Source: an uncultured Caryophanales bacterium
GTDB taxonomy: Bacteria; Bacillota_I; Bacilli_A; RFN20; CAG-826
DNA: 64,000 nucleotides
Assembly (NCBI GenBank): GCA_946407815.1
Contig: CAMJPB010000001.1
Span: 496,001 to 560,000, forward strand
Direction: 5' to 3'
Each line of letters begins with the position of its first letter. Positions within the stretch are counted from its first letter, which is position 1. Position numbers and translations under genes: made by a program. Under the pieces are notes generated by a model. The model did no database searches. It saw only the letters and a list, made by a program, of their open reading frames with translations, and was not told the origin of the DNA. Shown in pieces: positions 1 through 64,000 of the stretch.

Positions 1-2180
1 ATTTCCTTCAATTAATTGATAAACACATCTCAATTCATATTATTAAGACAGGAATGTCTAATATAGACATAATGAACGAATCTACAATGCCTGAGAAGTA
101 TGGTTTTTCACCACTTCAAATTATTGATTTCAAAGGTCTTCGTGGAGACTCTTCCGATAATTTACCAGGCATTCCAGGTGTTGGAGATAAAACTGCAACC
201 CAATTAATTCAACAATATGGTTCATTTGAAGCAATTGTCGAAGCCGCCAAGAGTATGACTTCAAAAGTCGGGCAATCAATTGTCGCAAATCAAGAACAAG
301 GTAGACATTGTTATCAAATGGCTAAGATTGAGACAAATGTCGAACTTCCATTTAAGGTAGAAGATGTTATTTATCACGGTTACGACTTTGCAAAGATCCA
401 CGATTTTTGTGCATCTTTAGACATGAAACAACTTCTAAACAGACTTCCAACAGGTTTGAAAAAACTTTCATACGAAGAAAATATCGAAGTCAAATATGAA
501 GAAGTTGACTCACTAAAAGGCATTGATGTTGGAAACGAAATTGCTATCGCTTTAGACATTGAACCGGGTAATTATCATAAGTCCACCGTCTATGGAATGG
601 CTATCTGCACGCCTTCAAAAATCCTCTATATTCGTGAGGAAAATTTCAAAAATACCCAGGAATTCGCGGAGATTTTGAAAAATCCAGACATTAAAAAATA
701 CTGCTATGATTACAAAGCAATTAAGGTTGCTATGTCATATTTAGGATTTGAAGTTCAAGGTTTATATTTTGATGTTTTACTCGCTGCATACTTGCTTGAT
801 TCAACATTAAACAACAACCCTGATCAAATTATGAATTATCTCGGGCAAGATATTTCTTCAAACAAAGACGGACTTTCATTGTTTGATAATTCTGATCCAG
901 AAAGAACTGCTAAACTTGCATTCGCATCTAAACGTGTCGCGAATAAGTGCTTCACTGAGCTCGAACATCTTGAATGCAGAAAGCTCTATGACGAAGTAGA
1001 AATTCCACTTGCAAGTGTCTTAGCAGAAATTGAAATTGAAGGTTTCCCACTTCACGAAGATGTGCTTCTAAAAATGGGCGAAAACTTCAAAACAAATTTA
1101 GAAAATATTCGTTCAAGAATATATGGAATGGCAGGTCAAGAATTTAACATCGATTCACCTAAACAAGTCGGCGAAATCTTATATGGAAAACTTAACCTTG
1201 CTAACCCAGAAAAGACTAAATCAACATCGGTTGAAACTCTTAAATATTTAGTCGATAAACATCCAATTGTTAGTGAAATTCTATTATATAGAAAATACGC
1301 AAAACTTCTTTCAACTTATGTTGATGGATTAATCTCACAAATTCATGGAGATGGAAAGATTCACGCTATCTTTAATCAAGCCTTAACTCAAACAGGAAGG
1401 CTTTCATCTAGTGAGCCAAATTTACAAAATATTTCGGTTCGTGATGAAGAAGGAAAAATGATCAGAAAAGCCTTCTATTACGATGACGAAGATATCTCAA
1501 TTCTTTCCCTTGATTACAGTCAAATTGAACTTAGAATTTTAGCCTCACTTTCAGGTTGTAAAGCACTCCAAGCAGTCTTTGCAGCGGGCGAAGATATTCA
1601 CTCCGCTACTGCTAAACGAGTTTTCAAAACTGATAACCCAACAGCATTAGACAGAAGAAAAGCTAAGGCTGTTAACTTTGGTTTAATTTATGGTATTTCT
1701 GAGTTTGGTCTAGCAGAACAAATTGGCTGCACTAGAAAAGAAGCTAAAGAAATCATGACAAACTTCTTTGAAGCCTACCCAGAAATTAATGATTACTTTA
1801 GAAAAATTAATGAACAAGTTAATGATAAAGAATACGTCTCTACCTTGTTAGGTAGAAAACGATTCCTTCGTGAAATTCATGACGCTAATTATCAAGTTAG
1901 AGAATTTGCAAGACGTGCAGCAATGAATGCTCCAATTCAAGGAACTGCTGCTGATTTAATTAAGATTGCAATGATTCAAGTTAATAAAGCTCTTAAAGAT
2001 GAGAAATTAGAAAGCAAAATTATCTGTCAAATACACGACGAACTTCTTTTGAAAGTTCCATCGAAAGAGAAGGAAAAAGTATACAATTTAGTGAAAAATA
2101 TCATGGAAAATGCCATGAAATTAGATGTTAATTTAGAAGTAGACGGAGGATTCGGCCGCACTTGGTACGATTGTAAATAA
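1..2180 (+). CDS. polA: DNA polymerase I, 5'-truncated by the window edge
   Basis: Repair and Okazaki-fragment polymerase. The reading frame is open back to base 3, and the residues before the first ATG (base 54) look like the family's 5' nuclease region, so the true start lies outside the window and roughly 150 residues are missing. Numbering from base 54: helix-3-turn-helix of the 5' nuclease at 25-52 (GDSSDNLPGIPGVG), 3'-5' exonuclease-like fold at about 160-300, polymerase palm and fingers from about 330. Polymerase motifs A (DYSQIELR, near 487), B (KAVNFGLIYG, near 540) and C (HDE, near 661) are intact. The proofreading fold keeps an LDIE near 168 but the ExoIII Tyr/Asp segment is replaced by AFASKRVANK, so proofreading is probably lost, as in Bacillus enzymes. 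The stop overlaps the next start (TAATG). Confidence 0.97.
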   Translation, partial: FLQLIDKHISIHIIKTGMSNIDIMNESTMPEKYGFSPLQIIDFKGLRGDSSDNLPGIPGVGDKTATQLIQQYGSFEAIVEAAKSMTSKVGQSIVANQEQGRHCYQMAKIETNVELPFKVEDVIYHGYDFAKIHDFCASLDMKQLLNRLPTGLKKLSYEENIEVKYEEVDSLKGIDVGNEIAIALDIEPGNYHKSTVYGMAICTPSKILYIREENFKNTQEFAEILKNPDIKKYCYDYKAIKVAMSYLGFEVQGLYFDVLLAAYLLDSTLNNNPDQIMNYLGQDISSNKDGLSLFDNSDPERTAKLAFASKRVANKCFTELEHLECRKLYDEVEIPLASVLAEIEIEGFPLHEDVLLKMGENFKTNLENIRSRIYGMAGQEFNIDSPKQVGEILYGKLNLANPEKTKSTSVETLKYLVDKHPIVSEILLYRKYAKLLSTYVDGLISQIHGDGKIHAIFNQALTQTGRLSSSEPNLQNISVRDEEGKMIRKAFYYDDEDISILSLDYSQIELRILASLSGCKALQAVFAAGEDIHSATAKRVFKTDNPTALDRRKAKAVNFGLIYGISEFGLAEQIGCTRKEAKEIMTNFFEAYPEINDYFRKINEQVNDKEYVSTLLGRKRFLREIHDANYQVREFARRAAMNAPIQGTAADLIKIAMIQVNKALKDEKLESKIICQIHDELLLKVPSKEKEKVYNLVKNIMENAMKLDVNLEVDGGFGRTWYDCK
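644..680 (+). repeat. Recurrent palindromic motif, copy inside polA
   Basis: CCCAGGAATTCGCGGAGATT (655-674) inside perfect 8-bp arms TTTCAAAA (644-651) and TTTTGAAA (673-680). The coding reading TQEFAEILK looks natural. Confidence 0.6.
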
Positions 2181-3565
2181 TGCCAGAATTTCCAGAAGTA
2201 CATGTCGTAATTGAAAAGTTAAAAACAAAAGTACTCAACAAAACAATCTTGGGTATTGATGTTTTAAGAGAGCAAACAATTGAAGGAGATGTTGCTGATT
2301 TCAAAAAGAAACTTACTGGGGGCACCATCAAAGATATTGAACAAGTTGGTAAATTCTTAGTCTTCCATTTAGATAACAAAAATGTTCTTATCTCACACCT
2401 AAGAATGGAAGGAAAATACTTCTTTAAAGATGAAGATTCATCTTTAGGAAAACATGATTTAGTCATATTCCACTTAAACGGCGATAAAAAGCTTATTTAT
2501 AATGACACTCGAAGATTTGGAAGAATGAGTGTTGAAAGTGAATCAAATTATATGGACGTTGCTCCATTAAATAATGTCGGTCCAGATCCATTCAAAATGA
2601 AAGACGCTTCTCTTTTAGTGAAAGCCTATAAAAATAAAACAATTCCAATCAAAACAGCACTTTTAGATCAAAGCATTATGTCAGGTTTAGGAAATATTTA
2701 CACTGATGAGGTTTTATTTGAAACAAAAGTTCATCCTGAAACACCTGCTAAAATGGTTAATCGCCAAAAGCTAGAAGAAATTCTTAAATCTTCAAAAGCT
2801 GTTTTAAAAAGAGCAATGGTCGCAGGTGGCTCCACCATTCACTCATTCCAATCTGAAGAAGGCATCGCTGGAGACTTCCAAGTTCAATTAAAAGTCTATG
2901 GCAAGAAAGACTCAAAATGTCCAAATTGTGGCACTCCATTTAGAAAGATTTTCGTTAATGGAAGAGGCACCACTTATTGCCCAAATTGTCAAAAAAACCC
3001 AGGAATTCCTGTACTTTTTGGTGTTACAGGTCCGATTGGATCGGGAAAATCCACTGTTTCTGAGCTAATCGCAAAACACGGTTTTATTCATTTAGATTGT
3101 GACGAAATAGTCCATGATTTATATAAAACTAAGTCAATGCAAACTAGACTATCTTCAATAATCCCAGGTTTAAAAATCGTTGATGGAGACATTGATAGAA
3201 AGTGGCTAAAAAACTACTTAATCGAAAACCCAAATAAAAAGAGAAGATTAGAGCAAGTTGTCCATAAAGAAGTTGTTAACGAAGTCGAAAAGGCTCTCAA
3301 GCATTCTTCCAAACCAATCGTTTTAGAAGCAACTTTCTTATTTGAAACTGACCTTTATCTTTTATGTGATAAAACTATCTATGTTTCAGTAAAAAAACAG
3401 AGTCAAAAAGAGCACCTCAAAAATAGATCGGACGACGTTGAAAAAGCATTAAAATTAAATGCTAATTTCAACGAGAATAATAAGAAAAAAGCGACCATTA
3501 TCATTCTTAATGATAAAGACGTCGCTAACTTAAAGAAACAAGTTGATGCTATTTTCGGTAAATAG
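2180..3565 (+). CDS. mutM-coaE: MutM-CoaE fusion: formamidopyrimidine-DNA glycosylase joined to dephospho-CoA kinase
   Basis: Residues 1-272 are a complete Fpg/MutM glycosylase, which excises oxidised purines such as 8-oxoG. It starts MPEFPEV (catalytic Pro2 and Glu3), has the GKFLVFHL lysine segment and ends in a four-cysteine zinc finger with the NGRGTTYC arginine (about 250-271). Without a stop or new start codon the frame continues at about 277 into a CoaE kinase (last step of CoA synthesis): P-loop GPIGSGKST at 284-292, LDCDEIVHDL, and the lid-like EATFLFE segment. In most Bacillota these are two adjacent genes in this same order after polA. The junction contains a run of seven A (2991-2997), so a sequencing indel should be excluded, but the given frame keeps both domains whole. 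The 3' end overlaps convergent dnaI by 17 nt. Confidence 0.9.
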   Translation: MPEFPEVHVVIEKLKTKVLNKTILGIDVLREQTIEGDVADFKKKLTGGTIKDIEQVGKFLVFHLDNKNVLISHLRMEGKYFFKDEDSSLGKHDLVIFHLNGDKKLIYNDTRRFGRMSVESESNYMDVAPLNNVGPDPFKMKDASLLVKAYKNKTIPIKTALLDQSIMSGLGNIYTDEVLFETKVHPETPAKMVNRQKLEEILKSSKAVLKRAMVAGGSTIHSFQSEEGIAGDFQVQLKVYGKKDSKCPNCGTPFRKIFVNGRGTTYCPNCQKNPGIPVLFGVTGPIGSGKSTVSELIAKHGFIHLDCDEIVHDLYKTKSMQTRLSSIIPGLKIVDGDIDRKWLKNYLIENPNKKRRLEQVVHKEVVNEVEKALKHSSKPIVLEATFLFETDLYLLCDKTIYVSVKKQSQKEHLKNRSDDVEKALKLNANFNENNKKKATIIILNDKDVANLKKQVDAIFGK

Positions 3566-4472
3566 ATGCGCCCGTAAGGTCGTATTCTTTTACGCACATA
3601 TCATTTAGAAGATTACCGAGTTGTTTTCCGCGTATTGCGCCACCATTTCTTCCGCTTGAATATAATTGTTGAATCTCATCAATTGTGAATTCAGAAGAGA
3701 ACAAGGTGAGCTTATCGTTATGACTTCGCTCATTAAGAATTGGCAAAACGATTTGATCACGAATCAAGTCGTTTTTATATTCTTGACCAAAGTCATCTAT
3801 TACGAGTAATGGGACTTTACAAAGATTATCAATTGTTTTCTTAAATGTTTCTTTGTCTTCGTAGGCAATATCGGCGAGAGCTTTAAACTGTTTGGCAGCG
3901 TTTATAACGGCGACTTGGCCAAGGCCTTGAGCGATAAATTCGTTAGCAAATGTTACTAAAACAAAAGATTTACCGACTTTGTGGTTACCTTTTACAAATA
4001 ACCAGCGGTGAGATTTACCTTTAATTATATTTACAAATTCTTTAATTAAAGGACGACGATTTTCACTTAAATCTAAATTTTTAAGAACAGAATTCTTCCA
4101 TTCTGGTGGGAAATCTTTTGCAATATATTTAGCGTCTAACTCCATTTCATCGATTAACTTTTTGCAAGGCTCACTTCTAGTGGTCAAATATGAGCCATCT
4201 TTATAAACATAAACTGAAATATGAGGAGTTTTTTTAGGACATTTGTCAAAACCTGGACAGTTTTTACAAATGTTAAAATCTTCTTGGTAATCTGCAAGTT
4301 TGCCAATGTTATCTCTAACTTCCTTATTTGTTAAACCTAAAGGTTTAAGAGATTCATAAACGTCTTTGTCGGAGCGAAGGGCATCGCAAAGTTCTTCGAT
4401 AAGTTTTTTCATATCGACATTTTTAGAAAGAATGTCTTTAGAATTAAATTCTTGTAGTTCTTTATCTGCCAT
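3549..4472 (-). CDS. dnaI: Primosomal protein DnaI, helicase loader
   Basis: AAA+ ATPase that loads the replicative helicase with DnaB and DnaD. The N-terminal region has a likely zinc-binding cluster near residues 70-80 (CKNC...CP, with a further Cys downstream), as in B. subtilis DnaI. The ATPase domain shows Walker A GNHKVGKS near 160 and Walker B LLVIDDFGQE near 220; 307 residues is the usual size. Its start overlaps the end of dnaB by 11 nt, so the two are translationally coupled. The coupling dnaB-dnaI is the Bacillota arrangement. Confidence 0.93.
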   Translation of the reverse strand: MADKELQEFNSKDILSKNVDMKKLIEELCDALRSDKDVYESLKPLGLTNKEVRDNIGKLADYQEDFNICKNCPGFDKCPKKTPHISVYVYKDGSYLTTRSEPCKKLIDEMELDAKYIAKDFPPEWKNSVLKNLDLSENRRPLIKEFVNIIKGKSHRWLFVKGNHKVGKSFVLVTFANEFIAQGLGQVAVINAAKQFKALADIAYEDKETFKKTIDNLCKVPLLVIDDFGQEYKNDLIRDQIVLPILNERSHNDKLTLFSSEFTIDEIQQLYSSGRNGGAIRGKQLGNLLNDMCVKEYDLTGASIYRK

Positions 4473-5703
4473 TTTTCTTTACCTCCAAATCGTTTAATAG
4501 TTCGTTCATTTCATCTAAAGAAATTTCACTTTCCTCCACCTCTACTTCTTTTTTAGTGGTAGAAACTTTCTTTTTAGATGTATTTTTAACACATAATTTC
4601 TTTAAATAATTCATTGCATCTACTGCAGTTTTCACGCCTTCTCTTGTTAAAGAAGCAGCGATTTTCTCAGCATAGTTTTTTGATAAAACATTGTCATTTT
4701 TATTAAGAACATAATCGATAACAACGTTAATAATAGAATTTGGTAATCCATATTCTTTCGATAATGAATTAACAATTGCAATATCACTTTTTGCTGGTTT
4801 AGCGCCATTTTGTCTGTCTTTCAATAACTGTATTGGAGTTGCATTTTCAATGTCTCTAATGTATTTGGCATTTTCTGAATCTCCACTAACAATACTTGTC
4901 TCATAATTCTTAGATGGAGCATAACGAATGTCATTTATACAATGATTTTTTATGTTTTCAAAATCTAAGTGGATTTGTCCTTCCGGAATATATTCATCAA
5001 TGACAATAAATGCCATGCGTTTTTCATCCAAACCAAATAAAGTTGCAAGTCTAGATATTTCCTTCATGTCTTTCTTCTTAAAAGTAGAAGTATCAATGCC
5101 AGAGTTTTCACTTATGTATCTAAAGAATAAATCATAATTGAAATCTAATTTGGCACGACCGTGTTCTCTATCGAGAATCTGCAATCCAAACTCTTTTCTA
5201 AATGAAGGATCATCAACATCAATCTTATAAACATCCAAGAATGAAGCACTGACTTCGTGATATTCTTCTGGGATTGTTAAATTGACTTTCCACTTATTCG
5301 CGAGTCTTTTTGCTTCTTTCTCTCCAACGCTTAAGATGAGTAATCCTTTAAATAAAACGTCATCAAAGAATGCTTTTGGAGATTTAGGAGAGTAAATTAC
5401 ATAAATGTAACATCTTACATCTTCTTGCTTTGATTCGTATGTTCTAATTAAACCAACCGCCTCCAAGTAGTGGCGAGCACTTAAAAACTCACTTCCGGTT
5501 AACTGCATGGACTTTAGTAATTGTTGTAGCTTCAAAATTGAGCCTTCGTTAGACTTATTTTGGGTTGATAAAGTAAGGTACAAACTTGTTGCTTTCGCCC
5601 CGATGATTGGTTGGTAAAGTTCAAGGAGTGAATCCCTGTCCATGTTAGTAATTAAGGAGGCGACCCTTATTTCATAAAAGTCGTTTTTCGATACGTAGTC
5701 CAT
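4462..5703 (-). CDS. dnaB: Replication initiation and membrane-attachment protein DnaB (Bacillota type)
   Basis: Primosome assembly protein of the DnaB/DnaD family (not the helicase). Recognised from the N-terminal winged-helix region (DSLLELYQPIIGAKATSLYLTLS), the DnaB_2-type middle domain with the segment YGLPNSIINVVIDYVL, and its place before dnaI. 413 residues, slightly shorter than B. subtilis DnaB (about 470). The C-terminal tail is rich in Lys and Glu. A promoter with TTGAAA (5735-5740), a 17-nt spacer and TAGATT (5712-5717) ends 8 nt before the ATG, which predicts a leaderless mRNA. DnaA boxes lie just upstream. The nrdR gene that usually precedes dnaB is absent here. Confidence 0.9.
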   Translation of the reverse strand: MDYVSKNDFYEIRVASLITNMDRDSLLELYQPIIGAKATSLYLTLSTQNKSNEGSILKLQQLLKSMQLTGSEFLSARHYLEAVGLIRTYESKQEDVRCYIYVIYSPKSPKAFFDDVLFKGLLILSVGEKEAKRLANKWKVNLTIPEEYHEVSASFLDVYKIDVDDPSFRKEFGLQILDREHGRAKLDFNYDLFFRYISENSGIDTSTFKKKDMKEISRLATLFGLDEKRMAFIVIDEYIPEGQIHLDFENIKNHCINDIRYAPSKNYETSIVSGDSENAKYIRDIENATPIQLLKDRQNGAKPAKSDIAIVNSLSKEYGLPNSIINVVIDYVLNKNDNVLSKNYAEKIAASLTREGVKTAVDAMNYLKKLCVKNTSKKKVSTTKKEVEVEESEISLDEMNELLNDLEVKKNGR

Positions 5704-5740
5704 TGCTCAATAATCTACCAAAATGATACCACCTTTTCAA
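5701..5740 (-). promoter_or_regulatory. dnaB promoter, predicted leaderless
   Basis: On the minus strand: -35 TTGAAA at 5740-5735, 17-nt spacer, -10 TAGATT at 5717-5712, then 8 nt to the ATG at 5703. There is no Shine-Dalgarno sequence; transcription would begin at or beside the start codon. Confidence 0.6.
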
Positions 5741-5777
5741 TCAAAAAATTCGATGAATTCTACACTATTTTTGGACT

Positions 5778-5869
5778 GTGGATAACTTAACCACATTAAT
5801 CCATTTTGTTTCCTACAATTTATCGATACTTTTTTATCTTTAACAAAGTTATCCCCAAAGTTATCCACA
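5778..5869. promoter_or_regulatory. DnaA-box cluster between dnaB and the ROK kinase gene
   Basis: Two perfect DnaA boxes in opposite orientation, TGTGGATAA (5778-5786) and TTATCCACA (5861-5869), plus two one-mismatch boxes, TTAACCACA (5787-5795) and TTATCCCCA (5849-5857), in an A+T-rich spacer. In B. subtilis the nrdR-dnaB-dnaI promoter region is one of the chromosomal DnaA-box clusters outside oriC, and DnaA regulates that operon. The same control is the simplest reading here. No dnaA or dnaN gene is nearby, so this is not presented as oriC. Confidence 0.7.
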
Positions 5870-5903
5870 GTGAAAAATATTTTATTTTTATTTCTTTAAC
5901 CCA

Positions 5904-5918
5904 TATAATGTAGTTGTA
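5904..5918 (+). promoter_or_regulatory. ROK kinase -10 box, predicted leaderless start
   Basis: TATAAT at 5904-5909 lies 8 nt before the ATG at 5918. No ribosome binding site can fit and the -35 is weak. Confidence 0.55.
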
Positions 5919-6760
5919 TGCGTAAGGTTTTAGCATTTGATATCGGCGGCACAAATATGCGCTGTGCCCTAGTAAATGAGAAATTTGAAATCGAGAAAAG
6001 AATCGATCTTTCTACAGTGACTGGTGACCCAGAAGCTTTTATGAACAACTGCATCAAGTTAGCGGAACAATTTCCGCTCCAAGATGTCGTTGCAATAGGA
6101 GCGGGAGTTCCGGGTGTTGTTAACCGCGAAACTGGGGAAATTTTAGACCTTCCACATGTCCACATTCAGAACGTTCAATTTGGTAAGATTTTAAGTGAAA
6201 ACTTTAACGTTCCTGTTTACCTCAGAAATGACGCTGAGGTAGCGTGTTTAGGCGAAGCCTACTTAGGAGCTGGAAAAGAATATGAAAGAGTATTTTTCAT
6301 CACTGTTTCTACCGGGCTAGGGGGTGCTTTATGTGTGGACCAAAAAAACCAAGATTATGTTACTGAAATTGGGCATACAAAATTTATGTATCAGAACACC
6401 CTTCAAGAGTACGGTCTAGTCTCTGGAATTAATATCACAAAACTTATCAAGATGAACAATATTAAAGGTATTGAATCAGCCAGAGATATGTTTCATGGTG
6501 TTAGAGAAAAAAATCCGGAAGCGCTTAGACTTTATAAAGAATGGTTCATGATTCTTGATAAGTTTGTGAAATTAATTACTGATTCCTATGTTCCTGACAT
6601 TATTTGTATGACAGGAGGACTAATGAAAGCAAAGGATGTTTTCTTTGAAAAACTTAAAGAAGCAAATCCTGATGTAAACATTGTTGAGTGCCACTTCTCT
6701 GAGAGCGCCGGGATTATGGGCGCTAGTGTGTACGCACTACAATGTGCGAAAATTATTTGA
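5918..6760 (+). CDS. ROK-family sugar kinase (glucokinase-like)
   Basis: Cytoplasmic kinase that phosphorylates a hexose, probably glucose or an amino sugar, with ATP. Seen: N-terminal phosphate-binding motif FDIGGTNMR, catalytic Asp in LRNDAEVAC, the STGLGGAL phosphate loop, and the C-terminal MTGGLM adenosine motif. The usual ROK zinc site (Cys cluster after EIGH) is missing: the segment after EIGHTK has no cysteines, as in zinc-free ROK members. 280 residues is near the family norm. The substrate cannot be fixed from sequence; it stands alone between dnaB and thrS. Confidence 0.85.
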   Translation: MRKVLAFDIGGTNMRCALVNEKFEIEKRIDLSTVTGDPEAFMNNCIKLAEQFPLQDVVAIGAGVPGVVNRETGEILDLPHVHIQNVQFGKILSENFNVPVYLRNDAEVACLGEAYLGAGKEYERVFFITVSTGLGGALCVDQKNQDYVTEIGHTKFMYQNTLQEYGLVSGINITKLIKMNNIKGIESARDMFHGVREKNPEALRLYKEWFMILDKFVKLITDSYVPDIICMTGGLMKAKDVFFEKLKEANPDVNIVECHFSESAGIMGASVYALQCAKII

Positions 6761-6785
6761 TTTATATTCTATTTAGGAATATATT
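6757..6785 (+). promoter_or_regulatory. thrS promoter
   Basis: TTGATT (6757-6762, overlapping the stop codon of the preceding gene), a 17-nt spacer and TATATT (6780-6785). It starts the T-box leader a few bases downstream. Confidence 0.55.
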
Positions 6786-6789
6786 TATT

Positions 6790-7010
6790 ATTGCGATGAC
6801 GAAGACACGTCATTGAAAACTTCTTGTGTAGAGAGGGGACACTAAGGTGAAAGGTTCCTACAAGAAATTCAATGGTACCACTTCCGAGCTTCTATAAACC
6901 AATATAGACGAATAACTCCCGTTAAAGAGTACTTGAGAGTATAACACTTCGTGTTATAAATTAAGGTGGTACCGCGTTAATAGCGTCCTTAAACAGGGCG
7001 CTTTTTATTT
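6790..7010 (+). ncRNA. T-box riboswitch (tRNA-Thr sensing) upstream of thrS
   Basis: The leader ends in the invariant T-box sequence AAGGTGGTACCGCG (6963-6976) followed by a terminator hairpin GCGTCCT/AGGGCGC (6983-7001) and a T run. A likely specifier is ACC (6877-6879, Thr), followed by a purine; the neighbouring ACU would also read Thr. Uncharged tRNA-Thr is expected to stabilise the antiterminator and switch on thrS. Class and location are clear; stem I details were not folded. Confidence 0.93.
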
Positions 7011-7029
7011 ACTTTAGGAGGTAAAAAAT

Positions 7030-8766
7030 ATGACCGACTTTGAAAAACTTAATCACTCAACTTCACACCTTATGGCAGAGGCAATTTCTCACCTTTATCC
7101 AAATGCCAAGTTTGGATTTGGTCCAGCAATTGAGGAAGGTTATTACTATGATGTTGATTTTGGTGATCAACAAATTACAGATGCTGATTTTCCTGCAATT
7201 GAGGCTGAAATGAGAAAAATTTCTGCTAAAAACGAAAAGATTGAAAGAGTTGAAGTTACAAAAGAAGAAGCTAAAAAGTTATTTAAGGACAATCCTTATA
7301 AACTTGAGCTTATCGAAGGAATTGAAGGACAAATTACTATTTACAAACAAGGTGAATGGTTTGACCTTTGCGCAGGACCTCATGTTGAGTCCACAGGTAA
7401 GATTCAAAACTTCAAACTTTTAAACATTGCAGGTGCCTATTGGAGAGGCGATTCTAAAAATAAACAACTCGTTAGAATTTATGGAACTTCATGGCCAAGC
7501 AAGAAAGAATTAGATAACTATCTAAAAGTTCTTGAAGAACGTAAACTTAGAGATCACAGAAAGCTTGGTAAAGAACTTGGTTTATTTATGATTTCAGAAT
7601 ACGGACCAGGTTTCCCATTCTTCCTTCCAAAAGGAATGATCTTAAGGAATGAACTTGAAAACTTCTGGTACAAGATTCATGAACAAAATGGTTATGTTTT
7701 TGTCAAAACTCCAATGATGATGGATGTTGAACTTTGGAAGATTTCAGGTCACTACTATCACTATAGAGAAAATATGTTCTTCTCCAAGATTGATGATGAA
7801 GAATATGCAATTAAACCAATGAACTGCCCTGGTTCAATTCTTGTTTACAAGAATGATCTCCACTCATTTAGAGATCTTCCTATCAGAATGGGCGAACTCG
7901 GACACGTTCATAGATATGAAGCATCCGGTGCTTTAGCAGGTTTATTCAGAGTTAGAGCATTTACCCAAGATGATGCGCATGTTTTCTGTACACTTGATCA
8001 ATTAGAAGATGAAATTACTAAATTATTAGCATTATTTGACAAGATTTATTCAATCTTCAAACTTAGCTATCATATTGAACTTTCTACTAGACCAGAATCT
8101 GGCACCATCGGAGATGAAGAAGTCTGGAGAAGAAGTGAAGAAATTCTTGCCAAAGCATGTCAAAAAACTGGTAGAGAATTCAAAGTTAATCCAGGTGATG
8201 GGGCATTCTATGGTCCAAAACTTGACTTTAAACTTAGAGACTCAATGAATAGAATTTGGCAATGTGGCACCATTCAACTTGATATGAACTTACCAGAAAG
8301 ATTTGACGTTACTTATGTTGACTCTGATGGTGAGAAGAAAAGACCTGTTATGCTTCACCGCGCGATCTTTGGTTCTATCGAAAGATTTATTGGTATTATT
8401 ACAGAGCATTTTGGAGGTGCATTCCCACTTTGGTTATCACCAGAACACGTTAGAGTTTTACCTGTAAATAACGAGTTCCATCTTCAAAAAGCCCAGGAAA
8501 TCGTGGAGATTTTGAAGAAAAATGGTATTCGTGCATCACTTGACGCAGGTGAAGATAAACTTGGTTATAGAATGAGAAATTCCCAAGTTAATAAAGTACC
8601 TTATACAGTTGTCGTTGGTGACAAAGAAAAAGAAGAAAATTCAGTCACTTATCGTCACTTTGGTTGTAAAGCTCAACATAATGTCTCACTTGATGATTTC
8701 ATCAAATTATTAAAAGATGAGATTGAGAGTAAAGCTTTACCAAATTACGAAGAACAACAAAATTAG
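7030..8766 (+). CDS. thrS: Threonyl-tRNA synthetase, lacking the N-terminal TGS domain
   Basis: Charges tRNA-Thr. It begins directly at the editing domain (HSTSH at residues 9-13, and CAGPH further on, both editing-site motifs), so post-transfer editing should work. The class II core keeps the zinc ligands in MNCPGS, TQDDAHVF and HRAIFGS, and the anticodon-binding domain follows (KAQEIVEIL, LGYRMR). At 578 residues it is about 60 shorter than usual because the TGS domain is absent. A strong AGGAGG precedes the ATG. The anticodon-binding part contains one copy of the recurrent CCAGGAAATC motif (8481-8518). Confidence 0.97.
   Translation: MTDFEKLNHSTSHLMAEAISHLYPNAKFGFGPAIEEGYYYDVDFGDQQITDADFPAIEAEMRKISAKNEKIERVEVTKEEAKKLFKDNPYKLELIEGIEGQITIYKQGEWFDLCAGPHVESTGKIQNFKLLNIAGAYWRGDSKNKQLVRIYGTSWPSKKELDNYLKVLEERKLRDHRKLGKELGLFMISEYGPGFPFFLPKGMILRNELENFWYKIHEQNGYVFVKTPMMMDVELWKISGHYYHYRENMFFSKIDDEEYAIKPMNCPGSILVYKNDLHSFRDLPIRMGELGHVHRYEASGALAGLFRVRAFTQDDAHVFCTLDQLEDEITKLLALFDKIYSIFKLSYHIELSTRPESGTIGDEEVWRRSEEILAKACQKTGREFKVNPGDGAFYGPKLDFKLRDSMNRIWQCGTIQLDMNLPERFDVTYVDSDGEKKRPVMLHRAIFGSIERFIGIITEHFGGAFPLWLSPEHVRVLPVNNEFHLQKAQEIVEILKKNGIRASLDAGEDKLGYRMRNSQVNKVPYTVVVGDKEKEENSVTYRHFGCKAQHNVSLDDFIKLLKDEIESKALPNYEEQQN
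8481..8518 (+). repeat. Recurrent palindromic motif, copy inside thrS
   Basis: Core CCAGGAAATCGTGGAGATTT flanked by perfect 9-bp arms TCTTCAAAA (8481-8489) and TTTTGAAGA (8510-8518). It uses codons such as cag, gtg, gag and ttg that are uncommon in this gene. Confidence 0.65.
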
Positions 8767-8779
8767 TTGACATCACTTT

Positions 8780-8947
8780 TTAAGTGTAGTTAAATATTTC
8801 TCGCAGATAACGTAGAAAGAAGAGCGCCCACGCTTCTCACCAGATCGATTAATCGATTGGTACATGCTACTGATAACTGAACAAAAGTTATTTAGAACGG
8901 GCGCATTCGTGCCCGTTTTCTTGTCTTAGTCTTAGGAGGACAAACTT
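8780..8947 (+). ncRNA. L20-type autoregulatory leader of infC-rpmI-rplT
   Basis: A structured leader of about 170 nt between thrS and infC ends in a strong hairpin ACGGGCGC/GTGCCCGT with an ATTC loop (8897-8916) and a T-rich tail, followed by AGGAGGA (8934-8940). In low-G+C Bacillota this operon is controlled by premature termination when free L20 binds the leader, and that reading fits. The L20-binding helix itself was not modelled. Confidence 0.7.
8897..8926 (+). terminator. Attenuator hairpin in the infC leader
   Basis: Eight-base-pair stem ACGGGCGC/GTGCCCGT, loop ATTC, then TTTTCTTGTCTT. It lies before the ribosome binding site, so it acts as an attenuator. Confidence 0.8.
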
Positions 8948-9502
8948 ATCAATAACTATCCAAATCAAGGACAACAACGTCCAAACAAACAAAACCAAGA
9001 TCTCATTAATGAAAGAGTCCGTTTCCCAGAAGTCTTACTCATTGGCACCAACGGTGAACAATTAGGAAGAATGTCTTCAAAGGAAGCTTATCAACAAGCG
9101 GTTCAAGCTGAACTTGATTTAGTCTGTGTTGCACCTAACGCAAATCCACCAGTTTGTAAATTACTTAACTATGGAAAATATCGTTACGAACAACAAAAGA
9201 AAGCTAAAGAAAACAGAAAGAACCAACATACAGTTGAAATTAAAGAGATTCAATTAACTCCGCAAATCGGACAACACGACGTTGATACCAAAGCTAAAGC
9301 AGCAAGACGCTTCTTGGAAGAAGGTAACAAAGTTAAAGTTGGCGTTAGATACCGCGGAAGACAATTATCTCACGCAGAAATTGGTGAAGAAGTTATGACT
9401 AAGTTTATTGAGGCACTCTCAGATATCGCCTCTGTCGAGAAAGCTCCATTTATGGAGGGCAAATGGTTAAATGCAGTTTTAGCATCAAAAATTAAAAAGT
9501 AG
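8948..9502 (+). CDS. infC: Translation initiation factor IF-3, predicted AUC start
   Basis: Binds the 30S subunit and checks start-codon pairing. The conserved N domain (DLINERVRFPEVLLIGTNGE) lies upstream of the first ATG (9071), so that ATG cannot be the start. In frame, AGGAGGA at 8934-8940 sits 8 nt before ATC at 8948; no ATG, GTG or TTG is placed as well. IF3 genes of many bacteria use AUU or AUC starts so that IF3 represses its own synthesis. The product would be 184 residues against about 173 in B. subtilis. Linker KYRYEQQKKAKENRK and the C domain (KAKAARRFLEEGNKVKVGV) are complete. Confidence 0.93.
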   Translation: MNNYPNQGQQRPNKQNQDLINERVRFPEVLLIGTNGEQLGRMSSKEAYQQAVQAELDLVCVAPNANPPVCKLLNYGKYRYEQQKKAKENRKNQHTVEIKEIQLTPQIGQHDVDTKAKAARRFLEEGNKVKVGVRYRGRQLSHAEIGEEVMTKFIEALSDIASVEKAPFMEGKWLNAVLASKIKK

Positions 9503-9514
9503 GAGGAAAACAGC

Positions 9515-9706
9515 ATGCCAAAAATGAAAACAAAAAGAGCACTTGCAAAGCGTGTTAAAGTAACAGGCTCCGGTCAACTCAAAAGACACAGTGCTTACAC
9601 ATCACACCTTGCACCACGCAAGACAACAAAACAAAAAAGACATTTAAGAAAGGCTTCACTCGTTGATAAAACTGATTACAAGAGAGTGAAAACCTTAATT
9701 CAATAG
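9515..9706 (+). CDS. rpmI: 50S ribosomal protein L35
   Basis: 63 residues, very basic, with the L35 signature [13 protein letters not shown] and [15 protein letters not shown]. It lies 12 nt after infC, with ribosome binding site AGGAGG, and before rplT, as across Bacteria. Confidence 0.97.
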
Positions 9707-9719
9707 GAGGTAAGTAACG

Positions 9720-10073
9720 ATGGCTAGAGTTAAAAATTCAGTCGCAACACATGCACGTCGCGCAAAAATCTTAAAAAGAGCTAAAGGTTACTTCGGTAGT
9801 AAACACCTCTTATTCAAGACCGCTAAAGAACAAGTCTTAAGATCACTCCGTTATTCTTACAATGACCGTAAGAACTTAAAGAGCGATATGAGAAAATTAT
9901 GGATCAAGAGAATTAATGCCGCTTGTAGAACATATGACATTTCTTACTCAAGATTCATCAATGGTCTTAATAAAGCAAACATCAAAGTTAACAGAAAGAT
10001 GTTAGCAGAACTTGCAATCAACGATCCAAAGGCATTTGCCGATTTAGTCGCTATTGCAAAGAAAGCAAAATAA
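9720..10073 (+). CDS. rplT: 50S ribosomal protein L20
   Basis: 117 residues; assembly-initiator protein of the large subunit and the presumed repressor of this operon through the leader. Signature [27 protein letters not shown] and the C-terminal [16 protein letters not shown] are intact. A strong terminator follows at 10084-10112. Confidence 0.97.
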
Positions 10074-10083
10074 GTTAACCAAC

Positions 10084-10112
10084 AAAAAAGAAGGACTATG
10101 TCCTTCTTTTTC
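10084..10112 (+). terminator. Terminator after rplT
   Basis: Stem GAAGGAC/GTCCTTC with a TAT loop followed by a T run. Confidence 0.9.
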
Positions 10113-10127
10113 TTTGCCTATTTTAGC

Positions 10128-10745
10128 TTATTTAACGTCAATAACGTTTCCGCCATTTGTGTCTAATAATTCATCAAAGAATTCTGCTCTTGCAACTCCA
10201 TGATATGCATCTACCCAAAGAACGCCAACACCTAAGCAAAGTGCACCAACAATATACCAACCGATAAATGAAAGATCTAAGCAGAATAATCTGAATTTAT
10301 TTCCATCCATTAATTTTCTAGATTCAGTGATTGCATCATTACCTTCGAGTCCTTTTTCTTTAACTAGATACATTGTTGCAGCATATGAATATGATTTAAC
10401 AATTCCAGGAATTACAAATAGAAGTGACCATAATAAGATATAAACGTATGTTAAAACACTTACGATAACTGTTTCTCCAAACTTTTCTTTGAAACCATCA
10501 AATAAATGATTAAAATCTGCTTTTTCATCCTGATGCCTTACTAACCTTAGTAAAACTGTTACTACACCATAACCTAATGGGCCAGCAAGAATAACACCAA
10601 CAATACCAATTGTGATACTTGCGGCGCCGCCAATAATAGCTGAAGAAAGTAGGAGCACTAACAAAACGTAAAGCCATTTGTCTCCAAATATTTTATGTCC
10701 AAGGATTTCCCTTGCATCTTTTCTATATTCTCTTGCTGTTTTCAT
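10128..10745 (-). CDS. DUF975-family membrane protein
   Basis: 205-residue integral membrane protein of unknown function. The N terminus (TAREYRKDAREILGHK) and the long hydrophobic stretches near residues 25-65, 90-120 and 155-180 resemble DUF975. The start has an AAGGAAA ribosome binding site. It follows thiI by 12 nt, so it probably belongs to the ezrA-nifZ-thiI transcript. Family assignment is from pattern only. Confidence 0.7.
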   Translation of the reverse strand: MKTAREYRKDAREILGHKIFGDKWLYVLLVLLLSSAIIGGAASITIGIVGVILAGPLGYGVVTVLLRLVRHQDEKADFNHLFDGFKEKFGETVIVSVLTYVYILLWSLLFVIPGIVKSYSYAATMYLVKEKGLEGNDAITESRKLMDGNKFRLFCLDLSFIGWYIVGALCLGVGVLWVDAYHGVARAEFFDELLDTNGGNVIDVK

Positions 10746-10757
10746 AAATTTTTCCTT

Positions 10758-11933
10758 TTAGAACAAATTGTCCTCTTTTTTAACAAATATAACTTCAACA
10801 TTATCTAAGGCTTCTTCAATCATCTTTTCATAGTCCAATTTTGCTTCGTATTCAAGGACTTTTTCAAGTGAAGGTTTAGTCTTAGGATTCTTAGGCGCAA
10901 AGATTGTGCAACAATCTTCAAACGGTCTAATTGAAATATCAAAGGTGTCGATCTTTCTAGCTAATTCAATGATGTCTGTTTTATCATAACAAACGACAGG
11001 TCTAAGCACTGGCATATTTGTAACATCATTAATGACGTTCATTGACTCGAGTGTTTGAGATGCGACTTGTCCAACAGATTCACCTGATGAGATAGCCATG
11101 CAATGTCTTCTCTTGGCGAGTCTATCAGCTAACCTAAACATCATTCTACGCATTAATGTGATTGCGTATGACTCATCAGATTGAGCATAAATCTCTTCCT
11201 GGAGTTTTGTAAATGGAATGATATTTAAGCGGATTTCTGGTTGATATTTATTCAATTTCCCCAGTAAATCCTTAAGTTTTTCGATAACCCCGACATTTGT
11301 ATAAGGTGGAGAAGCAAAGTGAATACACTCGATTTTTATCCCTCTTTTCATTAATAAGAATGCTGCTACTGGTGAGTCAATTCCACCACTTAACATATGC
11401 ATTATTTTGCCACCAACTCCAAGAGGATAACCTCCAGCACCTTTGTATGTGTGAGTGAAAATGTAGGCACCTTCATTTCTAATCTCAATTGAGACTAAAA
11501 TGTCAGGATTATGAACATCAACCTTTAAGTCTGTGTTTTGTAAGATGACTTTAGCGATTTCTCTATTGAGCTGATCAGAAATCATTGGGTATTTCTTGTT
11601 TGCTCTTTTAGAGTGAACCTTAAATGTTTTTCCTTCTTCTTGTTTAACAAGTTCAAGACAAACTTTTCTTAAGTTCTCAATATCTTCACTAGTCTTTAAG
11701 ACTAAAGACAAACCTTGAATACCTGAAACATCCTGTAAAACTTCAATAACTTTTTGAGGATCGTTATCATTAAGTTTTACATAAATATGGTCGAATTGAG
11801 ATATAATCTCAACATCCTTAAAATCTGCTAAGGCAGCCTTTATATTGTTTGCTAAAACTTTAATGAACTCTTTTTTATTTTTACCTTTGGTAGACAATTC
11901 ACCAAAGCGCACCATTATATGATCGTATTTCAT
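10758..11933 (-). CDS. thiI: tRNA 4-thiouridine synthase ThiI
   Basis: Adenylates U8 of tRNA and inserts sulfur supplied by a cysteine desulfurase. N-terminal ferredoxin-like and THUMP domains (1-165) are followed by the PP-loop SGGIDSP near 182. A CysCys pair (EDCCTIFAP, near 341) matches the position of the catalytic Cys in the family. There is no rhodanese domain, as is usual in Bacillota. Its start overlaps the end of the desulfurase gene by 4 nt, matching the dedicated NifZ-ThiI pair of B. subtilis. Confidence 0.96.
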   Translation of the reverse strand: MKYDHIMVRFGELSTKGKNKKEFIKVLANNIKAALADFKDVEIISQFDHIYVKLNDNDPQKVIEVLQDVSGIQGLSLVLKTSEDIENLRKVCLELVKQEEGKTFKVHSKRANKKYPMISDQLNREIAKVILQNTDLKVDVHNPDILVSIEIRNEGAYIFTHTYKGAGGYPLGVGGKIMHMLSGGIDSPVAAFLLMKRGIKIECIHFASPPYTNVGVIEKLKDLLGKLNKYQPEIRLNIIPFTKLQEEIYAQSDESYAITLMRRMMFRLADRLAKRRHCMAISSGESVGQVASQTLESMNVINDVTNMPVLRPVVCYDKTDIIELARKIDTFDISIRPFEDCCTIFAPKNPKTKPSLEKVLEYEAKLDYEKMIEEALDNVEVIFVKKEDNLF

Positions 11934-13051
11934 TTAATTGCCTCCAAAATATTTTTTAATTCTTTAATGAAAGTTTCTAACTCGGAAAATGTTGTCTCAT
12001 CAGAGAAGGAAACGCGGATTGTATTATGCGCCAATTTCTCATCTTTTCCTAAAGCTGCAACGACATAAGAATAAGCTTCTCTTTTTGAATGACATGCGCT
12101 GACGGAACTGACATAAATACCTTTATTTGATAACGCTTCAACCACTACTGCAGCCTTCTTTTCGCTCAAAGAAAAGTTAACAATATAAGGTGAGCATTTA
12201 TCGTTAGAATTTAGCAAAATTCCCGGGATTTCCTGGAGATTTTTCACTAAAAAGTCCCGTTTTTCCTGCATATTTTTGATTGGGAAGCTATCTTTAATCG
12301 CACGAGCTAATGCGCACGCAAGAGCAACCGAAACGGTTCCGCCTCTAGCACCAAACTCTTGATCTCCACCACTTAAAACTGATTCAAAACTAATTGAAGA
12401 TTTAGCAATTAAAGCGCCTGAACCTTTTAAGCCATGAATCTTGTGAGCAGAGACAACAAACATATCGATGTCTGAATAATCAACATCTGTTTTTCCGACA
12501 TCTTGAGTTGTATCAACGTGGAAAACGATTTTTGGATTTTTATGAACTACTTTAGCTAATTCTTTAATTGGATTAATAGAGCCAATTTCATTGTTCGTTC
12601 CAATCAAAGAAACAAGGATTGTATCTTTTCTGATGGCCTTTTCTAAAACTTCTGGAGTAATAATTCCATCGCTATTTACTCGTAAATAAGTGACTTCAAA
12701 ACCTTCTTTTTCGAGTTGTCTAAAACATTCTAAGACGGAAGGATGTTCAACATTTGAAGTTATTAAATGTTTACCTCTAGAAAAATATTTTCTAGCGTAC
12801 CCTTTAATTGCTAAGTTATTAGCCTCAGTAGAGCAGGAAGTAAAGTATACTTTATATCCTTTAACACCAAAGCTATTTATGATTGATTCTCTTGCTTTAT
12901 TTAAGTAGTTTAAAGAATCAACTCCAAGTTTATGAATTGAACCACTGTTACCGAAGTGCTCTAATTCAATGGAATTATATAAAGCGACAACCTCCTTTGA
13001 TGGAATTGTTGTCGCCGCATTATCTAAATAAATGAATTTATTATCTGCCAT
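11930..13051 (-). CDS. Cysteine desulfurase (NifZ/IscS-like) partner of ThiI
   Basis: PLP enzyme that removes sulfur from cysteine and passes it on as persulfide. The PLP lysine is in SAHKIHG near residue 203, the substrate-binding Asp/Gln region in HVDTTQDVGK, and the likely catalytic Cys in VSACHSKREAY near the C terminus. 373 residues. It sits between ezrA (11-nt overlap) and thiI, the B. subtilis nifZ position, which points to tRNA thiolation and not to general Fe-S assembly. Confidence 0.92.
   Translation of the reverse strand: MADNKFIYLDNAATTIPSKEVVALYNSIELEHFGNSGSIHKLGVDSLNYLNKARESIINSFGVKGYKVYFTSCSTEANNLAIKGYARKYFSRGKHLITSNVEHPSVLECFRQLEKEGFEVTYLRVNSDGIITPEVLEKAIRKDTILVSLIGTNNEIGSINPIKELAKVVHKNPKIVFHVDTTQDVGKTDVDYSDIDMFVVSAHKIHGLKGSGALIAKSSISFESVLSGGDQEFGARGGTVSVALACALARAIKDSFPIKNMQEKRDFLVKNLQEIPGILLNSNDKCSPYIVNFSLSEKKAAVVVEALSNKGIYVSSVSACHSKREAYSYVVAALGKDEKLAHNTIRVSFSDETTFSELETFIKELKNILEAIK
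12211..12250 (-). repeat. Recurrent palindromic motif, copy inside the cysteine desulfurase gene
   Basis: Read on the minus strand the core is CCAGGAAATCCCGGGAATTT. The flanks TTAGCAAAAT and ATTTTTCACTAA pair as an imperfect inverted repeat. Confidence 0.6.
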
Positions 13052-14750
13052 TACTTTCTTTTATTCTCTTTAAGACTAGACCTGCAAGTTTACTCGATTC
13101 TTCAAAGTCACCATTAGCAAAGTAAGTTTCTGCTTGAGCTAATTGAGTATCAATGTCTGATAAATGATATCTATGCCTATTGGCATAAAGGATTGTATTT
13201 TCAGCAAGTACCATCATATTGTAGTCAGTAGCAACTTCACCGTTTTCTAAAATTGCATTGGCAATTTCATAATAGTCATGAAGAAGTGAGTTAACCTTAT
13301 CAATATCAATTGGGCTTGATGTTAAGCACTCGTAAACGTTGTTTAAGATCTTATAGAGCTCATCAAACTTAGGTTGATACTTTTCTTTAACTTTGTTAAC
13401 GTTAATTTTTGAAACTTGGTATTCAGCAGTTTTGACTTTGTCATAAGCACTGAAAACAACGTTATAAGCTTTCTCGGCATCAGCTTTAAGTGATGAGATA
13501 TAAGAATTATATTCTTCAATATCAGAAATAATTGCGTTAGAAGCCGTAGATAATTCATTCATCTTATTAACTAAGATTGAATAAGGTTGTTTTGTAGCAG
13601 AGTGAATAAATGTATCTAATGAACGTTTCAAAGCACCAACTTTGTTGATGTTGTTTTGAATGTTATTAATCTTATTCTTGTGATCTTCATTTATAATGAA
13701 GTATTTATTAACTTCTGGAATTGTATTACGAAGTTTGATGAAGTTTCTCTCGATGAGATTAACTGTGCTATAAACCTTTTCGTTATTTTCTTCGAAAGTT
13801 TCTCTAGCGGCTTTTTCTTCATCAAATGCCGTGAAGAAAGATTCAAGTTTATTGCTCATCTCTTCGAGACGATCTGATAAGCCATTAATCTTGAAGATAC
13901 GAATTTGGTGTGTAATGTGTTCAAGTTCTCTTTGAAAATCTTCAATTGTTTGAACAACGCAAAGATGATAAAGAGGATATTTTTGAGCTACAAGTTCCTT
14001 GTAAGCAATCTCAACAGATGCGATTTTGTCTGGAAGTACACTTGAGACCATTGTGCATAATGCAGGTAAGTCTGACATGTGAATAGTGAGCTCATGAAGA
14101 ATTTCATCAATATTTGGTAGAATTGAGTTAGCTTCATCATATTGAGCAGATTCTACTAAAGACTCAAAGTCTTCGAACTTCTTATCAATGAAATCAAAGA
14201 TTTCATCAAAAGATTGTGCCATTAAAACTAGCTCGGATTCTTTAGAATAGTAGTCTTGTTTAATACGGCGTAATTGTTCTTTATATGTAAGAGCAGATTG
14301 TCTACAATCTTCCTCTGGTTTAACAACTTTTAATAAATCAGAATTTAATGAATTAACTAAATCATCATATTCATCAACGATTTGGATAACTTGAGGCAAG
14401 TTTTCCTTATAAGCCTTAAAGTTTTTCTCATCAATGTAGTCTCTAAGAGATTCGATTGCTTGTTCAGCATCACCATCGTTTTTATTACGAATGTCTTTAA
14501 ATCTCTTTAAGAACTTCGTGTGAATATCAACATAGAGCAAGTTTGTTCTAGAAATGATTTCAAGTCTTTTGACGTATTGAGCATCCTGGCCAATTAATAA
14601 GGCGTGTAAGAATTGAACACGACGATCAATCTCACGAATTTGCTTTTTATAAATTCTTTCTCTAAGCACCAAAAAGTAGATGATGGTCATGATACCAGCA
14701 AGTACTACTGCAGAACCTAAAGTAATTAAAATAATTTGAACAGGAGTCAT
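13041..14750 (-). CDS. ezrA: Septation ring formation regulator EzrA
   Basis: Membrane-anchored spectrin-like protein that restrains FtsZ ring formation and helps coordinate division. One N-terminal membrane segment (about residues 3-26, IILITLGSAVVLAGIMTIIY) is followed by some 540 residues of alpha-helical coiled coil, the EzrA layout. I chose the ATG at 14750 (MTPVQII): an upstream in-frame ATG at 14771 adds 7 residues, but TATATT ends 8 nt before 14750, fitting a leaderless start. Neighbours nifZ and thiI match B. subtilis. Confidence 0.88.
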   Translation of the reverse strand: MTPVQIILITLGSAVVLAGIMTIIYFLVLRERIYKKQIREIDRRVQFLHALLIGQDAQYVKRLEIISRTNLLYVDIHTKFLKRFKDIRNKNDGDAEQAIESLRDYIDEKNFKAYKENLPQVIQIVDEYDDLVNSLNSDLLKVVKPEEDCRQSALTYKEQLRRIKQDYYSKESELVLMAQSFDEIFDFIDKKFEDFESLVESAQYDEANSILPNIDEILHELTIHMSDLPALCTMVSSVLPDKIASVEIAYKELVAQKYPLYHLCVVQTIEDFQRELEHITHQIRIFKINGLSDRLEEMSNKLESFFTAFDEEKAARETFEENNEKVYSTVNLIERNFIKLRNTIPEVNKYFIINEDHKNKINNIQNNINKVGALKRSLDTFIHSATKQPYSILVNKMNELSTASNAIISDIEEYNSYISSLKADAEKAYNVVFSAYDKVKTAEYQVSKINVNKVKEKYQPKFDELYKILNNVYECLTSSPIDIDKVNSLLHDYYEIANAILENGEVATDYNMMVLAENTILYANRHRYHLSDIDTQLAQAETYFANGDFEESSKLAGLVLKRIKESNGR

Positions 14751-14823
14751 ATTTCGTGAATATACTATCATATTTGTTATTTGTTTTTAAATAAAAAAAC
14801 ACAATTCGAATACAAAATATATT

Positions 14824-14844
14824 GGGGATTTCCCGGCAATTTTG
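14824..14844 (-). repeat. Possible partial copy of the recurrent motif upstream of rpsD
   Basis: GGGGATTTCCCGGCAATTTTG; the minus-strand CCGGGAAATCCCC resembles the first half of the recurrent core. It lies in the spacer between divergent ezrA and rpsD, so it could also be an operator. Confidence 0.35.
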
Positions 14845-14876
14845 CCATTAATATAAATATTAAACAACATTTTTTG

Positions 14877-14904
14877 TTGACATATATTTTGAGTTAGTTA
14901 ATAA
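14877..14904 (+). promoter_or_regulatory. rpsD promoter
   Basis: A consensus -35 TTGACA (14877-14882), 16-nt spacer and TAATAA (14899-14904). It is the strongest -35 seen in the window, as expected for a ribosomal protein gene. Confidence 0.7.
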
Positions 14905-14909
14905 TATTA

Positions 14910-15060
14910 ACCGCATTGTTGCAGCATGTAAATACAGCTCGTCCGATGTCTCAACTATCGTGGGTAAGTAGCTACGCTCATAAGTGAAAACCAATTTAGA
15001 GTACATCCGGGGTTAGGAATTTACACCTCTTGCTAAATAATGCATTTAGTGAAAGGAGAA
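14910..15060 (+). ncRNA. S4-type autoregulatory leader of rpsD
   Basis: About 150 nt of structured, relatively G+C-rich leader separates the promoter from the rpsD ribosome binding site. Monocistronic rpsD genes of Bacillota carry a leader to which S4 binds to repress its own translation. I infer this from position and length; the pseudoknot was not confirmed. Confidence 0.55.
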
Positions 15061-15068
15061 CATATATC

Positions 15069-15671
15069 ATGAGATATACAGGTTCAGACTACAAAAGATC
15101 ACGTCGTCTTGGTTTTTCAGTCCTTGAAACAGGTAAAGAACTCTCAAAGAGAGCATATGGTCCTGGCCAACACGGTAATGGACGTAAGAAAAAACCATCA
15201 GAATACGGCAAACAATTGATCGAAAAGCAAAAACTTGAACAAATGTATGGCGTTAACGAAAGACAATTCCGTCGTTTATTCAATCTTGCTTTAAAGTCAG
15301 ACGAAGTTACTGGTATTGCATTCTTCAGAATTCTCGAATCCAGATTAGACAATCTTGTCTACAGAATGGGATTTGCAAGAACTCGTAGAGCTGCAAGACA
15401 ACTCGTCAACCATGGTCACATCACCGTTAACGGTGCAAAAGTTGATATTCCATCATACCTTTGCAAAGTTGGTGATAAAATTGCTCTCAAAGAAGGTCAC
15501 GATCTCAAGGTCGTTAAAGAATCTCTTGAAAGCAAACCAGCTTCAGTTGCTTATGTCGAAGTCGATGCTTCAAAACTCGAAGGAAAATTCCTCAGAGTTC
15601 CTGAAAGAAACGAACTTCCATCAGACATCAACGAAGCCCAGGTCATTGAATACTATAACAGAATGTTATAA
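15069..15671 (+). CDS. rpsD: 30S ribosomal protein S4
   Basis: 200 residues; primary 16S rRNA-binding protein. The start at 15069 (MRYTGSDYKRSRRLG) follows AAAGGAGA and gives the family's length; an earlier in-frame ATG at 15030 would add 13 unrelated residues within the leader. The RNA-binding S4 domain is at 90-155 (RLDNLVYRMGFARTRRAARQ). It is not in an operon with other ribosomal proteins, as in B. subtilis. Confidence 0.97.
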   Translation: MRYTGSDYKRSRRLGFSVLETGKELSKRAYGPGQHGNGRKKKPSEYGKQLIEKQKLEQMYGVNERQFRRLFNLALKSDEVTGIAFFRILESRLDNLVYRMGFARTRRAARQLVNHGHITVNGAKVDIPSYLCKVGDKIALKEGHDLKVVKESLESKPASVAYVEVDASKLEGKFLRVPERNELPSDINEAQVIEYYNRML

Positions 15672-15696
15672 TCGTTCACTGAATATGAGCAAAATA

Positions 15697-15730
15697 AAAG
15701 GATTCGGTCACTCGATCGAATCCTTTTTAT
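15697..15730 (+). terminator. Terminator after rpsD
   Basis: Stem AAAGGATTCG/CGAATCCTTT followed by T-rich sequence. Its A-rich 5' side lets it also serve the minus-strand gene ending at 15736. Confidence 0.85.
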
Positions 15731-15735
15731 TTTTG

Positions 15736-15936
15736 TTATTTATCCATGATTAGGAGTGCTGCAGACATATCGCCTTGGAATAAAATTTTGCCATAGAAGT
15801 CTTTAGTTCTATTGGAGCTCTTCTCATATTTTCCAAGAATTCTTCCATAGAAGTCTTTGACGACTTTATCACCGTTACTTTGGGTTTCAATTGTCCCTAA
15901 GCATCTTCCATAAAAATCACAAATTCTTTCAGTCAT
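15736..15936 (-). CDS. Small protein of three DFYGR repeats, function unknown
   Basis: 66 residues built almost entirely of three repeats of about 18-20: CDFYGRCLGTIE, KDFYGRILGKYE and KDFYGKILFQGD, then ALLIMDK. No signal peptide or membrane segment. The repeats suggest short beta-hairpins forming a small barrel or flower-like fold; similar Asp-x-Tyr-Gly repeats occur in small proteins of gut bacteria, but I cannot name a family with certainty. Its ATG begins 1 nt after the tyrS stop, so it is translationally coupled to tyrS and probably real. Confidence 0.7.
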   Translation of the reverse strand: MTERICDFYGRCLGTIETQSNGDKVVKDFYGRILGKYEKSSNRTKDFYGKILFQGDMSAALLIMDK

Positions 15937-15937
15937 A

Positions 15938-17191
15938 TTAATTAAATTTTACTAAATAGTAATTTTTCTTTCCGCGTTTAATAACAACGTATTCACCGAA
16001 AAGAGCATCTTTCTCATCAACAACGTGACTTAAATCACAAATCTTCTCTCCGTTGATGGCAACTGCGTTGCCATTAATAAATTCTCTAGCTTCACGTTTT
16101 GAAGAGGCTGCTTTGATAGCAATTAACATGTCTTCAAGAACGAGACCTTTTGGTTGTTCAACTTTGAAATCACCAAATAATTCTTCAATATTTTCTTTAG
16201 AAAGAGATTTGATTTCGCCTGAGAATAAGACTTCAGACATTCTCTTACATTCTTCAGCTTTTTCTTTGCCGTGGATTAATTCAATAATCTCATAGGCGAG
16301 AGCCTTTTGCGCAATTCTTGCGCCTAAGTGTTCGTAGTGATCCTTAGTTAATGCGGCAATTTCCTCTAATGAATGGAAGGAGAATACCTTAAGGTATCTT
16401 GCTGCATCATCATCACTAACATTGATGAAGTATTGATAGATTTTATATGGTGAGACAAGCTTTGCATCTAAGTAAAGTGCACCACCTTCGGACTTACCGA
16501 ACTTCTTACCGTTTTGATCAAGTAGAAGTGGAACTGTGAAACAACCAACTTTTGCATCGACACCTTCAATCTTACGAATGAGTTCAAGACCAGAGGTTAA
16601 GTTACCCCATTGATCTCCACCACCGATTTGTAATGAACATCCATAATTTTGATGAAGTTTAAGGAAGTCAATTGATTGAAGAATCATGTAAGAAAATTCT
16701 GTATATGAGACACCTGCTTCTAATCTAGAAGCAACAATGTCTTTTGAAAGCATATAGTTAACTGGGAAGAACTTACCATAATCTCTTAAGTAAGTTAATA
16801 AATCCATTGCGCCTAACCACTCGTAGTTATTAAGAATCATGCCTTTTTCAGGATCTGATAAATCAATGAATCTTTCGAGTTGTTCTTTAATTGCTTGGGT
16901 GTTTGCTTTTAAAGTTTCAACACCTTGTAAATTTCTTTCTTTTGACTTACCAGATGGGTCACCAATCATTCCGGTAGCACCACCAACAATGGCAATAATT
17001 TTATGACCTGCTCTTTGAAGTCTCATGAGCATCGAAATCATAACAAAGTTACCAACGTGCATCGAAGATGCAGATGGGTCAAAACCACAGTAAATAGTTT
17101 GTTTTGTTTTTAATAATTCGCGAACTTCTTCCTCGTTTGAAAAGTCTTTAACAAGCCCACGAGCCTTTAATTCATCAACAATATTTAACAT
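15938..17191 (-). CDS. tyrS: Tyrosyl-tRNA synthetase
   Basis: Class I synthetase charging tRNA-Tyr. The HIGH motif is HVGN (in SASSMHVGN) and KMSKS is KFGKS. Tyrosine- and tRNA-binding segments (YTEFSYMILQ, IGGGDQWGN) are intact, with an S4-like RNA-binding domain at about 345-410. 417 residues, normal. It starts 2 nt after the CcpA-like gene; ccpA and tyrS are also neighbours in B. subtilis. No T-box was seen in front of it. Confidence 0.96.
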   Translation of the reverse strand: MLNIVDELKARGLVKDFSNEEEVRELLKTKQTIYCGFDPSASSMHVGNFVMISMLMRLQRAGHKIIAIVGGATGMIGDPSGKSKERNLQGVETLKANTQAIKEQLERFIDLSDPEKGMILNNYEWLGAMDLLTYLRDYGKFFPVNYMLSKDIVASRLEAGVSYTEFSYMILQSIDFLKLHQNYGCSLQIGGGDQWGNLTSGLELIRKIEGVDAKVGCFTVPLLLDQNGKKFGKSEGGALYLDAKLVSPYKIYQYFINVSDDDAARYLKVFSFHSLEEIAALTKDHYEHLGARIAQKALAYEIIELIHGKEKAEECKRMSEVLFSGEIKSLSKENIEELFGDFKVEQPKGLVLEDMLIAIKAASSKREAREFINGNAVAINGEKICDLSHVVDEKDALFGEYVVIKRGKKNYYLVKFN

Positions 17192-17193
17192 AA

Positions 17194-18195
17194 CTACTCC
17201 TTTGTTGAACCACGTTTCATGTAAACAGATTCAATCTTGTAAGTCTTCTTTTCGAGCTCGTTCTTCATTAAATCAATGAGCATATGCATTGAACGTCTAC
17301 CAACGTCTTGCATATCAATATAGAAACTCGACAAAGTCGGACGAGTAATATTAGCATATTTTGTTCCAATAAGCGAGAGAACTTCAACTTCTTCAGGAAC
17401 TTTTAGTCCTGAATCAGTTGCAGCATTGGCAATAGCGGCGGCAATTGAGTCACGATATGCGACAAAATAACCACTTTTATGATTCTTGAAATATTCAAGA
17501 AAGTCTTCATAGGTTCTTGATGAAGAATCATCAACATTTAAGACTTTATAATTTCTACCCATTTCTTTACAAAGGGTAACGAATGCTTTTTCGGTTCTAG
17601 CAAGTAATCTACCACAGTCGTGAACGTGGACAAAAACTGGGGTAATATCTGGGTCACGAACAAGTTTTTCTTGAAGAATTCTCTTTAAATTATGTTCATA
17701 ACCAAAGACAATACAACCACATCTATCACCTTCAACTCTATTGTTTATAACAATAGTTGGGACGTAATATGATGTAATTTCTTGGATATCTTCTTCCTCT
17801 AACTCATCGTCAAAAATGATTGTTCCGTCGACGTGAGAAGTAATAACTCTTTCAACGACAGAAACAGCATCTTGTTTGGAATGTGATGTTGAGAATAAAG
17901 AAATTTGTAATCCTTTTTCTTTCGCAACTTCGGCGATTCCATTTAAAACAGATGAAATATAAACATAGTTTGCTCTTGGAATAACAACACCGATAGTTGT
18001 TGATTTGTTTGTAGCTAATGCTTGAGCTAATCCGGATGGCTTATAGCCAAGTCTTTGAATTGTTGCTTGAACTTTTTCTCTTGTTTTTGGAGTAACATTA
18101 CCTTGATTGTTAATGACTCTACTAACAGTAGCAAGTGAGACACCACTTGCTTTAGCAACTTCATATATCGTTACACGTTCTTTTAAGTTTTCCAT
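17194..18195 (-). CDS. LacI-family regulator, CcpA-like
   Basis: N-terminal helix-turn-helix (VTIYEVAKASGVSLATVSRV) with the LacI hinge (LGYKPSGLAQALA), then a periplasmic-binding-protein-like effector domain (about 65-333). The start at 18195 follows GAGGTAAG; an upstream in-frame start would add 25 residues lying in the promoter. Closest in character to the carbon catabolite regulator CcpA, and the tyrS neighbourhood agrees, but a sugar-specific LacI repressor is possible. A cre-like site at 44667-44680 could be one of its targets. Confidence 0.8.
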   Translation of the reverse strand: MENLKERVTIYEVAKASGVSLATVSRVINNQGNVTPKTREKVQATIQRLGYKPSGLAQALATNKSTTIGVVIPRANYVYISSVLNGIAEVAKEKGLQISLFSTSHSKQDAVSVVERVITSHVDGTIIFDDELEEEDIQEITSYYVPTIVINNRVEGDRCGCIVFGYEHNLKRILQEKLVRDPDITPVFVHVHDCGRLLARTEKAFVTLCKEMGRNYKVLNVDDSSSRTYEDFLEYFKNHKSGYFVAYRDSIAAAIANAATDSGLKVPEEVEVLSLIGTKYANITRPTLSSFYIDMQDVGRRSMHMLIDLMKNELEKKTYKIESVYMKRGSTKE

Positions 18196-18217
18196 ATACT
18201 TACCTCGCTGCGGCTTC

Positions 18218-18246
18218 ATTATAAATGAAAAAATTTTCACAAACAA
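18218..18246 (-). promoter_or_regulatory. Promoter of the CcpA-like gene
   Basis: On the minus strand: TTGTTT (18246-18241), 17-nt spacer, TATAAT (18223-18218). The spacer contains the palindrome TGAAAATTTTTTCA, which may be an operator. Confidence 0.65.
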
Positions 18247-18280
18247 GAAAATATTTTCAGAAATTTTCATTAATTTCTTT

Positions 18281-18307
18281 AAAAAGAAAATAAGGGCTTT
18301 GCCCTTA
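18281..18307 (-). terminator. Terminator after pncB
   Basis: Minus-strand stem TAAGGGC/GCCCTTA with an AAA loop followed by TTTTCTTTTT. It closes the long glg-leuS-pncB operon. Confidence 0.75.
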
Positions 18308-18333
18308 CTTCCGTGTAAACTATGAAAATTAAT

Positions 18334-19434
18334 TTAATAAATTGGGTATGGAACCTTCTTAAGTCTATTAGAAGGAACGTTTGTGCGGCCTTCTTTTGCT
18401 TCATTTTTTCCATCTAACATAACGAGATCGCCAGTGAAACCACAAGTCATGTTGTTCACTAAAGCAGTACCGACGCCATAGGTATCAACAGGAACTCCGA
18501 GTTTAACCCATTCTTTAATTTTTTCTGCAGTAAATGATGAAGAAACAATAATTTTAACATAGTTAAATCCTGCATCATCTAATTCTTTTCTTAAGGCAAA
18601 AATGAGTTCTTTACAAACACCATGTGGGTCAAAACCGCTTGTATCTTTATCATCAAAATAATGATCAATTAATGCTTTTGAAGTATCAACTCTAACAGCG
18701 CGGAGAGTCTCGCCTAAATGATGGGCGAGCATTAAAGAGTCATGAACAACGTTGTTGTTATAATCAATTAAGGCAGTAACCTTTTCATCTGGGAAAGTTG
18801 CATGATAAATATCAGCGGCTTTACAAATATCTCCATTACAAATTTGAATTAAGGCATGAGGCATTGTTCCAACGCCGTGTCCACCCCACCAATAACCTTG
18901 AGCATCAGTGGAAACTTTTCTAACACCTGCAATATATGTTGCATAGCCATCACCGATTTGAGTTAAATAGTCATCTTGTCTATCAGCCATTGAGAAGACA
19001 TCATTGCCATTTAAAGCCTTCATGACTTCATATACGTTTGTGCATACAGATGTTCTTCTCGCTAAGATTCCATCGATCATACTTTCTAAGAAACCAAAGT
19101 TTTCATATTTGCCTGTAATCTTAAGAACTGGTTCACCGCTTTGAATAATGTCTCCATCATTTAAAGCCTCAATTTCAAGTTCTTCTGGATGAACTGCAAA
19201 TGTATGAATTAATGCGATTGCTTCATCAACACCACAGAGTTTTGAGTCATCTCTTCTTTGGAAAAATTGCATGGTAACAATGTGATTTGGTGCATTTTTC
19301 TCGACAATTTTTCTAGATTTTAGGAAATAGTTAGCTGCAAAAAAGCCTTCTCCTAATCTTTTGTCGAATTGGAAAGTTTTGTTAGTGAGTCTAGAAATTT
19401 TACCCTCTTCTTTAAGTTTAATTTCAAGTTCCAT
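18334..19434 (-). CDS. pncB: Nicotinate phosphoribosyltransferase
   Basis: Makes nicotinate mononucleotide from nicotinate and PRPP in NAD salvage. Short bacterial/archaeal form (366 residues). Recognised by GEGFFAANYFLKSR at the N terminus, RRTSVCTNVYEV, the conserved GYWWGGHGVGTMPHALIQ segment and the C-terminal DTYGVGTALV phosphate-binding loop. Last gene of the operon, 11 nt after trmB. A quinolinate enzyme is less likely given the histidine and loop context. Confidence 0.88.
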   Translation of the reverse strand: MELEIKLKEEGKISRLTNKTFQFDKRLGEGFFAANYFLKSRKIVEKNAPNHIVTMQFFQRRDDSKLCGVDEAIALIHTFAVHPEELEIEALNDGDIIQSGEPVLKITGKYENFGFLESMIDGILARRTSVCTNVYEVMKALNGNDVFSMADRQDDYLTQIGDGYATYIAGVRKVSTDAQGYWWGGHGVGTMPHALIQICNGDICKAADIYHATFPDEKVTALIDYNNNVVHDSLMLAHHLGETLRAVRVDTSKALIDHYFDDKDTSGFDPHGVCKELIFALRKELDDAGFNYVKIIVSSSFTAEKIKEWVKLGVPVDTYGVGTALVNNMTCGFTGDLVMLDGKNEAKEGRTNVPSNRLKKVPYPIY

Positions 19435-19445
19435 AATCTTTTCCT

Positions 19446-20063
19446 CTATTTCTCAAGAATTATTCTGTGGATGGATTTACCAACAGATCTAAATTTATTC
19501 TCGTATTCAGTGATAAAGTCAGTTTCAGAATCAAATTCATAATTTTCTTCATCTGAGATAACTTTAAACTTAGTTAATTTAATCTCTTCTCTAGTGTATT
19601 CATACAATGAATCGTTATCAGTTTTAATATATAAACGACCGCCTTTACGAAGCATTCTGTAATACTGCTCTAAGAAGGAAATATAAGTAAGTCTTCTTTT
19701 CTCGTGTTTCTTTTTTGGCCAAGGATCTGAGAAGTTTAGATAAATTGAATGAACAAAATTATCTTCAACTGACTCAAATATAATCTCGGCGTTCCATGGG
19801 AAGACTTTAACATTTTCGTTACCTTGATCTACAAGCTTTTTGCACATCATTCCCGCAACTGTTTTAACTCTTTCAACTGCCAAATAATTGTATTCAGGAT
19901 GAGCTAAAGAAATTGCAGCAATAAAGTCTCCTTTTCCAGAACCAATTTCAAAAATCACCGGTTTTTCCTTGAAAAATTTGGAATTTATGTCGATTTTTTG
20001 AAGAGCAATTTCTGGATGTTCTTCAACATAATCGACTGCCCATTGCTTGTATTTTGTTCTCAT
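19446..20063 (-). CDS. trmB: tRNA (guanine-N7-)-methyltransferase
   Basis: Forms m7G46 in tRNA using S-adenosylmethionine. Seen: SAM-binding EIGSGKGDFI near residue 37, the family motif NFSDPWPKKKHEKRRL near 130, and the C-terminal TEYENKF. 205 residues, normal. Overlaps the pepV stop by 1 nt. Confidence 0.96.
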   Translation of the reverse strand: MRTKYKQWAVDYVEEHPEIALQKIDINSKFFKEKPVIFEIGSGKGDFIAAISLAHPEYNYLAVERVKTVAGMMCKKLVDQGNENVKVFPWNAEIIFESVEDNFVHSIYLNFSDPWPKKKHEKRRLTYISFLEQYYRMLRKGGRLYIKTDNDSLYEYTREEIKLTKFKVISDEENYEFDSETDFITEYENKFRSVGKSIHRIILEK

Positions 20064-21406
20064 TATTTAAGATTTCCTAAAAGGTAAATTGCTCTAGCGT
20101 AAATATGAGCGGATTTAATAATATCCTCGACTGGCATGTATTCATCTGGTTGATGCATTACAGATTCTCTGCCTGCAAATAAAGCACCAAATGCAACTGT
20201 ATTTTTACAGTGTTTAGCGTAAGTTCCGCCACCGATTGTGATTGGTTCACTCTTTAAGTCGCCAGTTTCTTCTCTATAAGCTTGCATTAAAGTTTTAACA
20301 AGATCACTTTCTGGGTCAAAACATAAAACATGTGATTCTTCACCCATTCTAGATTTGGTTCCAAAATAAGCATCGAACTTGGCAGCATATTCTTTAGAAT
20401 TTACGACTTCAGGGTATCTAAAATTGACACTAAATTTGAAGACGCCTTTCTCATAAGAAATTAAGCCAACACAATATGTTGTTTCATCCATAAGTTTTGT
20501 ATAACAAAAACCACCAAATTTCTTTCCTGATGTATCGCTTAATCCATCAGCTAAAAATTTAAGTTTTTCAACATCATAAACGTTACCTAAAACTTCCATT
20601 GTTATTAAGGCGGCGTTAACACCTTCACTTGGTGTACTTCCGTGAGCAGATTTACCTAAAATTGTGATGATATTTCCACTTCTCTTATATTGAATTGATT
20701 TAGCCTTACAATAATTTTCAACTTCATTTGCATCATCTAATTCAATCTTAACTTCATCACAGACAGCATTTGTCGCTGCACCACCTTTTATACTTTTAAC
20801 GTGAGGAATTTCTAAACTAATTTCAGGGAAGAAATCGTTAATTCCTTTTTCACCATAAATAACAGGGAAGTCTGCATCTGGTGTAAATCCGTAAGTTGGA
20901 TCAGGTTTCTTCAAATTTTTGAAATAATAATCTAAACAACCAGAACCACGTTCTTCATCGCCACCGACAACAAATCTCACTTTATATCCTTTAAGTAATC
21001 CGGCCTCTTTTAAGGCTAATACAGCATAAAATGCTGCCATGAATGGTCCTTTATCATCGGAAGTGCCTCTACCATAAAGTTTTCCATCCTTCTCATAACA
21101 ATAGAAAGGATCTTCACTCCAATCACCAGTAGCAGGAACAACATCGGAGTGAGCAAAGATGCCAATCATCTTATCGCCTTCTCCAATAGTTAACTCGGTG
21201 CAATATCCATCGCATCTATCGATAGCAAAGCCATACTTTTTGCCTAATTCAGCAACGTAATTTAAAGCGTTTGCTACTCCTGCACCAAAAGGATGCTCTT
21301 TTGTCACAGTGTTTGCATCATAAACAGAGTTTATTGAAACGAATTTCTTTAATTCCTCAAGCATATTCTTTTCTTGAGAATTTAATATTTCTTTACATTT
21401 ATTCAT
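20063..21406 (-). CDS. pepV: M20-family dipeptidase (PepV-like)
   Basis: Cytoplasmic zinc dipeptidase. Metal-site motifs are FAHSDVVPATGDW, GRGTSDDKGP and GGDEERGSG, with a final His in MHQPDEYMP. 447 residues from the chosen start at 21406, which has GGAGG 6 nt upstream; an earlier in-frame start at 21430 would lie inside coaX. The start overlaps the end of coaX by 8 nt. The insertion typical of PepV lid domains lies between about 190 and 320. Confidence 0.92.
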   Translation of the reverse strand: MNKCKEILNSQEKNMLEELKKFVSINSVYDANTVTKEHPFGAGVANALNYVAELGKKYGFAIDRCDGYCTELTIGEGDKMIGIFAHSDVVPATGDWSEDPFYCYEKDGKLYGRGTSDDKGPFMAAFYAVLALKEAGLLKGYKVRFVVGGDEERGSGCLDYYFKNLKKPDPTYGFTPDADFPVIYGEKGINDFFPEISLEIPHVKSIKGGAATNAVCDEVKIELDDANEVENYCKAKSIQYKRSGNIITILGKSAHGSTPSEGVNAALITMEVLGNVYDVEKLKFLADGLSDTSGKKFGGFCYTKLMDETTYCVGLISYEKGVFKFSVNFRYPEVVNSKEYAAKFDAYFGTKSRMGEESHVLCFDPESDLVKTLMQAYREETGDLKSEPITIGGGTYAKHCKNTVAFGALFAGRESVMHQPDEYMPVEDIIKSAHIYARAIYLLGNLK

Positions 21407-22154
21407 GTTTAACCTCCTTGTATAAAACAAGCATACCTTTGAGGGTTAACTGTGGATCAATAATTGCTTCTGGAAATTCATCTTTTACATAACGCAAATT
21501 TCCACCAGTTAAAATTAGTTTTGCTTTATCGTTTTTAAGTGATTTAAAAACATTTTTTACGTAGTAAACTGTTGACCAATAAACACCATGATGCATTGAA
21601 TCAAGTGTATTTAAACCAAGTCTTTCGCTCTTAACACTTACGCTATTGGATTCTGGCAATAACGCGGTTTTAGACGAGAAAAGTTTTAAAGATATTTCAA
21701 TGCCAGGAATAATTGATAAACCTTCAAATGAGTTATCTCCATTCGTTAACAAAAGTTTTGTGACAGTCCCAAAGTCAGCGATTAGGCATGGCCCTCCATA
21801 ACCCTTCTCGGCTTCTTTTAGATCTGCTATTAAGTCTGCTCCGATTGATTCTTTAATTTGCGGATTCTTTTTTTCTAATTCATAACCTCGCCAATCGAAT
21901 ACAGAAATTTGTTTTTTAAAAACTTCGTTAACGATTTTCTGAATTGATTCATTATGTTTAGGAACGACAGAAAAAATCATGCCATCATCAATACTATTTC
22001 CCTTATTTTTATAGGAATTTAGTACTTTTTTAGCAGTTTCTAAATCTTCTGGAAATTTAAAAAACCCCAGGAAATCCCGCAAATTTTCATCATTAAACAC
22101 CGCAAACTCAGTTGCAGTATTTCCTACATCTATGATCAAAACTTTTTTACCCAT
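21399..22154 (-). CDS. coaX: Type III pantothenate kinase
   Basis: First step of CoA synthesis, ATP-dependent and not feedback-inhibited in known members. Motifs: IIDVGNTATEFAVF (phosphate 1), GADLIADL, and IADFGTVTKL with the catalytic Asp. 251 residues from 22154, which lies 1 nt after the leuS stop; the upstream start at 22178 would overlap leuS and has no better site. Together with the CoaE domain at 3.0-3.6 kb the window covers the first and last CoA steps. Confidence 0.92.
   Translation of the reverse strand: MGKKVLIIDVGNTATEFAVFNDENLRDFLGFFKFPEDLETAKKVLNSYKNKGNSIDDGMIFSVVPKHNESIQKIVNEVFKKQISVFDWRGYELEKKNPQIKESIGADLIADLKEAEKGYGGPCLIADFGTVTKLLLTNGDNSFEGLSIIPGIEISLKLFSSKTALLPESNSVSVKSERLGLNTLDSMHHGVYWSTVYYVKNVFKSLKNDKAKLILTGGNLRYVKDEFPEAIIDPQLTLKGMLVLYKEVKHE
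22065..22090 (+). repeat. Recurrent motif, copy inside coaX
   Basis: Plus-strand CCCCAGGAAATCCCGC (22065-22080) followed by AAATTTTC, antisense to coaX. Flanking arms are weaker than in other copies. Confidence 0.6.
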
Positions 22155-22155
22155 T

Positions 22156-24558
22156 TTATAAAGCAATAATATTAACAATCTTGCCCTTTACGACAATAAC
22201 ACGTTTGATTTCTTTTCCTTCAATGTGACGTTTGACACCTTCACATTCCATAGCAAGTTTTGTAAGTTCTTCTTCACTTGCATCAACAGGAGCTTTGAAT
22301 GTGTCTCTTAATTTGCCACAAACAGAAGCGGCAATGTTAACTGTATTTTGAATAAGTTTAGACTCATCATAAGTTGGCCATTGTTCATAAGTGATTAGTT
22401 GTTTTCCTGTTGTTAACTCAAAGAGTTCTTCGCCAACAAATGGACAGACGCAACTAAACATCTTTAAGAAGTTAACCATATATGGACGATATAATGAATT
22501 TGCTTTAAATAAAGCATTCACAAATATCATCATTTGAGCAATACCTGTATTAATTTGAAGTGACTCAAAGTCTGCTGTAACTTTCTTCACAGTAGCGTTA
22601 TAGACAAAGTCTAATTCTCCAGTGTTTTCATCGGAGAATCTACCAGCAAATTCTGGATCAGTGTAAAGTCTATACACACGTTCGATAAATCTACGTGCGC
22701 CACCTAAACCAGTAGTAGACCAGGCAAAACCTTCTTCAAGAGGGCCAGCGAACATTTCAAATAATCTAAGTGAGTCAGCGCCATAATCTCTAATAATGTC
22801 ATCAGGATTAACTACGTTACCACGTGATTTAGACATCTTTTCACCGTTTTCGCCTAGGATCATTCCTTGGTGGAATAATTTCTTAAATGGTTCATCACAG
22901 AAAACGACTTTTTGATCAAACAAGAACTTGTGCCAGAATCTTGCATATAATAAGTGGAGAACAGCATGTTCTGCACCACCGATATATAAATCAACTGGCA
23001 ACCAGTGTTTGATTAATTTTGGATCAGCAATGTCTTTGTTATTGTGTGGATCTAAGTAACGAATATAATACCAACATGAACCAGCCCATTGAGGCATTGT
23101 GTTAGTTTCTCTTTCGCCTTTCTTACCATTAATTTCAACATTTAACCAATCCTTAGCATTAGCTAAAGGTGATTTTCCATCTCCGCTTGGTGCGTACTTA
23201 TCAAGTTCAGGAAGAGTTAATGGGAGTTCGTCTTTATTGTAACAATAAGTTGAACCATCATTTAATGTAACGACAGGAATTGGCTCTCCCCAATAACGTT
23301 GACGAGAGAAAATCCAGTCTCTTAACTTATAGTTAACTTTAAGTTTTCCGGCGCCCATTTCTTCAAGTTTAGAAATGATTGCCTTTTTTGCATCAGCAAT
23401 ATTTAAACCATCAGCAAAACTGGAATTGATGTGTTTGGCATCTTCTTCCATTGCTTTTTCGGAGATATCGCCTTCAAGGACTTGGATAACTTCAAGACCG
23501 TGTTTCTTTGCAAATTCGTAGTCTCTTTGATCGTGTGCTGGAACAGCCATGACTGCACCGCTGCCATAACCGTATAAGACATAGTCTGCTGCATAAATTG
23601 GAACTTTCTTACCATTGATTGGATTAATTGCATAAGCTCCAATAAAGACACCGGTTTTATCTTTATTAAGTTCAGTTCTTTCCATATCGGACTTAGATTG
23701 AACTTGCTTAATATATTCTTCTACCTTTGGTAGTTGCTCTTTAGAAGCGAGTTTCTTTACGAGTGGATGCTCAGGTGCCAAACAGCAATATGTGCAGCCG
23801 AATAATGTGTCTGCGCGTGTTGTAAAGACTGTGAACTTTTCATCACTGTCTGCAACCTTAAAATCAATTTCTGCACCTAATGATTTCCCAATCCAATTCT
23901 TTTGCATGATAAGAGTGGATTTTGGCCAATCCATTGTTTCGAGTGAATCAATGAGTTTATCTGCATACGCAGTAATTTTTAAAACCCATTGTCTCATTGG
24001 CATCTTAATAACTGGATAACCACCACGTTCAGATTTGCCATCAATGACTTCTTCGTTAGCTAAAACGGTGCCAAGTTCTGGGCAGAAGTTAACAGGAATA
24101 TTTGAAACGTATGCTAAATTTTCTTTGTATAACAAAGAGAAGATCCATTGAGTCCATTTGTAGTACTCAGGTTCACATGTAGCAATTTCCTTGCTCCAGT
24201 CATATGAGAAGCCTAAAGCTTTAATTTGCTCTCTAAAGTGATCAATGTTTTTCTTTGTAAATTCATATGGGTGCTTGTTGTTTGCGATTGCATATTGTTC
24301 GGCTGGAAGACCAAAAGCATCATATCCCATTGGATGAAGGACATTGAACCCTTGCATTCTTTTCATTCTAGCGACGACGTCACTAGCGGTATAACCTAAA
24401 GGATGTCCGACGTGTAAACCTTGTCCTGATGGATAAGGAAACATATCTAATACATAATATTTTGGTTTAGAAAAATCGTAGACATCACAATAGAATGGTT
24501 TTTTATCTTCGTAAATTTTCAACCATTTTTGTTCTATTTTCTTATGTTCGTAACTCAT
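22156..24558 (-). CDS. leuS: Leucyl-tRNA synthetase
   Basis: Class I synthetase with a CP1 editing domain. HIGH motif in [21 protein letters not shown] in [13 protein letters not shown], and the editing Thr-rich segment [11 protein letters not shown]. 800 residues, typical for Bacillota. Its start overlaps the glgA stop by 4 nt (ATGA), so leucine charging is co-transcribed with glycogen synthesis genes, an unusual pairing. Confidence 0.98.
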
Positions 24559-25961
24559 TTTCTCATTGCGTCCTTATAAATTCCTAAATATCTATTCATA
24601 GATTCGCCCCAACTTCTATCAAGTTTGAGTGCATTTTTAATCATATTTTCTAAGCCAGCTTTGTTCTCGTAATAATAAGAGAAAGCTACATCAAGAGCGC
24701 CTTTCATGCTCATCGGATCAAAGCTATAGAAACTAAATCCATCTTTTTCAGCGTGAACCGTATCAACTAATCCACCAGTTTCTCTTACGATAGGAAGAGT
24801 TCCATAGCGTTGTGCAATCATTTGCCCGATTCCACAAGGTTCAAATAACGATGGCATTAAGAAGAAATCACTTCCAGCGTATATCTTGTGGGCGATGTCA
24901 TCGGAGTACCCGATGTAAATTCCAACTTGATCAGGATGTAAATCTCTTAAAGATTGGAAACCTGCCTCTAAGTTGCCTTCACCACTACCAAGAATAACGA
25001 TGTTTGCTCCTCTATCTAGCATATATTGAGCATTTTGAAGAATTAAACTAATTCCCTTTTGCCATGTAAGTCGAGAGACTAAACCAAAGGTTGGTCTATC
25101 TTTATTTGGAAGATTGAAGAAGTCTAACAAGTCATTTTTACAAGCTTTCTTACCGGCTTTAAATGCTTTGTCAGAATAGTTCTTTACTATCTTAGGGTCA
25201 TGAGCAGGGTCAAATTCTTTGACATCGATTCCATTCACGACACCTGCAAAGTCATCTCTTCTAAATTCAAGAACATCACTCAAGCCTTGAGATAAGTCTT
25301 TTGTGAGCATCTCTTCTCTATAGGTTGGAGAGACAGTTGTGATTTTATCACAGAAGTAAATGGCTGCTTTTAAAGTTGAAACCATTCCCTCTAGTCTAAC
25401 AGCACCCGAATCGTACATATCATCACTGAGATTATATAAATCTCCGAGTGCATATTTATCTAAATAACCTTTAAATGCGGAGTTGTGTATTGTTAATACA
25501 AAGTGAGTTTTATAATCATCAAGTGGAGCGCCTTTCATAAGAGCAGGCAGCATACCCGGTTGCCAGTCATGTACGTGTACAATGTCAGGCTCAATGTGTT
25601 CTTTTGATAGAACTTTTTGAACTGCTCTAGAGAAATATGCGAATCTTTCTCCATCATCATCGTAGCCATAAATACCATCTCTACCAAAGTATTGTTCATT
25701 ATCAATGAGTTTGAACTTAATTCCTTCAATTTCGAGATCAAAGACACCAATGTATTGATGTCTCCAAGACATATCAACGTAATCGTAGAAACTATAATTA
25801 GCCTTAACGCCTTTATCTTTCATTTTCTTATAGAAAGGCATGTAGACAAAAACTTCGTGACCATTATTTACGAGTTCACGTGACAACGAATAAATAACAT
25901 CAGCGAGACCACCTGTTTTACAAAGTGGATTGCACTCGCTTGCAACCATGACTATTCTCAT
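24555..25961 (-). CDS. glgA: Glycogen synthase (ADP-glucose, GT5)
   Basis: Transfers glucose from ADP-glucose to alpha-1,4-glucan. N-terminal KTGGLADV substrate motif, HVHDWQPG, and the C-terminal nucleotide-sugar site ending [16 protein letters not shown]. 468 residues. Overlaps glgD by 4 nt. Neither branching enzyme (glgB) nor phosphorylase is in this window. Confidence 0.96.
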
Positions 25962-27064
25962 TTTTTACTTCCTTGCTTGAGGTAAATATGTTCATTTTCA
26001 GAACCTTTTACTTCTCCTGAAATTGTTGAATATTTATCAACAACAGCGTTTTCAATAACAGCGCCTTTTTTGACAACTGTTCTAGTAAGAATAATAGAAT
26101 TCTTAATTGTTGCGCCTTGTTCAACTTTGACATATCTAGAAATAATTGAGTGTTCAACTTTTCCATCGACAAATGCACCATTAGCAACAAAGGACTCTTT
26201 TACGTCTGCGTGCTCACCGTACGATGCAGGTGGGCTGTTACGTGAAATTGTGTAAGACTTTTCGATTCTATCGAAGAGTTTTCTAGCAATTTTTGGATTA
26301 AATAATTCAAAAGAATATTCAACAAAGTGCTCTAAAGAATCAACACATCTGGCGTATCCTTCATATTTATAGCCATAAATATTTAGCTTGTAGTTATTTA
26401 CAAGGTGATTCATGAGCATTCTTAATGAAAGAGCGTTCTTGAAATCTTTGTGGGAAAGAATAGTGTTAAAAATCTTTCTTGAGAAGACATATGTTCTTAA
26501 TGAAACATCAACTTCAGCTTTCTTTCCGTTATTGTCTTTTGAAGAAACAACTCTATCACCATCAAGCTCTAAAACTGTGCTTGTTAAGAAGGCTTTATCA
26601 CCATCTTCAATATGAGTGTAAGCCATTGTGATATCAGCTTCATTTTTCTCATGGAATCTAATTAAATCATTAATATTTAACTTTGTTAAAATGTGAGCTG
26701 GTTGAATAACGATTAAGTCTGCGTTTGTATCAAATAAAACCCAGTCGTTCTCACGAATTGCATTCAAGTCAGAGTTATAATCTGGATCAGCAATACCGCG
26801 TTCATTAATTAAATAATTTTGTTTTCCAATTTTAGTGTTACTTGCCCAGTTCTTTAAAGAACCACAGTGTTTTGCAACTGATCTAAAATTATCTTTTACT
26901 AAAATATTAATATCATTGATATTAGAGTTGGCGAAATTTGATAATGCAAAATCGATTAATGCAAATCTACCAACGAAAGATGTAGAAGCAGGAGTTCTAT
27001 TCTTTGTTAAACCACCTAAACTTGGTGAATCGTAAAGATTAATATAGCCAACAACTTTTGCCAT
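25958..27064 (-). CDS. glgD: GlgD, ADP-glucose pyrophosphorylase regulatory subunit
   Basis: Homologue of GlgC that partners it in Bacillota. The N-terminal nucleotidyltransferase domain has a degenerate catalytic loop (SLGGLTKNRTPASTSFVGRFALIDF) in place of GGxGxRL, and the C-terminal beta-helix is present. 368 residues from the start at 27064, which follows GGAGG; an earlier ATG at 27106 lies inside glgC. Only 1 nt separates it from glgC. Confidence 0.93.
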   Translation of the reverse strand: MAKVVGYINLYDSPSLGGLTKNRTPASTSFVGRFALIDFALSNFANSNINDINILVKDNFRSVAKHCGSLKNWASNTKIGKQNYLINERGIADPDYNSDLNAIRENDWVLFDTNADLIVIQPAHILTKLNINDLIRFHEKNEADITMAYTHIEDGDKAFLTSTVLELDGDRVVSSKDNNGKKAEVDVSLRTYVFSRKIFNTILSHKDFKNALSLRMLMNHLVNNYKLNIYGYKYEGYARCVDSLEHFVEYSFELFNPKIARKLFDRIEKSYTISRNSPPASYGEHADVKESFVANGAFVDGKVEHSIISRYVKVEQGATIKNSIILTRTVVKKGAVIENAVVDKYSTISGEVKGSENEHIYLKQGSKK

Positions 27065-27065
27065 C

Positions 27066-28196
27066 TTATTTTTCCTCCTTCTTTGTGTAAAGAGCAATTT
27101 CATCATCTTTGCCCTCTATCTTCATATCTGGTTTGACATAGGCGCCTTCACCAATAACAGCTTTTCTAACAACTGCGCCTTTGCAAATTTCAGCGCCCGC
27201 CATAATGACAGAGTCTTCAACGACTGCGCCTCTTTCAATATAAACCTCGTTTGAAATAACGGAGTGTTTTACGGTGCCATAAATCAATGCACCTTGATTA
27301 ACCAAGGAATCAGTAACTTTAGCAAATTTTGAAACAAATTGAGGAGCTGTGCAATTGTCTTCAGAATAAATAACGTTGCCATTAAAAATCTTTTCTAAAG
27401 ATAAATCTTTAGATGAAGGAAGTAAGTCCATATTTGCTTCGTGAAGTGATGAAACAGTTCCGACATCTTTCCAATAACCTTCATACTTGTAGGCCATTAA
27501 CTTTTTGCCTTCTTTTAAGAGCATTGGAATGATGTTCTTTCCGAAGTCGTGTTCAGACTTTTCATCTTTTGCATCTCTGACTAACGCATCCTTAAGGACA
27601 TCGTATTTGAACATATAAATGCCCATTGATGCGAGATTAGAAATTGGATCTTTTGGTTTTTCTTGGAATTCAACAATCTCTCCCTTTTCATTAGTAACTA
27701 AAATACCGAAACGGTGAGCTTCTTTCCAAGGAACAGGATAAACTGCAATAGTTAAATCAGCTTTTGTATCCTCCGTCAAATAAGCCATTGGATTAAATGT
27801 TGTAGAGTAAATATGATCACCAGAAAGGATTAAAACATAATCTGGATGAGTTGCATCTAAGAACTCTAAGTTTTCATAGATAGCATTTGCGGTACCTGTG
27901 TACCAGGCCATACCTTTATCTGTTTGTCTTGGTGCTAAAGTTGTAGTTAGTGAATGAACACCATTTAAACCCCACTTTTCACCATTGCCAATATATTCGT
28001 CTAAAAATACGGATTCATATTGGGTAAGAACACCAACTGTATTGATGCCTGAGTTTGCACAGTTAGATAATGGGAAATCGATAATTCTATATTTACCACC
28101 GAAACTAACTGCTGGTTTAGCAACCTTCTCAGTAAGATCGAGCAAACGAGTCCCTTTACCTCCTGCGAGAATCATTGCGACAATTTTCTTACTCAT
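27066..28196 (-). CDS. glgC: Glucose-1-phosphate adenylyltransferase, catalytic subunit
   Basis: Makes ADP-glucose from glucose-1-phosphate and ATP, the committed step of glycogen synthesis. Catalytic loop MILAGGKGTRLLDLT with PAVSFGGKYRIIDF, the sugar-binding VEFQEKP, and a left-handed beta-helix C terminus. 376 residues. First gene of the glgCDA-leuS-coaX-pepV-trmB-pncB operon; AAGGAG ribosome binding site. Confidence 0.97.
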   Translation of the reverse strand: MSKKIVAMILAGGKGTRLLDLTEKVAKPAVSFGGKYRIIDFPLSNCANSGINTVGVLTQYESVFLDEYIGNGEKWGLNGVHSLTTTLAPRQTDKGMAWYTGTANAIYENLEFLDATHPDYVLILSGDHIYSTTFNPMAYLTEDTKADLTIAVYPVPWKEAHRFGILVTNEKGEIVEFQEKPKDPISNLASMGIYMFKYDVLKDALVRDAKDEKSEHDFGKNIIPMLLKEGKKLMAYKYEGYWKDVGTVSSLHEANMDLLPSSKDLSLEKIFNGNVIYSEDNCTAPQFVSKFAKVTDSLVNQGALIYGTVKHSVISNEVYIERGAVVEDSVIMAGAEICKGAVVRKAVIGEGAYVKPDMKIEGKDDEIALYTKKEEK

Positions 28197-28212
28197 ATTT
28201 ACATCTCCTTAA

Positions 28213-28242
28213 ATAATATTTAACTATGCACAATAAGCACAA
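28213..28242 (-). promoter_or_regulatory. glgC operon promoter
   Basis: On the minus strand: TTGTGC (28242-28237), 18-nt spacer, TATTAT (28218-28213). The TTGTGC hexamer is repeated in the spacer as TTGTGC, which may be a regulator site. Confidence 0.5.
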
Positions 28243-28308
28243 ATATTTTAACACAATGGAAAAATAAATAAATCAAACAAATTTTTAATTTGATAAAATA
28301 GTAATTTG

Positions 28309-28776
28309 ATGAGTAAAAAAGACCCTAAAAAATTAACAATTAATCCTTGGAGAATCTTCAAGATTTTTGCCTTAACATTTGTTGTTTTAGAGATCGTTTT
28401 TTACGTCACTTTCCAAGGCGTAAATGGAGTGTTTTGGCCATTCGATAAAAGTTTTTACTTTTACACACCAGCTTTATTTGTCGCCGCTATCGTTTTCGGA
28501 GTAATGTCAATAACCTCAACTTATTACGAGATTCATGGAGCAACTTTTATTCACTCAAAAATGGGTAAAGTTGTCGAGTACACTTTCAATAACATTATCT
28601 ACATTGATGAAGAATTTTCTCAGAAGAAGAAAATGATGAGATTTTTCACAAAAGATGGCAAAGAACACCTCCTTGTTTTTGATAAAGAAGGTAAGCTTTA
28701 TGAAACCGCACTTGAAAAGTGTCCACTAATTTCTAAAGAGGAATTTCAAAGACGTTTTCCAAAAATTAAGATGTAA
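28309..28776 (+). CDS. Small membrane protein with a PH-like cytoplasmic domain, unknown function
   Basis: About 155 residues: two hydrophobic segments near 17-37 and 50-72, then a soluble region (TYYEIHGATFIHSKMGKV onward) whose alternating pattern resembles bacterial PH-like domains that follow two membrane helices. No enzyme motif. TAAAAT at 28294-28299 ends only 9 nt before the ATG (6 nt before an in-frame TTG at 28306), so the message is probably leaderless. Between divergent glgC and rpmB. Confidence 0.7.
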   Translation: MSKKDPKKLTINPWRIFKIFALTFVVLEIVFYVTFQGVNGVFWPFDKSFYFYTPALFVAAIVFGVMSITSTYYEIHGATFIHSKMGKVVEYTFNNIIYIDEEFSQKKKMMRFFTKDGKEHLLVFDKEGKLYETALEKCPLISKEEFQRRFPKIKM

Positions 28777-28850
28777 AAATATATTATTTACATCAAACAA
28801 TACATTTGATAAAATATATCTCGCTTTTTATAGGAAAAGAGGAAGAAACT

Positions 28851-29039
28851 ATGTCAAGAGTATGTCAAGTATCAGGCGTCGGCCCAAGAAGTGGAAATGC
28901 ACGTTCACACTCCATGATTGCAACCCGCAGAGTTTGGAACGGCAACCTTCAAAAATATAAAATGAACATTAACGGTAAGATGGTCACTGTCAAGATGACA
29001 GCAAGAGCACACCGTGCATTAATGAAGAACGCCAAATAA
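28851..29039 (+). CDS. rpmB: 50S ribosomal protein L28
   Basis: 62 residues; SRVCQVSGVGPRSGN, with RSHSM and a basic C terminus, is the L28 pattern. The start at 28851 has AGAGGAAG upstream; the earlier in-frame ATG at 28806 overlaps the promoter. A TAAAAT -10 lies at about 28810-28815. Confidence 0.96.
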   Translation: MSRVCQVSGVGPRSGNARSHSMIATRRVWNGNLQKYKMNINGKMVTVKMTARAHRALMKNAK

Positions 29040-29056
29040 TTAGTTTACTAATTAAG

Positions 29057-29084
29057 AAAAAGATTCCCCAGTGGAATCTTTTTT
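29057..29084. terminator. Bidirectional terminator between rpmB and the 29.1-kb membrane protein gene
   Basis: Stem AAAGATTCC/GGAATCTTT followed by TTT, with A-rich sequence on the other side, serving both converging transcripts. Confidence 0.8.
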
Positions 29085-29089
29085 CAAAT

Positions 29090-29767
29090 CTATTTAATTA
29101 ATAATTGAACAAAATAACATAACTCTATTAGAAATAGAGATAGGAAAATTCCCCATTCACTATAAGCTAAGACGAAATGTTTTGGTCTAACGTATTCGCC
29201 ATCAACTTGGTCAAGTCGAGGCCAATCTTTTAACTTTGGATTAACAATAAACACAAGAACTGGAAGTGTCGCAAGAACACATGCGGCCGAGCAAATTATT
29301 AAGAAATACTCAGTTGATCCGTGTTTCTTTAACAAATCAAAAGCAGTCAATCCTCTAACCACCACTAAAACTCCAGACAATAATGTGAGTAGAGCAAAAA
29401 TTGCAAATAGAACCAAATGTGGTTTTGTGTGAGTTACATCAAAAAAGTTAAGAAACACAAAACAAACACCTGCTAATCCTATTACGCAAGCGATAAAAAT
29501 TGATAAAGGATTGAGATTAGATAATTTACCGCTTCCTTCTACTATCAAAATGATTGGAGTGAAGGCCATTCCTGAGAATAAAAATGTGAAAAAACTATAG
29601 ATTTTCCCATTATTTTCGGAATTTCTAATTACTTCAAATGGAAAAATTCTTAAAAATGAAAACTTATATTCATCGACTGGTTTTGTGAAAAGTAAAGCGG
29701 AAATTACCACACCAAAAAAGCTAACTACTAAAATTGAAATTGTGATTATCCAGCTTACGGTAAACAT
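29090..29767 (-). CDS. Predicted multi-pass membrane protein, unknown
   Basis: 225 residues with about six hydrophobic segments (near 7-28, 57-77, 85-108, 117-140, 152-173, 203-223). I recognise no family. It is the last gene of the rlmN-prpC-prkC-rsgA-rpe cluster, overlapping rpe by 1 nt; in B. subtilis the cytosolic thiamine pyrophosphokinase gene thiN occupies this place, and this is plainly not it. Confidence 0.75.
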   Translation of the reverse strand: MFTVSWIITISILVVSFFGVVISALLFTKPVDEYKFSFLRIFPFEVIRNSENNGKIYSFFTFLFSGMAFTPIILIVEGSGKLSNLNPLSIFIACVIGLAGVCFVFLNFFDVTHTKPHLVLFAIFALLTLLSGVLVVVRGLTAFDLLKKHGSTEYFLIICSAACVLATLPVLVFIVNPKLKDWPRLDQVDGEYVRPKHFVLAYSEWGIFLSLFLIELCYFVQLLIK

Positions 29768-30420
29768 TATCTTAAGGATTCAACTCTTTCTTTAATGTCA
29801 TCGTGTCCATATAGATATGAACCTGCGACTAAAATATCAACACCAGCTTTACGGCACTTGGCACCTGTTTCAGCATTAATTCCGCCATCAACTTCGATTA
29901 AACAATTGAGGTTTTGCTTATCAATCCATTTACGTAAAGTTTTGATTTTTCCTAAAGCACTTGGAATAAATGATTGACCGCCTTTTCCAGGTTCCACTGA
30001 CATAACAAGTACTAAATCAACTTGTTTCACAAGTTCTTTTAATACTTTAACATTGGTTTTTGGTTTAATTGAAATACCAGCTTTGCAGCCCATATCATGA
30101 ATCTTTTTAATTAATTTTCCGCAACAAACAGGGCACTCTAAAGCTTCGAAATGGAAAGTAACAATATCTGCGCCAGCTTCAATAAATTCTGGGGCGACCT
30201 TCATTGGATCAGCGACCATAATGTGAACATCGTTCACCATTTTGTGAACCTTAGCATTTTCTTTAACTGCTTCAAGTGGAAGAGCTGTGTTAGGGACAAA
30301 GATTCCATCCATAATGTCCCAGTGAATATATTCACAACCTAAAGCTTCAACTTTCAAAATTTCATCTTTTAGATGGGCTTTGTCTGCAGATAATAAACTT
30401 GGTGCTACATAATTTTTCAT
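29767..30420 (-). CDS. rpe: Ribulose-phosphate 3-epimerase
   Basis: Interconverts ribulose-5-P and xylulose-5-P in the pentose phosphate pathway. TIM barrel with metal/catalytic motifs HWDIMDG, VNDVHIMV, SVEPGKGGQSF and IEVDGGIN. 217 residues. Its start overlaps the rsgA stop by 4 nt; rsgA-rpe is the Bacillota order. Confidence 0.96.
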   Translation of the reverse strand: MKNYVAPSLLSADKAHLKDEILKVEALGCEYIHWDIMDGIFVPNTALPLEAVKENAKVHKMVNDVHIMVADPMKVAPEFIEAGADIVTFHFEALECPVCCGKLIKKIHDMGCKAGISIKPKTNVKVLKELVKQVDLVLVMSVEPGKGGQSFIPSALGKIKTLRKWIDKQNLNCLIEVDGGINAETGAKCRKAGVDILVAGSYLYGHDDIKERVESLR

Positions 30421-31283
30421 TTTCGATACCTCTGAGATTTAAATTCTAATTGGTTAAGTAACTTAATATATATTTCATAACCTTCCTTTGAAAGGTTACC
30501 TTTCGCTATTTCTTCTTTAATTTTACACTCTTTTTCATTTTGGTGAAGGCAATTTGAGAAATAACATTCTAAATAATACTTCTCGTAGCCCGGGAAATAC
30601 TGAGCAAGATCTTCTTTGTATAAATCAAGTTCTAGTGAAGAGAATCCTGGGGTGTCTCCGATAAATCCGTTTCTAAAAGGAAGCAGGATGACTTCTTTTG
30701 TTTGGTGTTTTCCTCTACCTAACGCTTCTGAATATTCACCAATTTTGCGGTTGAACTGAGGATAGATTAGGTTAATTGCAGAGCTCTTTCCAACACCAGT
30801 TTGACCCATAATAATTGTGGTCTTATCCGCCAAAAAACTCTGTAATTCCTGGACAATTTCTGTTTTTTCAGGGGAAAGTAGAAAAACTTTATAACCTAAT
30901 TTCTCAAGGTCGTTTTTAAGAGAAATAACTTTACTTTGATCCTCTAGTCTATCTAATTTCGTGAATAAAACTGCAGCAGGAATTCCATTTAAATTAGCGT
31001 ATGTCAAAAACTTATAAACAAGTTCTGGGGATAACTCAGGCTCCACTACTGACATCGTTATCATCATTAAATCAACGTTCGCTGATCTAGGACGAATTAA
31101 ATAATTTTTACGTTCGTGAGCTTCAAGGATTACGTTTTCTTTTTCATCAAAACTTACATTGTCTCCAGCGCATAATGAAAAGCTTTTATGTTTAATGATT
31201 CCACGAGAAAATAAATTATATGTTACATCATTTGAATATACTTTGTATATTCCACCTACTGTAGATAAAATTTTCCCTTCCAT
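30417..31283 (-). CDS. rsgA: Ribosome small-subunit GTPase RsgA
   Basis: Circularly permuted GTPase for late 30S maturation. OB fold (1-65), G4 TKLD (in VLFTKLDRL), then G1 GQTGVGKSS and G3 GDTPGFSS, and a C-terminal zinc finger (CYFSNCLHQNEKECK). 288 residues. Neighbour of the PrkC/PrpC pair; B. subtilis RsgA (CpgA) is phosphorylated by PrkC, so the arrangement fits a functional link. Confidence 0.96.
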   Translation of the reverse strand: MEGKILSTVGGIYKVYSNDVTYNLFSRGIIKHKSFSLCAGDNVSFDEKENVILEAHERKNYLIRPRSANVDLMMITMSVVEPELSPELVYKFLTYANLNGIPAAVLFTKLDRLEDQSKVISLKNDLEKLGYKVFLLSPEKTEIVQELQSFLADKTTIIMGQTGVGKSSAINLIYPQFNRKIGEYSEALGRGKHQTKEVILLPFRNGFIGDTPGFSSLELDLYKEDLAQYFPGYEKYYLECYFSNCLHQNEKECKIKEEIAKGNLSKEGYEIYIKLLNQLEFKSQRYRK

Positions 31284-32134
31284 TAAAAGAACCTTTTGAA
31301 CAATGAACGTTTTTGTTTTTTGCCAGATTGAAATGCCAAAATTGCGTTTTTAAATTCATTAGCATTTTTGTATCTATTTTTTGGATTTTTAGAGAGAGCT
31401 TTTAAGATGACTTCATCAATTTCTTCAGGAATAGAAGTTGAGAAGTTTGAAGGTCTTGGGCACTCTCTTTTTACTTGGGCTTGAGCAACTTCTTCTGTAC
31501 TTCCATCGAATGGCAAAACGCCTGTCACTAACTGGAAGAAAGTAATGCCGGCAGCATAAATATCTGATGAAACAGAGAATGGTTGACCAGTTAAAACTTC
31601 AGGGGCTAAAAAGTGCACAGAACCGAGAATTTTCCCGTGATTTTCCGCTTCTTTTTCATTTTTGGCGATTCCAAAATCCCCGAGTTTTACCACACCATTT
31701 GATAAATAGAACACGTTTTGAGGTTTAATGTCTCTATGAATAATTTTGTGTTCGTGAGTGTATTGAATTGCTTCCAAAAGTTGAAGCATGATTTGACATG
31801 ATTCTTTAACTGAAAACTTTGTGTAATACTCAATCTTGTCGAGTAAGGTCTCGCCTTTTAAATACTCGAGAACTAAATAAGGACGATTATTCCAAACACC
31901 TTCACTATAAATTTCCATGATGTTTGGGTGAGACATTTGAACGGATGATTTAACTTCTTTTTTAAAATCCGCCACCATTGTCGCATCATCTAAAAGTTCT
32001 TCTTTTAAGATTTTGACTGCAACAGTGTCGTCAGTGTAAATATCTTTACACTCAAAAACGACAGCCATACCGCCAGTTCCTAAGTGAGATAAAACGTTGT
32101 ATCTATTAGAAATTATGTCGCCAATTTTAATCAT
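31283..32134 (-). CDS. Hanks-type Ser/Thr protein kinase, PrkC-like but without membrane or PASTA domains
   Basis: Signalling kinase. Gly-rich loop LGTGGMAVVF, catalytic Lys in VAVKILKEE, HRDIKPQN loop and DFG (LGDFGIAK) are all intact, so it should be active. 283 residues from 32134; the protein ends in a short basic tail (KKQKRSLFKRFF) right after the kinase domain. B. subtilis PrkC continues with a transmembrane helix and three PASTA repeats that sense muropeptides; none is present here. The start overlaps prpC by 8 nt (ATGATTAA); an earlier in-frame ATG lies inside prpC. Confidence 0.92.
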   Translation of the reverse strand: MIKIGDIISNRYNVLSHLGTGGMAVVFECKDIYTDDTVAVKILKEELLDDATMVADFKKEVKSSVQMSHPNIMEIYSEGVWNNRPYLVLEYLKGETLLDKIEYYTKFSVKESCQIMLQLLEAIQYTHEHKIIHRDIKPQNVFYLSNGVVKLGDFGIAKNEKEAENHGKILGSVHFLAPEVLTGQPFSVSSDIYAAGITFFQLVTGVLPFDGSTEEVAQAQVKRECPRPSNFSTSIPEEIDEVILKALSKNPKNRYKNANEFKNAILAFQSGKKQKRSLFKRFF

Positions 32135-32873
32135 TCTTATATGGTTCCCAAATTGAAACAGCAATGTTGTCTGTTCCACCATTTGCTTTAGCAATTCCAA
32201 TTAAAGTTGAAATCTTTTGGTCTAATCTATCAGTAGATTTTAAAGCAGAATAAATTTGTTTATTCGATGCGTTATTATATAAACCATCCGAACAAAGCAT
32301 AATTGTCTTAGCTTCATTCTTAATAATTTTGTATTCATAGTCGACAGACTTATGTTGACCAACATAGTTCATCAAAAAATGTCTATCTTTTGAAGTTGTC
32401 TTTTGGTCTTCGCCAATCTCTTTTTTAGCGGCTAAATATTCAACATAAGTCTGATCTCTAGTGAGCTGGACGATTTTATCGTCATCTAGTTGATAACATC
32501 TTGAGTCACCAACGTTAACAATGAATATCTTATCTTTAAAAAAGATAGCCATTACTAAAGTTGTGCCCATGCCATTAAATTTCTCAGAGTCATTCGCCTC
32601 GTTCCAGACTGAGTGATTGATTGATTTAACAATCTTGTTAACCCAGTTTGTTATTTGTGACGCCATTAACCAACGTCTTTTACTCGTAAAAGCGGAGGTA
32701 ATTACATCAATAGCGATTTTGCTTGCAAAATCACCTTTCATGTATCCACCCATACCATCACATACGCAAAGTAAAACGTTTCCGTCAGCGTCGATTAAAG
32801 AAAGTGCCTTATCTTCATTAGAAGCACGTACTAAGCCGATATCAGTTTTTGATCCAAATCTTCCTTTAATCAT
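32127..32873 (-). CDS. prpC: PP2C-type Ser/Thr phosphatase PrpC
   Basis: Mn2+-dependent phosphatase that reverses the neighbouring kinase. PP2C motifs: ASNEDKA, CDGMGGY, NVGDSRCYQL and GGTDNIAV, carrying the metal-binding aspartates. 248 residues. Overlaps rlmN by 4 nt. Confidence 0.96.
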   Translation of the reverse strand: MIKGRFGSKTDIGLVRASNEDKALSLIDADGNVLLCVCDGMGGYMKGDFASKIAIDVITSAFTSKRRWLMASQITNWVNKIVKSINHSVWNEANDSEKFNGMGTTLVMAIFFKDKIFIVNVGDSRCYQLDDDKIVQLTRDQTYVEYLAAKKEIGEDQKTTSKDRHFLMNYVGQHKSVDYEYKIIKNEAKTIMLCSDGLYNNASNKQIYSALKSTDRLDQKISTLIGIAKANGGTDNIAVSIWEPYKND

Positions 32874-33907
32874 TTCTTTAAAATTTCCTTTGCTCTAAGT
32901 TGGCCGCAAGCGGCATCAATGTCGTTTCCAAATTCTTTTCTAACGGTTGTATTTACCCCGTGTTGCATGAGATATGAAAAGAAATTATGAACGTTTTTAT
33001 CTGAACTTCTTTTAAAAGAATGCTCATCAACTGGGTTGTATGGAATGAGGTTAATGTAAGACATTGTTCCTCTAACTAAATGCACAAGCTCTTTGGCGCA
33101 CTCGATCGAATCATTAATGCCATCGAGCATTATGTATTCAAATGTTACTCTTCTGCCTGCAGTTTTCTCATAATAACGAACTGCTTCCATAAGTTTATCC
33201 ATAGGATAAGCTTTTGAAATTGGCATGAGTTTATTTCTAATTTCGTCGTTTGGAGCGTGTAATGAAATTGCTAAGTTTGTTTGTAAACCTTCGTGTGCAT
33301 ACTTCATGATGCCTGGGACAAGACCACATGTAGAAACGCTTATGTGTCTTGCGCCTATAGCAAGTGCTTTAGGATGGTTAACGATACGAATAAAATCCAT
33401 TACGTTTTCGTAGTTATCGAAAGGTTCACCTGTTCCCATGACTACAATATGAGAAACATGCTTGCCTTCAGCTTCTAGAAGATTGTTCATTACCAAAACT
33501 TGGCCAACGATTTCATGCACTTCAAGGTTTCTTTTCTTCTTAAGAAGACCAGATGCACAGAAGGCACAGCCCATGTTACAGCCAACTTGAGAGGTAACGC
33601 ATATAGCGTTTCCATAGTTATAAGGCATTAATGCTGTTTCTATTTTTGAACCATCTTCAAGTTCGAGTAACAATTTTATTGTTCCGTCTTTCGAAACTTG
33701 TTTTTTATAAATTGTAGGGAGAGTTAAACAAAAGTCTCTATTTAACTCATCTCTAAATGCTTTAGAAACGTCGCTCATCTCGTCGAAAGTTTTAGCTTTC
33801 TTTTCATAAATCCACGTGAAAAGTTGTGTGGCGCGATATTTCTTTTGGCCACGGTCCATTAATAATTTTTCTAATTTGGTTATTTCTTGACCGTATAAAT
33901 TAATCAT
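32870..33907 (-). CDS. rlmN: 23S rRNA (adenine2503-C2)-methyltransferase RlmN
   Basis: Radical-SAM methyltransferase acting on 23S rRNA A2503 and some tRNAs. The 4Fe-4S motif CNMGCAFCASG is present, with GTGEPFDNY, ISVSTCG, and the methyl-carrying Cys near the C terminus (DAACGQLR). 345 residues, normal. Confidence 0.97.
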   Translation of the reverse strand: MINLYGQEITKLEKLLMDRGQKKYRATQLFTWIYEKKAKTFDEMSDVSKAFRDELNRDFCLTLPTIYKKQVSKDGTIKLLLELEDGSKIETALMPYNYGNAICVTSQVGCNMGCAFCASGLLKKKRNLEVHEIVGQVLVMNNLLEAEGKHVSHIVVMGTGEPFDNYENVMDFIRIVNHPKALAIGARHISVSTCGLVPGIMKYAHEGLQTNLAISLHAPNDEIRNKLMPISKAYPMDKLMEAVRYYEKTAGRRVTFEYIMLDGINDSIECAKELVHLVRGTMSYINLIPYNPVDEHSFKRSSDKNVHNFFSYLMQHGVNTTVRKEFGNDIDAACGQLRAKEILKK

Positions 33908-33910
33908 AGA

Positions 33911-34477
33911 TTAATGCTTGTGATGACAGCAGCATTCTCCTTCTTCACAATCACAATCTCCATCTTCGCAATCGCAATCATCACCGCATTCACATTCATG
34001 ACCTTCGTCGTGACAATGACAGTGATGTCCTTCGTTATAGGCTTCTTCGAGTTTCTTTTCCATACCTTCAAAAATATTGCCTTCGTAAAGTTCATCATCT
34101 TCATCAGATTCTTCAACATTTACAAGGTTCTCGTCTTTGATGTAACGAGGATAATCTTTATTCACAAATTCGTATTCATGATGTGAATGGAAATATTCAA
34201 ACACGACACGGACGTGAATTGAAAATTGTGCTAATGTTCTAAGTAGATACTTAGCAGCCTTATCTTCAAGAGGTTCATACTTTTCAGGAGCCTCGACTTT
34301 GATTAAAGCTTGCCAACTTGTTTGTTCTACAGCGTTATGGAAAACATATTCATCTGATGCGACGAATGCAATATTTTCTTCTTTGGTTTCAAAAAGTTGG
34401 GCTAAGTTTTCTGTGTGGTCTTTAGAATAATGACCAACAGTGTATTGATCTAAACCATAAACTGTAATTGTAATCAT
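33911..34477 (-). CDS. Unknown protein with a Cys/His/acid-rich metal-binding tail
   Basis: 188 residues. The first 150 have no cysteine and form a compact alpha/beta domain of no family I recognise, followed by an acidic linker (VEESDEDDELYEG). The last 38 residues hold all 11 cysteines and 8 histidines, mostly in CxC or HxC pairs mixed with Asp and Glu, ending CCCHHKH. This looks like a metallothionein-like or metallochaperone tail for Zn, Ni or Cu. No signal peptide. It sits 3 nt before rlmN and 10 nt after gmk, in the gmk-rlmN cluster, so co-expression with translation genes is likely. Confidence 0.8.
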   Translation of the reverse strand: MITITVYGLDQYTVGHYSKDHTENLAQLFETKEENIAFVASDEYVFHNAVEQTSWQALIKVEAPEKYEPLEDKAAKYLLRTLAQFSIHVRVVFEYFHSHHEYEFVNKDYPRYIKDENLVNVEESDEDDELYEGNIFEGMEKKLEEAYNEGHHCHCHDEGHECECGDDCDCEDGDCDCEEGECCCHHKH

Positions 34478-34487
34478 ATATTTGCCT

Positions 34488-35060
34488 CTACATTTTTGAT
34501 TTAATTATTTGACGAATTTCTTCAACTGCATCTTCAAGTTTGTCATTAATGACAACATACTTGTAGAACTTCTTATATTCAAGTTCTTTTGCGGCTGCTG
34601 AAACACGGTTATTAATGACTTCTTCTGACTCAGTTCCACGTCCTCTAAGTCTATTGCGTAATTCTTCTACTGAAGGAGGTGCAATAAAGATTGAAATGAC
34701 ATCTGGAACTTTCTTAAAGACGTTTTCTGCGCCTTTAACATCGATTTCAAGTAAGACGTTTTTACCTTCATTTCGCATGTCTTCGACTTTATCTCTTGGA
34801 GTGCCATAGCAGTTTCCAACATATTCTGCCCACTCAAGGAGATTGTCATTAGCGACTTGTTTCATGAAGTCTTCTTTAGTTACAAAGTAATATTCGCGAC
34901 CATTTACTTCACCTGGTCTCATGTTACGGGTTGTCATGGAAACTGAATAGAAAAGATTTAAATCTTTATCTTTCATTAATTCTTCTCTAACAGTGCCTTT
35001 ACCAACACCGCTTGGGCCAGACATGATCAATAATAGGCCCTTTTTCTTATTATTTTCCAT
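34488..35060 (-). CDS. gmk: Guanylate kinase
   Basis: Phosphorylates GMP to GDP. P-loop MSGPSGVGKGT, GMP-binding SMTTRNMRPGEVNGREYYFV, lid RGRGTESEE. 190 residues. First gene of the cluster running to 29.1 kb. The promoter (35069-35097) leaves only 8 nt before the ATG, so the message is predicted to be leaderless. Confidence 0.97.
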   Translation of the reverse strand: MENNKKKGLLLIMSGPSGVGKGTVREELMKDKDLNLFYSVSMTTRNMRPGEVNGREYYFVTKEDFMKQVANDNLLEWAEYVGNCYGTPRDKVEDMRNEGKNVLLEIDVKGAENVFKKVPDVISIFIAPPSVEELRNRLRGRGTESEEVINNRVSAAAKELEYKKFYKYVVINDKLEDAVEEIRQIIKSKM

Positions 35061-35068
35061 ACGTTTTA

Positions 35069-35097
35069 ATTGTATTAAATGCTAGAAGTTATTTCAA
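35069..35097 (-). promoter_or_regulatory. gmk promoter, predicted leaderless
   Basis: On the minus strand: TTGAAA (35097-35092), exactly 17 nt, TACAAT (35074-35069), then 8 nt (TAAAACGT) to ATG. No Shine-Dalgarno sequence. Confidence 0.65.
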
Positions 35098-35135
35098 TTA
35101 CATAATTAAAGTTTCAATTTTATTGAATTTTTCTT

Positions 35136-35149
35136 TATAATTACAAATA
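35136..35149 (+). promoter_or_regulatory. rqcH -10 box, predicted leaderless start
   Basis: TATAAT at 35136-35141 with 7 nt to the ATG at 35149. A weak -35 (TTCAAT) lies about 17 nt upstream. Confidence 0.6.
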
Positions 35150-36504
35150 TGAGAATTTCACATTCGAGCTACCAAAATTACATTGCTAAATTAGCAAAAG
35201 AAATAGACGGAAAAGTGTTGTTTTCCCCTATTTTAATCAACAACGAAACCTTACTCTTCCCACTTATGGAAGACTACAATAATTCCTTGGTTATTTCGCT
35301 TAACAATAGATGCCCATTAATTTATAAAATTAACTGTAATATATTCTTCAAATCTTTTGACAATTCATTCTTACAAAAATTTAAAAAGATTTTTAATCGC
35401 GTTATTATCACAAACCTTAAACTTTCTGATAAAGATAACATTATCACCTTCACACTTGAATCAAATGAATCTGATGAAACTAGAGATTTTGTCGCAGAGT
35501 TAATCCCTAATTCACCAAACTTAATCGTCTTGAAGGATGGCAAAATTGAAGAAACTTTCTATAAAAACAAGAATAGAGACCTTTCATTTGGGGCGAACTA
35601 TGAGCTTCCTGAATCACTTCAACAACTTAATGGGGAACAAGAAATTACAGAAGAATTTTTAGCCTCTCATTTCAAGACAGAAGATGAGCTTAGATTTAAA
35701 GAAAAATATGCTGAATTTTTGAAGTTTATTAACAGTAAAATCAAGTCAGTAAATAAGAAAATTTCATCAATTAACAATGACCTAAAAAATGCGAAAGAAA
35801 ATCAAAAATTCCGCGGATTTTCCGATGAAATTTACACTTTGGGCATTAATTTGAAGTCAAAATTAGACTCTGTTGAACTCTCATGTGGAACCATTAAATT
35901 AGATGCTTCAAAAACCGTTGGAGAGAACTGTCAAGCTTTCTATAAAAAAGCGAAGAAAGCAAAGGAAACAATGAAGCATTTTGAAACCAACATGGAGAAT
36001 GCTCAAAAGTCACTTGATGAGTTTAATAGAATCCTCGCTGATTTTAATGCAGCAGACGAAAAAGAAAAAGATAAAATTGTCGAAACTTATCTTCCAACCA
36101 ACAAGAAGAAAGAAACTCAAGAAACTATTTTTAATAGACCTTGGAAGTATAATCTCAACGGAACTTACATTTATTTTGGTAAAAATGCTCAACAAAATGA
36201 CTATTTAAGTTTCGTTATGAAATTAGATAGAGATTACATGTGGTTACACATCAAGAATTTAAGTGGATCACATCTTGTGATTGCAAATAGAAAACCAACC
36301 GAAAACGAAATCTTATTCGCTTGCGAATTCGCTCTTTTGTGCTCTCACCAAAAAGCTGGTGAAATTGTTTACACCAAAAAGAAAAATGTCCGTCGCGGAC
36401 ATACTCTTGGTGAAGCAATTATTAAAAATCAAACAACTGTAAAACTTAATAGAATTAGAGAAGAAACTGTCGAAGCCTTTGCTAAAGCAAAGAGATGCGA
36501 CTAA
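35149..36504 (+). CDS. rqcH: RqcH/Rqc2-type NFACT ribosome quality-control protein
   Basis: Binds obstructed 50S subunits and recruits tRNA-Ala to add C-terminal Ala tails. NFACT-N region (1-160), a long coiled coil (about 190-325), and the NFACT-R domain at the C terminus (RDYMWLHIKNLSGSHLVI, HTLGEA). At 451 residues it is shorter than B. subtilis RqcH (about 570), mainly because the N-terminal and helix-hairpin parts are reduced, so tailing activity should not be assumed. Starts like the family (MRISHSSYQNYIAKL). Convergent with trmL, 4-nt overlap. Confidence 0.87.
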   Translation: MRISHSSYQNYIAKLAKEIDGKVLFSPILINNETLLFPLMEDYNNSLVISLNNRCPLIYKINCNIFFKSFDNSFLQKFKKIFNRVIITNLKLSDKDNIITFTLESNESDETRDFVAELIPNSPNLIVLKDGKIEETFYKNKNRDLSFGANYELPESLQQLNGEQEITEEFLASHFKTEDELRFKEKYAEFLKFINSKIKSVNKKISSINNDLKNAKENQKFRGFSDEIYTLGINLKSKLDSVELSCGTIKLDASKTVGENCQAFYKKAKKAKETMKHFETNMENAQKSLDEFNRILADFNAADEKEKDKIVETYLPTNKKKETQETIFNRPWKYNLNGTYIYFGKNAQQNDYLSFVMKLDRDYMWLHIKNLSGSHLVIANRKPTENEILFACEFALLCSHQKAGEIVYTKKKNVRRGHTLGEAIIKNQTTVKLNRIREETVEAFAKAKRCD

Positions 36505-37001
36505 ATTGTATACTTTTTAATCATGTCAAAACTTGCCAAATTTGGGAAGTTTCGTTGACGCAAAATATCGTAAACCACTATCGCTACTGCGTTTGATAAG
36601 TTAAGACTTCTTGCAGTAGAAAGCATTGGAATTCTTAAAGTAGTTTCTTTATGAGCACTTAAAATATCTTTATCTATTCCGGTAGATTCTCTACCGAACA
36701 TAACATAAACGTCTTCAACTGGATCAGAAAAATCAACTTTTGAGTAGATGTTTGTGCCGTACTTTGTCACGTAATAAATTTTCTTGTCTTTAAACTTTTC
36801 ATTAAACTCGGCGTAGCTGTCATAATAATCAAACTTCGCCTCTTTAATGTAATCCATTCCTGCTCTTTGTAGAGCTTTATCGGAAATCTCAAAAGGAATA
36901 GGACCAATAATGTGCACCATTGTGTTTGTAGCCATTGCGGTTCTAAGAATATTTCCGGTATTTTGAGGAATTTCTGGATGATATAAAATGACGTGAATCA
37001 C
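36501..37001 (-). CDS. trmL: tRNA (cytidine/uridine-34-2'-O)-methyltransferase TrmL
   Basis: SPOUT enzyme methylating the wobble ribose of tRNA-Leu. Motifs HPEIPQNTGNILRTA, MFGRESTG and MLSTARSLNLSNAVAIV (knot). 166 residues. The start is GTG at 37001. TATAAT (37008-37013) ends 6 nt before it with no ribosome binding site, so it is a predicted leaderless GTG start. Confidence 0.94.
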   Translation of the reverse strand: MIHVILYHPEIPQNTGNILRTAMATNTMVHIIGPIPFEISDKALQRAGMDYIKEAKFDYYDSYAEFNEKFKDKKIYYVTKYGTNIYSKVDFSDPVEDVYVMFGRESTGIDKDILSAHKETTLRIPMLSTARSLNLSNAVAIVVYDILRQRNFPNLASFDMIKKYTI

Positions 37002-37007
37002 ACAATC

Positions 37008-37013
37008 ATTATA
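37008..37013 (-). promoter_or_regulatory. trmL -10 box, predicted leaderless GTG start
   Basis: Minus-strand TATAAT at 37013-37008, 6 nt before GTG. The -35 is weak and overlaps the ppa terminator. Confidence 0.5.
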
Positions 37014-37029
37014 GTCAAATCAAAAATAA

Positions 37030-37053
37030 AAGGGAAGAAAATCTTCCCTTTAA
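37030..37053 (-). terminator. Terminator after ppa
   Basis: Stem AAGGGAAG/CTTCCCTT followed on the minus strand by TTATTTTTG. Confidence 0.85.
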
Positions 37054-37614
37054 TTATTCAGCTTTTCTGTACTCAAGAACTGGATCTTCGCCAAATTTTT
37101 CTAAGTAAGCTTCAATACAAGATTGAATGACTTTTTTAGCTTTTTCTGGACTTCTTACGTTATCAACAATTGTGTTTTTACCTTCAAGTTGTTTATAAAC
37201 TGTGAAGAAGTGTTTGATTTCACGAAGAACGTGGTCTGAGATTTCACCAACATCATCGATGTTGTTGTAGACTGGGTCATTAGTAGCGACTGCTAAGATC
37301 TTAGCGTCTCTTTCTCCACCATCAATCATTTCAAGCATACCAATTGGTTTACATTCGACAAGTGCGAGTGGAACGATTGGTTCTGAAGAAATAACTAATA
37401 CATCAAGTGGGTCACCATCATCTGCTAATGTCTTTGGAATAAAGCCATAGTTGTGTGGGTAGTGAGTTGATGTGTATAGAATACGGTCGAGCTTTAATGC
37501 TCCAGAGTATTTGTCTAATTCGTATTTGTTTTTTGATCCTTGTGGGATTTCGATACAAGCCAAGAATTTTTCTGGTTTGATATTCGCCGGGTTAACACGA
37601 TGCCATAAGTTCAT
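37054..37614 (-). CDS. ppa: Family I inorganic pyrophosphatase
   Basis: Hydrolyses PPi. Active-site motifs: EIPQGSKNKYELDK, YPHNYGFIPKT and the metal-binding DDGDPLDVLVI. 186 residues. Monocistronic with its own promoter and terminator; AAAGGAGG ribosome binding site. Many Bacilli use family II enzymes, so the family I type is a small lineage clue. Confidence 0.97.
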   Translation of the reverse strand: MNLWHRVNPANIKPEKFLACIEIPQGSKNKYELDKYSGALKLDRILYTSTHYPHNYGFIPKTLADDGDPLDVLVISSEPIVPLALVECKPIGMLEMIDGGERDAKILAVATNDPVYNNIDDVGEISDHVLREIKHFFTVYKQLEGKNTIVDNVRSPEKAKKVIQSCIEAYLEKFGEDPVLEYRKAE

Positions 37615-37640
37615 ATTAATACCTCCTTTAGCGCCGAATT

Positions 37641-37669
37641 ATTATATATAATGCTTCTTGTTATAGCAA
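37641..37669 (-). promoter_or_regulatory. ppa promoter
   Basis: On the minus strand: TTGCTA (37669-37664), 17-nt spacer, TATAAT (37646-37641), followed by a leader with an AAAGGAGG site. Confidence 0.65.
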
Positions 37670-37686
37670 GAAATCATTTTTGAAAG

Positions 37687-38084
37687 TTATTTTTTGCCTA
37701 CAACTTCTAATCTAATTAAAGATCTTTGCAAAGCAAGCTGAGCACGTTTTAAGTCAATATTAGGATCGTTCTCTTTAAGACGTTTCTCCGCTCTTTCTTT
37801 AGCGGCAAGTGCTCTTTCTTCGTCAATTTCGTCTTTCGATTCTATAGCGTTACAAACGACACTAACTTTTTCTTTTGTAACGTTAATTGCACCACCATGA
37901 ATAGCGTACTCTTCTATTTTACCATCTTTTACTAAATGCATAGGAGCATAAGCAAGAGATCCAATTAATGGAATGTGTCCAGCAAGAAAAGTTCTATAAC
38001 CACTTGTTAATTTAATGGTTAAAGACTCAACTTCTTCAGTTAAGTAAATGCCTCGTGGTGTGATAATTTCCAAAGAAAAACCCA

Positions 38085-38085
<1 letters not shown>
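37687..38085 (-). CDS. atpC: ATP synthase F1 epsilon subunit
   Basis: Central-stalk subunit with an inhibitory C-terminal helical hairpin. Beta-sandwich start (SLEIITPRGIYLTEEVESLTIK), GHIPLIGSLA, and the helical end EERALAAKERAEKRL. 132 residues. Last gene of the atpIBEFHAGDC operon; overlaps atpD by 1 nt. Confidence 0.95.
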
Positions 38086-39494
<1,409 letters not shown>

Positions 39495-40337
39495 TTATTT
39501 TTGTTGACCAGCGACAACCTCAAGAATCTCTTGAGTAATTGCGGCCTGTCTAGCTTTATTTAATTCAATTGTTAACTTATCAATTAACTCATCAGCGTTG
39601 TCATTTGCGTTCTCCATAGCGGTTCTACGAGATGCTTGTTCACTGACTGTCGATTCAATAAGTTTTTGGTATAAAGATGAGGATAACCAAATTGGCACCA
39701 ATTCATCAATCAAGGTCTTAACGTTAGGATCGTAAATTGGTTCGTAACCAATATTATTGGTTCCACCTTCTTCTTTAAGTGGGAAAAGCGTTACAATAGT
39801 TGGCTCAAATCTAAGTGAATTAATGTACTTCGTGTATAACAATTTAACGGATTTAAACTTACCCTTTAAGAACTCTGAATGCAGTGTTCGACCGAGTTTA
39901 ACAACATCAGAATAATCGAGTTTGTCATTTAAGAACGAATAGTTTTTGTCTAATTCAAAACCTTCTTTTTCGTAGTTAAGTTCACCCTTAAGGCCGATAG
40001 TCATTAAGACGTCATTCTCTTTAGATAAATTGTTTTTAACAAAGTTAAATACGTTAGAGTTATAGGAAGCACATAAGCCAAGATTTGAGTTAATAACAAC
40101 GACCAGATTCTTGTCGCCTTTTCCTTCTTTTAAATATGGATTTTCTTCGTCTTGGAGCACTCCAAAAAGATGAGAAATGATATTTTCAATTTCTCTTACA
40201 AAGAACTGATTTGCTTCCATCTTGTTCTTAAACTTTTTAAGTTTGACGGTTGCAACAAGTTCCATTGCCTCAGTAATTTTCTTTGTGGATTTGACCGAAG
40301 CGATTCTTCTTTTTGTTTTATTAAGTGCTTGTGCCAT
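39495..40337 (-). CDS. atpG: ATP synthase F1 gamma subunit
   Basis: Rotor shaft. N-terminal KTKRRIASVKSTKKITEAM and C-terminal ASRRTAMENANDNADELI with the final helix ARQAAITQEILEVVAG are conserved; 280 residues. 12 nt before atpD. Confidence 0.98.
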   Translation of the reverse strand: MAQALNKTKRRIASVKSTKKITEAMELVATVKLKKFKNKMEANQFFVREIENIISHLFGVLQDEENPYLKEGKGDKNLVVVINSNLGLCASYNSNVFNFVKNNLSKENDVLMTIGLKGELNYEKEGFELDKNYSFLNDKLDYSDVVKLGRTLHSEFLKGKFKSVKLLYTKYINSLRFEPTIVTLFPLKEEGGTNNIGYEPIYDPNVKTLIDELVPIWLSSSLYQKLIESTVSEQASRRTAMENANDNADELIDKLTIELNKARQAAITQEILEVVAGQQK

Positions 40338-40338
40338 T

Positions 40339-41844
40339 TTACTTTAATGTTTCGAAGAATTTCTTCATTATTTCTTTAAGTGTTGATTCTAAAGAATCAG
40401 AGATAACTTTCTTACTCACGATTTCTTGAATTACTTCTTTGTGAGAAGAGGAAATATGAGTGTAAAGTTTTTCTAAAACAGGTTTGATTTCTGTAACTTT
40501 TACTTCATCTAAGAATCTATGTTTTGCAGCGAAAAGTTCAATAATTTGTCTTTCAACTGGGTAGGTATCGTATTGAGCTTGTTTAAGGAGCTCCATAAGG
40601 ACGTTACCATGAGTAAGAACGCGTTTTGTATCTGCGTCTAAGTCACTACCAAATTGAGCAAATGCTTGAAGTTCACGGAAGTTTGCAAGTTCGATCTTTA
40701 ATGAACCTGCGACTTGTTTCATAGCTTTATGTTGAGCGGCACTTCCAACACGGCTGACTGAAAGACCAGAGTCGATAGCAGGTCTTTGACCTGCATTGAA
40801 TAAATCTGTCATTAAGAAGATTTGTCCATCAGTAATTGAAATAACGTTTGTTGGAATATAAGCAGAAATATCGCCTGCTTGAGTTTCGATGATTGGAAGA
40901 GCAGTAATTGAGCCTCCACCATGTTCATCGTTAAGCTTACATGCACGCTCCAAGAGACGTGAATGTAGATAGAAAACATCACCTGGATAGGCTTCACGTC
41001 CACTAGGTCTCTTTAATAAAAGAGAAAGTGTACGATATGCAACGGCGTGTTTAGATAAATCATCAAAGATGATTAATGTATCTTTACCTGCATCCAACCA
41101 TTCTTCAGCCATAGCCATGCCTGAATATGGAGCAAGATAAAGAAGTGGGGCAAGTTCAGAGGCGGTTGCAGAGACAACAGTTGTATAGTCCATAGCACCT
41201 GCTCTACGTAATTTATCAACAATTGAGGCAACAGTTGAATTCTTTTGTCCAATTGCTACGTAAATACAATTTACGCCTTGTCCTTTTTGGTTAATGATTG
41301 TGTCAACAGCAATTGCTGTTTTACCTGTTTGTCTATCACCAATGATAAGTTCTCTTTGACCTCTTCCAATAGGAATCATAGCATCGATAGCCTTAATACC
41401 TGTTTGAAGTGGAGTATCAACAGACTTACGGTAAATAACACCCGGTGCGATTCTTTCAACTGGACGAGTTGCTTTTGTTTTAATTTCGCCAAGTCCATCA
41501 AGTGGTTGACCTAAAGCATTAACAACTCTACCAAGTAAAGCATCGCCAACAGGAACTTCTACAACTCTTTTGGTACGTCTTACAATGTCACCTTCTTTAA
41601 TTTCGGTGTCATTTCCGAGTAAGACACAGCCAACATTTTCTTCTTCAAGGTTCATGACCATTCCATAGACGGAACGATTGAACTCGACTAGTTCACCTAG
41701 CATTGCTTTATCAAGACCATAAACCAAAGCAACACCATCACCGACGGTAATAACAGTGCCTACGTCATTTGAGTCAACCTTGCTTTCGAAATCAGTTATT
41801 TGCTTTTTAATAAGAGCTGAGATTTCAGAAGTTTTAATGTTCAT
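40339..41844 (-). CDS. atpA: ATP synthase F1 alpha subunit
   Basis: Non-catalytic nucleotide-binding subunit. P-loop [10 protein letters not shown], the signature [14 protein letters not shown], and the N-terminal [16 protein letters not shown]. 501 residues. One nt separates it from atpG. Confidence 0.99.
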
Positions 41845-42386
41845 TAGCCGTTTCTCCTTTCTTTTAATTGTTCTTTCATTGTTTCGAGTTTGTATTTAAT
41901 AGAACCGTCAAAAACGTGATCGTGTACAACAACTTTAACACCACCAATTAGACGTGAATCTAATCTGTTTTTAAGCTCTACTTTTTTACCTATTTTTTGC
42001 GAAATTACCTGGGAAATCTCGTCAATTTTGCTATTTTCGAGTGGTTCAGTTGAGTAAACAAAACCTTCATAAATATCTAACTCAAAATTAATACCTTTAG
42101 TGATTTCAGAGACGATATCTTTAAATAGATAAATCTTGTGTTTCTCGACAAGAAGTTTCATGAAGTTTGTGAAATTCTTTAAATCAAATTCTTTTGTGAG
42201 ATCTTCGACGAGATTATATTTCTCTTCGGCTTTCACAAAACATGATTTGAGATACTTTAGGACTTCAGGATTAGAATCAAATACTTCTTTCATGCTTAAA
42301 ACAGCAATTTTGTATTGCTCAAGTTTTTGCTCTTCTTTAGCTAAGCTAACTAGAGCAGCAGCATATCTAGAAGCAACTTCTTCCAC
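41844..42386 (-). CDS. atpH: ATP synthase F1 delta subunit
   Basis: Peripheral-stalk subunit joining b to alpha. N-terminal [18 protein letters not shown] and the C-terminal [19 protein letters not shown] are diagnostic; 180 residues. Overlaps both neighbours by 1 nt. Confidence 0.95.
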
Positions 42387-42964
42387 TACTTACCTTCCTT
42401 TAAATCATCAATGAAACTATCGATAAGTTTTTCATTATCTTTCTTGTTAACTTCTCTTTCGAGAACTTTACTAGATGCATCAATCGCGACCGAAACAATT
42501 TCGCGGTGGATTTCATCTTTACTTGCCTCAATTTCTTGGGCAATTTCTTCTTTTGTACGTTTAATTTCTTCAGCTTTCTCTTCTTTTGCTTTGTCTAAAA
42601 TTGCTTGTCTTTCCTTATTGGCGTCTTCTTTTGCCTTCTCTACTATTTCCATTGCTTCTTTGCGGCTCGCTTTAACATTTTCATCAGCTTTACTTAAAAG
42701 CTTCTCAGATTCTTTTTCTCTTTCTTCGGCAGTTTTAATTTTTTCTTCAACATAGTCACCTCTTTGTTTTAAGAGTTTCTTAACTGGTTTGTATGCTGCG
42801 AAAAATACTACGATTAAAAGTAAAACGAATGCTAAAAAGACTGCTAAAGCATCCCAAGGATTTGGAAATAGCTTATCCAAGAAATCGTTTTTCTGAATTG
42901 CATCCGCACATCCAGATAGCGCTAACGAGGACAAGGCTAAGACTAGAAATTTAGACTTTTTCAT
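42386..42964 (-). CDS. atpF: ATP synthase Fo b subunit with a lipoprotein signal peptide
   Basis: Peripheral stalk. From the start at 42964 (GGGAGG upstream) the first 20 residues are a lipoprotein signal, KKSKFLVLALSSLALSGC, with lipobox LSGC, followed by one membrane helix (NPWDALAVFLAFVLLLIVVFF, about 33-55) and a long charged coiled coil ending in the delta-binding region. 192 residues. Lipidated b subunits are known from mycoplasmas but not from most walled bacteria. A longer frame to 43036 would overlap atpE. Confidence 0.95.
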   Translation of the reverse strand: MKKSKFLVLALSSLALSGCADAIQKNDFLDKLFPNPWDALAVFLAFVLLLIVVFFAAYKPVKKLLKQRGDYVEEKIKTAEEREKESEKLLSKADENVKASRKEAMEIVEKAKEDANKERQAILDKAKEEKAEEIKRTKEEIAQEIEASKDEIHREIVSVAIDASSKVLEREVNKKDNEKLIDSFIDDLKEGK

Positions 42965-42984
42965 ATAATGAAAGCCTCCCAATA

Positions 42985-43212
42985 TTAGAGAACGAAAAGA
43001 ATAAGAATTGAGATTAAGAGTGCGTAAATACCACAAGTTTCGACAAGGGCAGCACCAATAATCATGCTAGAACGAAGTTTGCCATACATCTCAGGGTTAC
43101 GAGCCATACCTTCGATTGCTTTAGCAACTAATTGTCCTTCACCGATTGATGAACAACCTGCTGATAAAATAGCGATAGCTGCACCAATGGCTTTTGCTGC
43201 TTGTAAATCCAT
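42985..43212 (-). CDS. atpE: ATP synthase Fo c subunit with a two-carboxylate ion site
   Basis: Rotor ring hairpin, 75 residues: helix 1 (about 5-36), polar loop ARNPE (37-41), helix 2 (about 46-75). The conserved ion carboxylate is E58 in LVETCGIY, followed by T59. In helix 1, exactly 33 residues earlier, E25 (IGEGQ) takes the place of the Gln of Na+-binding c subunits such as Ilyobacter. A Glu pair at these positions is the motif described for the Na+-driven Fusobacterium nucleatum rotor, so Na+ coupling is possible; the sequence cannot prove it. Confidence 0.97.
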   Translation of the reverse strand: MDLQAAKAIGAAIAILSAGCSSIGEGQLVAKAIEGMARNPEMYGKLRSSMIIGAALVETCGIYALLISILILFVL

Positions 43213-43976
43213 TACATTGCCTCCTTTCTTGAAACAGTAACTGTTTTCATTTCTATATCATCTGGTCTTTCTTGAGAGATGAAGAGTGCTGTTAAGAACA
43301 CGAAAACCATCGTCTGAACAAAACCAGAGAATAAGTCAAAATAAGCGTGTAGCACTGGAGTGACTACAGGAACAAAGAATATTGAATTAACTCCACTAGG
43401 AATGAAGCTAAATAATGATGCAGATAAGCTTTCCAATGCACCGTTAACTAAACCAATTAAAACCCAGCCAACAATCGCATTACCAAACATACGGAGAGTC
43501 ATACTTAAAAGTGGAGCCCACATTGAAAGTAAGTTTATTGGTAAGAAGAATGGGAATGGATCAATATAACGTTTAAAATATCTCCACTTAGTGAATCTAA
43601 TCGAAGTGACGTGAATTAATACGAATGTAACTAAAGCAAGTGATAATGGCACTGCTAAGTTATTCATCGCAGTTGGTAGACCAGTCATTCCGATTGTAAA
43701 TGCGATAAACATAAACGGAATAATTGCTAAGAATAGTCCACCAAAATTTTCAAAGCCAGGACCCATTGTATCTTGGGTAAAAGCATCTAATTTTTCAACT
43801 GCCCACTCGGTAATCATAAGAAGACCTTTTGGACGTTTTAAAGGATCTGCTCTTTTTGCTTTAATGCCGACAATAATTGCCAAAACGATAAGCACAAAAA
43901 TAATCCCTAAAGCGACAATGATTTCACCTGAAGGATTGAAGGACTTAAAAATATTTGGATCGGAATACTTATCCAT
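43212..43976 (-). CDS. atpB: ATP synthase Fo a subunit
   Basis: Membrane stator with the ion half-channels, 254 residues and about six membrane segments. The essential Arg lies in MTLRMFGNAIVG; the C-terminal helix DLFSGFVQTMVFVFLTALFIS is conserved. Overlaps both neighbours by 1 nt. Confidence 0.97.
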   Translation of the reverse strand: MDKYSDPNIFKSFNPSGEIIVALGIIFVLIVLAIIVGIKAKRADPLKRPKGLLMITEWAVEKLDAFTQDTMGPGFENFGGLFLAIIPFMFIAFTIGMTGLPTAMNNLAVPLSLALVTFVLIHVTSIRFTKWRYFKRYIDPFPFFLPINLLSMWAPLLSMTLRMFGNAIVGWVLIGLVNGALESLSASLFSFIPSGVNSIFFVPVVTPVLHAYFDLFSGFVQTMVFVFLTALFISQERPDDIEMKTVTVSRKEAM

Positions 43977-44377
43977 TATTTACCTTCCTTGTGCATTAAT
44001 TGGGTGGCAATTGTGATAAATGTACCAGGTGCAAATGCTATAAGCATTCCCCAACAAGAATTAAAGAAAACTTCCACTTTAACTACGTACTGTAAAATTA
44101 CAAGAAGAGCGAAAAGACCAACGAAAGAAATCACTCTTAAACCATAGGTTAAAAAGAATAACCCAGTCTTATTTTCCTTGAGTGTTAAAGTTGCACCAAC
44201 ATGAACTAACCAAATAAAAAGAAACTCAACACCAGTGCCAATAACGACACCAATCATCCAACCTGGTTGTTTAAAAAACAAACCAACTACAGAAGCCATC
44301 AATAAAATAGCTGAGATTATACCGGCAATTAGAAATGAGGCTTGTAACTCAGTTAACTTTGTTAGTTTCTTTTTCAT
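43976..44377 (-). CDS. atpI: ATP synthase accessory membrane protein (AtpI-like)
   Basis: 133 residues, four hydrophobic segments (near 14-34, 40-62, 76-98, 108-126), positioned first in the operon where AtpI lies in other bacteria; AtpI helps assemble the c ring. Sequence similarity to AtpI is weak, so the name rests on position and topology. A TAATAT box (44385-44390) ends 7 nt before the ATG. Confidence 0.75.
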   Translation of the reverse strand: MKKKLTKLTELQASFLIAGIISAILLMASVVGLFFKQPGWMIGVVIGTGVEFLFIWLVHVGATLTLKENKTGLFFLTYGLRVISFVGLFALLVILQYVVKVEVFFNSCWGMLIAFAPGTFITIATQLMHKEGK

Positions 44378-44384
44378 AGCATAA

Positions 44385-44426
44385 ATATTATTTATATAAC
44401 AAAATAAAAAGTCAACAAATGTCGAC
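44385..44426 (-). promoter_or_regulatory. atp operon promoter region with overlapping hairpin
   Basis: On the minus strand TAATAT (44390-44385) ends 7 nt before the atpI ATG; a TTGACT -35 (44415-44410) is 19 nt upstream, a little far. The -35 is inside an inverted repeat AAAAGTC...GACTTTT, which could be an operator. Confidence 0.4.
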
Positions 44427-44433
44427 TTTTTAG

Positions 44434-44640
44434 TTCAAATTTTTACATTAATTTTCGGATTATTTTTTGCTAAATTTTGGTCGATAACCTTACAAATGTA
44501 AGAAATCAGTAATTTAACCAAATTTTTGGTGCCAAATTTTAGCTCAATTTTTACACCAATTTTTCTATGTTAACTTTCGAGCAATTTCTACTAGGCCAAC
44601 ACAGGATGCTTATAATTTTAATTGAAATTATATTTTGTTG
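44434..44640. other. Gene-free A+T-rich spacer with repeated CAAATTTT units
   Basis: The 369-nt gap between divergent atpI and the nucleoside kinase gene holds no credible gene. It has about six units of the type YCAA(A)TTTTT (near 44435, 44470, 44519, 44533, 44547, 44557), including the palindrome ACCAAATTTTTGGT (44518-44531), plus CTTACAAATGTAAG (44489-44502). Confidence 0.5.
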
Positions 44641-44666
44641 TAAAGTTTTTTACCTTTTTTAGTTTA

Positions 44667-44680
44667 TGCAAGCGTTTACA
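44667..44680 (+). promoter_or_regulatory. cre-like catabolite responsive element
   Basis: TGCAAGCGTTTACA fits the cre pattern TGNAANCGNTNNCA and ends 6 nt before the -35 of the downstream promoter, a position compatible with CcpA activation. A CcpA-like protein is encoded at 17194-18195. Confidence 0.6.
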
Positions 44681-44686
44681 TTTTTA

Positions 44687-44715
44687 TTGAAAGTATACGC
44701 TCGCTCGTGTATCAT
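44687..44715 (+). promoter_or_regulatory. Promoter of the nucleoside kinase gene
   Basis: TTGAAA (44687-44692), 17-nt spacer, TATCAT (44710-44715), then a short leader with AAAGGAG before the ATG at 44747. Confidence 0.7.
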
Positions 44716-44746
44716 AAAGACGCCCTTGAAAGGAGATACATATTAA

Positions 44747-46384
44747 ATGTCATTTACAGTAAAATTCCTCGGCAAAGAGAAAACATTTGATAAAAAAGTT
44801 AAAGTTATCGAACTTCTCGAGAAAGAAGACAAAGATATTCTTTGTTGTAGAGTCAACAATAGACTAAAAGAACTTACATATTACATTGACGAGGACTCAA
44901 CCGTCGAATTCCTTACAATTAAGGATGAAGACGCCGCAAAAATCTACGAATCAACTGTTAGATTTATCGCAGTTATGGCATTCGCAAGATTATTCCCAGA
45001 ATTAAGAATCAGATTTACTCGTAACGTTTCACGTTCAACATTCATTCAAATCTTAAATCCAGAAGTTTCTTCTAATAAGAAGATGAGAGATATGGTTGAA
45101 GCTGAAATGAGAAAGATTATTGATGCTGATTTCCCACTTGTTCGTCATAGCTATGACAAGAAACAAGCAGCTGAACTTTATAAGAAAAATGGCTTAGAGG
45201 ACAAACTCGAAGCATTGGCTTATCGTCCAGAAATTAACGTTCACTTGTATGAATGTGATGGTTACTACAACTATCTTTCATCAAGAATGACCCCATCAAC
45301 CGGATACATTAAGAATTTCAAATTAAATCTTTATGTTCCTGGTATGATTCTTCAAACTCCACGTGCTGAATGTGGAGGCGAAATCCCAGAATTTGTTGAT
45401 GCTCCTACCTTTGGTAGAACAATCAAACAAGCACACGAATGGGCTAAGTTAGTTAACGCTGATACAGTCGTTAAAATTAACGAGCACATTCACAAAGATG
45501 GCGTTATTGATTTCATTCAATTATGCGAAGCAAGACACAACAGAATGCTTTGCGAACTTGGTGAAACAATCGAAAAGAACGACGACATTAAGATCATTTG
45601 TGTCGCTGGTCCATCAAGCTCTGGTAAAACAACATTTGCTAACAGAGTTCGTATCGAACTTATGCAACGTGGTTTAAAACCAATTAGAATCTCAATGGAT
45701 GACTACTATCTTCCAAAATCACAAGCTCCAAAAGATGAAGATGGAAAACCAGATTTAGAGTCAATTGAAGCTCTTGATATCGAGTTATTCAACCAGAACA
45801 TGCTCGATTTAATTAATGGTGAAGAAGTTCAACTTCCTAAGTTTGATTTCAAACTTGGAGCACGTGTCCCTGGTAGAGTTCTTAAAGTTGGTAAAGGCGA
45901 ACCAATCATCATTGAAGGTATTCACGCCCTCAACGATCGTATGACCGCACTTATTCCACGTAACCAAAAATTCAAAATCTTCATTGCTCCACAAGCACAA
46001 ATTAACCTTGATAACACCTATCCAATTTCAACAGTAGACTTACGTTTACTTCGTAGATTGGTTCGTGACTTCCAATTTAGAGGTGCTTCAGCTGAAGAAA
46101 CAATTGGCATGTGGCCAAGTGTCCGTCGTGGCGAATTCAAATGGATTTACGAAACACAAGAAGGCGCAGACTTTGTTTATAACTCAATGCTTCCATATGA
46201 ACTTTGTGTTATGAAGAAATATGCTCAACCACTTCTTGAAGCAGTCAAAACTGAATCAGTGTACTTCCCAGTAGCAGAAAGATTACTCCGTATGCTCAAG
46301 TACTTTGATAACATGCCAGATGAATGGGTCCCATGTAACTCACTTATAAGAGAGTTCATTGGCGGATCTTGCTACGCTGACTAA
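44747..46384 (+). CDS. TGS-domain nucleoside (uridine-type) kinase
   Basis: 545-residue protein: TGS-like domain (1-65), a region resembling the ThrRS/AlaRS second additional domain (about 70-245), then a uridine-kinase/phosphoribulokinase-type P-loop kinase (about 275-545). P-loop GPSSSGKTTFANR, ISMDDYY, FDFKLGARVPG, EGIHALN and RLLRRLVRDF are the nucleoside-kinase motifs. It probably phosphorylates uridine or cytidine. The protein is relatively rich in acidic and cysteine residues, and codon use is normal. It stands alone with a cre-like site and its own terminator. Confidence 0.9.
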   Translation: MSFTVKFLGKEKTFDKKVKVIELLEKEDKDILCCRVNNRLKELTYYIDEDSTVEFLTIKDEDAAKIYESTVRFIAVMAFARLFPELRIRFTRNVSRSTFIQILNPEVSSNKKMRDMVEAEMRKIIDADFPLVRHSYDKKQAAELYKKNGLEDKLEALAYRPEINVHLYECDGYYNYLSSRMTPSTGYIKNFKLNLYVPGMILQTPRAECGGEIPEFVDAPTFGRTIKQAHEWAKLVNADTVVKINEHIHKDGVIDFIQLCEARHNRMLCELGETIEKNDDIKIICVAGPSSSGKTTFANRVRIELMQRGLKPIRISMDDYYLPKSQAPKDEDGKPDLESIEALDIELFNQNMLDLINGEEVQLPKFDFKLGARVPGRVLKVGKGEPIIIEGIHALNDRMTALIPRNQKFKIFIAPQAQINLDNTYPISTVDLRLLRRLVRDFQFRGASAEETIGMWPSVRRGEFKWIYETQEGADFVYNSMLPYELCVMKKYAQPLLEAVKTESVYFPVAERLLRMLKYFDNMPDEWVPCNSLIREFIGGSCYAD

Positions 46385-46397
46385 TCAATTCACAAAC

Positions 46398-46429
46398 AAA
46401 AATGGACATCATCGCGGTGTCCATTTTTT
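46398..46429. terminator. Bidirectional terminator between the nucleoside kinase gene and glpK
   Basis: Stem AAAAATGGACA/TGTCCATTTTT gives T runs on both strands for the converging genes. Confidence 0.85.
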
Positions 46430-46448
46430 AGTAGAAATTTAGTAGTTT

Positions 46449-47927
46449 TTAAAGCTTGAATCTTCTGGCGCTTTCCACTGCTTTTTCCCAGGATTTCGCC
46501 ATAATTTTTGCTTTTTCGGGCTTCATTTTTGGAGAGAAACTCTTTTGGAAATCGTGGCATTCTTTAATGTGAGATAAACTCTTAAAAAATCCTGATTTTA
46601 AGCCGGCCATATAGCAAACACCAAGGGCTGTAGATTCTAAGCATTTTGGTTTGTTAATATCAATTTGAAGAATATCGCTTTGGAACTGCATTAAAACGTT
46701 AGAGTTTGTTGCACCACCATCGACTTGTAAAGATTTAATGTGAATTTGTGATTCATCACTCATAACATCGAAAACATCTTTTGATTGGAATGCGATAGCT
46801 TGAAGAGTTGCTAAAACAATGTGATTTCTTGTTGTAGCTCTTGTCATACCGAACATCGTTCCTCTAACTTCATCATCCCAGTAAGGAGTTCCTAAACCAA
46901 CAAATGCAGGAACAAAATAAACTCCACCATTGTCTTCAACTTGAGATGCTAAGACATCACAATCTGAAGCTTGAGTAATAACTCTAATTCCGTCTCTTAA
47001 CCATTGAATGGCTGCGCCACCAATAAAGACAGAACCTTCTAAGGCGTAAGTTGTTCTTCCATCTAAAGTCCATGCAATTGTGGTAAGCAAACCTTTATTG
47101 GAAAGAATTGGTTTATCGCCTGTGTTCATTAACATGAAACAACCGGTTCCATAAGTATTTTTGCAATCACCAGGCTTGAAACATGTATGACCAAATAATG
47201 ATCCTTGTTGGTCACCAATAACGCCTAAAATATGAACATCTTTACCAAAGTATTCAAGTTTTCCATAGTCATAACTTGATGGGTAAACTTTTGGGAGCAT
47301 CTTAGCAGGAATGTTAAACATTTCGAGCAAGTCTTTATCCCACTTTAAATCAGTAATGTTATATAACATTGTTCTGGATGCGTTAGTTGTATCAGTAGCG
47401 TGTGTTTTACCGTTTGTAAGTTTCCAAATGATCCAGGTGTCAATTGTACCGAAGAGTAATTCGCCTTTTTCAGCACGTGCTTGAGCACCTTTAACTTCGT
47501 TTAAAATGTATCTAATTTTTGAAGCAGAAAAATATGGGTTGATTAATAAACCAGTTTTATTGTGAATAATAGTTTCTTTCTTCGAAAGACTTTCACAAAT
47601 TTTGAGTGATTGGCGTGATTGCCAAACAATTGCATTACAAATTGGAGCACCGCTTTTCTTATCCCAAACGACTGTTGTTTCACGTTGGTTTGTGATACCG
47701 ACAGAATCGATTTCAGACCATTGAGTATTAGCCTTAATCAAAAGGTTATTAATAACATCAACGACAGAACTCCATATTTCAAGAGCATCAACTTCTACAT
47801 AACCTTCTTGAGGATAAATAAGTGAAATTTCTTTAGCGGCAGAGGCAACAAGTTCGCCCTTCTTATTAAATAGAATAGCTCTACTTGAGGTTGTGCCTTG
47901 ATCAATTGAAAGAATATATTTTTTCAT
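46449..47927 (-). CDS. glpK: Glycerol kinase
   Basis: Glycerol to glycerol-3-phosphate. FGGY-family start SIDQGTTSSRAILF, TNQRETTVVWDK, IGDQQGSLFG and GGAAIQWLRDG; 492 residues. The phosphorylation His region of PTS-regulated enterococcal GlpK is not evident. Its start overlaps pepP by 1 nt. No glpF or glpD is adjacent. Confidence 0.97.
   Translation of the reverse strand: MKKYILSIDQGTTSSRAILFNKKGELVASAAKEISLIYPQEGYVEVDALEIWSSVVDVINNLLIKANTQWSEIDSVGITNQRETTVVWDKKSGAPICNAIVWQSRQSLKICESLSKKETIIHNKTGLLINPYFSASKIRYILNEVKGAQARAEKGELLFGTIDTWIIWKLTNGKTHATDTTNASRTMLYNITDLKWDKDLLEMFNIPAKMLPKVYPSSYDYGKLEYFGKDVHILGVIGDQQGSLFGHTCFKPGDCKNTYGTGCFMLMNTGDKPILSNKGLLTTIAWTLDGRTTYALEGSVFIGGAAIQWLRDGIRVITQASDCDVLASQVEDNGGVYFVPAFVGLGTPYWDDEVRGTMFGMTRATTRNHIVLATLQAIAFQSKDVFDVMSDESQIHIKSLQVDGGATNSNVLMQFQSDILQIDINKPKCLESTALGVCYMAGLKSGFFKSLSHIKECHDFQKSFSPKMKPEKAKIMAKSWEKAVESARRFKL
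46487..46510 (+). repeat. Degenerate copy of the recurrent motif, antisense in glpK
   Basis: CCCAGGATTTCGCC followed by ATAATTTTTG matches the shape of the recurrent core with substitutions. Confidence 0.4.
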
Positions 47928-49186
47928 TAACGAGTCCCCAGCATTTTTTCAATAGCGTCTACGTCTTTTATGATTTCTTCTGAAAGAACCTCAGATCCAT
48001 TTTCTGTAATCAAAACATCGTCTTCAATTCTTACACCAATTCCGAGTTCTTTAAAGTATAAACCTGGCTCACATGTAACAACGTTTCCTGGTTCAAGTTT
48101 ATCTTCTCTTGTGCCACAGTCATGTGTATCAAGTCCCATAAAATGGGAAACAGAGTGATAATAGACTTTTGAAATCTCTTCTTTATAAGTGAGTAAACCT
48201 TTTTCAACGCATTCAGAAGCAAGGAATTCTTTTGCAAAATCATTTGCCTCTTTTAAAGTAATTCCTGGGCGCATAAATTTGGCGGTTTGCTTATTACAAT
48301 TAAGAACGATTTCATAAATCTTTTTTTGAATTTCGCTAAACTTTCCATTAACTGGATAAGTTCTTGAAATATCTGATGCATAGTAATTTCTAGCAGCACC
48401 GACATCGAACAAGACCAAATCGTTACTCTTAATAACATCTTTTTGACTTGGGTAATGTAAAATGACAGCATTTTCGCCAGTTGCAACAATTGAAGCAAAC
48501 GCTAATTTCGCATCTTGATCCTCAAATACTGCGAACTCGAAAGCATTTCTTAAATTGTATTCGTATCTGCCTGCTTTCATTTCAAGCAATGCATGTTTAA
48601 GACCTAAATTTGTTGTGGAAATTGCTTCACGAATTAATTGAATTTCTGCCTCTGATTTAACCTTTCTCATTTCACTGATAATTGGGTTAACGTCAAGAAC
48701 ATCTAAGTGATGAACAACTTCTAATTCTTTCTTATAAGTAATGGTCGATTTTGACTCACCAATTTTAAGTTCATTTTCTAAATCTAAGTAAAACTTAGAA
48801 ATTCCTTCTTTCATTGTAATATTGGTATCAAAGAAAGCCATCATTTTGCCTTCAAAAGTTGTTCTAACAGCGACATTTTCAACGCCTGAAATTTCGCGGG
48901 CTTGATTTAAAGAAAGCTTATAACCAATCCACTTTTCAACCTTTTCATCTTTCTCATCAACAAAGAGGTAAGTGAGTTTTTCGCCATCATTTTTTATTAG
49001 TAAAAGAATTGAGTTTTCTTGCTCAATACCAGTTAAGTAATAGAAGTTTTTGTTTGGCACAAATTCAAAATTTTCATCGCCAGACTTTTTCTTTCCAACA
49101 CCTGAGAAAAGAATGGTGACCGAATTGTCATCTAATTTATTAAATAATTTGTTACGTCTTAACGTATATTCTTCTTTGTCAATCAT
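47927..49186 (-). CDS. pepP: Xaa-Pro aminopeptidase (M24)
   Basis: Metallopeptidase removing N-terminal residues before proline. N-terminal creatinase-like domain (RRNKLFNKLDDNSVTILFSG), then the pita-bread fold with metal ligands in LFDVGAARNYYASDISRTYP, VSHFMGLDTHD, TCEPGLYF and VRIEDDVL. 419 residues from the start at 49186 (GAAGGTAG upstream); a longer frame would run into yigZ. Confidence 0.95.
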   Translation of the reverse strand: MIDKEEYTLRRNKLFNKLDDNSVTILFSGVGKKKSGDENFEFVPNKNFYYLTGIEQENSILLLIKNDGEKLTYLFVDEKDEKVEKWIGYKLSLNQAREISGVENVAVRTTFEGKMMAFFDTNITMKEGISKFYLDLENELKIGESKSTITYKKELEVVHHLDVLDVNPIISEMRKVKSEAEIQLIREAISTTNLGLKHALLEMKAGRYEYNLRNAFEFAVFEDQDAKLAFASIVATGENAVILHYPSQKDVIKSNDLVLFDVGAARNYYASDISRTYPVNGKFSEIQKKIYEIVLNCNKQTAKFMRPGITLKEANDFAKEFLASECVEKGLLTYKEEISKVYYHSVSHFMGLDTHDCGTREDKLEPGNVVTCEPGLYFKELGIGVRIEDDVLITENGSEVLSEEIIKDVDAIEKMLGTR

Positions 49187-49190
49187 ACTT

Positions 49191-49784
49191 CTACCTTCTA
49201 TACACTTTTCTACTACCAATGAGTTCAATGTTTGCATGTGGGAATGCGTTTGCAAGTCTTTCTCCTGCGTCTTCATCTCCTAAAACATCTAAAGATATTT
49301 TATCCTCATATTTGATGTTTTCAAACGAAAATCCCCACATTTTTCCGAGTCTTTTTAGTTCATCAAAATCTTTGTAAGACATTGTCATCTTATATCCATA
49401 CCTATTTGAAATCTCGACGATGTCTGCAGAATTAATAACCTGAACACCGGTTTCTAAATAGGTGGACATTAGTCTTGAAGCGCCTAATAAGATGCCTCCG
49501 AAATAACGGACTACAACAAGTAAAGTTTCATCCATTTCCTTTTTACCTAAAAGTTCAAGTAATGGTCTACCTGCTGTTCCTGATGGCTCTCCATCATCAG
49601 ATGATTTCTTTGCGCCGCCAATGCTATAAGCATAACAATAATGTTTTGCCTTTGGATATTCTTTTTTAATATCTAAAAGATATTGTTTAGCTGATTCAAC
49701 ACTTGTAGCATGCACCAAAATACCTATAAATGATGATTTATCTCTTATCAAGGTTATTTCGTTTTTCTCTAAGACTGTGAACAT
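49191..49784 (-). CDS. YigZ/IMPACT-family protein
   Basis: 197 residues. The N-terminal UPF0029 domain has the hallmark SSDDGEPSGTAGRPLLELL and VVRYFGGILLGASRL; the C-terminal domain is the shorter ferredoxin-like EF-G domain V-type fold. IMPACT proteins modulate translation in eukaryotes; the bacterial role is unproven. Upstream TATAAT (49793-49798) is 8 nt from the ATG, so the transcript is probably leaderless. Confidence 0.93.
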   Translation of the reverse strand: MFTVLEKNEITLIRDKSSFIGILVHATSVESAKQYLLDIKKEYPKAKHYCYAYSIGGAKKSSDDGEPSGTAGRPLLELLGKKEMDETLLVVVRYFGGILLGASRLMSTYLETGVQVINSADIVEISNRYGYKMTMSYKDFDELKRLGKMWGFSFENIKYEDKISLDVLGDEDAGERLANAFPHANIELIGSRKVYRR

Positions 49785-49792
49785 TTGAAATA

Positions 49793-49798
49793 ATTATA
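49793..49798 (-). promoter_or_regulatory. yigZ-pepP-glpK -10 box, predicted leaderless
   Basis: Minus-strand TATAAT at 49798-49793, 8 nt (TATTTCAA) before the ATG, no ribosome binding site. Confidence 0.6.
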
Positions 49799-49855
49799 CT
49801 ATTTTTCTTTGAAAAGAACATATAATATAAAAGCAATGTAAATAGGAAAGTAATT

Positions 49856-50605
49856 ATGGATTGGAATATTGAACCTGAAAAAAAGAAATATGGATCATCG
49901 ATGATTCCTGCCATAAAGCAGTTAATTGTTTTTCTTACTGGCTGGGTCGGTTTCCAAATTATCGCATTATTAGTTCAGGTTTTCCTTGTGAACTCTTTTA
50001 GTATTGCAAACGAGATTGCCCCACAATTAGTTGTTCGTGAAGCTTTAGTGAAAATGCTCATAAATAGCCTAGCATATGGCATTTTATTAATAATTCTTTT
50101 ATTCATAACTTATTCAGATATTCTGAAACAACTGAAATCATTCAAACAATGGCAATCATATGTTGCAGGCACAGTTTGCTTGCTTTCCATTTATGGATTC
50201 AACTTCATCTATGGCAATTTAATCAGTTTAATACCTGTTCCTGTCACTGATAACGTAAATGAAACAGCTGTTGTTAGCCTGCAAAGTTTATATCCAGTTC
50301 TGAGTTTAATTATTTTTGGTTTTGTTGCTCCAATTTGCGAAGAACTTACTTACAGAGTTGGTTTATTCTCTTTAATGAAGAGAAAATCAAGAGTCCTTGC
50401 ATATGTTGTAACCATTCTTGTCTTCTCATTAATTCACTCAAATTTCACTTACGCAAACTTCTTTAACGAATTACTCAATTTGCCTTACTATGCATATGCT
50501 GCTTTTGCATTCAGCTTTGCATACGAGCATTTTGGTTTTGCTGGTTCAGTAATTCCACATATCTTAAACAATTCAATTTCATGCATTATTGCAATGCTTA
50601 GATAA
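49856..50605 (+). CDS. CPBP-family intramembrane metalloprotease
   Basis: 249 residues with about seven membrane segments. The family's active-site motif EEXXXR appears as CEELTYRVG near residue 160, with the second His motif FSLIHSN near 190 and a late His in IPHILNN. Related to CAAX-processing and bacteriocin self-immunity proteases; the substrate is unknown. Ribosome binding site AGGAAAG. The stop overlaps the next start by 1 nt. Confidence 0.9.
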   Translation: MDWNIEPEKKKYGSSMIPAIKQLIVFLTGWVGFQIIALLVQVFLVNSFSIANEIAPQLVVREALVKMLINSLAYGILLIILLFITYSDILKQLKSFKQWQSYVAGTVCLLSIYGFNFIYGNLISLIPVPVTDNVNETAVVSLQSLYPVLSLIIFGFVAPICEELTYRVGLFSLMKRKSRVLAYVVTILVFSLIHSNFTYANFFNELLNLPYYAYAAFAFSFAYEHFGFAGSVIPHILNNSISCIIAMLR

Positions 50606-51453
50606 TGGAAAAACAACGCGATTTCAAAGTTTTTACTGGCTTTACTTTAAAGATTATAGCCATTATTTCAATGACCTTTGATCATGTCGGTTTATTCCTT
50701 GGAAAATACGAAAATGCCCAGGAAATCGCGAATATTTTTAGACTTTTAGGTCGTTTAGCGTTCCCTTTATTTATATTCCTTTTGGTCGAGGGAATCATTC
50801 ATACAAAAAGCATTAAAGATTACTTAGCTCGACTAGGCGCTCTTGCGTTAGCATTCTTAATTGGCCAGATTATTTACACATCATTTATTAGCAAAGGTGA
50901 AGCGTTAATCTCACCAATGGTTGATCTATTCTTAACAGCAGTCTGCGTATATTTATTAAAAAGAAAAGATAAGTTTTCTTATTTTGCAATCATTCCGGTT
51001 GTGTGGTCTGTCATCTCACTGTTTGTCAGGAATTACGAGGCCACTAACTTATATGCAGTCCCATGGTTCCCATATTTCTTACGTCTTGACTATGGAATTT
51101 TTGGACCACTACTTGGAATTGGATTTTTCTATGCAAATGATTTAGCGAAGATTTTCCTTAAGTCAAACAAAGGAACTGAATCATTTATAGGAACAACTTA
51201 CGAACAAACTACTAAAAATGTCATTTCTATAATTGTGTTAATTATATTAACAGTTACTCTATGTTTCATTGATAACAACGCAATGCAAACATTCTATTCA
51301 GTACCATGGCAGTTCTATTCAATACTTGCTTTTATTCCAATTCTTTTCTATTCCGGAAAACGTGGATACAACGCAAAATGGTTCCAATACGGATGCTATT
51401 TATACTTTCCAGCGCATCTGATTATTATTTTTCTGATTTTTGCTTTATTATAA
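50605..51453 (+). CDS. TraX-family membrane protein
   Basis: 282 residues, about eight membrane segments. The N terminus LKIIAIISMTFDHVGLF and LLGRLAFPLFIFLLVEG are the TraX pattern (F-pilin N-acetyltransferase relatives, also abundant as chromosomal genes of unknown function in Bacillota). No conjugation genes are nearby. Contains a copy of the recurrent motif at 50711-50740. Confidence 0.85.
   Translation: MEKQRDFKVFTGFTLKIIAIISMTFDHVGLFLGKYENAQEIANIFRLLGRLAFPLFIFLLVEGIIHTKSIKDYLARLGALALAFLIGQIIYTSFISKGEALISPMVDLFLTAVCVYLLKRKDKFSYFAIIPVVWSVISLFVRNYEATNLYAVPWFPYFLRLDYGIFGPLLGIGFFYANDLAKIFLKSNKGTESFIGTTYEQTTKNVISIIVLIILTVTLCFIDNNAMQTFYSVPWQFYSILAFIPILFYSGKRGYNAKWFQYGCYLYFPAHLIIIFLIFALL
50711..50740 (+). 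repeat. Recurrent motif, copy inside the TraX-family gene
   Basis: CCCAGGAAATCGCG (50717-50730) then AATATTTTTA. It encodes the natural-looking AQEIANIF, so it is not an insertion. Confidence 0.6.
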
Positions 51454-51470
51454 TGTCGAGGTGAAAAATT

Positions 51471-51770
51471 ATGATTAAACATTTAGAAAATTCAAATGAC
51501 TTCGAAAAAGAGGTCCAAGGCGAAGCCGTTATTGTTGATTTTTTTGCAGATTGGTGTGGTCCATGCCAAATGCTTGCACCAGTTTTGGAGGAATTAGATA
51601 AAGAAGGTGGCGTTAAGATCGTTAAGATTAACGTCGATGAAGTTCCTGAACTTGCAAGACAATTTAGAGTCATGTCTATTCCAACAGTTATGCTTTTCAA
51701 AAATGGCCAATTTGTAAAGAAACAATTAGGCTATATGCCATTAGAAGCACTCAAAGAATTCATTAAATAA
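51471..51770 (+). CDS. trx: Thioredoxin
   Basis: 99 residues with the active site WCGPCQM and the cis-Pro loop SIPTVMLF. Disulfide reductant of the cytoplasm. Ribosome binding site GAGGTG; it follows the TraX-family gene by 17 nt. Confidence 0.96.
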   Translation: MIKHLENSNDFEKEVQGEAVIVDFFADWCGPCQMLAPVLEELDKEGGVKIVKINVDEVPELARQFRVMSIPTVMLFKNGQFVKKQLGYMPLEALKEFIK

Positions 51771-51821
51771 AAAAGACTTTAATTAATTAAATCGGTGTGA
51801 TATTATTTTTGTCGCTGATTA

Positions 51822-51897
51822 GGATCATTGGTCTATCGGTTTATGATGCCTCCCTGTCACGGAGGCGAGAGGGGTTCGACTCCCCTATGATCCGCCA
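51822..51897 (+). tRNA. tRNA-Asp (GUC)
   Basis: Acceptor arms GGATCAT/ATGATCC, anticodon stem CCTCC/GGAGG around loop CTGTCAC (anticodon GTC), T loop TTCGACT, encoded CCA. A likely -10 TATTAT lies about 15 nt upstream. Confidence 0.95.
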
Positions 51898-51900
51898 GAT

Positions 51901-51974
51901 GCAGATGTAGTTCAGTGGTAGAACTTCAGCCTTCCAAGCTGACTATACGGGTTCGATTCCCGCCATCTGCTCCA
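51901..51974 (+). tRNA. tRNA-Gly (UCC)
   Basis: Acceptor arms GCAGATG/CATCTGC, anticodon TCC in loop CTTCCAA, T loop TTCGATT, encoded CCA. Only 3 nt after tRNA-Asp, so the two share a transcript. Confidence 0.95.
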
Positions 51975-51984
51975 TCTAACAAAA

Positions 51985-52010
51985 ATCACTGACTTAGTCA
52001 GTGTTTTTTT
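51985..52010 (+). terminator. Terminator after the tRNA-Asp/tRNA-Gly pair
   Basis: Stem CACTGAC/GTCAGTG with a TTA loop and seven T. Confidence 0.9.
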
Positions 52011-52024
52011 ATTTTAATTTCGGA

Positions 52025-52052
52025 TTGAATTAAAGAATATTTTAACTATAAT
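52025..52052 (+). promoter_or_regulatory. Promoter of the cation exchanger gene, predicted leaderless
   Basis: TTGAAT (52025-52030), 16-nt spacer, TATAAT (52047-52052), then 8 nt to the ATG at 52061. Confidence 0.65.
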
Positions 52053-52060
52053 GTTAAACT

Positions 52061-53080
52061 ATGAATCCGATTTATTGGGTATTAATATATGTAGTCCTAG
52101 CGTCGCTAGTTGTTTTTTTATCAATAAAACTTTCAAACTACGTTGATCTTTTAGATAAGAAAACAAAGGTTTCAGGTGCTTTATTAGGAGGCATCCTTTT
52201 AGCAGGAGTTACTTCTCTACCAGAGTTATTTACTTCACTTACCGGTACTTTAATCGTTGGTGATAATAACCTCGTTCTAGGAAATATTATGGGAAGTGAT
52301 TTCTTTGACATCATGATTTTTGGCGTTGTTTATTTCCTCTTCTTTAAGAAGTTCACTCAAGGCAAAGTTGGAAAACAGCATTACCTTACATGCTTATTTA
52401 CTGGCTTAATGCTTGTGGCAGTTACAATTGCATCCTTTGTCTTTGACAAAAATGGTTGGATTTTGTTTGGTTGGTTTAACCCAATGTCACTTGTTATCAT
52501 TGCCATTTATGTCATATCAGTAATCTGCACTCCTAAAACTGAAGAAAAAGAAGACAAGGAAGAAGCTGATACAAAATTAACTGTAAAACAGATTTGGATT
52601 TTACTTGCTGTCTTCTCAGTTATCTTAATTGCTGCTTCTATTTCAGTAACGATTGTTACCGAAAAGATCGTTGATGGCTTTTCAATTGGGCACACTTTCG
52701 GTGGTTCATTATTCTTAGGAGTAGCTACATCACTTCCAGAAGTCACCGCCACCATCTCTCTTTGTAAGAAGAAAAACTTTAATGCTGCCTATGGAGATAT
52801 TCTTGGAAGTTGTGTCTTCAATGTCATTATTCTTGCAATTGCTGATGTACTTTCATTTAAAGCAGGACCACTTTACATCATCAACTCTGACTCACTTATG
52901 CTCATAATTGGAACAGCATTCTGCTTACTTTTAACCTTTATTTCTATCCTCTTTATTAGATCAAAATATTTCAAAAACAACGTGAAATCACGCATATTTT
53001 TGTATTCTATCGCATTTTTATTGATGTCTTCTTACATCGTTTATTTAGCTCTCGCAACATCAGGAGTTTCATTACTTTAA
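52061..53080 (+). CDS. Calcium/sodium antiporter (NCX/CaCA family)
   Basis: 339 residues, about ten membrane segments in two inverted halves. The alpha-1 repeat (GILLAGVTSLPELFTS, LGNIMGSDFFD) and alpha-2 repeat (LFLGVATSLPEVTATI, GDILGSCVFNV) carry the ion-binding Glu and Asn/Ser residues. A charged cytoplasmic loop (EEKEDKEEADTK) separates the halves. Ca2+ for Na+ or H+ cannot be settled. 1 nt before rdgB. Confidence 0.92.
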   Translation: MNPIYWVLIYVVLASLVVFLSIKLSNYVDLLDKKTKVSGALLGGILLAGVTSLPELFTSLTGTLIVGDNNLVLGNIMGSDFFDIMIFGVVYFLFFKKFTQGKVGKQHYLTCLFTGLMLVAVTIASFVFDKNGWILFGWFNPMSLVIIAIYVISVICTPKTEEKEDKEEADTKLTVKQIWILLAVFSVILIAASISVTIVTEKIVDGFSIGHTFGGSLFLGVATSLPEVTATISLCKKKNFNAAYGDILGSCVFNVIILAIADVLSFKAGPLYIINSDSLMLIIGTAFCLLLTFISILFIRSKYFKNNVKSRIFLYSIAFLLMSSYIVYLALATSGVSLL

Positions 53081-53081
53081 T

Positions 53082-53675
53082 ATGTTTGATTTACTAGTTG
53101 CATCTAACAATTTACATAAGATTAAAGAGTACCAAGAGATGTTTTCGGGCTATGAAGTTAAAGTTCATTCCCCAAAACAGCTCGGAATTAACGTAAACCC
53201 AGACGAAAACGGCACTACTTACGAAGAAAATTCTCTAATTAAAGCAAAAGCATTAGCAGAATTCACCAAAATGCCTGTCATTGCAGATGATTCTGGACTT
53301 AATGTTGTAGCCTTAAATAATTTCCCTGGAATTCACTCCTCAAGATTCGCAGATTCATGGGGCGGAAATCAGGTTGCAAACTTAAAATTAATCGAGAAAT
53401 TACAGGAATTTTCTGATAAATCTGCATTTTTTACCTGTGTCATTACACTCCTTAATGTTGATGATAAACCAGTCGTTTTTAAAGGTATTTGCCCTGGTAA
53501 AATCTTAGATAAACCTGAAGGAGAAGGCGGATTTGGTTACGATCCAATCTTCTACTCAAATGAGGCAAAACAATGCTTTGGTACAGCACCTGAAGAAATA
53601 AAAAATAAGTATTCTCATAGAGCCAAAGCAATGGAACAACTAATTGAATATTTAAAATCTAAAAAATTAATTTAA
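53082..53675 (+). CDS. rdgB: XTP/dITP diphosphatase (RdgB/HAM1)
   Basis: Cleanses ITP, dITP and XTP from the nucleotide pool. Signatures LVASNNLHKIKEY, VIADDSGLNV, GIHSSRF and GGFGYDPIF; ends with SHRAKAM. 197 residues. Convergent with the yhhN-like gene, 4-nt overlap. Confidence 0.96.
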   Translation: MFDLLVASNNLHKIKEYQEMFSGYEVKVHSPKQLGINVNPDENGTTYEENSLIKAKALAEFTKMPVIADDSGLNVVALNNFPGIHSSRFADSWGGNQVANLKLIEKLQEFSDKSAFFTCVITLLNVDDKPVVFKGICPGKILDKPEGEGGFGYDPIFYSNEAKQCFGTAPEEIKNKYSHRAKAMEQLIEYLKSKKLI

Positions 53676-54343
53676 TGATAAATAAGGGTTAATACAAAAC
53701 CTGCAATAATTAAGAATTCTGCAATAAGGTACGTCAACATTATGTAAAAGTCGTACCTTTTAAATTTTAAACCAAAGTGTGTAACAACTAAAATTGAATC
53801 TGAAACGATAAAGATAATACTTCCTATCAAAGATAGGAATATATAAGAGCCTACTTGAGCAATTGCGAATGAAAATACAGGTATATATACAGCGAGAATT
53901 GCAAAATAGAATGACTGAGCAATCTTATTTAATGTCGTGTGATTTTTAGCCTTGTTGGTAAAAGCAAACATTGCAAGGGCCACCACCACGTAAGTTAAGA
54001 TGAATATGACGTGATGGAACCATCTAATATTTCCCTCACCGACAATCATGAACAAACATTCAAAAATATAAGCTAAATGGCCAAGGAAGAAGGCAACAAC
54101 ACCAATATTAAAAGTCTTTCTTCTAAGAACGCACCAGTCACCAAGCATTCCAAGGAATGCTCCAATATAAATTAAAGGTTGATCAGGAAATGCAAAAACA
54201 GCAGCAAGTCCAAGTGTCAACATGCAGCAGATCTTTTCTTTTCTTCTTAATTTTTGATTCTCAATAAATGCAAAAGCAAGTTGCAAGATTGAACTAATTA
54301 AAAATAATCCAAGAAATATGTAAACTGCTATCGGATATTTCAT
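53672..54343 (-). CDS. YhhN/TMEM86-family membrane protein (lysoplasmalogenase-like)
   Basis: 223 residues with about eight membrane helices. The family pattern MLGDWCVLRRKTFNIGVVAFFLGHLAYI and the late FIVSDSILVV are visible. Eukaryotic members hydrolyse lysoplasmalogens; the activity here is inferred. Start at 54343: TATAAT (54351-54356) is 7 nt upstream, a predicted leaderless message; an upstream ATG at 54361 would lie before the -10. Confidence 0.82.
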   Translation of the reverse strand: MKYPIAVYIFLGLFLISSILQLAFAFIENQKLRRKEKICCMLTLGLAAVFAFPDQPLIYIGAFLGMLGDWCVLRRKTFNIGVVAFFLGHLAYIFECLFMIVGEGNIRWFHHVIFILTYVVVALAMFAFTNKAKNHTTLNKIAQSFYFAILAVYIPVFSFAIAQVGSYIFLSLIGSIIFIVSDSILVVTHFGLKFKRYDFYIMLTYLIAEFLIIAGFVLTLIYH

Positions 54344-54350
54344 TATCTCA

Positions 54351-54356
54351 ATTATA
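54351..54356 (-). promoter_or_regulatory. yhhN-like gene -10 box, predicted leaderless
   Basis: Minus-strand TATAAT at 54356-54351, 7 nt before the ATG. The -35 (TTTTAA, 17-nt spacing) is weak. Confidence 0.55.
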
Positions 54357-54407
54357 AACATGTTTATGCTTTCTTAAAATAAAAATAATGCTATAATACT
54401 TTTCGCC

Positions 54408-54498
54408 GGAGCAGTACTCAAGAGGCTGAAGAGGACGGTTTGCTAAACCGTTAGATCGGGTTACTGATGCGCGGGTTCGAATCCCGCCTGCTCCGCCA
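54408..54498 (+). tRNA. tRNA-Ser (GCU)
   Basis: Type II tRNA with long variable arm; acceptor GGAGCAG/CTGCTCC, anticodon GCT in loop TTGCTAA, T loop TTCGAAT, encoded CCA. TATAAT at 54392-54397 is its -10. Confidence 0.95.
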
Positions 54499-54522
54499 GC
54501 GGGATAAAGAACCGCTTTTTTT
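54498..54522 (+). terminator. Terminator after tRNA-Ser(GCU)
   Basis: Stem AGCGG/CCGCT starting at the last base of the tRNA, followed by seven T. Confidence 0.8.
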
Positions 54523-54577
54523 ATTGCCAAAATTTTAAGATTGATTCTTTATTAAAGAATCCAACCGAATGATCATA

Positions 54578-54648
54578 TACGCATATGGCGTAAATTTAAT
54601 CAAATTTTTTAAAAAAATTTTCTAAAATTCAAACGCATGTGTAATAAT
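54578..54648 (+). promoter_or_regulatory. Candidate operators upstream of the beta-helix/nagB operon
   Basis: Inverted repeat TACGC-atatg-GCGTA (54578-54592) and a related half-site ACGCATGTGTAATAAT (54633-54648) that overlaps the likely -10. A sugar-responsive repressor is possible; none is adjacent. Confidence 0.4.
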
Positions 54649-54679
54649 TAAGGCATATTTTTTCAAAAAAGGAGGCAAT

Positions 54680-55348
54680 ATGGACAAGATTAAATGTAAA
54701 GATCTTTTCGAACCTAGTGGCATTGATATCATCGATTCATTAGTATTCTCCAAGGAAAATCCTTGGCTAATTTTAAAAGAGATTCAATCCTACATTGTTT
54801 CCTTAATTGAAAAAGGAGTCGAAGGATACACTCTTTTAAAAGAAGGTGTCTTAATTGGACAAGACGTTAAAATTGCAGAAACCGCAACAATTAATGGACC
54901 AACAATCATCGGAAATCACGTCGAAATTAGACCAGGAGCTTATATTAGAGGCTCAGTAATCGTTGGCGATGAAAGTGTTGTCGGTAACTCATCAGAGTTA
55001 AAGAACGCAATCTTAATGAGACACGCCCAAGTTCCACATTACAATTATGTTGGAGACTCTATCGTTGGTAACTACGCTCATATGGGCGCTGGTTCCATTC
55101 TTTCCAATTTAAGAAGTGATGGCAAAAACATCATTCTTCACGGGGAAGAAGAGCATGAAACAGGATTAAGAAAAATCGGAGCATTCCTTGGTGACCACGC
55201 CGACATTGGCTGTGGATCAGTCTTAAATCCTGGTACCGTTATCGGTAAAAATACGCAAGTTTATCCTCTAAGTTTGCTTAGAGGCATCTATAAAGAAAAT
55301 TCAATTGTTAAATCAACACGCTGTGTTGTAGAGAAGGAAGAAAGATAA
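54680..55348 (+). CDS. Left-handed beta-helix transferase, GlmU C-domain-like
   Basis: 222 residues. After an N-terminal helical part (1-55), hexapeptide repeats (GPTIIGNHVEIRPGAYIRG, VIGKNTQVYP) form a left-handed beta-helix as in GlmU and other acyltransferases or sugar nucleotidylyltransferase tails; there is no nucleotidyltransferase domain. It sits 2 nt before nagB, which suggests a role in amino-sugar or UDP-GlcNAc metabolism. A strong GGAGG ribosome binding site precedes it. Confidence 0.8.
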   Translation: MDKIKCKDLFEPSGIDIIDSLVFSKENPWLILKEIQSYIVSLIEKGVEGYTLLKEGVLIGQDVKIAETATINGPTIIGNHVEIRPGAYIRGSVIVGDESVVGNSSELKNAILMRHAQVPHYNYVGDSIVGNYAHMGAGSILSNLRSDGKNIILHGEEEHETGLRKIGAFLGDHADIGCGSVLNPGTVIGKNTQVYPLSLLRGIYKENSIVKSTRCVVEKEER

Positions 55349-55350
55349 AT

Positions 55351-56073
55351 ATGAAAGTTATTGTAAATAAAAACGAAGTCATCTCAAAGATGATCGCAGA
55401 AGATTTTATTAATGTAGTTCTTAAAAAACCTAATGCAGTCTTAGGACTTGCTACAGGTACATCACCACTTGATGTTTATGCCAATATGGCAAAAGCTTGT
55501 AAAGAAGGTAGAGTTTCATTCGCAAAATGTACAACCTTCAACCTTGATGAATATGTTGGTCTTGAAGGCACACATAATCAATCATACCGTTACTTCATGA
55601 ATGAAAACTTATTCAATCACATTGACATCGATAAGAAAAATACAAACGTCTTACTCGGTGTTGGCGATTACAAGAAATTCATGAATGAATATGATGACAT
55701 GATTGCTAAAGCAGGCGGAATTGACATTCAAATTCTTGGTATTGGCAGTGATGGCCACATCGCATTCAATGAACCAGGTACACCATTTGATTCATTAACA
55801 CACGAAACAGAACTTACTGAACAAACTATCAAAGATAACTCAAGATTATTCAACGATATCAGCGAAGTCCCAACACGCGCAGTTACAATGGGTCTTAAGT
55901 CAATTATGAACGCTAAAAAGATCGTTCTTATTGCAACTGGTAAGAATAAAGCAAAAGCTGTTTATGGCTTAATCAAAGGTCCTGTGACTGAAGATATGCC
56001 ATGTTCAATTCTTCAAAAACATAATGACGTTACAGTTTATGTTGATGAAGATGCATATTCACTTTGTAAGTAA
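55351..56073 (+). CDS. nagB: Glucosamine-6-phosphate deaminase
   Basis: Converts GlcN-6-P to fructose-6-P and ammonia. Motifs LGLATGTSPLDVY, TFNLDEYVGL, the catalytic DGHIAFNEPG loop and TMGLKSIMNAK. 240 residues, the short Bacillus-type form lacking the allosteric C terminus. Operon with the beta-helix protein; terminator follows. Confidence 0.97.
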   Translation: MKVIVNKNEVISKMIAEDFINVVLKKPNAVLGLATGTSPLDVYANMAKACKEGRVSFAKCTTFNLDEYVGLEGTHNQSYRYFMNENLFNHIDIDKKNTNVLLGVGDYKKFMNEYDDMIAKAGGIDIQILGIGSDGHIAFNEPGTPFDSLTHETELTEQTIKDNSRLFNDISEVPTRAVTMGLKSIMNAKKIVLIATGKNKAKAVYGLIKGPVTEDMPCSILQKHNDVTVYVDEDAYSLCK

Positions 56074-56090
56074 ATTTAAAAAAGTTCTAC

Positions 56091-56119
56091 GGGGGAGGCA
56101 ACTTCCCCTTTTATTTTTC
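56091..56119 (+). terminator. Terminator after nagB
   Basis: Stem GGGGGA/TTCCCC with loop GGCAAC, followed by TTTTATTTTT. Confidence 0.85.
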
Positions 56120-56164
56120 TTTATTAAGAATATAATAATGTATGGAAAGTAGGAAAAGTAGGAA

Positions 56165-56368
56165 ATGAACAAAATAGAAAAAGATCGCTTTATCGTTTCG
56201 GTTAAAGTAGGTGAAAAAGGTCAAATTATCGTTCCTAAAGAAGCTAGAGAGATGTTTAACATCTCACCTGGCGATACTCTATTCTTTTTAGGAGATAAAG
56301 ATAGAGGTATTGCTTTAATGAAAAGTGATACAATATACGATTTGATGGAGAAAGGAATTATCAAATGA
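56165..56368 (+). CDS. AbrB/SpoVT-type DNA-binding regulator
   Basis: 67 residues with one swapped-hairpin AbrB domain (VKVGEKGQIIVPKEAREMFNI, SPGDTLFFLG). It is the first gene of an operon with the ABC transporter genes that follow (4-nt overlap), and likely regulates it. An antitoxin role is unlikely because no toxin gene follows. AGGAA ribosome binding site; TATAAT-like box near 56131. Confidence 0.9.
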   Translation: MNKIEKDRFIVSVKVGEKGQIIVPKEAREMFNISPGDTLFFLGDKDRGIALMKSDTIYDLMEKGIIK

Positions 56369-57237
56369 ACATTCTAGAAGTTAAAAATGTGAGTAAAACT
56401 TACCCATCATTTAAATTAGATAATGTATCTTTCATTATTGAAGAAGGTTCCATTTGTGGCTACATTGGCCGTAACGGGGCAGGTAAGACCACCACTTTAA
56501 AAGGTATTATGGGACTTATTCATATTGATTCAGGCGAAATAAAAGTTTTTGGAAGAGATATGCAAGAACATGAGGCAGAAAATAGACAAGAAATTGCCTT
56601 TGCCTTAAGTGAAATCAATTACTTCCCAGATGCAAAACTCAGTCTTCTTACTAAAGTAACAAGTAAGTTCTATCCAAATTGGAACCAAGAAACTTACGAA
56701 AAACTTTGTAAAAGATTTGGTCTTGATCAAGATAAAAAAATTAAACAATTATCGAGCGGCATGAAGGTTAAATATAACCTTGCTATCGCCTTATCTCATA
56801 ACGCAAGATTATTAATCTTAGATGAACCTACATCAGGCATTGATCCTGTCAGTAGAGATGAGATTTTAGACCTCTTTAAGCTAATTGTAAAAGAAGGTAA
56901 AAGAAGCATTCTTTTCTCAACACACATTACATCAGACTTAGATAAATGCGCTGACCACATTGTTTATATTAAAAAAGGTCAAATCATCGCATCCAAGACA
57001 AAAGAAGACTTTATTAACCACTATAAATACATTACTGGTCCTATGTCAGAATTTGATGCTGTCAAGGACTTAGTTATCTCTCACAAAGAGGAAAATGGAA
57101 AGTTCACAGCCCTTATCCCAACTGAAAAATGTGCGGGAATTCCTCGGGATATTGAACAAAAAGAGCCAGATTTAGACACAATTATGGTTTATGAAGAAAG
57201 AAAGGGGGATTTAGAAGATGAAACGCTTGCTTTATAA
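56365..57237 (+). CDS. ABC transporter ATP-binding protein
   Basis: 290 residues. Walker A GRNGAGKTTT, signature LSSGMKVKYN (an SGM variant), Walker B LLILDEPTSGIDP, and H-loop STHITSD. A C-terminal extension of about 70 residues follows, as in BcrA-type subfamilies. It pairs with the permease encoded in the overlapping next gene. Substrate unknown; such AbrB-linked ABC-2 systems are often put with peptide-antibiotic export. Confidence 0.93.
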   Translation: MNILEVKNVSKTYPSFKLDNVSFIIEEGSICGYIGRNGAGKTTTLKGIMGLIHIDSGEIKVFGRDMQEHEAENRQEIAFALSEINYFPDAKLSLLTKVTSKFYPNWNQETYEKLCKRFGLDQDKKIKQLSSGMKVKYNLAIALSHNARLLILDEPTSGIDPVSRDEILDLFKLIVKEGKRSILFSTHITSDLDKCADHIVYIKKGQIIASKTKEDFINHYKYITGPMSEFDAVKDLVISHKEENGKFTALIPTEKCAGIPRDIEQKEPDLDTIMVYEERKGDLEDETLAL

Positions 57238-57919
57238 AGAATTTAGACTTTCTGTCCACCCACTTACTTACTTCTTTATGGGTGTTATGGCTTTGGTTTG
57301 TTTAACACCAAGCCTTCCAGCTTTCATTCCATTAGTTTACTTTGCGCCTTGCTATACATTCTTATTTATTGGAATGAACAAGACCACTACTACAAACGAT
57401 TTGTTCTACACATGTAATCTTCCTATTAGAAGAAAAGATGTAGTCACAGCAAGAATTTGTTCAACAACTGTTTTACAACTCGTTGAGCTAGTATTAGTGT
57501 TCCCTATTTTATCTCTTTCAATGTTTGGCTTTATTAAAAATATGCCAGTAGATAAGATGACTGAAGCTTTAACTTCATTTGTCACTGTAGATATTACTCA
57601 AGGTTTATACCTTGCTGCAGTTTATTTAATCTGTTATGCAGTTTTAGACTTAATTTATTTACCTTGGTTCTACAAAACTGGTAAGAGCATCATTGCAAAT
57701 ATGTTTGTCTCAATCATTGCAGTTGTCGCAGTTGGTGCATTACTTACAATTGTTCCGCATTACATTCCTGCATTTAACGACGCTCTTAAGATTGGAGCAG
57801 AACAATCAAACTATTTCCTTCAAATTGGTATTCTAGTCGCCGCTATTGCTCTTTGGATTGGGTCAAAGTTCCTTGTTCGTTTCTTATGCGCTAAAAACTT
57901 AACAAAACTGGATTTCTAA
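57218..57919 (+). CDS. ABC-2-type permease subunit
   Basis: 233 residues, about six membrane segments. KRLLYKEFRLSVHPLTYF and LPIRRKDVVTARI are typical of ABC-2 membrane subunits. The start at 57218 overlaps the ATPase gene by 20 nt and has GAAAGGGGG upstream. Works with the preceding ATPase. Confidence 0.88.
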   Translation: MKRLLYKEFRLSVHPLTYFFMGVMALVCLTPSLPAFIPLVYFAPCYTFLFIGMNKTTTTNDLFYTCNLPIRRKDVVTARICSTTVLQLVELVLVFPILSLSMFGFIKNMPVDKMTEALTSFVTVDITQGLYLAAVYLICYAVLDLIYLPWFYKTGKSIIANMFVSIIAVVAVGALLTIVPHYIPAFNDALKIGAEQSNYFLQIGILVAAIALWIGSKFLVRFLCAKNLTKLDF

Positions 57920-57920
57920 A

Positions 57921-58361
57921 ATGATTCAAAACGGGATTAACAAAGATTTTATAAAGAAAGATAAATCGCACGCACAAAAAATAACAAAGTTAACAATCAT
58001 GTGCATGGTTTATAAAGACGATGGATCGTTCCTAGTAGAAAATCGTTTGAAGAAAGACTGGCCAGGACTTACTTTTCCAGGCGGACACGTTGAAGATGAT
58101 GAATTAATTGTCGATGCAGTCGTCCGTGAAATGAAAGAAGAGACTGGCTTAGAAGTTTCTAACTTAGAACCAAGAGGTTACATTGAATGGAATGAGTTTG
58201 GAGATAACGTTAGACACCTAGCAATGTTATTCAAAACTAAGTCATTCAAAGGTGAACCTAGATCTTCTAAAGAAGGTAAAATATTTTTCATCAAAGAGGA
58301 AGATATTGGGAAATATCCTCTCTCAAATGACTTCTTAGAAATCTACAAAAAGTTAAAATAA
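57921..58361 (+). CDS. Nudix hydrolase (8-oxo-dGTP diphosphatase-like)
   Basis: 146 residues. The Nudix box GGHVEDDELIVDAVV-REMKEETGL fits GX5EX7REUXEEXGU. W and F residues just before (KKDWPGLTFPGGH) resemble MutT-like nucleotide hydrolases. 1 nt after the ABC permease gene, so probably in the same transcript. Substrate unproven. Confidence 0.9.
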   Translation: MIQNGINKDFIKKDKSHAQKITKLTIMCMVYKDDGSFLVENRLKKDWPGLTFPGGHVEDDELIVDAVVREMKEETGLEVSNLEPRGYIEWNEFGDNVRHLAMLFKTKSFKGEPRSSKEGKIFFIKEEDIGKYPLSNDFLEIYKKLK

Positions 58362-58387
58362 AAGAGTAGCATAGCTACTCTTTTTTA
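58361..58387. terminator. Bidirectional terminator after the Nudix gene
   Basis: Stem AAAGAGTAGC/GCTACTCTTT with an ATA loop, then T run; also ends the converging minus-strand gene. Confidence 0.85.
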
Positions 58388-58401
58388 AACTAGATTTAAA
58401 C

Positions 58402-58911
58402 TTATTTCTTTAGTGCTGCAATGACGATTTGAGAAACGCCATACACTGCAATTAAGATACCGACAATGATCCAGAATACTTGTTCAAATCCTTTTAATGC
58501 TAAGAATAAGATAGCAAGTGTTAAAGCTGCAGCTCCAACAATAAGATTAATGATACCAAGATTTCTTGCTTTTTTAGTTAGTAAGTAAATGCCATAAATG
58601 ATTAATCCAGCACCACCGCCTAAAACAGCGAATACTAATAGGCCGATTAATACACCAGCATCAATTTTGCCAACAATTAAGCCAACACCAATTGCAACTA
58701 ATGCGCCACCGCCAATAACTTCTGCAGGTGGTACAAGTTCTTTTCTTGACATAAGCACGATTGAAAATGCTAATAAAATTGCACCTACAACACATGCAGT
58801 AATGCCAAAGTAAAGATTTAAAACAGTAGCGGCACCGAAGATAGCTACTAACACGCCAAGAACAATTAATAGTGTGGCGGATAGCATTGTGGTTAATTTA
58901 TCTTTCTTCAT
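58402..58911 (-). CDS. Predicted six-helix membrane protein, unknown
   Basis: 169 residues from 58911 (GGAGG upstream; a longer frame to 58956 covers the promoter). Nearly all of it is hydrophobic segments, rich in Gly, Ala, Ile and Val (near 10-30, 36-55, 68-85, 88-108, 112-130, 145-165). Resembles the HdeD/DUF308-like class of small helical membrane proteins, but I do not assign it. No catalytic residues seen. Confidence 0.75.
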   Translation of the reverse strand: MKKDKLTTMLSATLLIVLGVLVAIFGAATVLNLYFGITACVVGAILLAFSIVLMSRKELVPPAEVIGGGALVAIGVGLIVGKIDAGVLIGLLVFAVLGGGAGLIIYGIYLLTKKARNLGIINLIVGAAALTLAILFLALKGFEQVFWIIVGILIAVYGVSQIVIAALKK

Positions 58912-58962
58912 TTTTCTAACCTCCAAAATAAACGCAAATAGTTTATAAACTTTCATTTTCTA

Positions 58963-58985
58963 ATGCAAGCGTAATGTGCACGCAT
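58963..58985. promoter_or_regulatory. Candidate operator upstream of the 58.4-kb membrane protein gene
   Basis: Imperfect inverted repeat ATGC..GCGT-(7)-ACGCAT. It shares ACGCAT/GCGTA with the elements at 54578-54648. Confidence 0.35.
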
Positions 58986-58990
58986 AAAGA

Positions 58991-59020
58991 AAATCCCCAG
59001 GAAATCCCGGAGATTTTGCT
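58991..59020 (+). repeat. Recurrent palindromic motif, intergenic copy after proS
   Basis: CCCCAGGAAATCCCGG (58995-59010) then AGATTTTG; outer arms AGAAAATC and GATTTTGCT. This intergenic copy is the best match to the consensus and lies 4 nt beyond the proS stop, so it might also terminate proS. Confidence 0.65.
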
Positions 59021-59023
59021 GTT

Positions 59024-60451
59024 TTAATATGCTCTAGCGAAGAATACAACTTTCTTTGCAGGTTTACCACAGACAAGGCATTTATCATCAAATGGAACTT
59101 GATCGAATGGTAAGCATCTTGCGGTTGCTTGATAGAGTTCTTTAATCTTATCTTCGCATTCTCTATCGCCACACCACATGACTTTAGCATATCCACCACG
59201 GTCAAGAATTTCACCTAATTCTTTAACTGAGTGAGCTTCAGTTGTATGTTCAAGTAAGTACTTAAATGCTTTCTTATACATTTCTTCGTGAATTACTTCA
59301 AGTAATCTGGAAGCTTCTTTTACGACATCAGCATCATTTACTGTTAACTTTTGTCCATCATTACGTTTTGCTAGAACTGCTACACCGCTTGCAACATCTC
59401 TTGGACCAATTTCCACTCTTAGTGGAATGCCTTTCATTTCGTGTTCAGCAAACTTCCATCCTGGAGATTTATCAGAATCATCAAGTTTGACTCTAATACC
59501 AGCCTTTTCTAATACATCTCTATATTGTTGAGCCTTCTTCATTACATCAGGATTCTTTTGCATTATTGGTACAATAACGACTTGAACTGGTGCAACTCTT
59601 GGAGGGAGAACTAAACCATTGTCATCACCATGAACCATGATGATTGAACCTAAAAGTCTAGTTGAAACACCCCATGAAGTTTGATGAGGAGTTGAGAGTT
59701 TTTGATCTTTTGTTTGGAAAGAAATACCAAATGCTTTAGCAAAACCATCACCAAAGTAATGTGTTGTACCAGATTGAAGTGCTTTTCCATCAGGCATAAG
59801 TGCTTCAATTGAATATGTTTCTTTTGCACCAGCAAATTTTTCTTTATCTGTTTTAAGTCCTTTAACAAAAGGAACTGCGAGAAGTTCTCTACCCATTTCA
59901 TCGTAAATTTCAAGCATTCTTAAAGCGTCTTTGCGTGCTTCTTCTTCGCTTTCATACATTGTATGACCTTCTTGCCAAAGGAATTCTGAACCTCTTAAGA
60001 ATGGACGAGTTGTCTTTTCCCAACGAACAACGCTACACCATTGGTTATAGCGTTTTGGAAGATCTCTGTAAGAGGTAATAATATTTTTATAGTGTTCACA
60101 GAACAAAACTTCAGATGTTGGACGAATAATAAGTTCATCTTCAAGCAATGCTTGACCACCTTTAGTGGCAATTAAAGTTTCAGGAGCAAAACCTGAAATG
60201 TGATCTTTTTCCTTCTGGAAAAGACTTGAAGGAATGACTAAAGGCATGTACACATTTTCAACGCCTACAGCTTTGAATTTCTTATCTAAGTAAGATTGAA
60301 TTTGTTCCCAAATTGCGTATCCATAAGGACGGTAAATAATAAAACCTTTAACGGATGAATAATCCATTAATTCGGCTTTCTTACATACGTCTGTGTACCA
60401 CTGCGCAAAATCTTGTTCTTGTGTGGTAATTGAGTTGTTTTTAATATCCAT
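59024..60451 (-). CDS. proS: Prolyl-tRNA synthetase, eukaryote/archaeon-like short type
   Basis: Class II synthetase, 475 residues. It lacks the bacterial INS editing domain and has the C-terminal zinc-binding domain of the eukaryotic-like type (FDDKCLVCGKPAKKV, ending in Tyr). Motif 2 VVRWEKTTRPFLRGSEFLWQEGH and motif 3 MVHGDDNGLVLPP are intact. I chose the ATG at 60451, 9 nt after AGGAG; the ATG at 60460 abuts the site. Same operon as the degenerate EAL gene upstream. Confidence 0.95.
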   Translation of the reverse strand: MDIKNNSITTQEQDFAQWYTDVCKKAELMDYSSVKGFIIYRPYGYAIWEQIQSYLDKKFKAVGVENVYMPLVIPSSLFQKEKDHISGFAPETLIATKGGQALLEDELIIRPTSEVLFCEHYKNIITSYRDLPKRYNQWCSVVRWEKTTRPFLRGSEFLWQEGHTMYESEEEARKDALRMLEIYDEMGRELLAVPFVKGLKTDKEKFAGAKETYSIEALMPDGKALQSGTTHYFGDGFAKAFGISFQTKDQKLSTPHQTSWGVSTRLLGSIIMVHGDDNGLVLPPRVAPVQVVIVPIMQKNPDVMKKAQQYRDVLEKAGIRVKLDDSDKSPGWKFAEHEMKGIPLRVEIGPRDVASGVAVLAKRNDGQKLTVNDADVVKEASRLLEVIHEEMYKKAFKYLLEHTTEAHSVKELGEILDRGGYAKVMWCGDRECEDKIKELYQATARCLPFDQVPFDDKCLVCGKPAKKVVFFARAY

Positions 60452-60466
60452 AAAACTCATCTCCTA

Positions 60467-62194
60467 TTATTGTTTAAGATTTTTAATCTTATTAATGATT
60501 TTTCTTTGAAGTGGCAGAATGTTTTCTGCAGGTTGTGCGATAGCGTCACTACAAATATAACTAACGCCTAATCTATAAACTAATTCAACGATATCCCAGC
60601 TTTGAATGTCTAAGGCAACAATTGGTTTTTCATAATGAAGTAATTTTTCAATTAAGCCTTGGAAAGATGGTAAGTTTCTACCAGCATTCTTCTTAGAAAT
60701 ATGTGTAGCAACTGATAAGTTGAAGTAGTCAAATGATGAATAAAGTTTTGGTGAAAGAGTTAAGATTGCGTCGTCAATTTCAAGAGCAACTGCATAACCT
60801 TTAGATTTGAATGAACGGATTGAGTTAATCAAAGCTTCTTCTTCATATTCATCTGGTAAGGCTGCTAAATCTCTTTCTTTTAAAACTAAGACAATATTAG
60901 CGTCGGAAACACCACGTGTGTGTCCTAATGATTTATTAACAAAGTTAATCTCATTGAATGAAACAGGGAAGAAAAGCAAAACATTCATGTCGTTCTTTTC
61001 TTGAACGAAACGAGAAATAACGTTCTTCGTAATTGTTGAGAAGAGCTCTTTATCATCTTCAGTACGCATAGCGTAGTTCTTTAAAGTGTCAATTTCGTGG
61101 AAATATGAATCGTAAGGAACAACTGAAGATTGATAACCAACAACTCTGCCACGATCTACATTGTAGATTGGTTGGAAATAGTAACGAAGTTTGTTATCTT
61201 CGATAACTTCTTGAACGTCAGTTCTAAATTGCTTACCTTGGTCATCAATAAGAAGTGTTTTAATGTCATTAAAGTATGCGATTTGGTTTTCACTATCTTT
61301 AGTCAAGTCAGAGACCATTAAGACATTCTTAATTAAGGTTGCGGCATCTCTAAAGTTTTCACTATTTTCAATGACACCTATGGTGTAGTCAATATCATTT
61401 GAGTAAGATTTGATCAAAAGGAATCTGTTGATTCTAGTTTTTACTTTATCGATGAATGTATTTATTTCTGCTCTAGTTTTTACTTCGAGGTTTGTGATTA
61501 AAATTTGACCAAATTTTTCTTCTGTGACAACGACATCTTCTTCAGTAAAGTTGACCATGATATCTCTAATATCAGCGTATGCTAACTGAGAAATATCACT
61601 CGTTTTGGTTCTCTTATTGAAGAAGTTAAATGCAAAAGTTGTTCCTTTTCCGTTGCTCATTAAGATTCTCTTAAAGAGGTAATCTTTCTTAGCAAATTCG
61701 AGTTTTTCACCTTTGCCTTTAACCTTAAAGTTAGTTTGTAATAAGTGAGATTCGATATAGATGACTTGTTTTTTATAATCAATCTTTTGAGCTTCTAAAA
61801 TAGAAGTGACACTTTGTTTTGAAGATTTGATATAAACACTTAGTTCAATAAATCTTGGAGTTTCATCATTATCTTCTAAAAGATTTCCGATCCAGTTGAT
61901 AAGATTTTCACGTTCTTTGGATGAAAATTGATTATAAAATGTTGTGATTGAAGTTGTTTTTCTTTCTCTTAAGTGAGCGGAATTAAAATATCTAACTTGG
62001 TCGTTTGCGATATCAATAACGAATATTCTCAAAGAATTTGAAAGTTCACTAATTTCTTTGTTATGTTTTTCGTCTTTATGGTTTAAAACAGAATAAAAAA
62101 CAATCACTACGACAAGGCCGACTATAGCAAATCCAGCGATGCCTAGCATGATTATTGAGATGATATCAGTTGGAAACGACACGAATAAATACAT
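60467..62194 (-). CDS. Membrane protein with degenerate GGDEF and EAL domains
   Basis: 575 residues from 62194. One membrane helix (about 9-38, IISIIMLGIAGFAIVGLVVVIV), a PAS-like region (50-180), a GGDEF-like region without the GGDEF signature (about 180-330), and an EAL-like domain (from about 340). The EAL motif is lost: after RYYFQPIYNVDRGRVVGY comes QSSV where EALxR should be, and the later DD and QG motifs are also gone. It is probably not an enzyme; it may bind c-di-GMP or act as a scaffold. Predicted leaderless: TATAAT ends 6 nt before the ATG. Confidence 0.83.
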   Translation of the reverse strand: MYLFVSFPTDIISIIMLGIAGFAIVGLVVVIVFYSVLNHKDEKHNKEISELSNSLRIFVIDIANDQVRYFNSAHLRERKTTSITTFYNQFSSKERENLINWIGNLLEDNDETPRFIELSVYIKSSKQSVTSILEAQKIDYKKQVIYIESHLLQTNFKVKGKGEKLEFAKKDYLFKRILMSNGKGTTFAFNFFNKRTKTSDISQLAYADIRDIMVNFTEEDVVVTEEKFGQILITNLEVKTRAEINTFIDKVKTRINRFLLIKSYSNDIDYTIGVIENSENFRDAATLIKNVLMVSDLTKDSENQIAYFNDIKTLLIDDQGKQFRTDVQEVIEDNKLRYYFQPIYNVDRGRVVGYQSSVVPYDSYFHEIDTLKNYAMRTEDDKELFSTITKNVISRFVQEKNDMNVLLFFPVSFNEINFVNKSLGHTRGVSDANIVLVLKERDLAALPDEYEEEALINSIRSFKSKGYAVALEIDDAILTLSPKLYSSFDYFNLSVATHISKKNAGRNLPSFQGLIEKLLHYEKPIVALDIQSWDIVELVYRLGVSYICSDAIAQPAENILPLQRKIINKIKNLKQ

Positions 62195-62200
62195 GCTTGT

Positions 62201-62228
62201 ATTATACTCTATTACGTGTTTTATACAA
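62201..62228 (-). promoter_or_regulatory. Promoter of the EAL-like gene and proS, predicted leaderless
   Basis: Minus strand TTGTAT (62228-62223), 16-nt spacer, TATAAT (62206-62201), then ACAAGC and ATG. Confidence 0.6.
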
Positions 62229-62330
62229 TAAATGTTTGTTTTTATAAGGCAAAAAATCAAAGATTTGGTGTCTTATCTTAGTAACAGACCGATTTATAGA
62301 AAATTGTAAAAAAATTAATTTTGTTTATGT

Positions 62331-62336
62331 TATAAT
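62331..62336 (+). promoter_or_regulatory. tRNA-Ser(CGA) -10 box
   Basis: TATAAT with an extended TGT just upstream, 7 nt before the mature tRNA. Confidence 0.6.
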
Positions 62337-62343
62337 TTCCAGC

Positions 62344-62434
62344 GGAGGAATACCCAAGAGGCTGAAGGGGTTGGTTTCGAAAACCAATAGTAGGTGCAAG
62401 CTTAGCAGGGGTTCAAATCCCCTTTCCTCCGCCA
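62344..62434 (+). tRNA. tRNA-Ser (CGA)
   Basis: Type II tRNA; acceptor GGAGGAA/TTCCTCC, anticodon stem TTGGT/ACCAA around TTCGAAA (anticodon CGA), long variable arm, encoded CCA. Confidence 0.94.
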
Positions 62435-62445
62435 TGAAAAGTAAC

Positions 62446-62480
62446 AAAAAACCAGGTCAATTACTCGGCCTGATTTTTCA
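62446..62480. terminator. Terminator shared by tRNA-Ser(CGA) and the VanZ-like gene
   Basis: CAGG/CCTG stem with T-rich flanks on both strands (CCTGGTTTTTTG on the minus strand). It overlaps the stop of the VanZ-like gene. Confidence 0.55.
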
Positions 62481-62982
62481 TATAATTTAGCCTTTTGAAG
62501 ATAGGCGATTTGATAAGCAAAAATATCAAAAACACCAGGAAAACCCCAGAAAAATAGCCTCCGACGTCAATTCCTACATCGGCCCAAGCGCCTGTTCTTC
62601 CGTCGACAAAAATCTGGGTAAATTCGCTGATTAAAGCCATCAAAAATCCAAAGCCAGAAGTCATCAATAATTGCCACAAAAAATAACCAATTTTTGTGTC
62701 TTTAATGAAAAGATAAAGCGCCCAAGTTGAGAATCCACCAGAAAAGGCAAATAAACCGTAATGACCAACAAGTTTTCTTAAATCAAAAGCGAATTTTGGA
62801 AAGTTTTCTGGTGTAATTGTTTCTGGTTTAATTGTATTGATCACATCTGCTGCTGTATGAGCAATTACATTTGACTCTTTTGCAGATGCTTCACCATTTA
62901 TAAAAGCATTTATTAAAATAAAAAGGTTTATCGCAACAGCAATTGCAAGGATAAACCATTTTAAAATTTGTTTCTTTTTCAT
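62461..62982 (-). CDS. VanZ-like family membrane protein
   Basis: 173 residues, about four membrane segments (near 8-28, 70-92, 100-125, 140-160). FPKFAFDLRKLVGHYGLFAFSGGFSTW and LMALISEFTQIFVDGRTGAWADVGIDVGGYFSG follow the VanZ pattern, with the conserved E-Q and D-G residues. Function unknown outside teicoplanin resistance clusters. The start overlaps the YitT gene by 1 nt. Confidence 0.87.
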   Translation of the reverse strand: MKKKQILKWFILAIAVAINLFILINAFINGEASAKESNVIAHTAADVINTIKPETITPENFPKFAFDLRKLVGHYGLFAFSGGFSTWALYLFIKDTKIGYFLWQLLMTSGFGFLMALISEFTQIFVDGRTGAWADVGIDVGGYFSGVFLVFLIFLLIKSPIFKRLNYMKNQAE

Positions 62983-63989
62983 TATTTAATTGGTCTCATA
63001 TGGAAGTTTCCATAGACACCTTGAACTGTATTTACTACTACGAAACTTTGAGGATCGAGTTCTTTGATGATGTTAACTGAACGTTTGATTTCTGTTGTTG
63101 AAACGACCATGTTGATGACATATCTTTCACTGTCAGTAAAAGCACCTTTTGCAGTCACAACAGAAGCTCCGTGAGGAATATTTGAAATCAAAAGTTTTGG
63201 CAAATCTTTGTTCATTGTTGTGATTTCTATTTTAGCCTTCTTATTACGAATATTGATTACATCAATAACTAACATAACTGTTAATAAATATACGAAGGAG
63301 AATAAAGCTCCACCAAGGGCTGCTGCAAAGTTGTTTCCAGTGATTCCTGAGACAATAGCAAATGAGCCAACGATAATACCATTGATGATCATTCCATACT
63401 TACCTGCTAAGGTTGATTTTTTTGCGGAAATGTAGAACGAGACAATATCAAATCCGCCCGCAGATGAGTCGATACGATACGCGATCGCACTACTTAAACC
63501 AGTACACATACCTGCAAATAGTGCACGTCCAATCATTCCGCCATTATCACCGACATATTCAGCAACACTCGTTAAAAATGAGAAATTTAAAACGTTGGTT
63601 AATAAGAAGACTGATCCAACATTCATTAATGTGAAGAAAGCAAATCTTCTTCCGACACCTTTAAATGCAAGAACAATTAATGGAACATTGATTAATAAAT
63701 ATAAAGACGAAAGAACTATTCTTTCATTTTTAGCGTCAATTTTAGCAAAGCTAAAGATAATTAATTTGATAACCTGAGCAGCACCAGAAGAACCGCCGGA
63801 AACCATTGCTGGACCAGTGACTGCTTCAGCAGCACCAGTGAGTGATGGCTCGAGAAAAACGACCATTCCAAAGACAAAGATAAGTGCACTAAAGAGTGTG
63901 GCGACTACTGAAGTACCATAATCTAAAATGTACTTAAGCCAAATGTGCTGATAAGCAAATGAATTTAACTTTTTCTTAATCGATTTCAT
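62982..63989 (-). CDS. YitT-family membrane protein with C-terminal DUF2179 domain
   Basis: 335 residues: six or so membrane helices in the first 245 (GGSSGAAQVIKLI, RIDSSAGGFDIVSFYIS are family-typical Gly-rich turns) and a cytosolic ferredoxin-like DUF2179 domain (about 250-335, VNIIKELDPQSFVVV). Function unknown, possibly transport or sensing. The ATG at 63989 is near the edge, so its promoter is outside. Confidence 0.9.
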   Translation of the reverse strand: MKSIKKKLNSFAYQHIWLKYILDYGTSVVATLFSALIFVFGMVVFLEPSLTGAAEAVTGPAMVSGGSSGAAQVIKLIIFSFAKIDAKNERIVLSSLYLLINVPLIVLAFKGVGRRFAFFTLMNVGSVFLLTNVLNFSFLTSVAEYVGDNGGMIGRALFAGMCTGLSSAIAYRIDSSAGGFDIVSFYISAKKSTLAGKYGMIINGIIVGSFAIVSGITGNNFAAALGGALFSFVYLLTVMLVIDVINIRNKKAKIEITTMNKDLPKLLISNIPHGASVVTAKGAFTDSERYVINMVVSTTEIKRSVNIIKELDPQSFVVVNTVQGVYGNFHMRPIK

Positions 63990-64000
63990 AGAAACATAAA

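Follow-up and report, generated by a model that had tools for sequence, protein, structure and literature searches.

A divergent DUF1904 protein of uncultured gut Bacilli, probably a MIF-fold carrier of an evolvable metallothionein-like tail

The gene designated X here (positions 33,911 to 34,477, minus strand) codes for a DUF1904-like protein of 188 amino acids with a Cys/His-rich C-terminal tail. It was found in the window, a term that denotes the whole stretch of 64,000 nucleotides that was analyzed. Judging from the sequence, and with moderate confidence, X is proposed to be a MIF-fold scaffold, probably trimeric, that carries an evolvable metallothionein-like buffer, probably for zinc. 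The evidence comes from the predicted fold of the N-terminal domain, the distribution of Cys/His-rich stretches among the orthologues, the codons that encode them and the likeness of the tails to known metal-binding sequences.

Reading frame, tail and N-terminal domain of X

X is read from an ATG start codon and has orthologues that are detected by profile search. It is located between gmk and rlmN, as stated in an earlier note on this DNA: rlmN (32,870 to 33,907, minus strand; Pfam RlmN_N and Radical_SAM) starts at position 33,907, 3 bases past the stop codon of X, and the guanylate kinase gene gmk (34,488 to 35,060, minus strand; Pfam Guanylate_kin, 1.3e-52) ends at position 34,488, 10 bases upstream of X. 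Both genes are given as context only. The further statement that the corresponding cluster of B. subtilis has no such gene agrees with the absence of DUF1904 from all 14 control genomes, B. subtilis being among them, and with the gene order at the gmk-rlmN cluster of B. subtilis, which we take to be without an X-like gene. The window also codes for a PrkC-like kinase of 305 amino acids (31,283 to 32,200), which has its kinase domain at residues 34-278 and stops soon after this domain; the membrane and PASTA parts found in its B. subtilis counterpart are apparently missing.

By sequence comparison, the reading frame of X is real: it is open in the two nearest relatives, to which residues 1-150 are 84-85% identical, and the tail codons show synonymous differences from those of the nearest locus, L002. 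Two overlapping ORFs of 71 amino acids (in another frame of the minus strand) and 90 amino acids (antisense) were dismissed as genes because the relatives carry the X frame. An identity as the omega subunit of RNA polymerase, suggested by position alone, was rejected, as no profile support was found in Pfam or NCBIfam.

The tail comprises residues 151-188 (33,914 to 34,027, minus strand) and has the composition C11 H8 D7 E7 G4 K1, with 14 Asp/Glu in total. Its 11 Cys (positions 153, 155, 162, 164, 168, 170, 175, 177, 182, 183 and 184) make up 11 of the 38 residues and form four CxC pairs and one CCC, and 8 His are located at positions 151, 152, 154, 156, 160, 185, 186 and 188. The earlier note had placed 11 Cys and 8 His in the last 38 residues, which is correct; of the two, Cys alone is exclusive to the tail, with none in residues 1-150, as 7 of the 15 His are located in residues 1-150. 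With the residue frequencies of 12 neighbouring proteins, the chance of at least 11 Cys in 38 residues amounts to P ~1e-12 and that of at least 19 Cys + His to P ~7e-19. None of the 62 other non-overlapping ORFs of at least 80 amino acids in the window contains a stretch of at least 5 Cys + His in 15 amino acids.

The N domain (residues 1-112; 34,142 to 34,477, minus strand), previously described as unknown, could be assigned by fold prediction and profiles: it belongs to DUF1904 as a divergent member and, according to the model, adopts the MIF/tautomerase fold (beta-alpha-beta-beta-alpha-beta). In the AlphaFold2 model, built with 79 sequences, the pLDDT taken in blocks of ten residues is 92-98 up to residue 110 and about 50 in the tail, a low value that would be expected of a tail disordered in the absence of metal. 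In a fold search with this model, for which 1000 chains were aligned, the match spans residues 1-106. The best solved structure is a DUF1904 protein of Sebaldella termitidis (4m1a; Z 14.1, rmsd 2.1, 103 aligned residues, 18% identity), followed by the DUF1904 protein 1u9d of Vibrio cholerae (Z 12.1) and then by cis-CaaD-type and MIF proteins. On the level of profiles, the window protein scores 14.6 bits against DUF1904 (PF08921), for which the curated Pfam cut-off is 24.1; the family is matched at E<=0.05 by 64 of the 79 aligned relatives, and several X orthologues of the same family f1 pass the cut-off (e.g., in G148, G129, G033 and G235). Sequence-based searches against solved structures gave a lone weak and unrelated-looking profile match (8pjr, E 0.0011) and, with phmmer, nothing better than E 0.15.

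MIF-fold proteins of about the length of X are usually trimers. In all 138 distinct X relatives the protein starts with MI or MV (M-I in the window protein), i.e., the catalytic Pro-1 is absent, and ordinary proline-based tautomerase chemistry is therefore not expected. The N-terminal catalytic proline is the hallmark of the tautomerase superfamily; the parts of the superfamily paper used here report 346 sequences without Pro-1, of which 294 belong to another subgroup, and give their functions as unknown (PMC5818174). Among 22 DUF1904 loci examined from other families, 17 show an MP start; the other five have an unreadable start (L148, L159), are broken (L168) or are located inside longer proteins (L167, L172). 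Short DUF1904 proteins without long extensions occur in other families of the class (L144-L162), with MP starts in 17 of those examined, and one of these families, f11, has frames that require TGA to be read as an amino acid. X has the fold of the solved DUF1904 proteins (4m1a, 1u9d), and of the MIF/tautomerase superfamily in general, but lacks the Pro after the start Met. Unlike the solved DUF1904 proteins, it adds an acidic linker, a conserved motif and, in the window protein, the Cys/His tail. Tails of this kind are not mentioned in the parts of the superfamily paper used here, and the paper contains neither 4m1a nor 1u9d nor VC0714 as a term (PMC5818174).

The conserved motif ELYEGNIFEG (residues 129-138; 34,064 to 34,093, minus strand) is located in the acidic linker. 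Its family pattern is (Y/F)xG(N/D)xF, with G133 and F136 conserved to at least 90% in the alignment of 79 sequences. The motif may bind a partner; linker and motif together may resemble the tail of SSB, which binds PriA.

Cys/His stretches and gene neighbourhood in the order

X is a near-core protein of its order of uncultured gut Bacilli. By profile search, it is present in 182 of 193 genomes, a set made up of the window's genome and of others with a completeness of 85% or more. When 296 genomes from across the class were sampled, the profile of X found matches in 43, every one of them inside the order. A search with the single sequence recovered 42 of 59 relatives, which is an undercount, since family f4 has X according to the priA neighbourhood and the profile. 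The named records with X are uncultured Bacilli, titled Bacillales, Erysipelotrichaceae or Bacilli bacterium, many of them from rumen, gut or faeces.

Cys/His stretches were defined as at least 5 Cys + His in 15 residues beyond residue 104. In a non-random set of 138 distinct X proteins, 59 carry such a stretch. In 34 of these the stretch follows the motif, in 20 it lies in the acidic linker ahead of the motif, and in 5 the motif pattern was not recognised; the linker cases include stretches of His only, L032 being scored on His alone. The other 79 proteins have no Cys/His-dense stretch. The set contains 80 loci from a scan with a conserved peptide pattern (the best 80 of 118), and the rest are best hits or picks per genus; the fragment L042 was left out, L043 was missed by the profile, and the fused protein L249 was judged on residues 105-190 alone. 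Within the window's own genus, the tail was found by the same rule in 16 of 22 genomes with X. When the core domains of 101 proteins were placed on a tree, the tail state had to change at least 12 times and the linker state at least 9 times, gain being indistinguishable from loss by parsimony and L041 being labelled as tailed by hand. This tree is poorly resolved: it is based on few columns, leaves 37 of 97 inner branches open, has a bootstrap that did not settle and joins long branches to each other (L039/L041, L031/L033).

Taken from these sequences, the best reading of the Cys/His stretch is that of an evolvable add-on, which lineages gain, lose and move. As most distinct orthologues are without a stretch, metal binding cannot be the shared function of the family, and the conserved function must be something else; the tail can thus not be regarded as the defining trait of the protein. 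The situation that the earlier note had named as speaking against its proposal, N-domain homologues that mostly lack the tail, is indeed seen when distinct proteins are counted (79 of 138 in the non-random set). The metal-binding reading survives because such stretches turn up repeatedly, in two different places and in clades far apart from each other.

On the DNA level, a pattern for acidic CxCxxxCxC gave 7 matches in 4 of 59 genomes, all 7 in X, with 2 matches in the reversed control. The pattern CxCxxCxC matched 10 times in the window's genome, compared with 1 match in the reversed control, and the 5 matches read in frame are located in open frames of 16-32 residues. A search with the tail only matched 2 of 58 genomes, both times in X; its low-complexity query is weak, so that other tailed proteins could be missed.

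At the best 80 of 118 loci, the nearest recognised gene upstream of X is priA in 67 cases and gmk in 9 (unrecognised or contig end in 4), and on the downstream side rsmB comes first in 72 cases and rlmN in 6 (contig end in 2). By NCBIfam, the neighbours at L074 are PriA and RlmN above the cut-offs, and RsmB is pointed to below them. In f4, a divergent X orthologue follows priA in all 4 genomes searched. Seven other PriA loci listed have priA followed by RsmB-like or other genes, as judged by eye. In one f8 genome, the usual place of X between priA and an RsmB-like gene is taken by an ORF of 201 amino acids of no known kind (L185:669-1274), which does not match the X profile.

In the window the order is gmk-X-rlmN, and priA and rsmB are both absent there; both are also missing beside X in L064-L066. 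Since priA and rsmB flank X in most relatives, the arrangement of the window looks derived. PriA had no match in the window's genome (rated 45.5% complete), and the matches in G006 and G021 are weak (E 5e-7 to 9e-6); in the latter two genomes, X was not found by the search with the single sequence. In L249 (G456:C20), X is continuous with RsmB in one open frame (635 amino acids), whose RsmB part is 44% identical over 429 amino acids to the RsmB of L074. This may be a true fusion and a hint of a link to RsmB, or simply the result of a lost stop codon.

The steady site by priA and rsmB and the single frame of L249 would be in line with a metallochaperone, whose tail hands zinc (or iron) to a client encoded nearby, e.g., PriA, RsgA, RlmN or RsmB. 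A precedent is SlyD, whose tail is involved in metal delivery according to the parts of the SlyD paper used here (PMC7055735). We consider this role unlikely, as X persists without adjacent priA and rsmB in the window and in L064-L066, the incomplete window genome yielded no PriA, and the 79 distinct orthologues without a stretch have mostly the same neighbours; moreover, operon neighbours need not interact. For delivery to RsgA and RlmN in particular, as proposed earlier, no support was found, and the argument from the neighbourhood is weak, X being mostly located beside priA and rsmB.

Just as doubtful is a role as metal or redox sensor, in which metal loading or thiol oxidation of the tail or linker would alter the binding of the body or the motif and thereby tune a housekeeping function by metal or oxygen. 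In its favour, Cys/His stretches are found on both sides of the conserved motif, and for E. coli SlyD a reversible inhibition of the isomerase activity by Ni binding is described in the parts of the paper used here (PMC7055735). The motif, however, has no known partner, and it is kept in many orthologues without any stretch.

Selection on the Cys/His codons

The stretches could also be products of low-complexity growth, i.e., acidic linkers that expand by repeats and in which Cys/His runs arise without metal function and under little constraint. The length of the stretches is highly variable, a CDCDCDC run is found in L013 and three near-identical repeats in L181, and the stretch state changes often on the tree. 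The codons beyond residue 118 were compared in 10 pairs of relatives with no shared rows. Of 52 changed Cys/His codons, 31 are synonymous, far above the neutral share, which does not exceed 0.28 (p ~1e-6 or less for transition biases of up to 8). The estimate is a simple one-step one and takes no account of codon bias, indels or multiple hits. In the nearest pair, the window protein and L002, 12 of 15 differing Cys/His codons of the tail are synonymous.

On the level of residues, Cys/His sites are kept no better than the other sites of the tail and linker (97 of 118 vs 404 of 495, p 0.50; symmetric count, 10 pairs pooled), and they are kept more than other sites in 7 of 15 pairs; this lack of a difference is in line with low-complexity growth. 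An excess conservation of Cys/His, which a first one-sided count (15 pairs, sites taken by the residue of the first row) had favoured, was rejected, as the symmetric count shows none. In the one-sided count, five chosen pairs of the 15 gave p values of 0.027 (nearest pair), 0.23, 0.09, 0.13 and 0.57; for the nearest pair, the value rose to 0.21 in the symmetric count. The codon evidence, being a comparison of sequences, speaks against neutral drift of the region and not for a special status of Cys/His. The earlier claim of a metal-binding tail is supported in that the tail looks metal-binding and is under selection against neutral drift; its Cys/His are no better kept than their neighbours. 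Low-complexity growth is likewise improbable: besides the synonymous share, Cys is rare in the family core (0.6% of residues), and none of 433 flanking ORFs of at least 100 amino acids has a stretch in its last 45 residues (62 have one elsewhere).

Likeness to known metal-binding proteins and proposed role

The X family has dense CxC tail patterns in common with metallothioneins, of which SmtA represents a bacterial type. Unlike in metallothioneins, the tail of X is attached to a folded domain and is not a free small protein, and it is rich in His and acidic residues. In Helicobacter, Hpn and HspA are nickel storage proteins or tails with low-complexity His/Cys stretches, which are partly recent acquisitions; the metal-linked stretches are like those of X, whereas the carrier proteins are unrelated.

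The heaviest tails of the family are found in the f4 orthologues, with a dense Cys/His tail in all 4 genomes searched. One of these proteins (L181:3694-4407) is DUF1904-like (weak match, E 0.0011, below the cut-off) and has 41 Cys among 134 residues and three Cys-rich repeats that are almost identical. It matches Metallothio_5 (PF02067) with 31.0 bits in three stretches, the Pfam cut-off being 25, and by its sequence looks like a convergent metallothionein. PF02067 is presumably an insect family, so the match is attributed to similar Cys spacing rather than to descent. Of the other f4 proteins, L188 and L190 have no match in Pfam, and the matches of L191 are weak and to unrelated families. The window protein itself gave no metallothionein match in Pfam or NCBIfam at E<=10, a search in which the HMMER filters drop most weak matches.

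SlyD consists of a folded domain and a tail that is unstructured, differs between lineages and contains many His, Cys, Asp and Glu; this tail is also thought to store or buffer metal, as far as described in the parts of the paper used here (PMC7055735). X resembles this arrangement in its folded body and Cys/His/acidic tail. Unlike SlyD, it has no FKBP domain (Pfam reports DUF1904 alone at E<=10, and the model shows the MIF fold), and in the X family the stretch can precede a conserved motif in the linker. Regarding the metal, a delivery of nickel to [NiFe] hydrogenase was rejected as unlikely: no match over the cut-off was found in 59 relatives (one weak match below it in G032, E 6.9e-4), which makes nickel unlikely as the main client metal. 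ZnuA is present in 4 of the 59 relatives, which is suggestive only.

In the proposed role of X as a buffer-carrying scaffold, the trimeric body would present three acidic arms from one scaffold, which would pool 33 Cys and 24 His of the tails. With 11 Cys and 8 His apiece, the arms would each take up several metal ions of the soft or borderline type; Zn(II) is the most plausible, and Cu(I), Cd(II) and Ni(II) are further possibilities. The arms would act as a metallothionein-style buffer or store of metal in the cytoplasm, as is thought for the SlyD tail in the parts of the paper used here (PMC7055735). The conserved role of the body and the YxG(N/D)xF motif would be separate from the metal arm.

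A more far-reaching version can be put forward tentatively, with a rather low probability: the nearly order-wide, non-proline, tautomerase-fold trimer could be a hub and represent a new class of bacterial metallothionein carrier, whose arms evolved many times and in two places around a partner-binding motif, and whose metal loading tunes a housekeeping function encoded between priA and rsmB.

That unrelated proteins carry metal-binding tails is known; the present body, its locus and the recurrence are new as far as searched. Among the literature matches listed, with most subscription papers outside the scope, no report of a tautomerase-fold body with a Cys/His metal tail was found, and DUF1904 is named in a single paper of the literature covered, on Vibrio cholerae genomes. 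For DUF1904, of which solved structures exist, a subfamily that lacks Pro-1, spans nearly the whole order, keeps a steady locus and has metallothionein-like arms that change recurrently provides a first functional handle, and the orthologues with and without the arm form a natural series for measuring the effect of the arm. If the proposed role is true, the family would be a case in which metallothionein-like sequence arose repeatedly on the same carrier.
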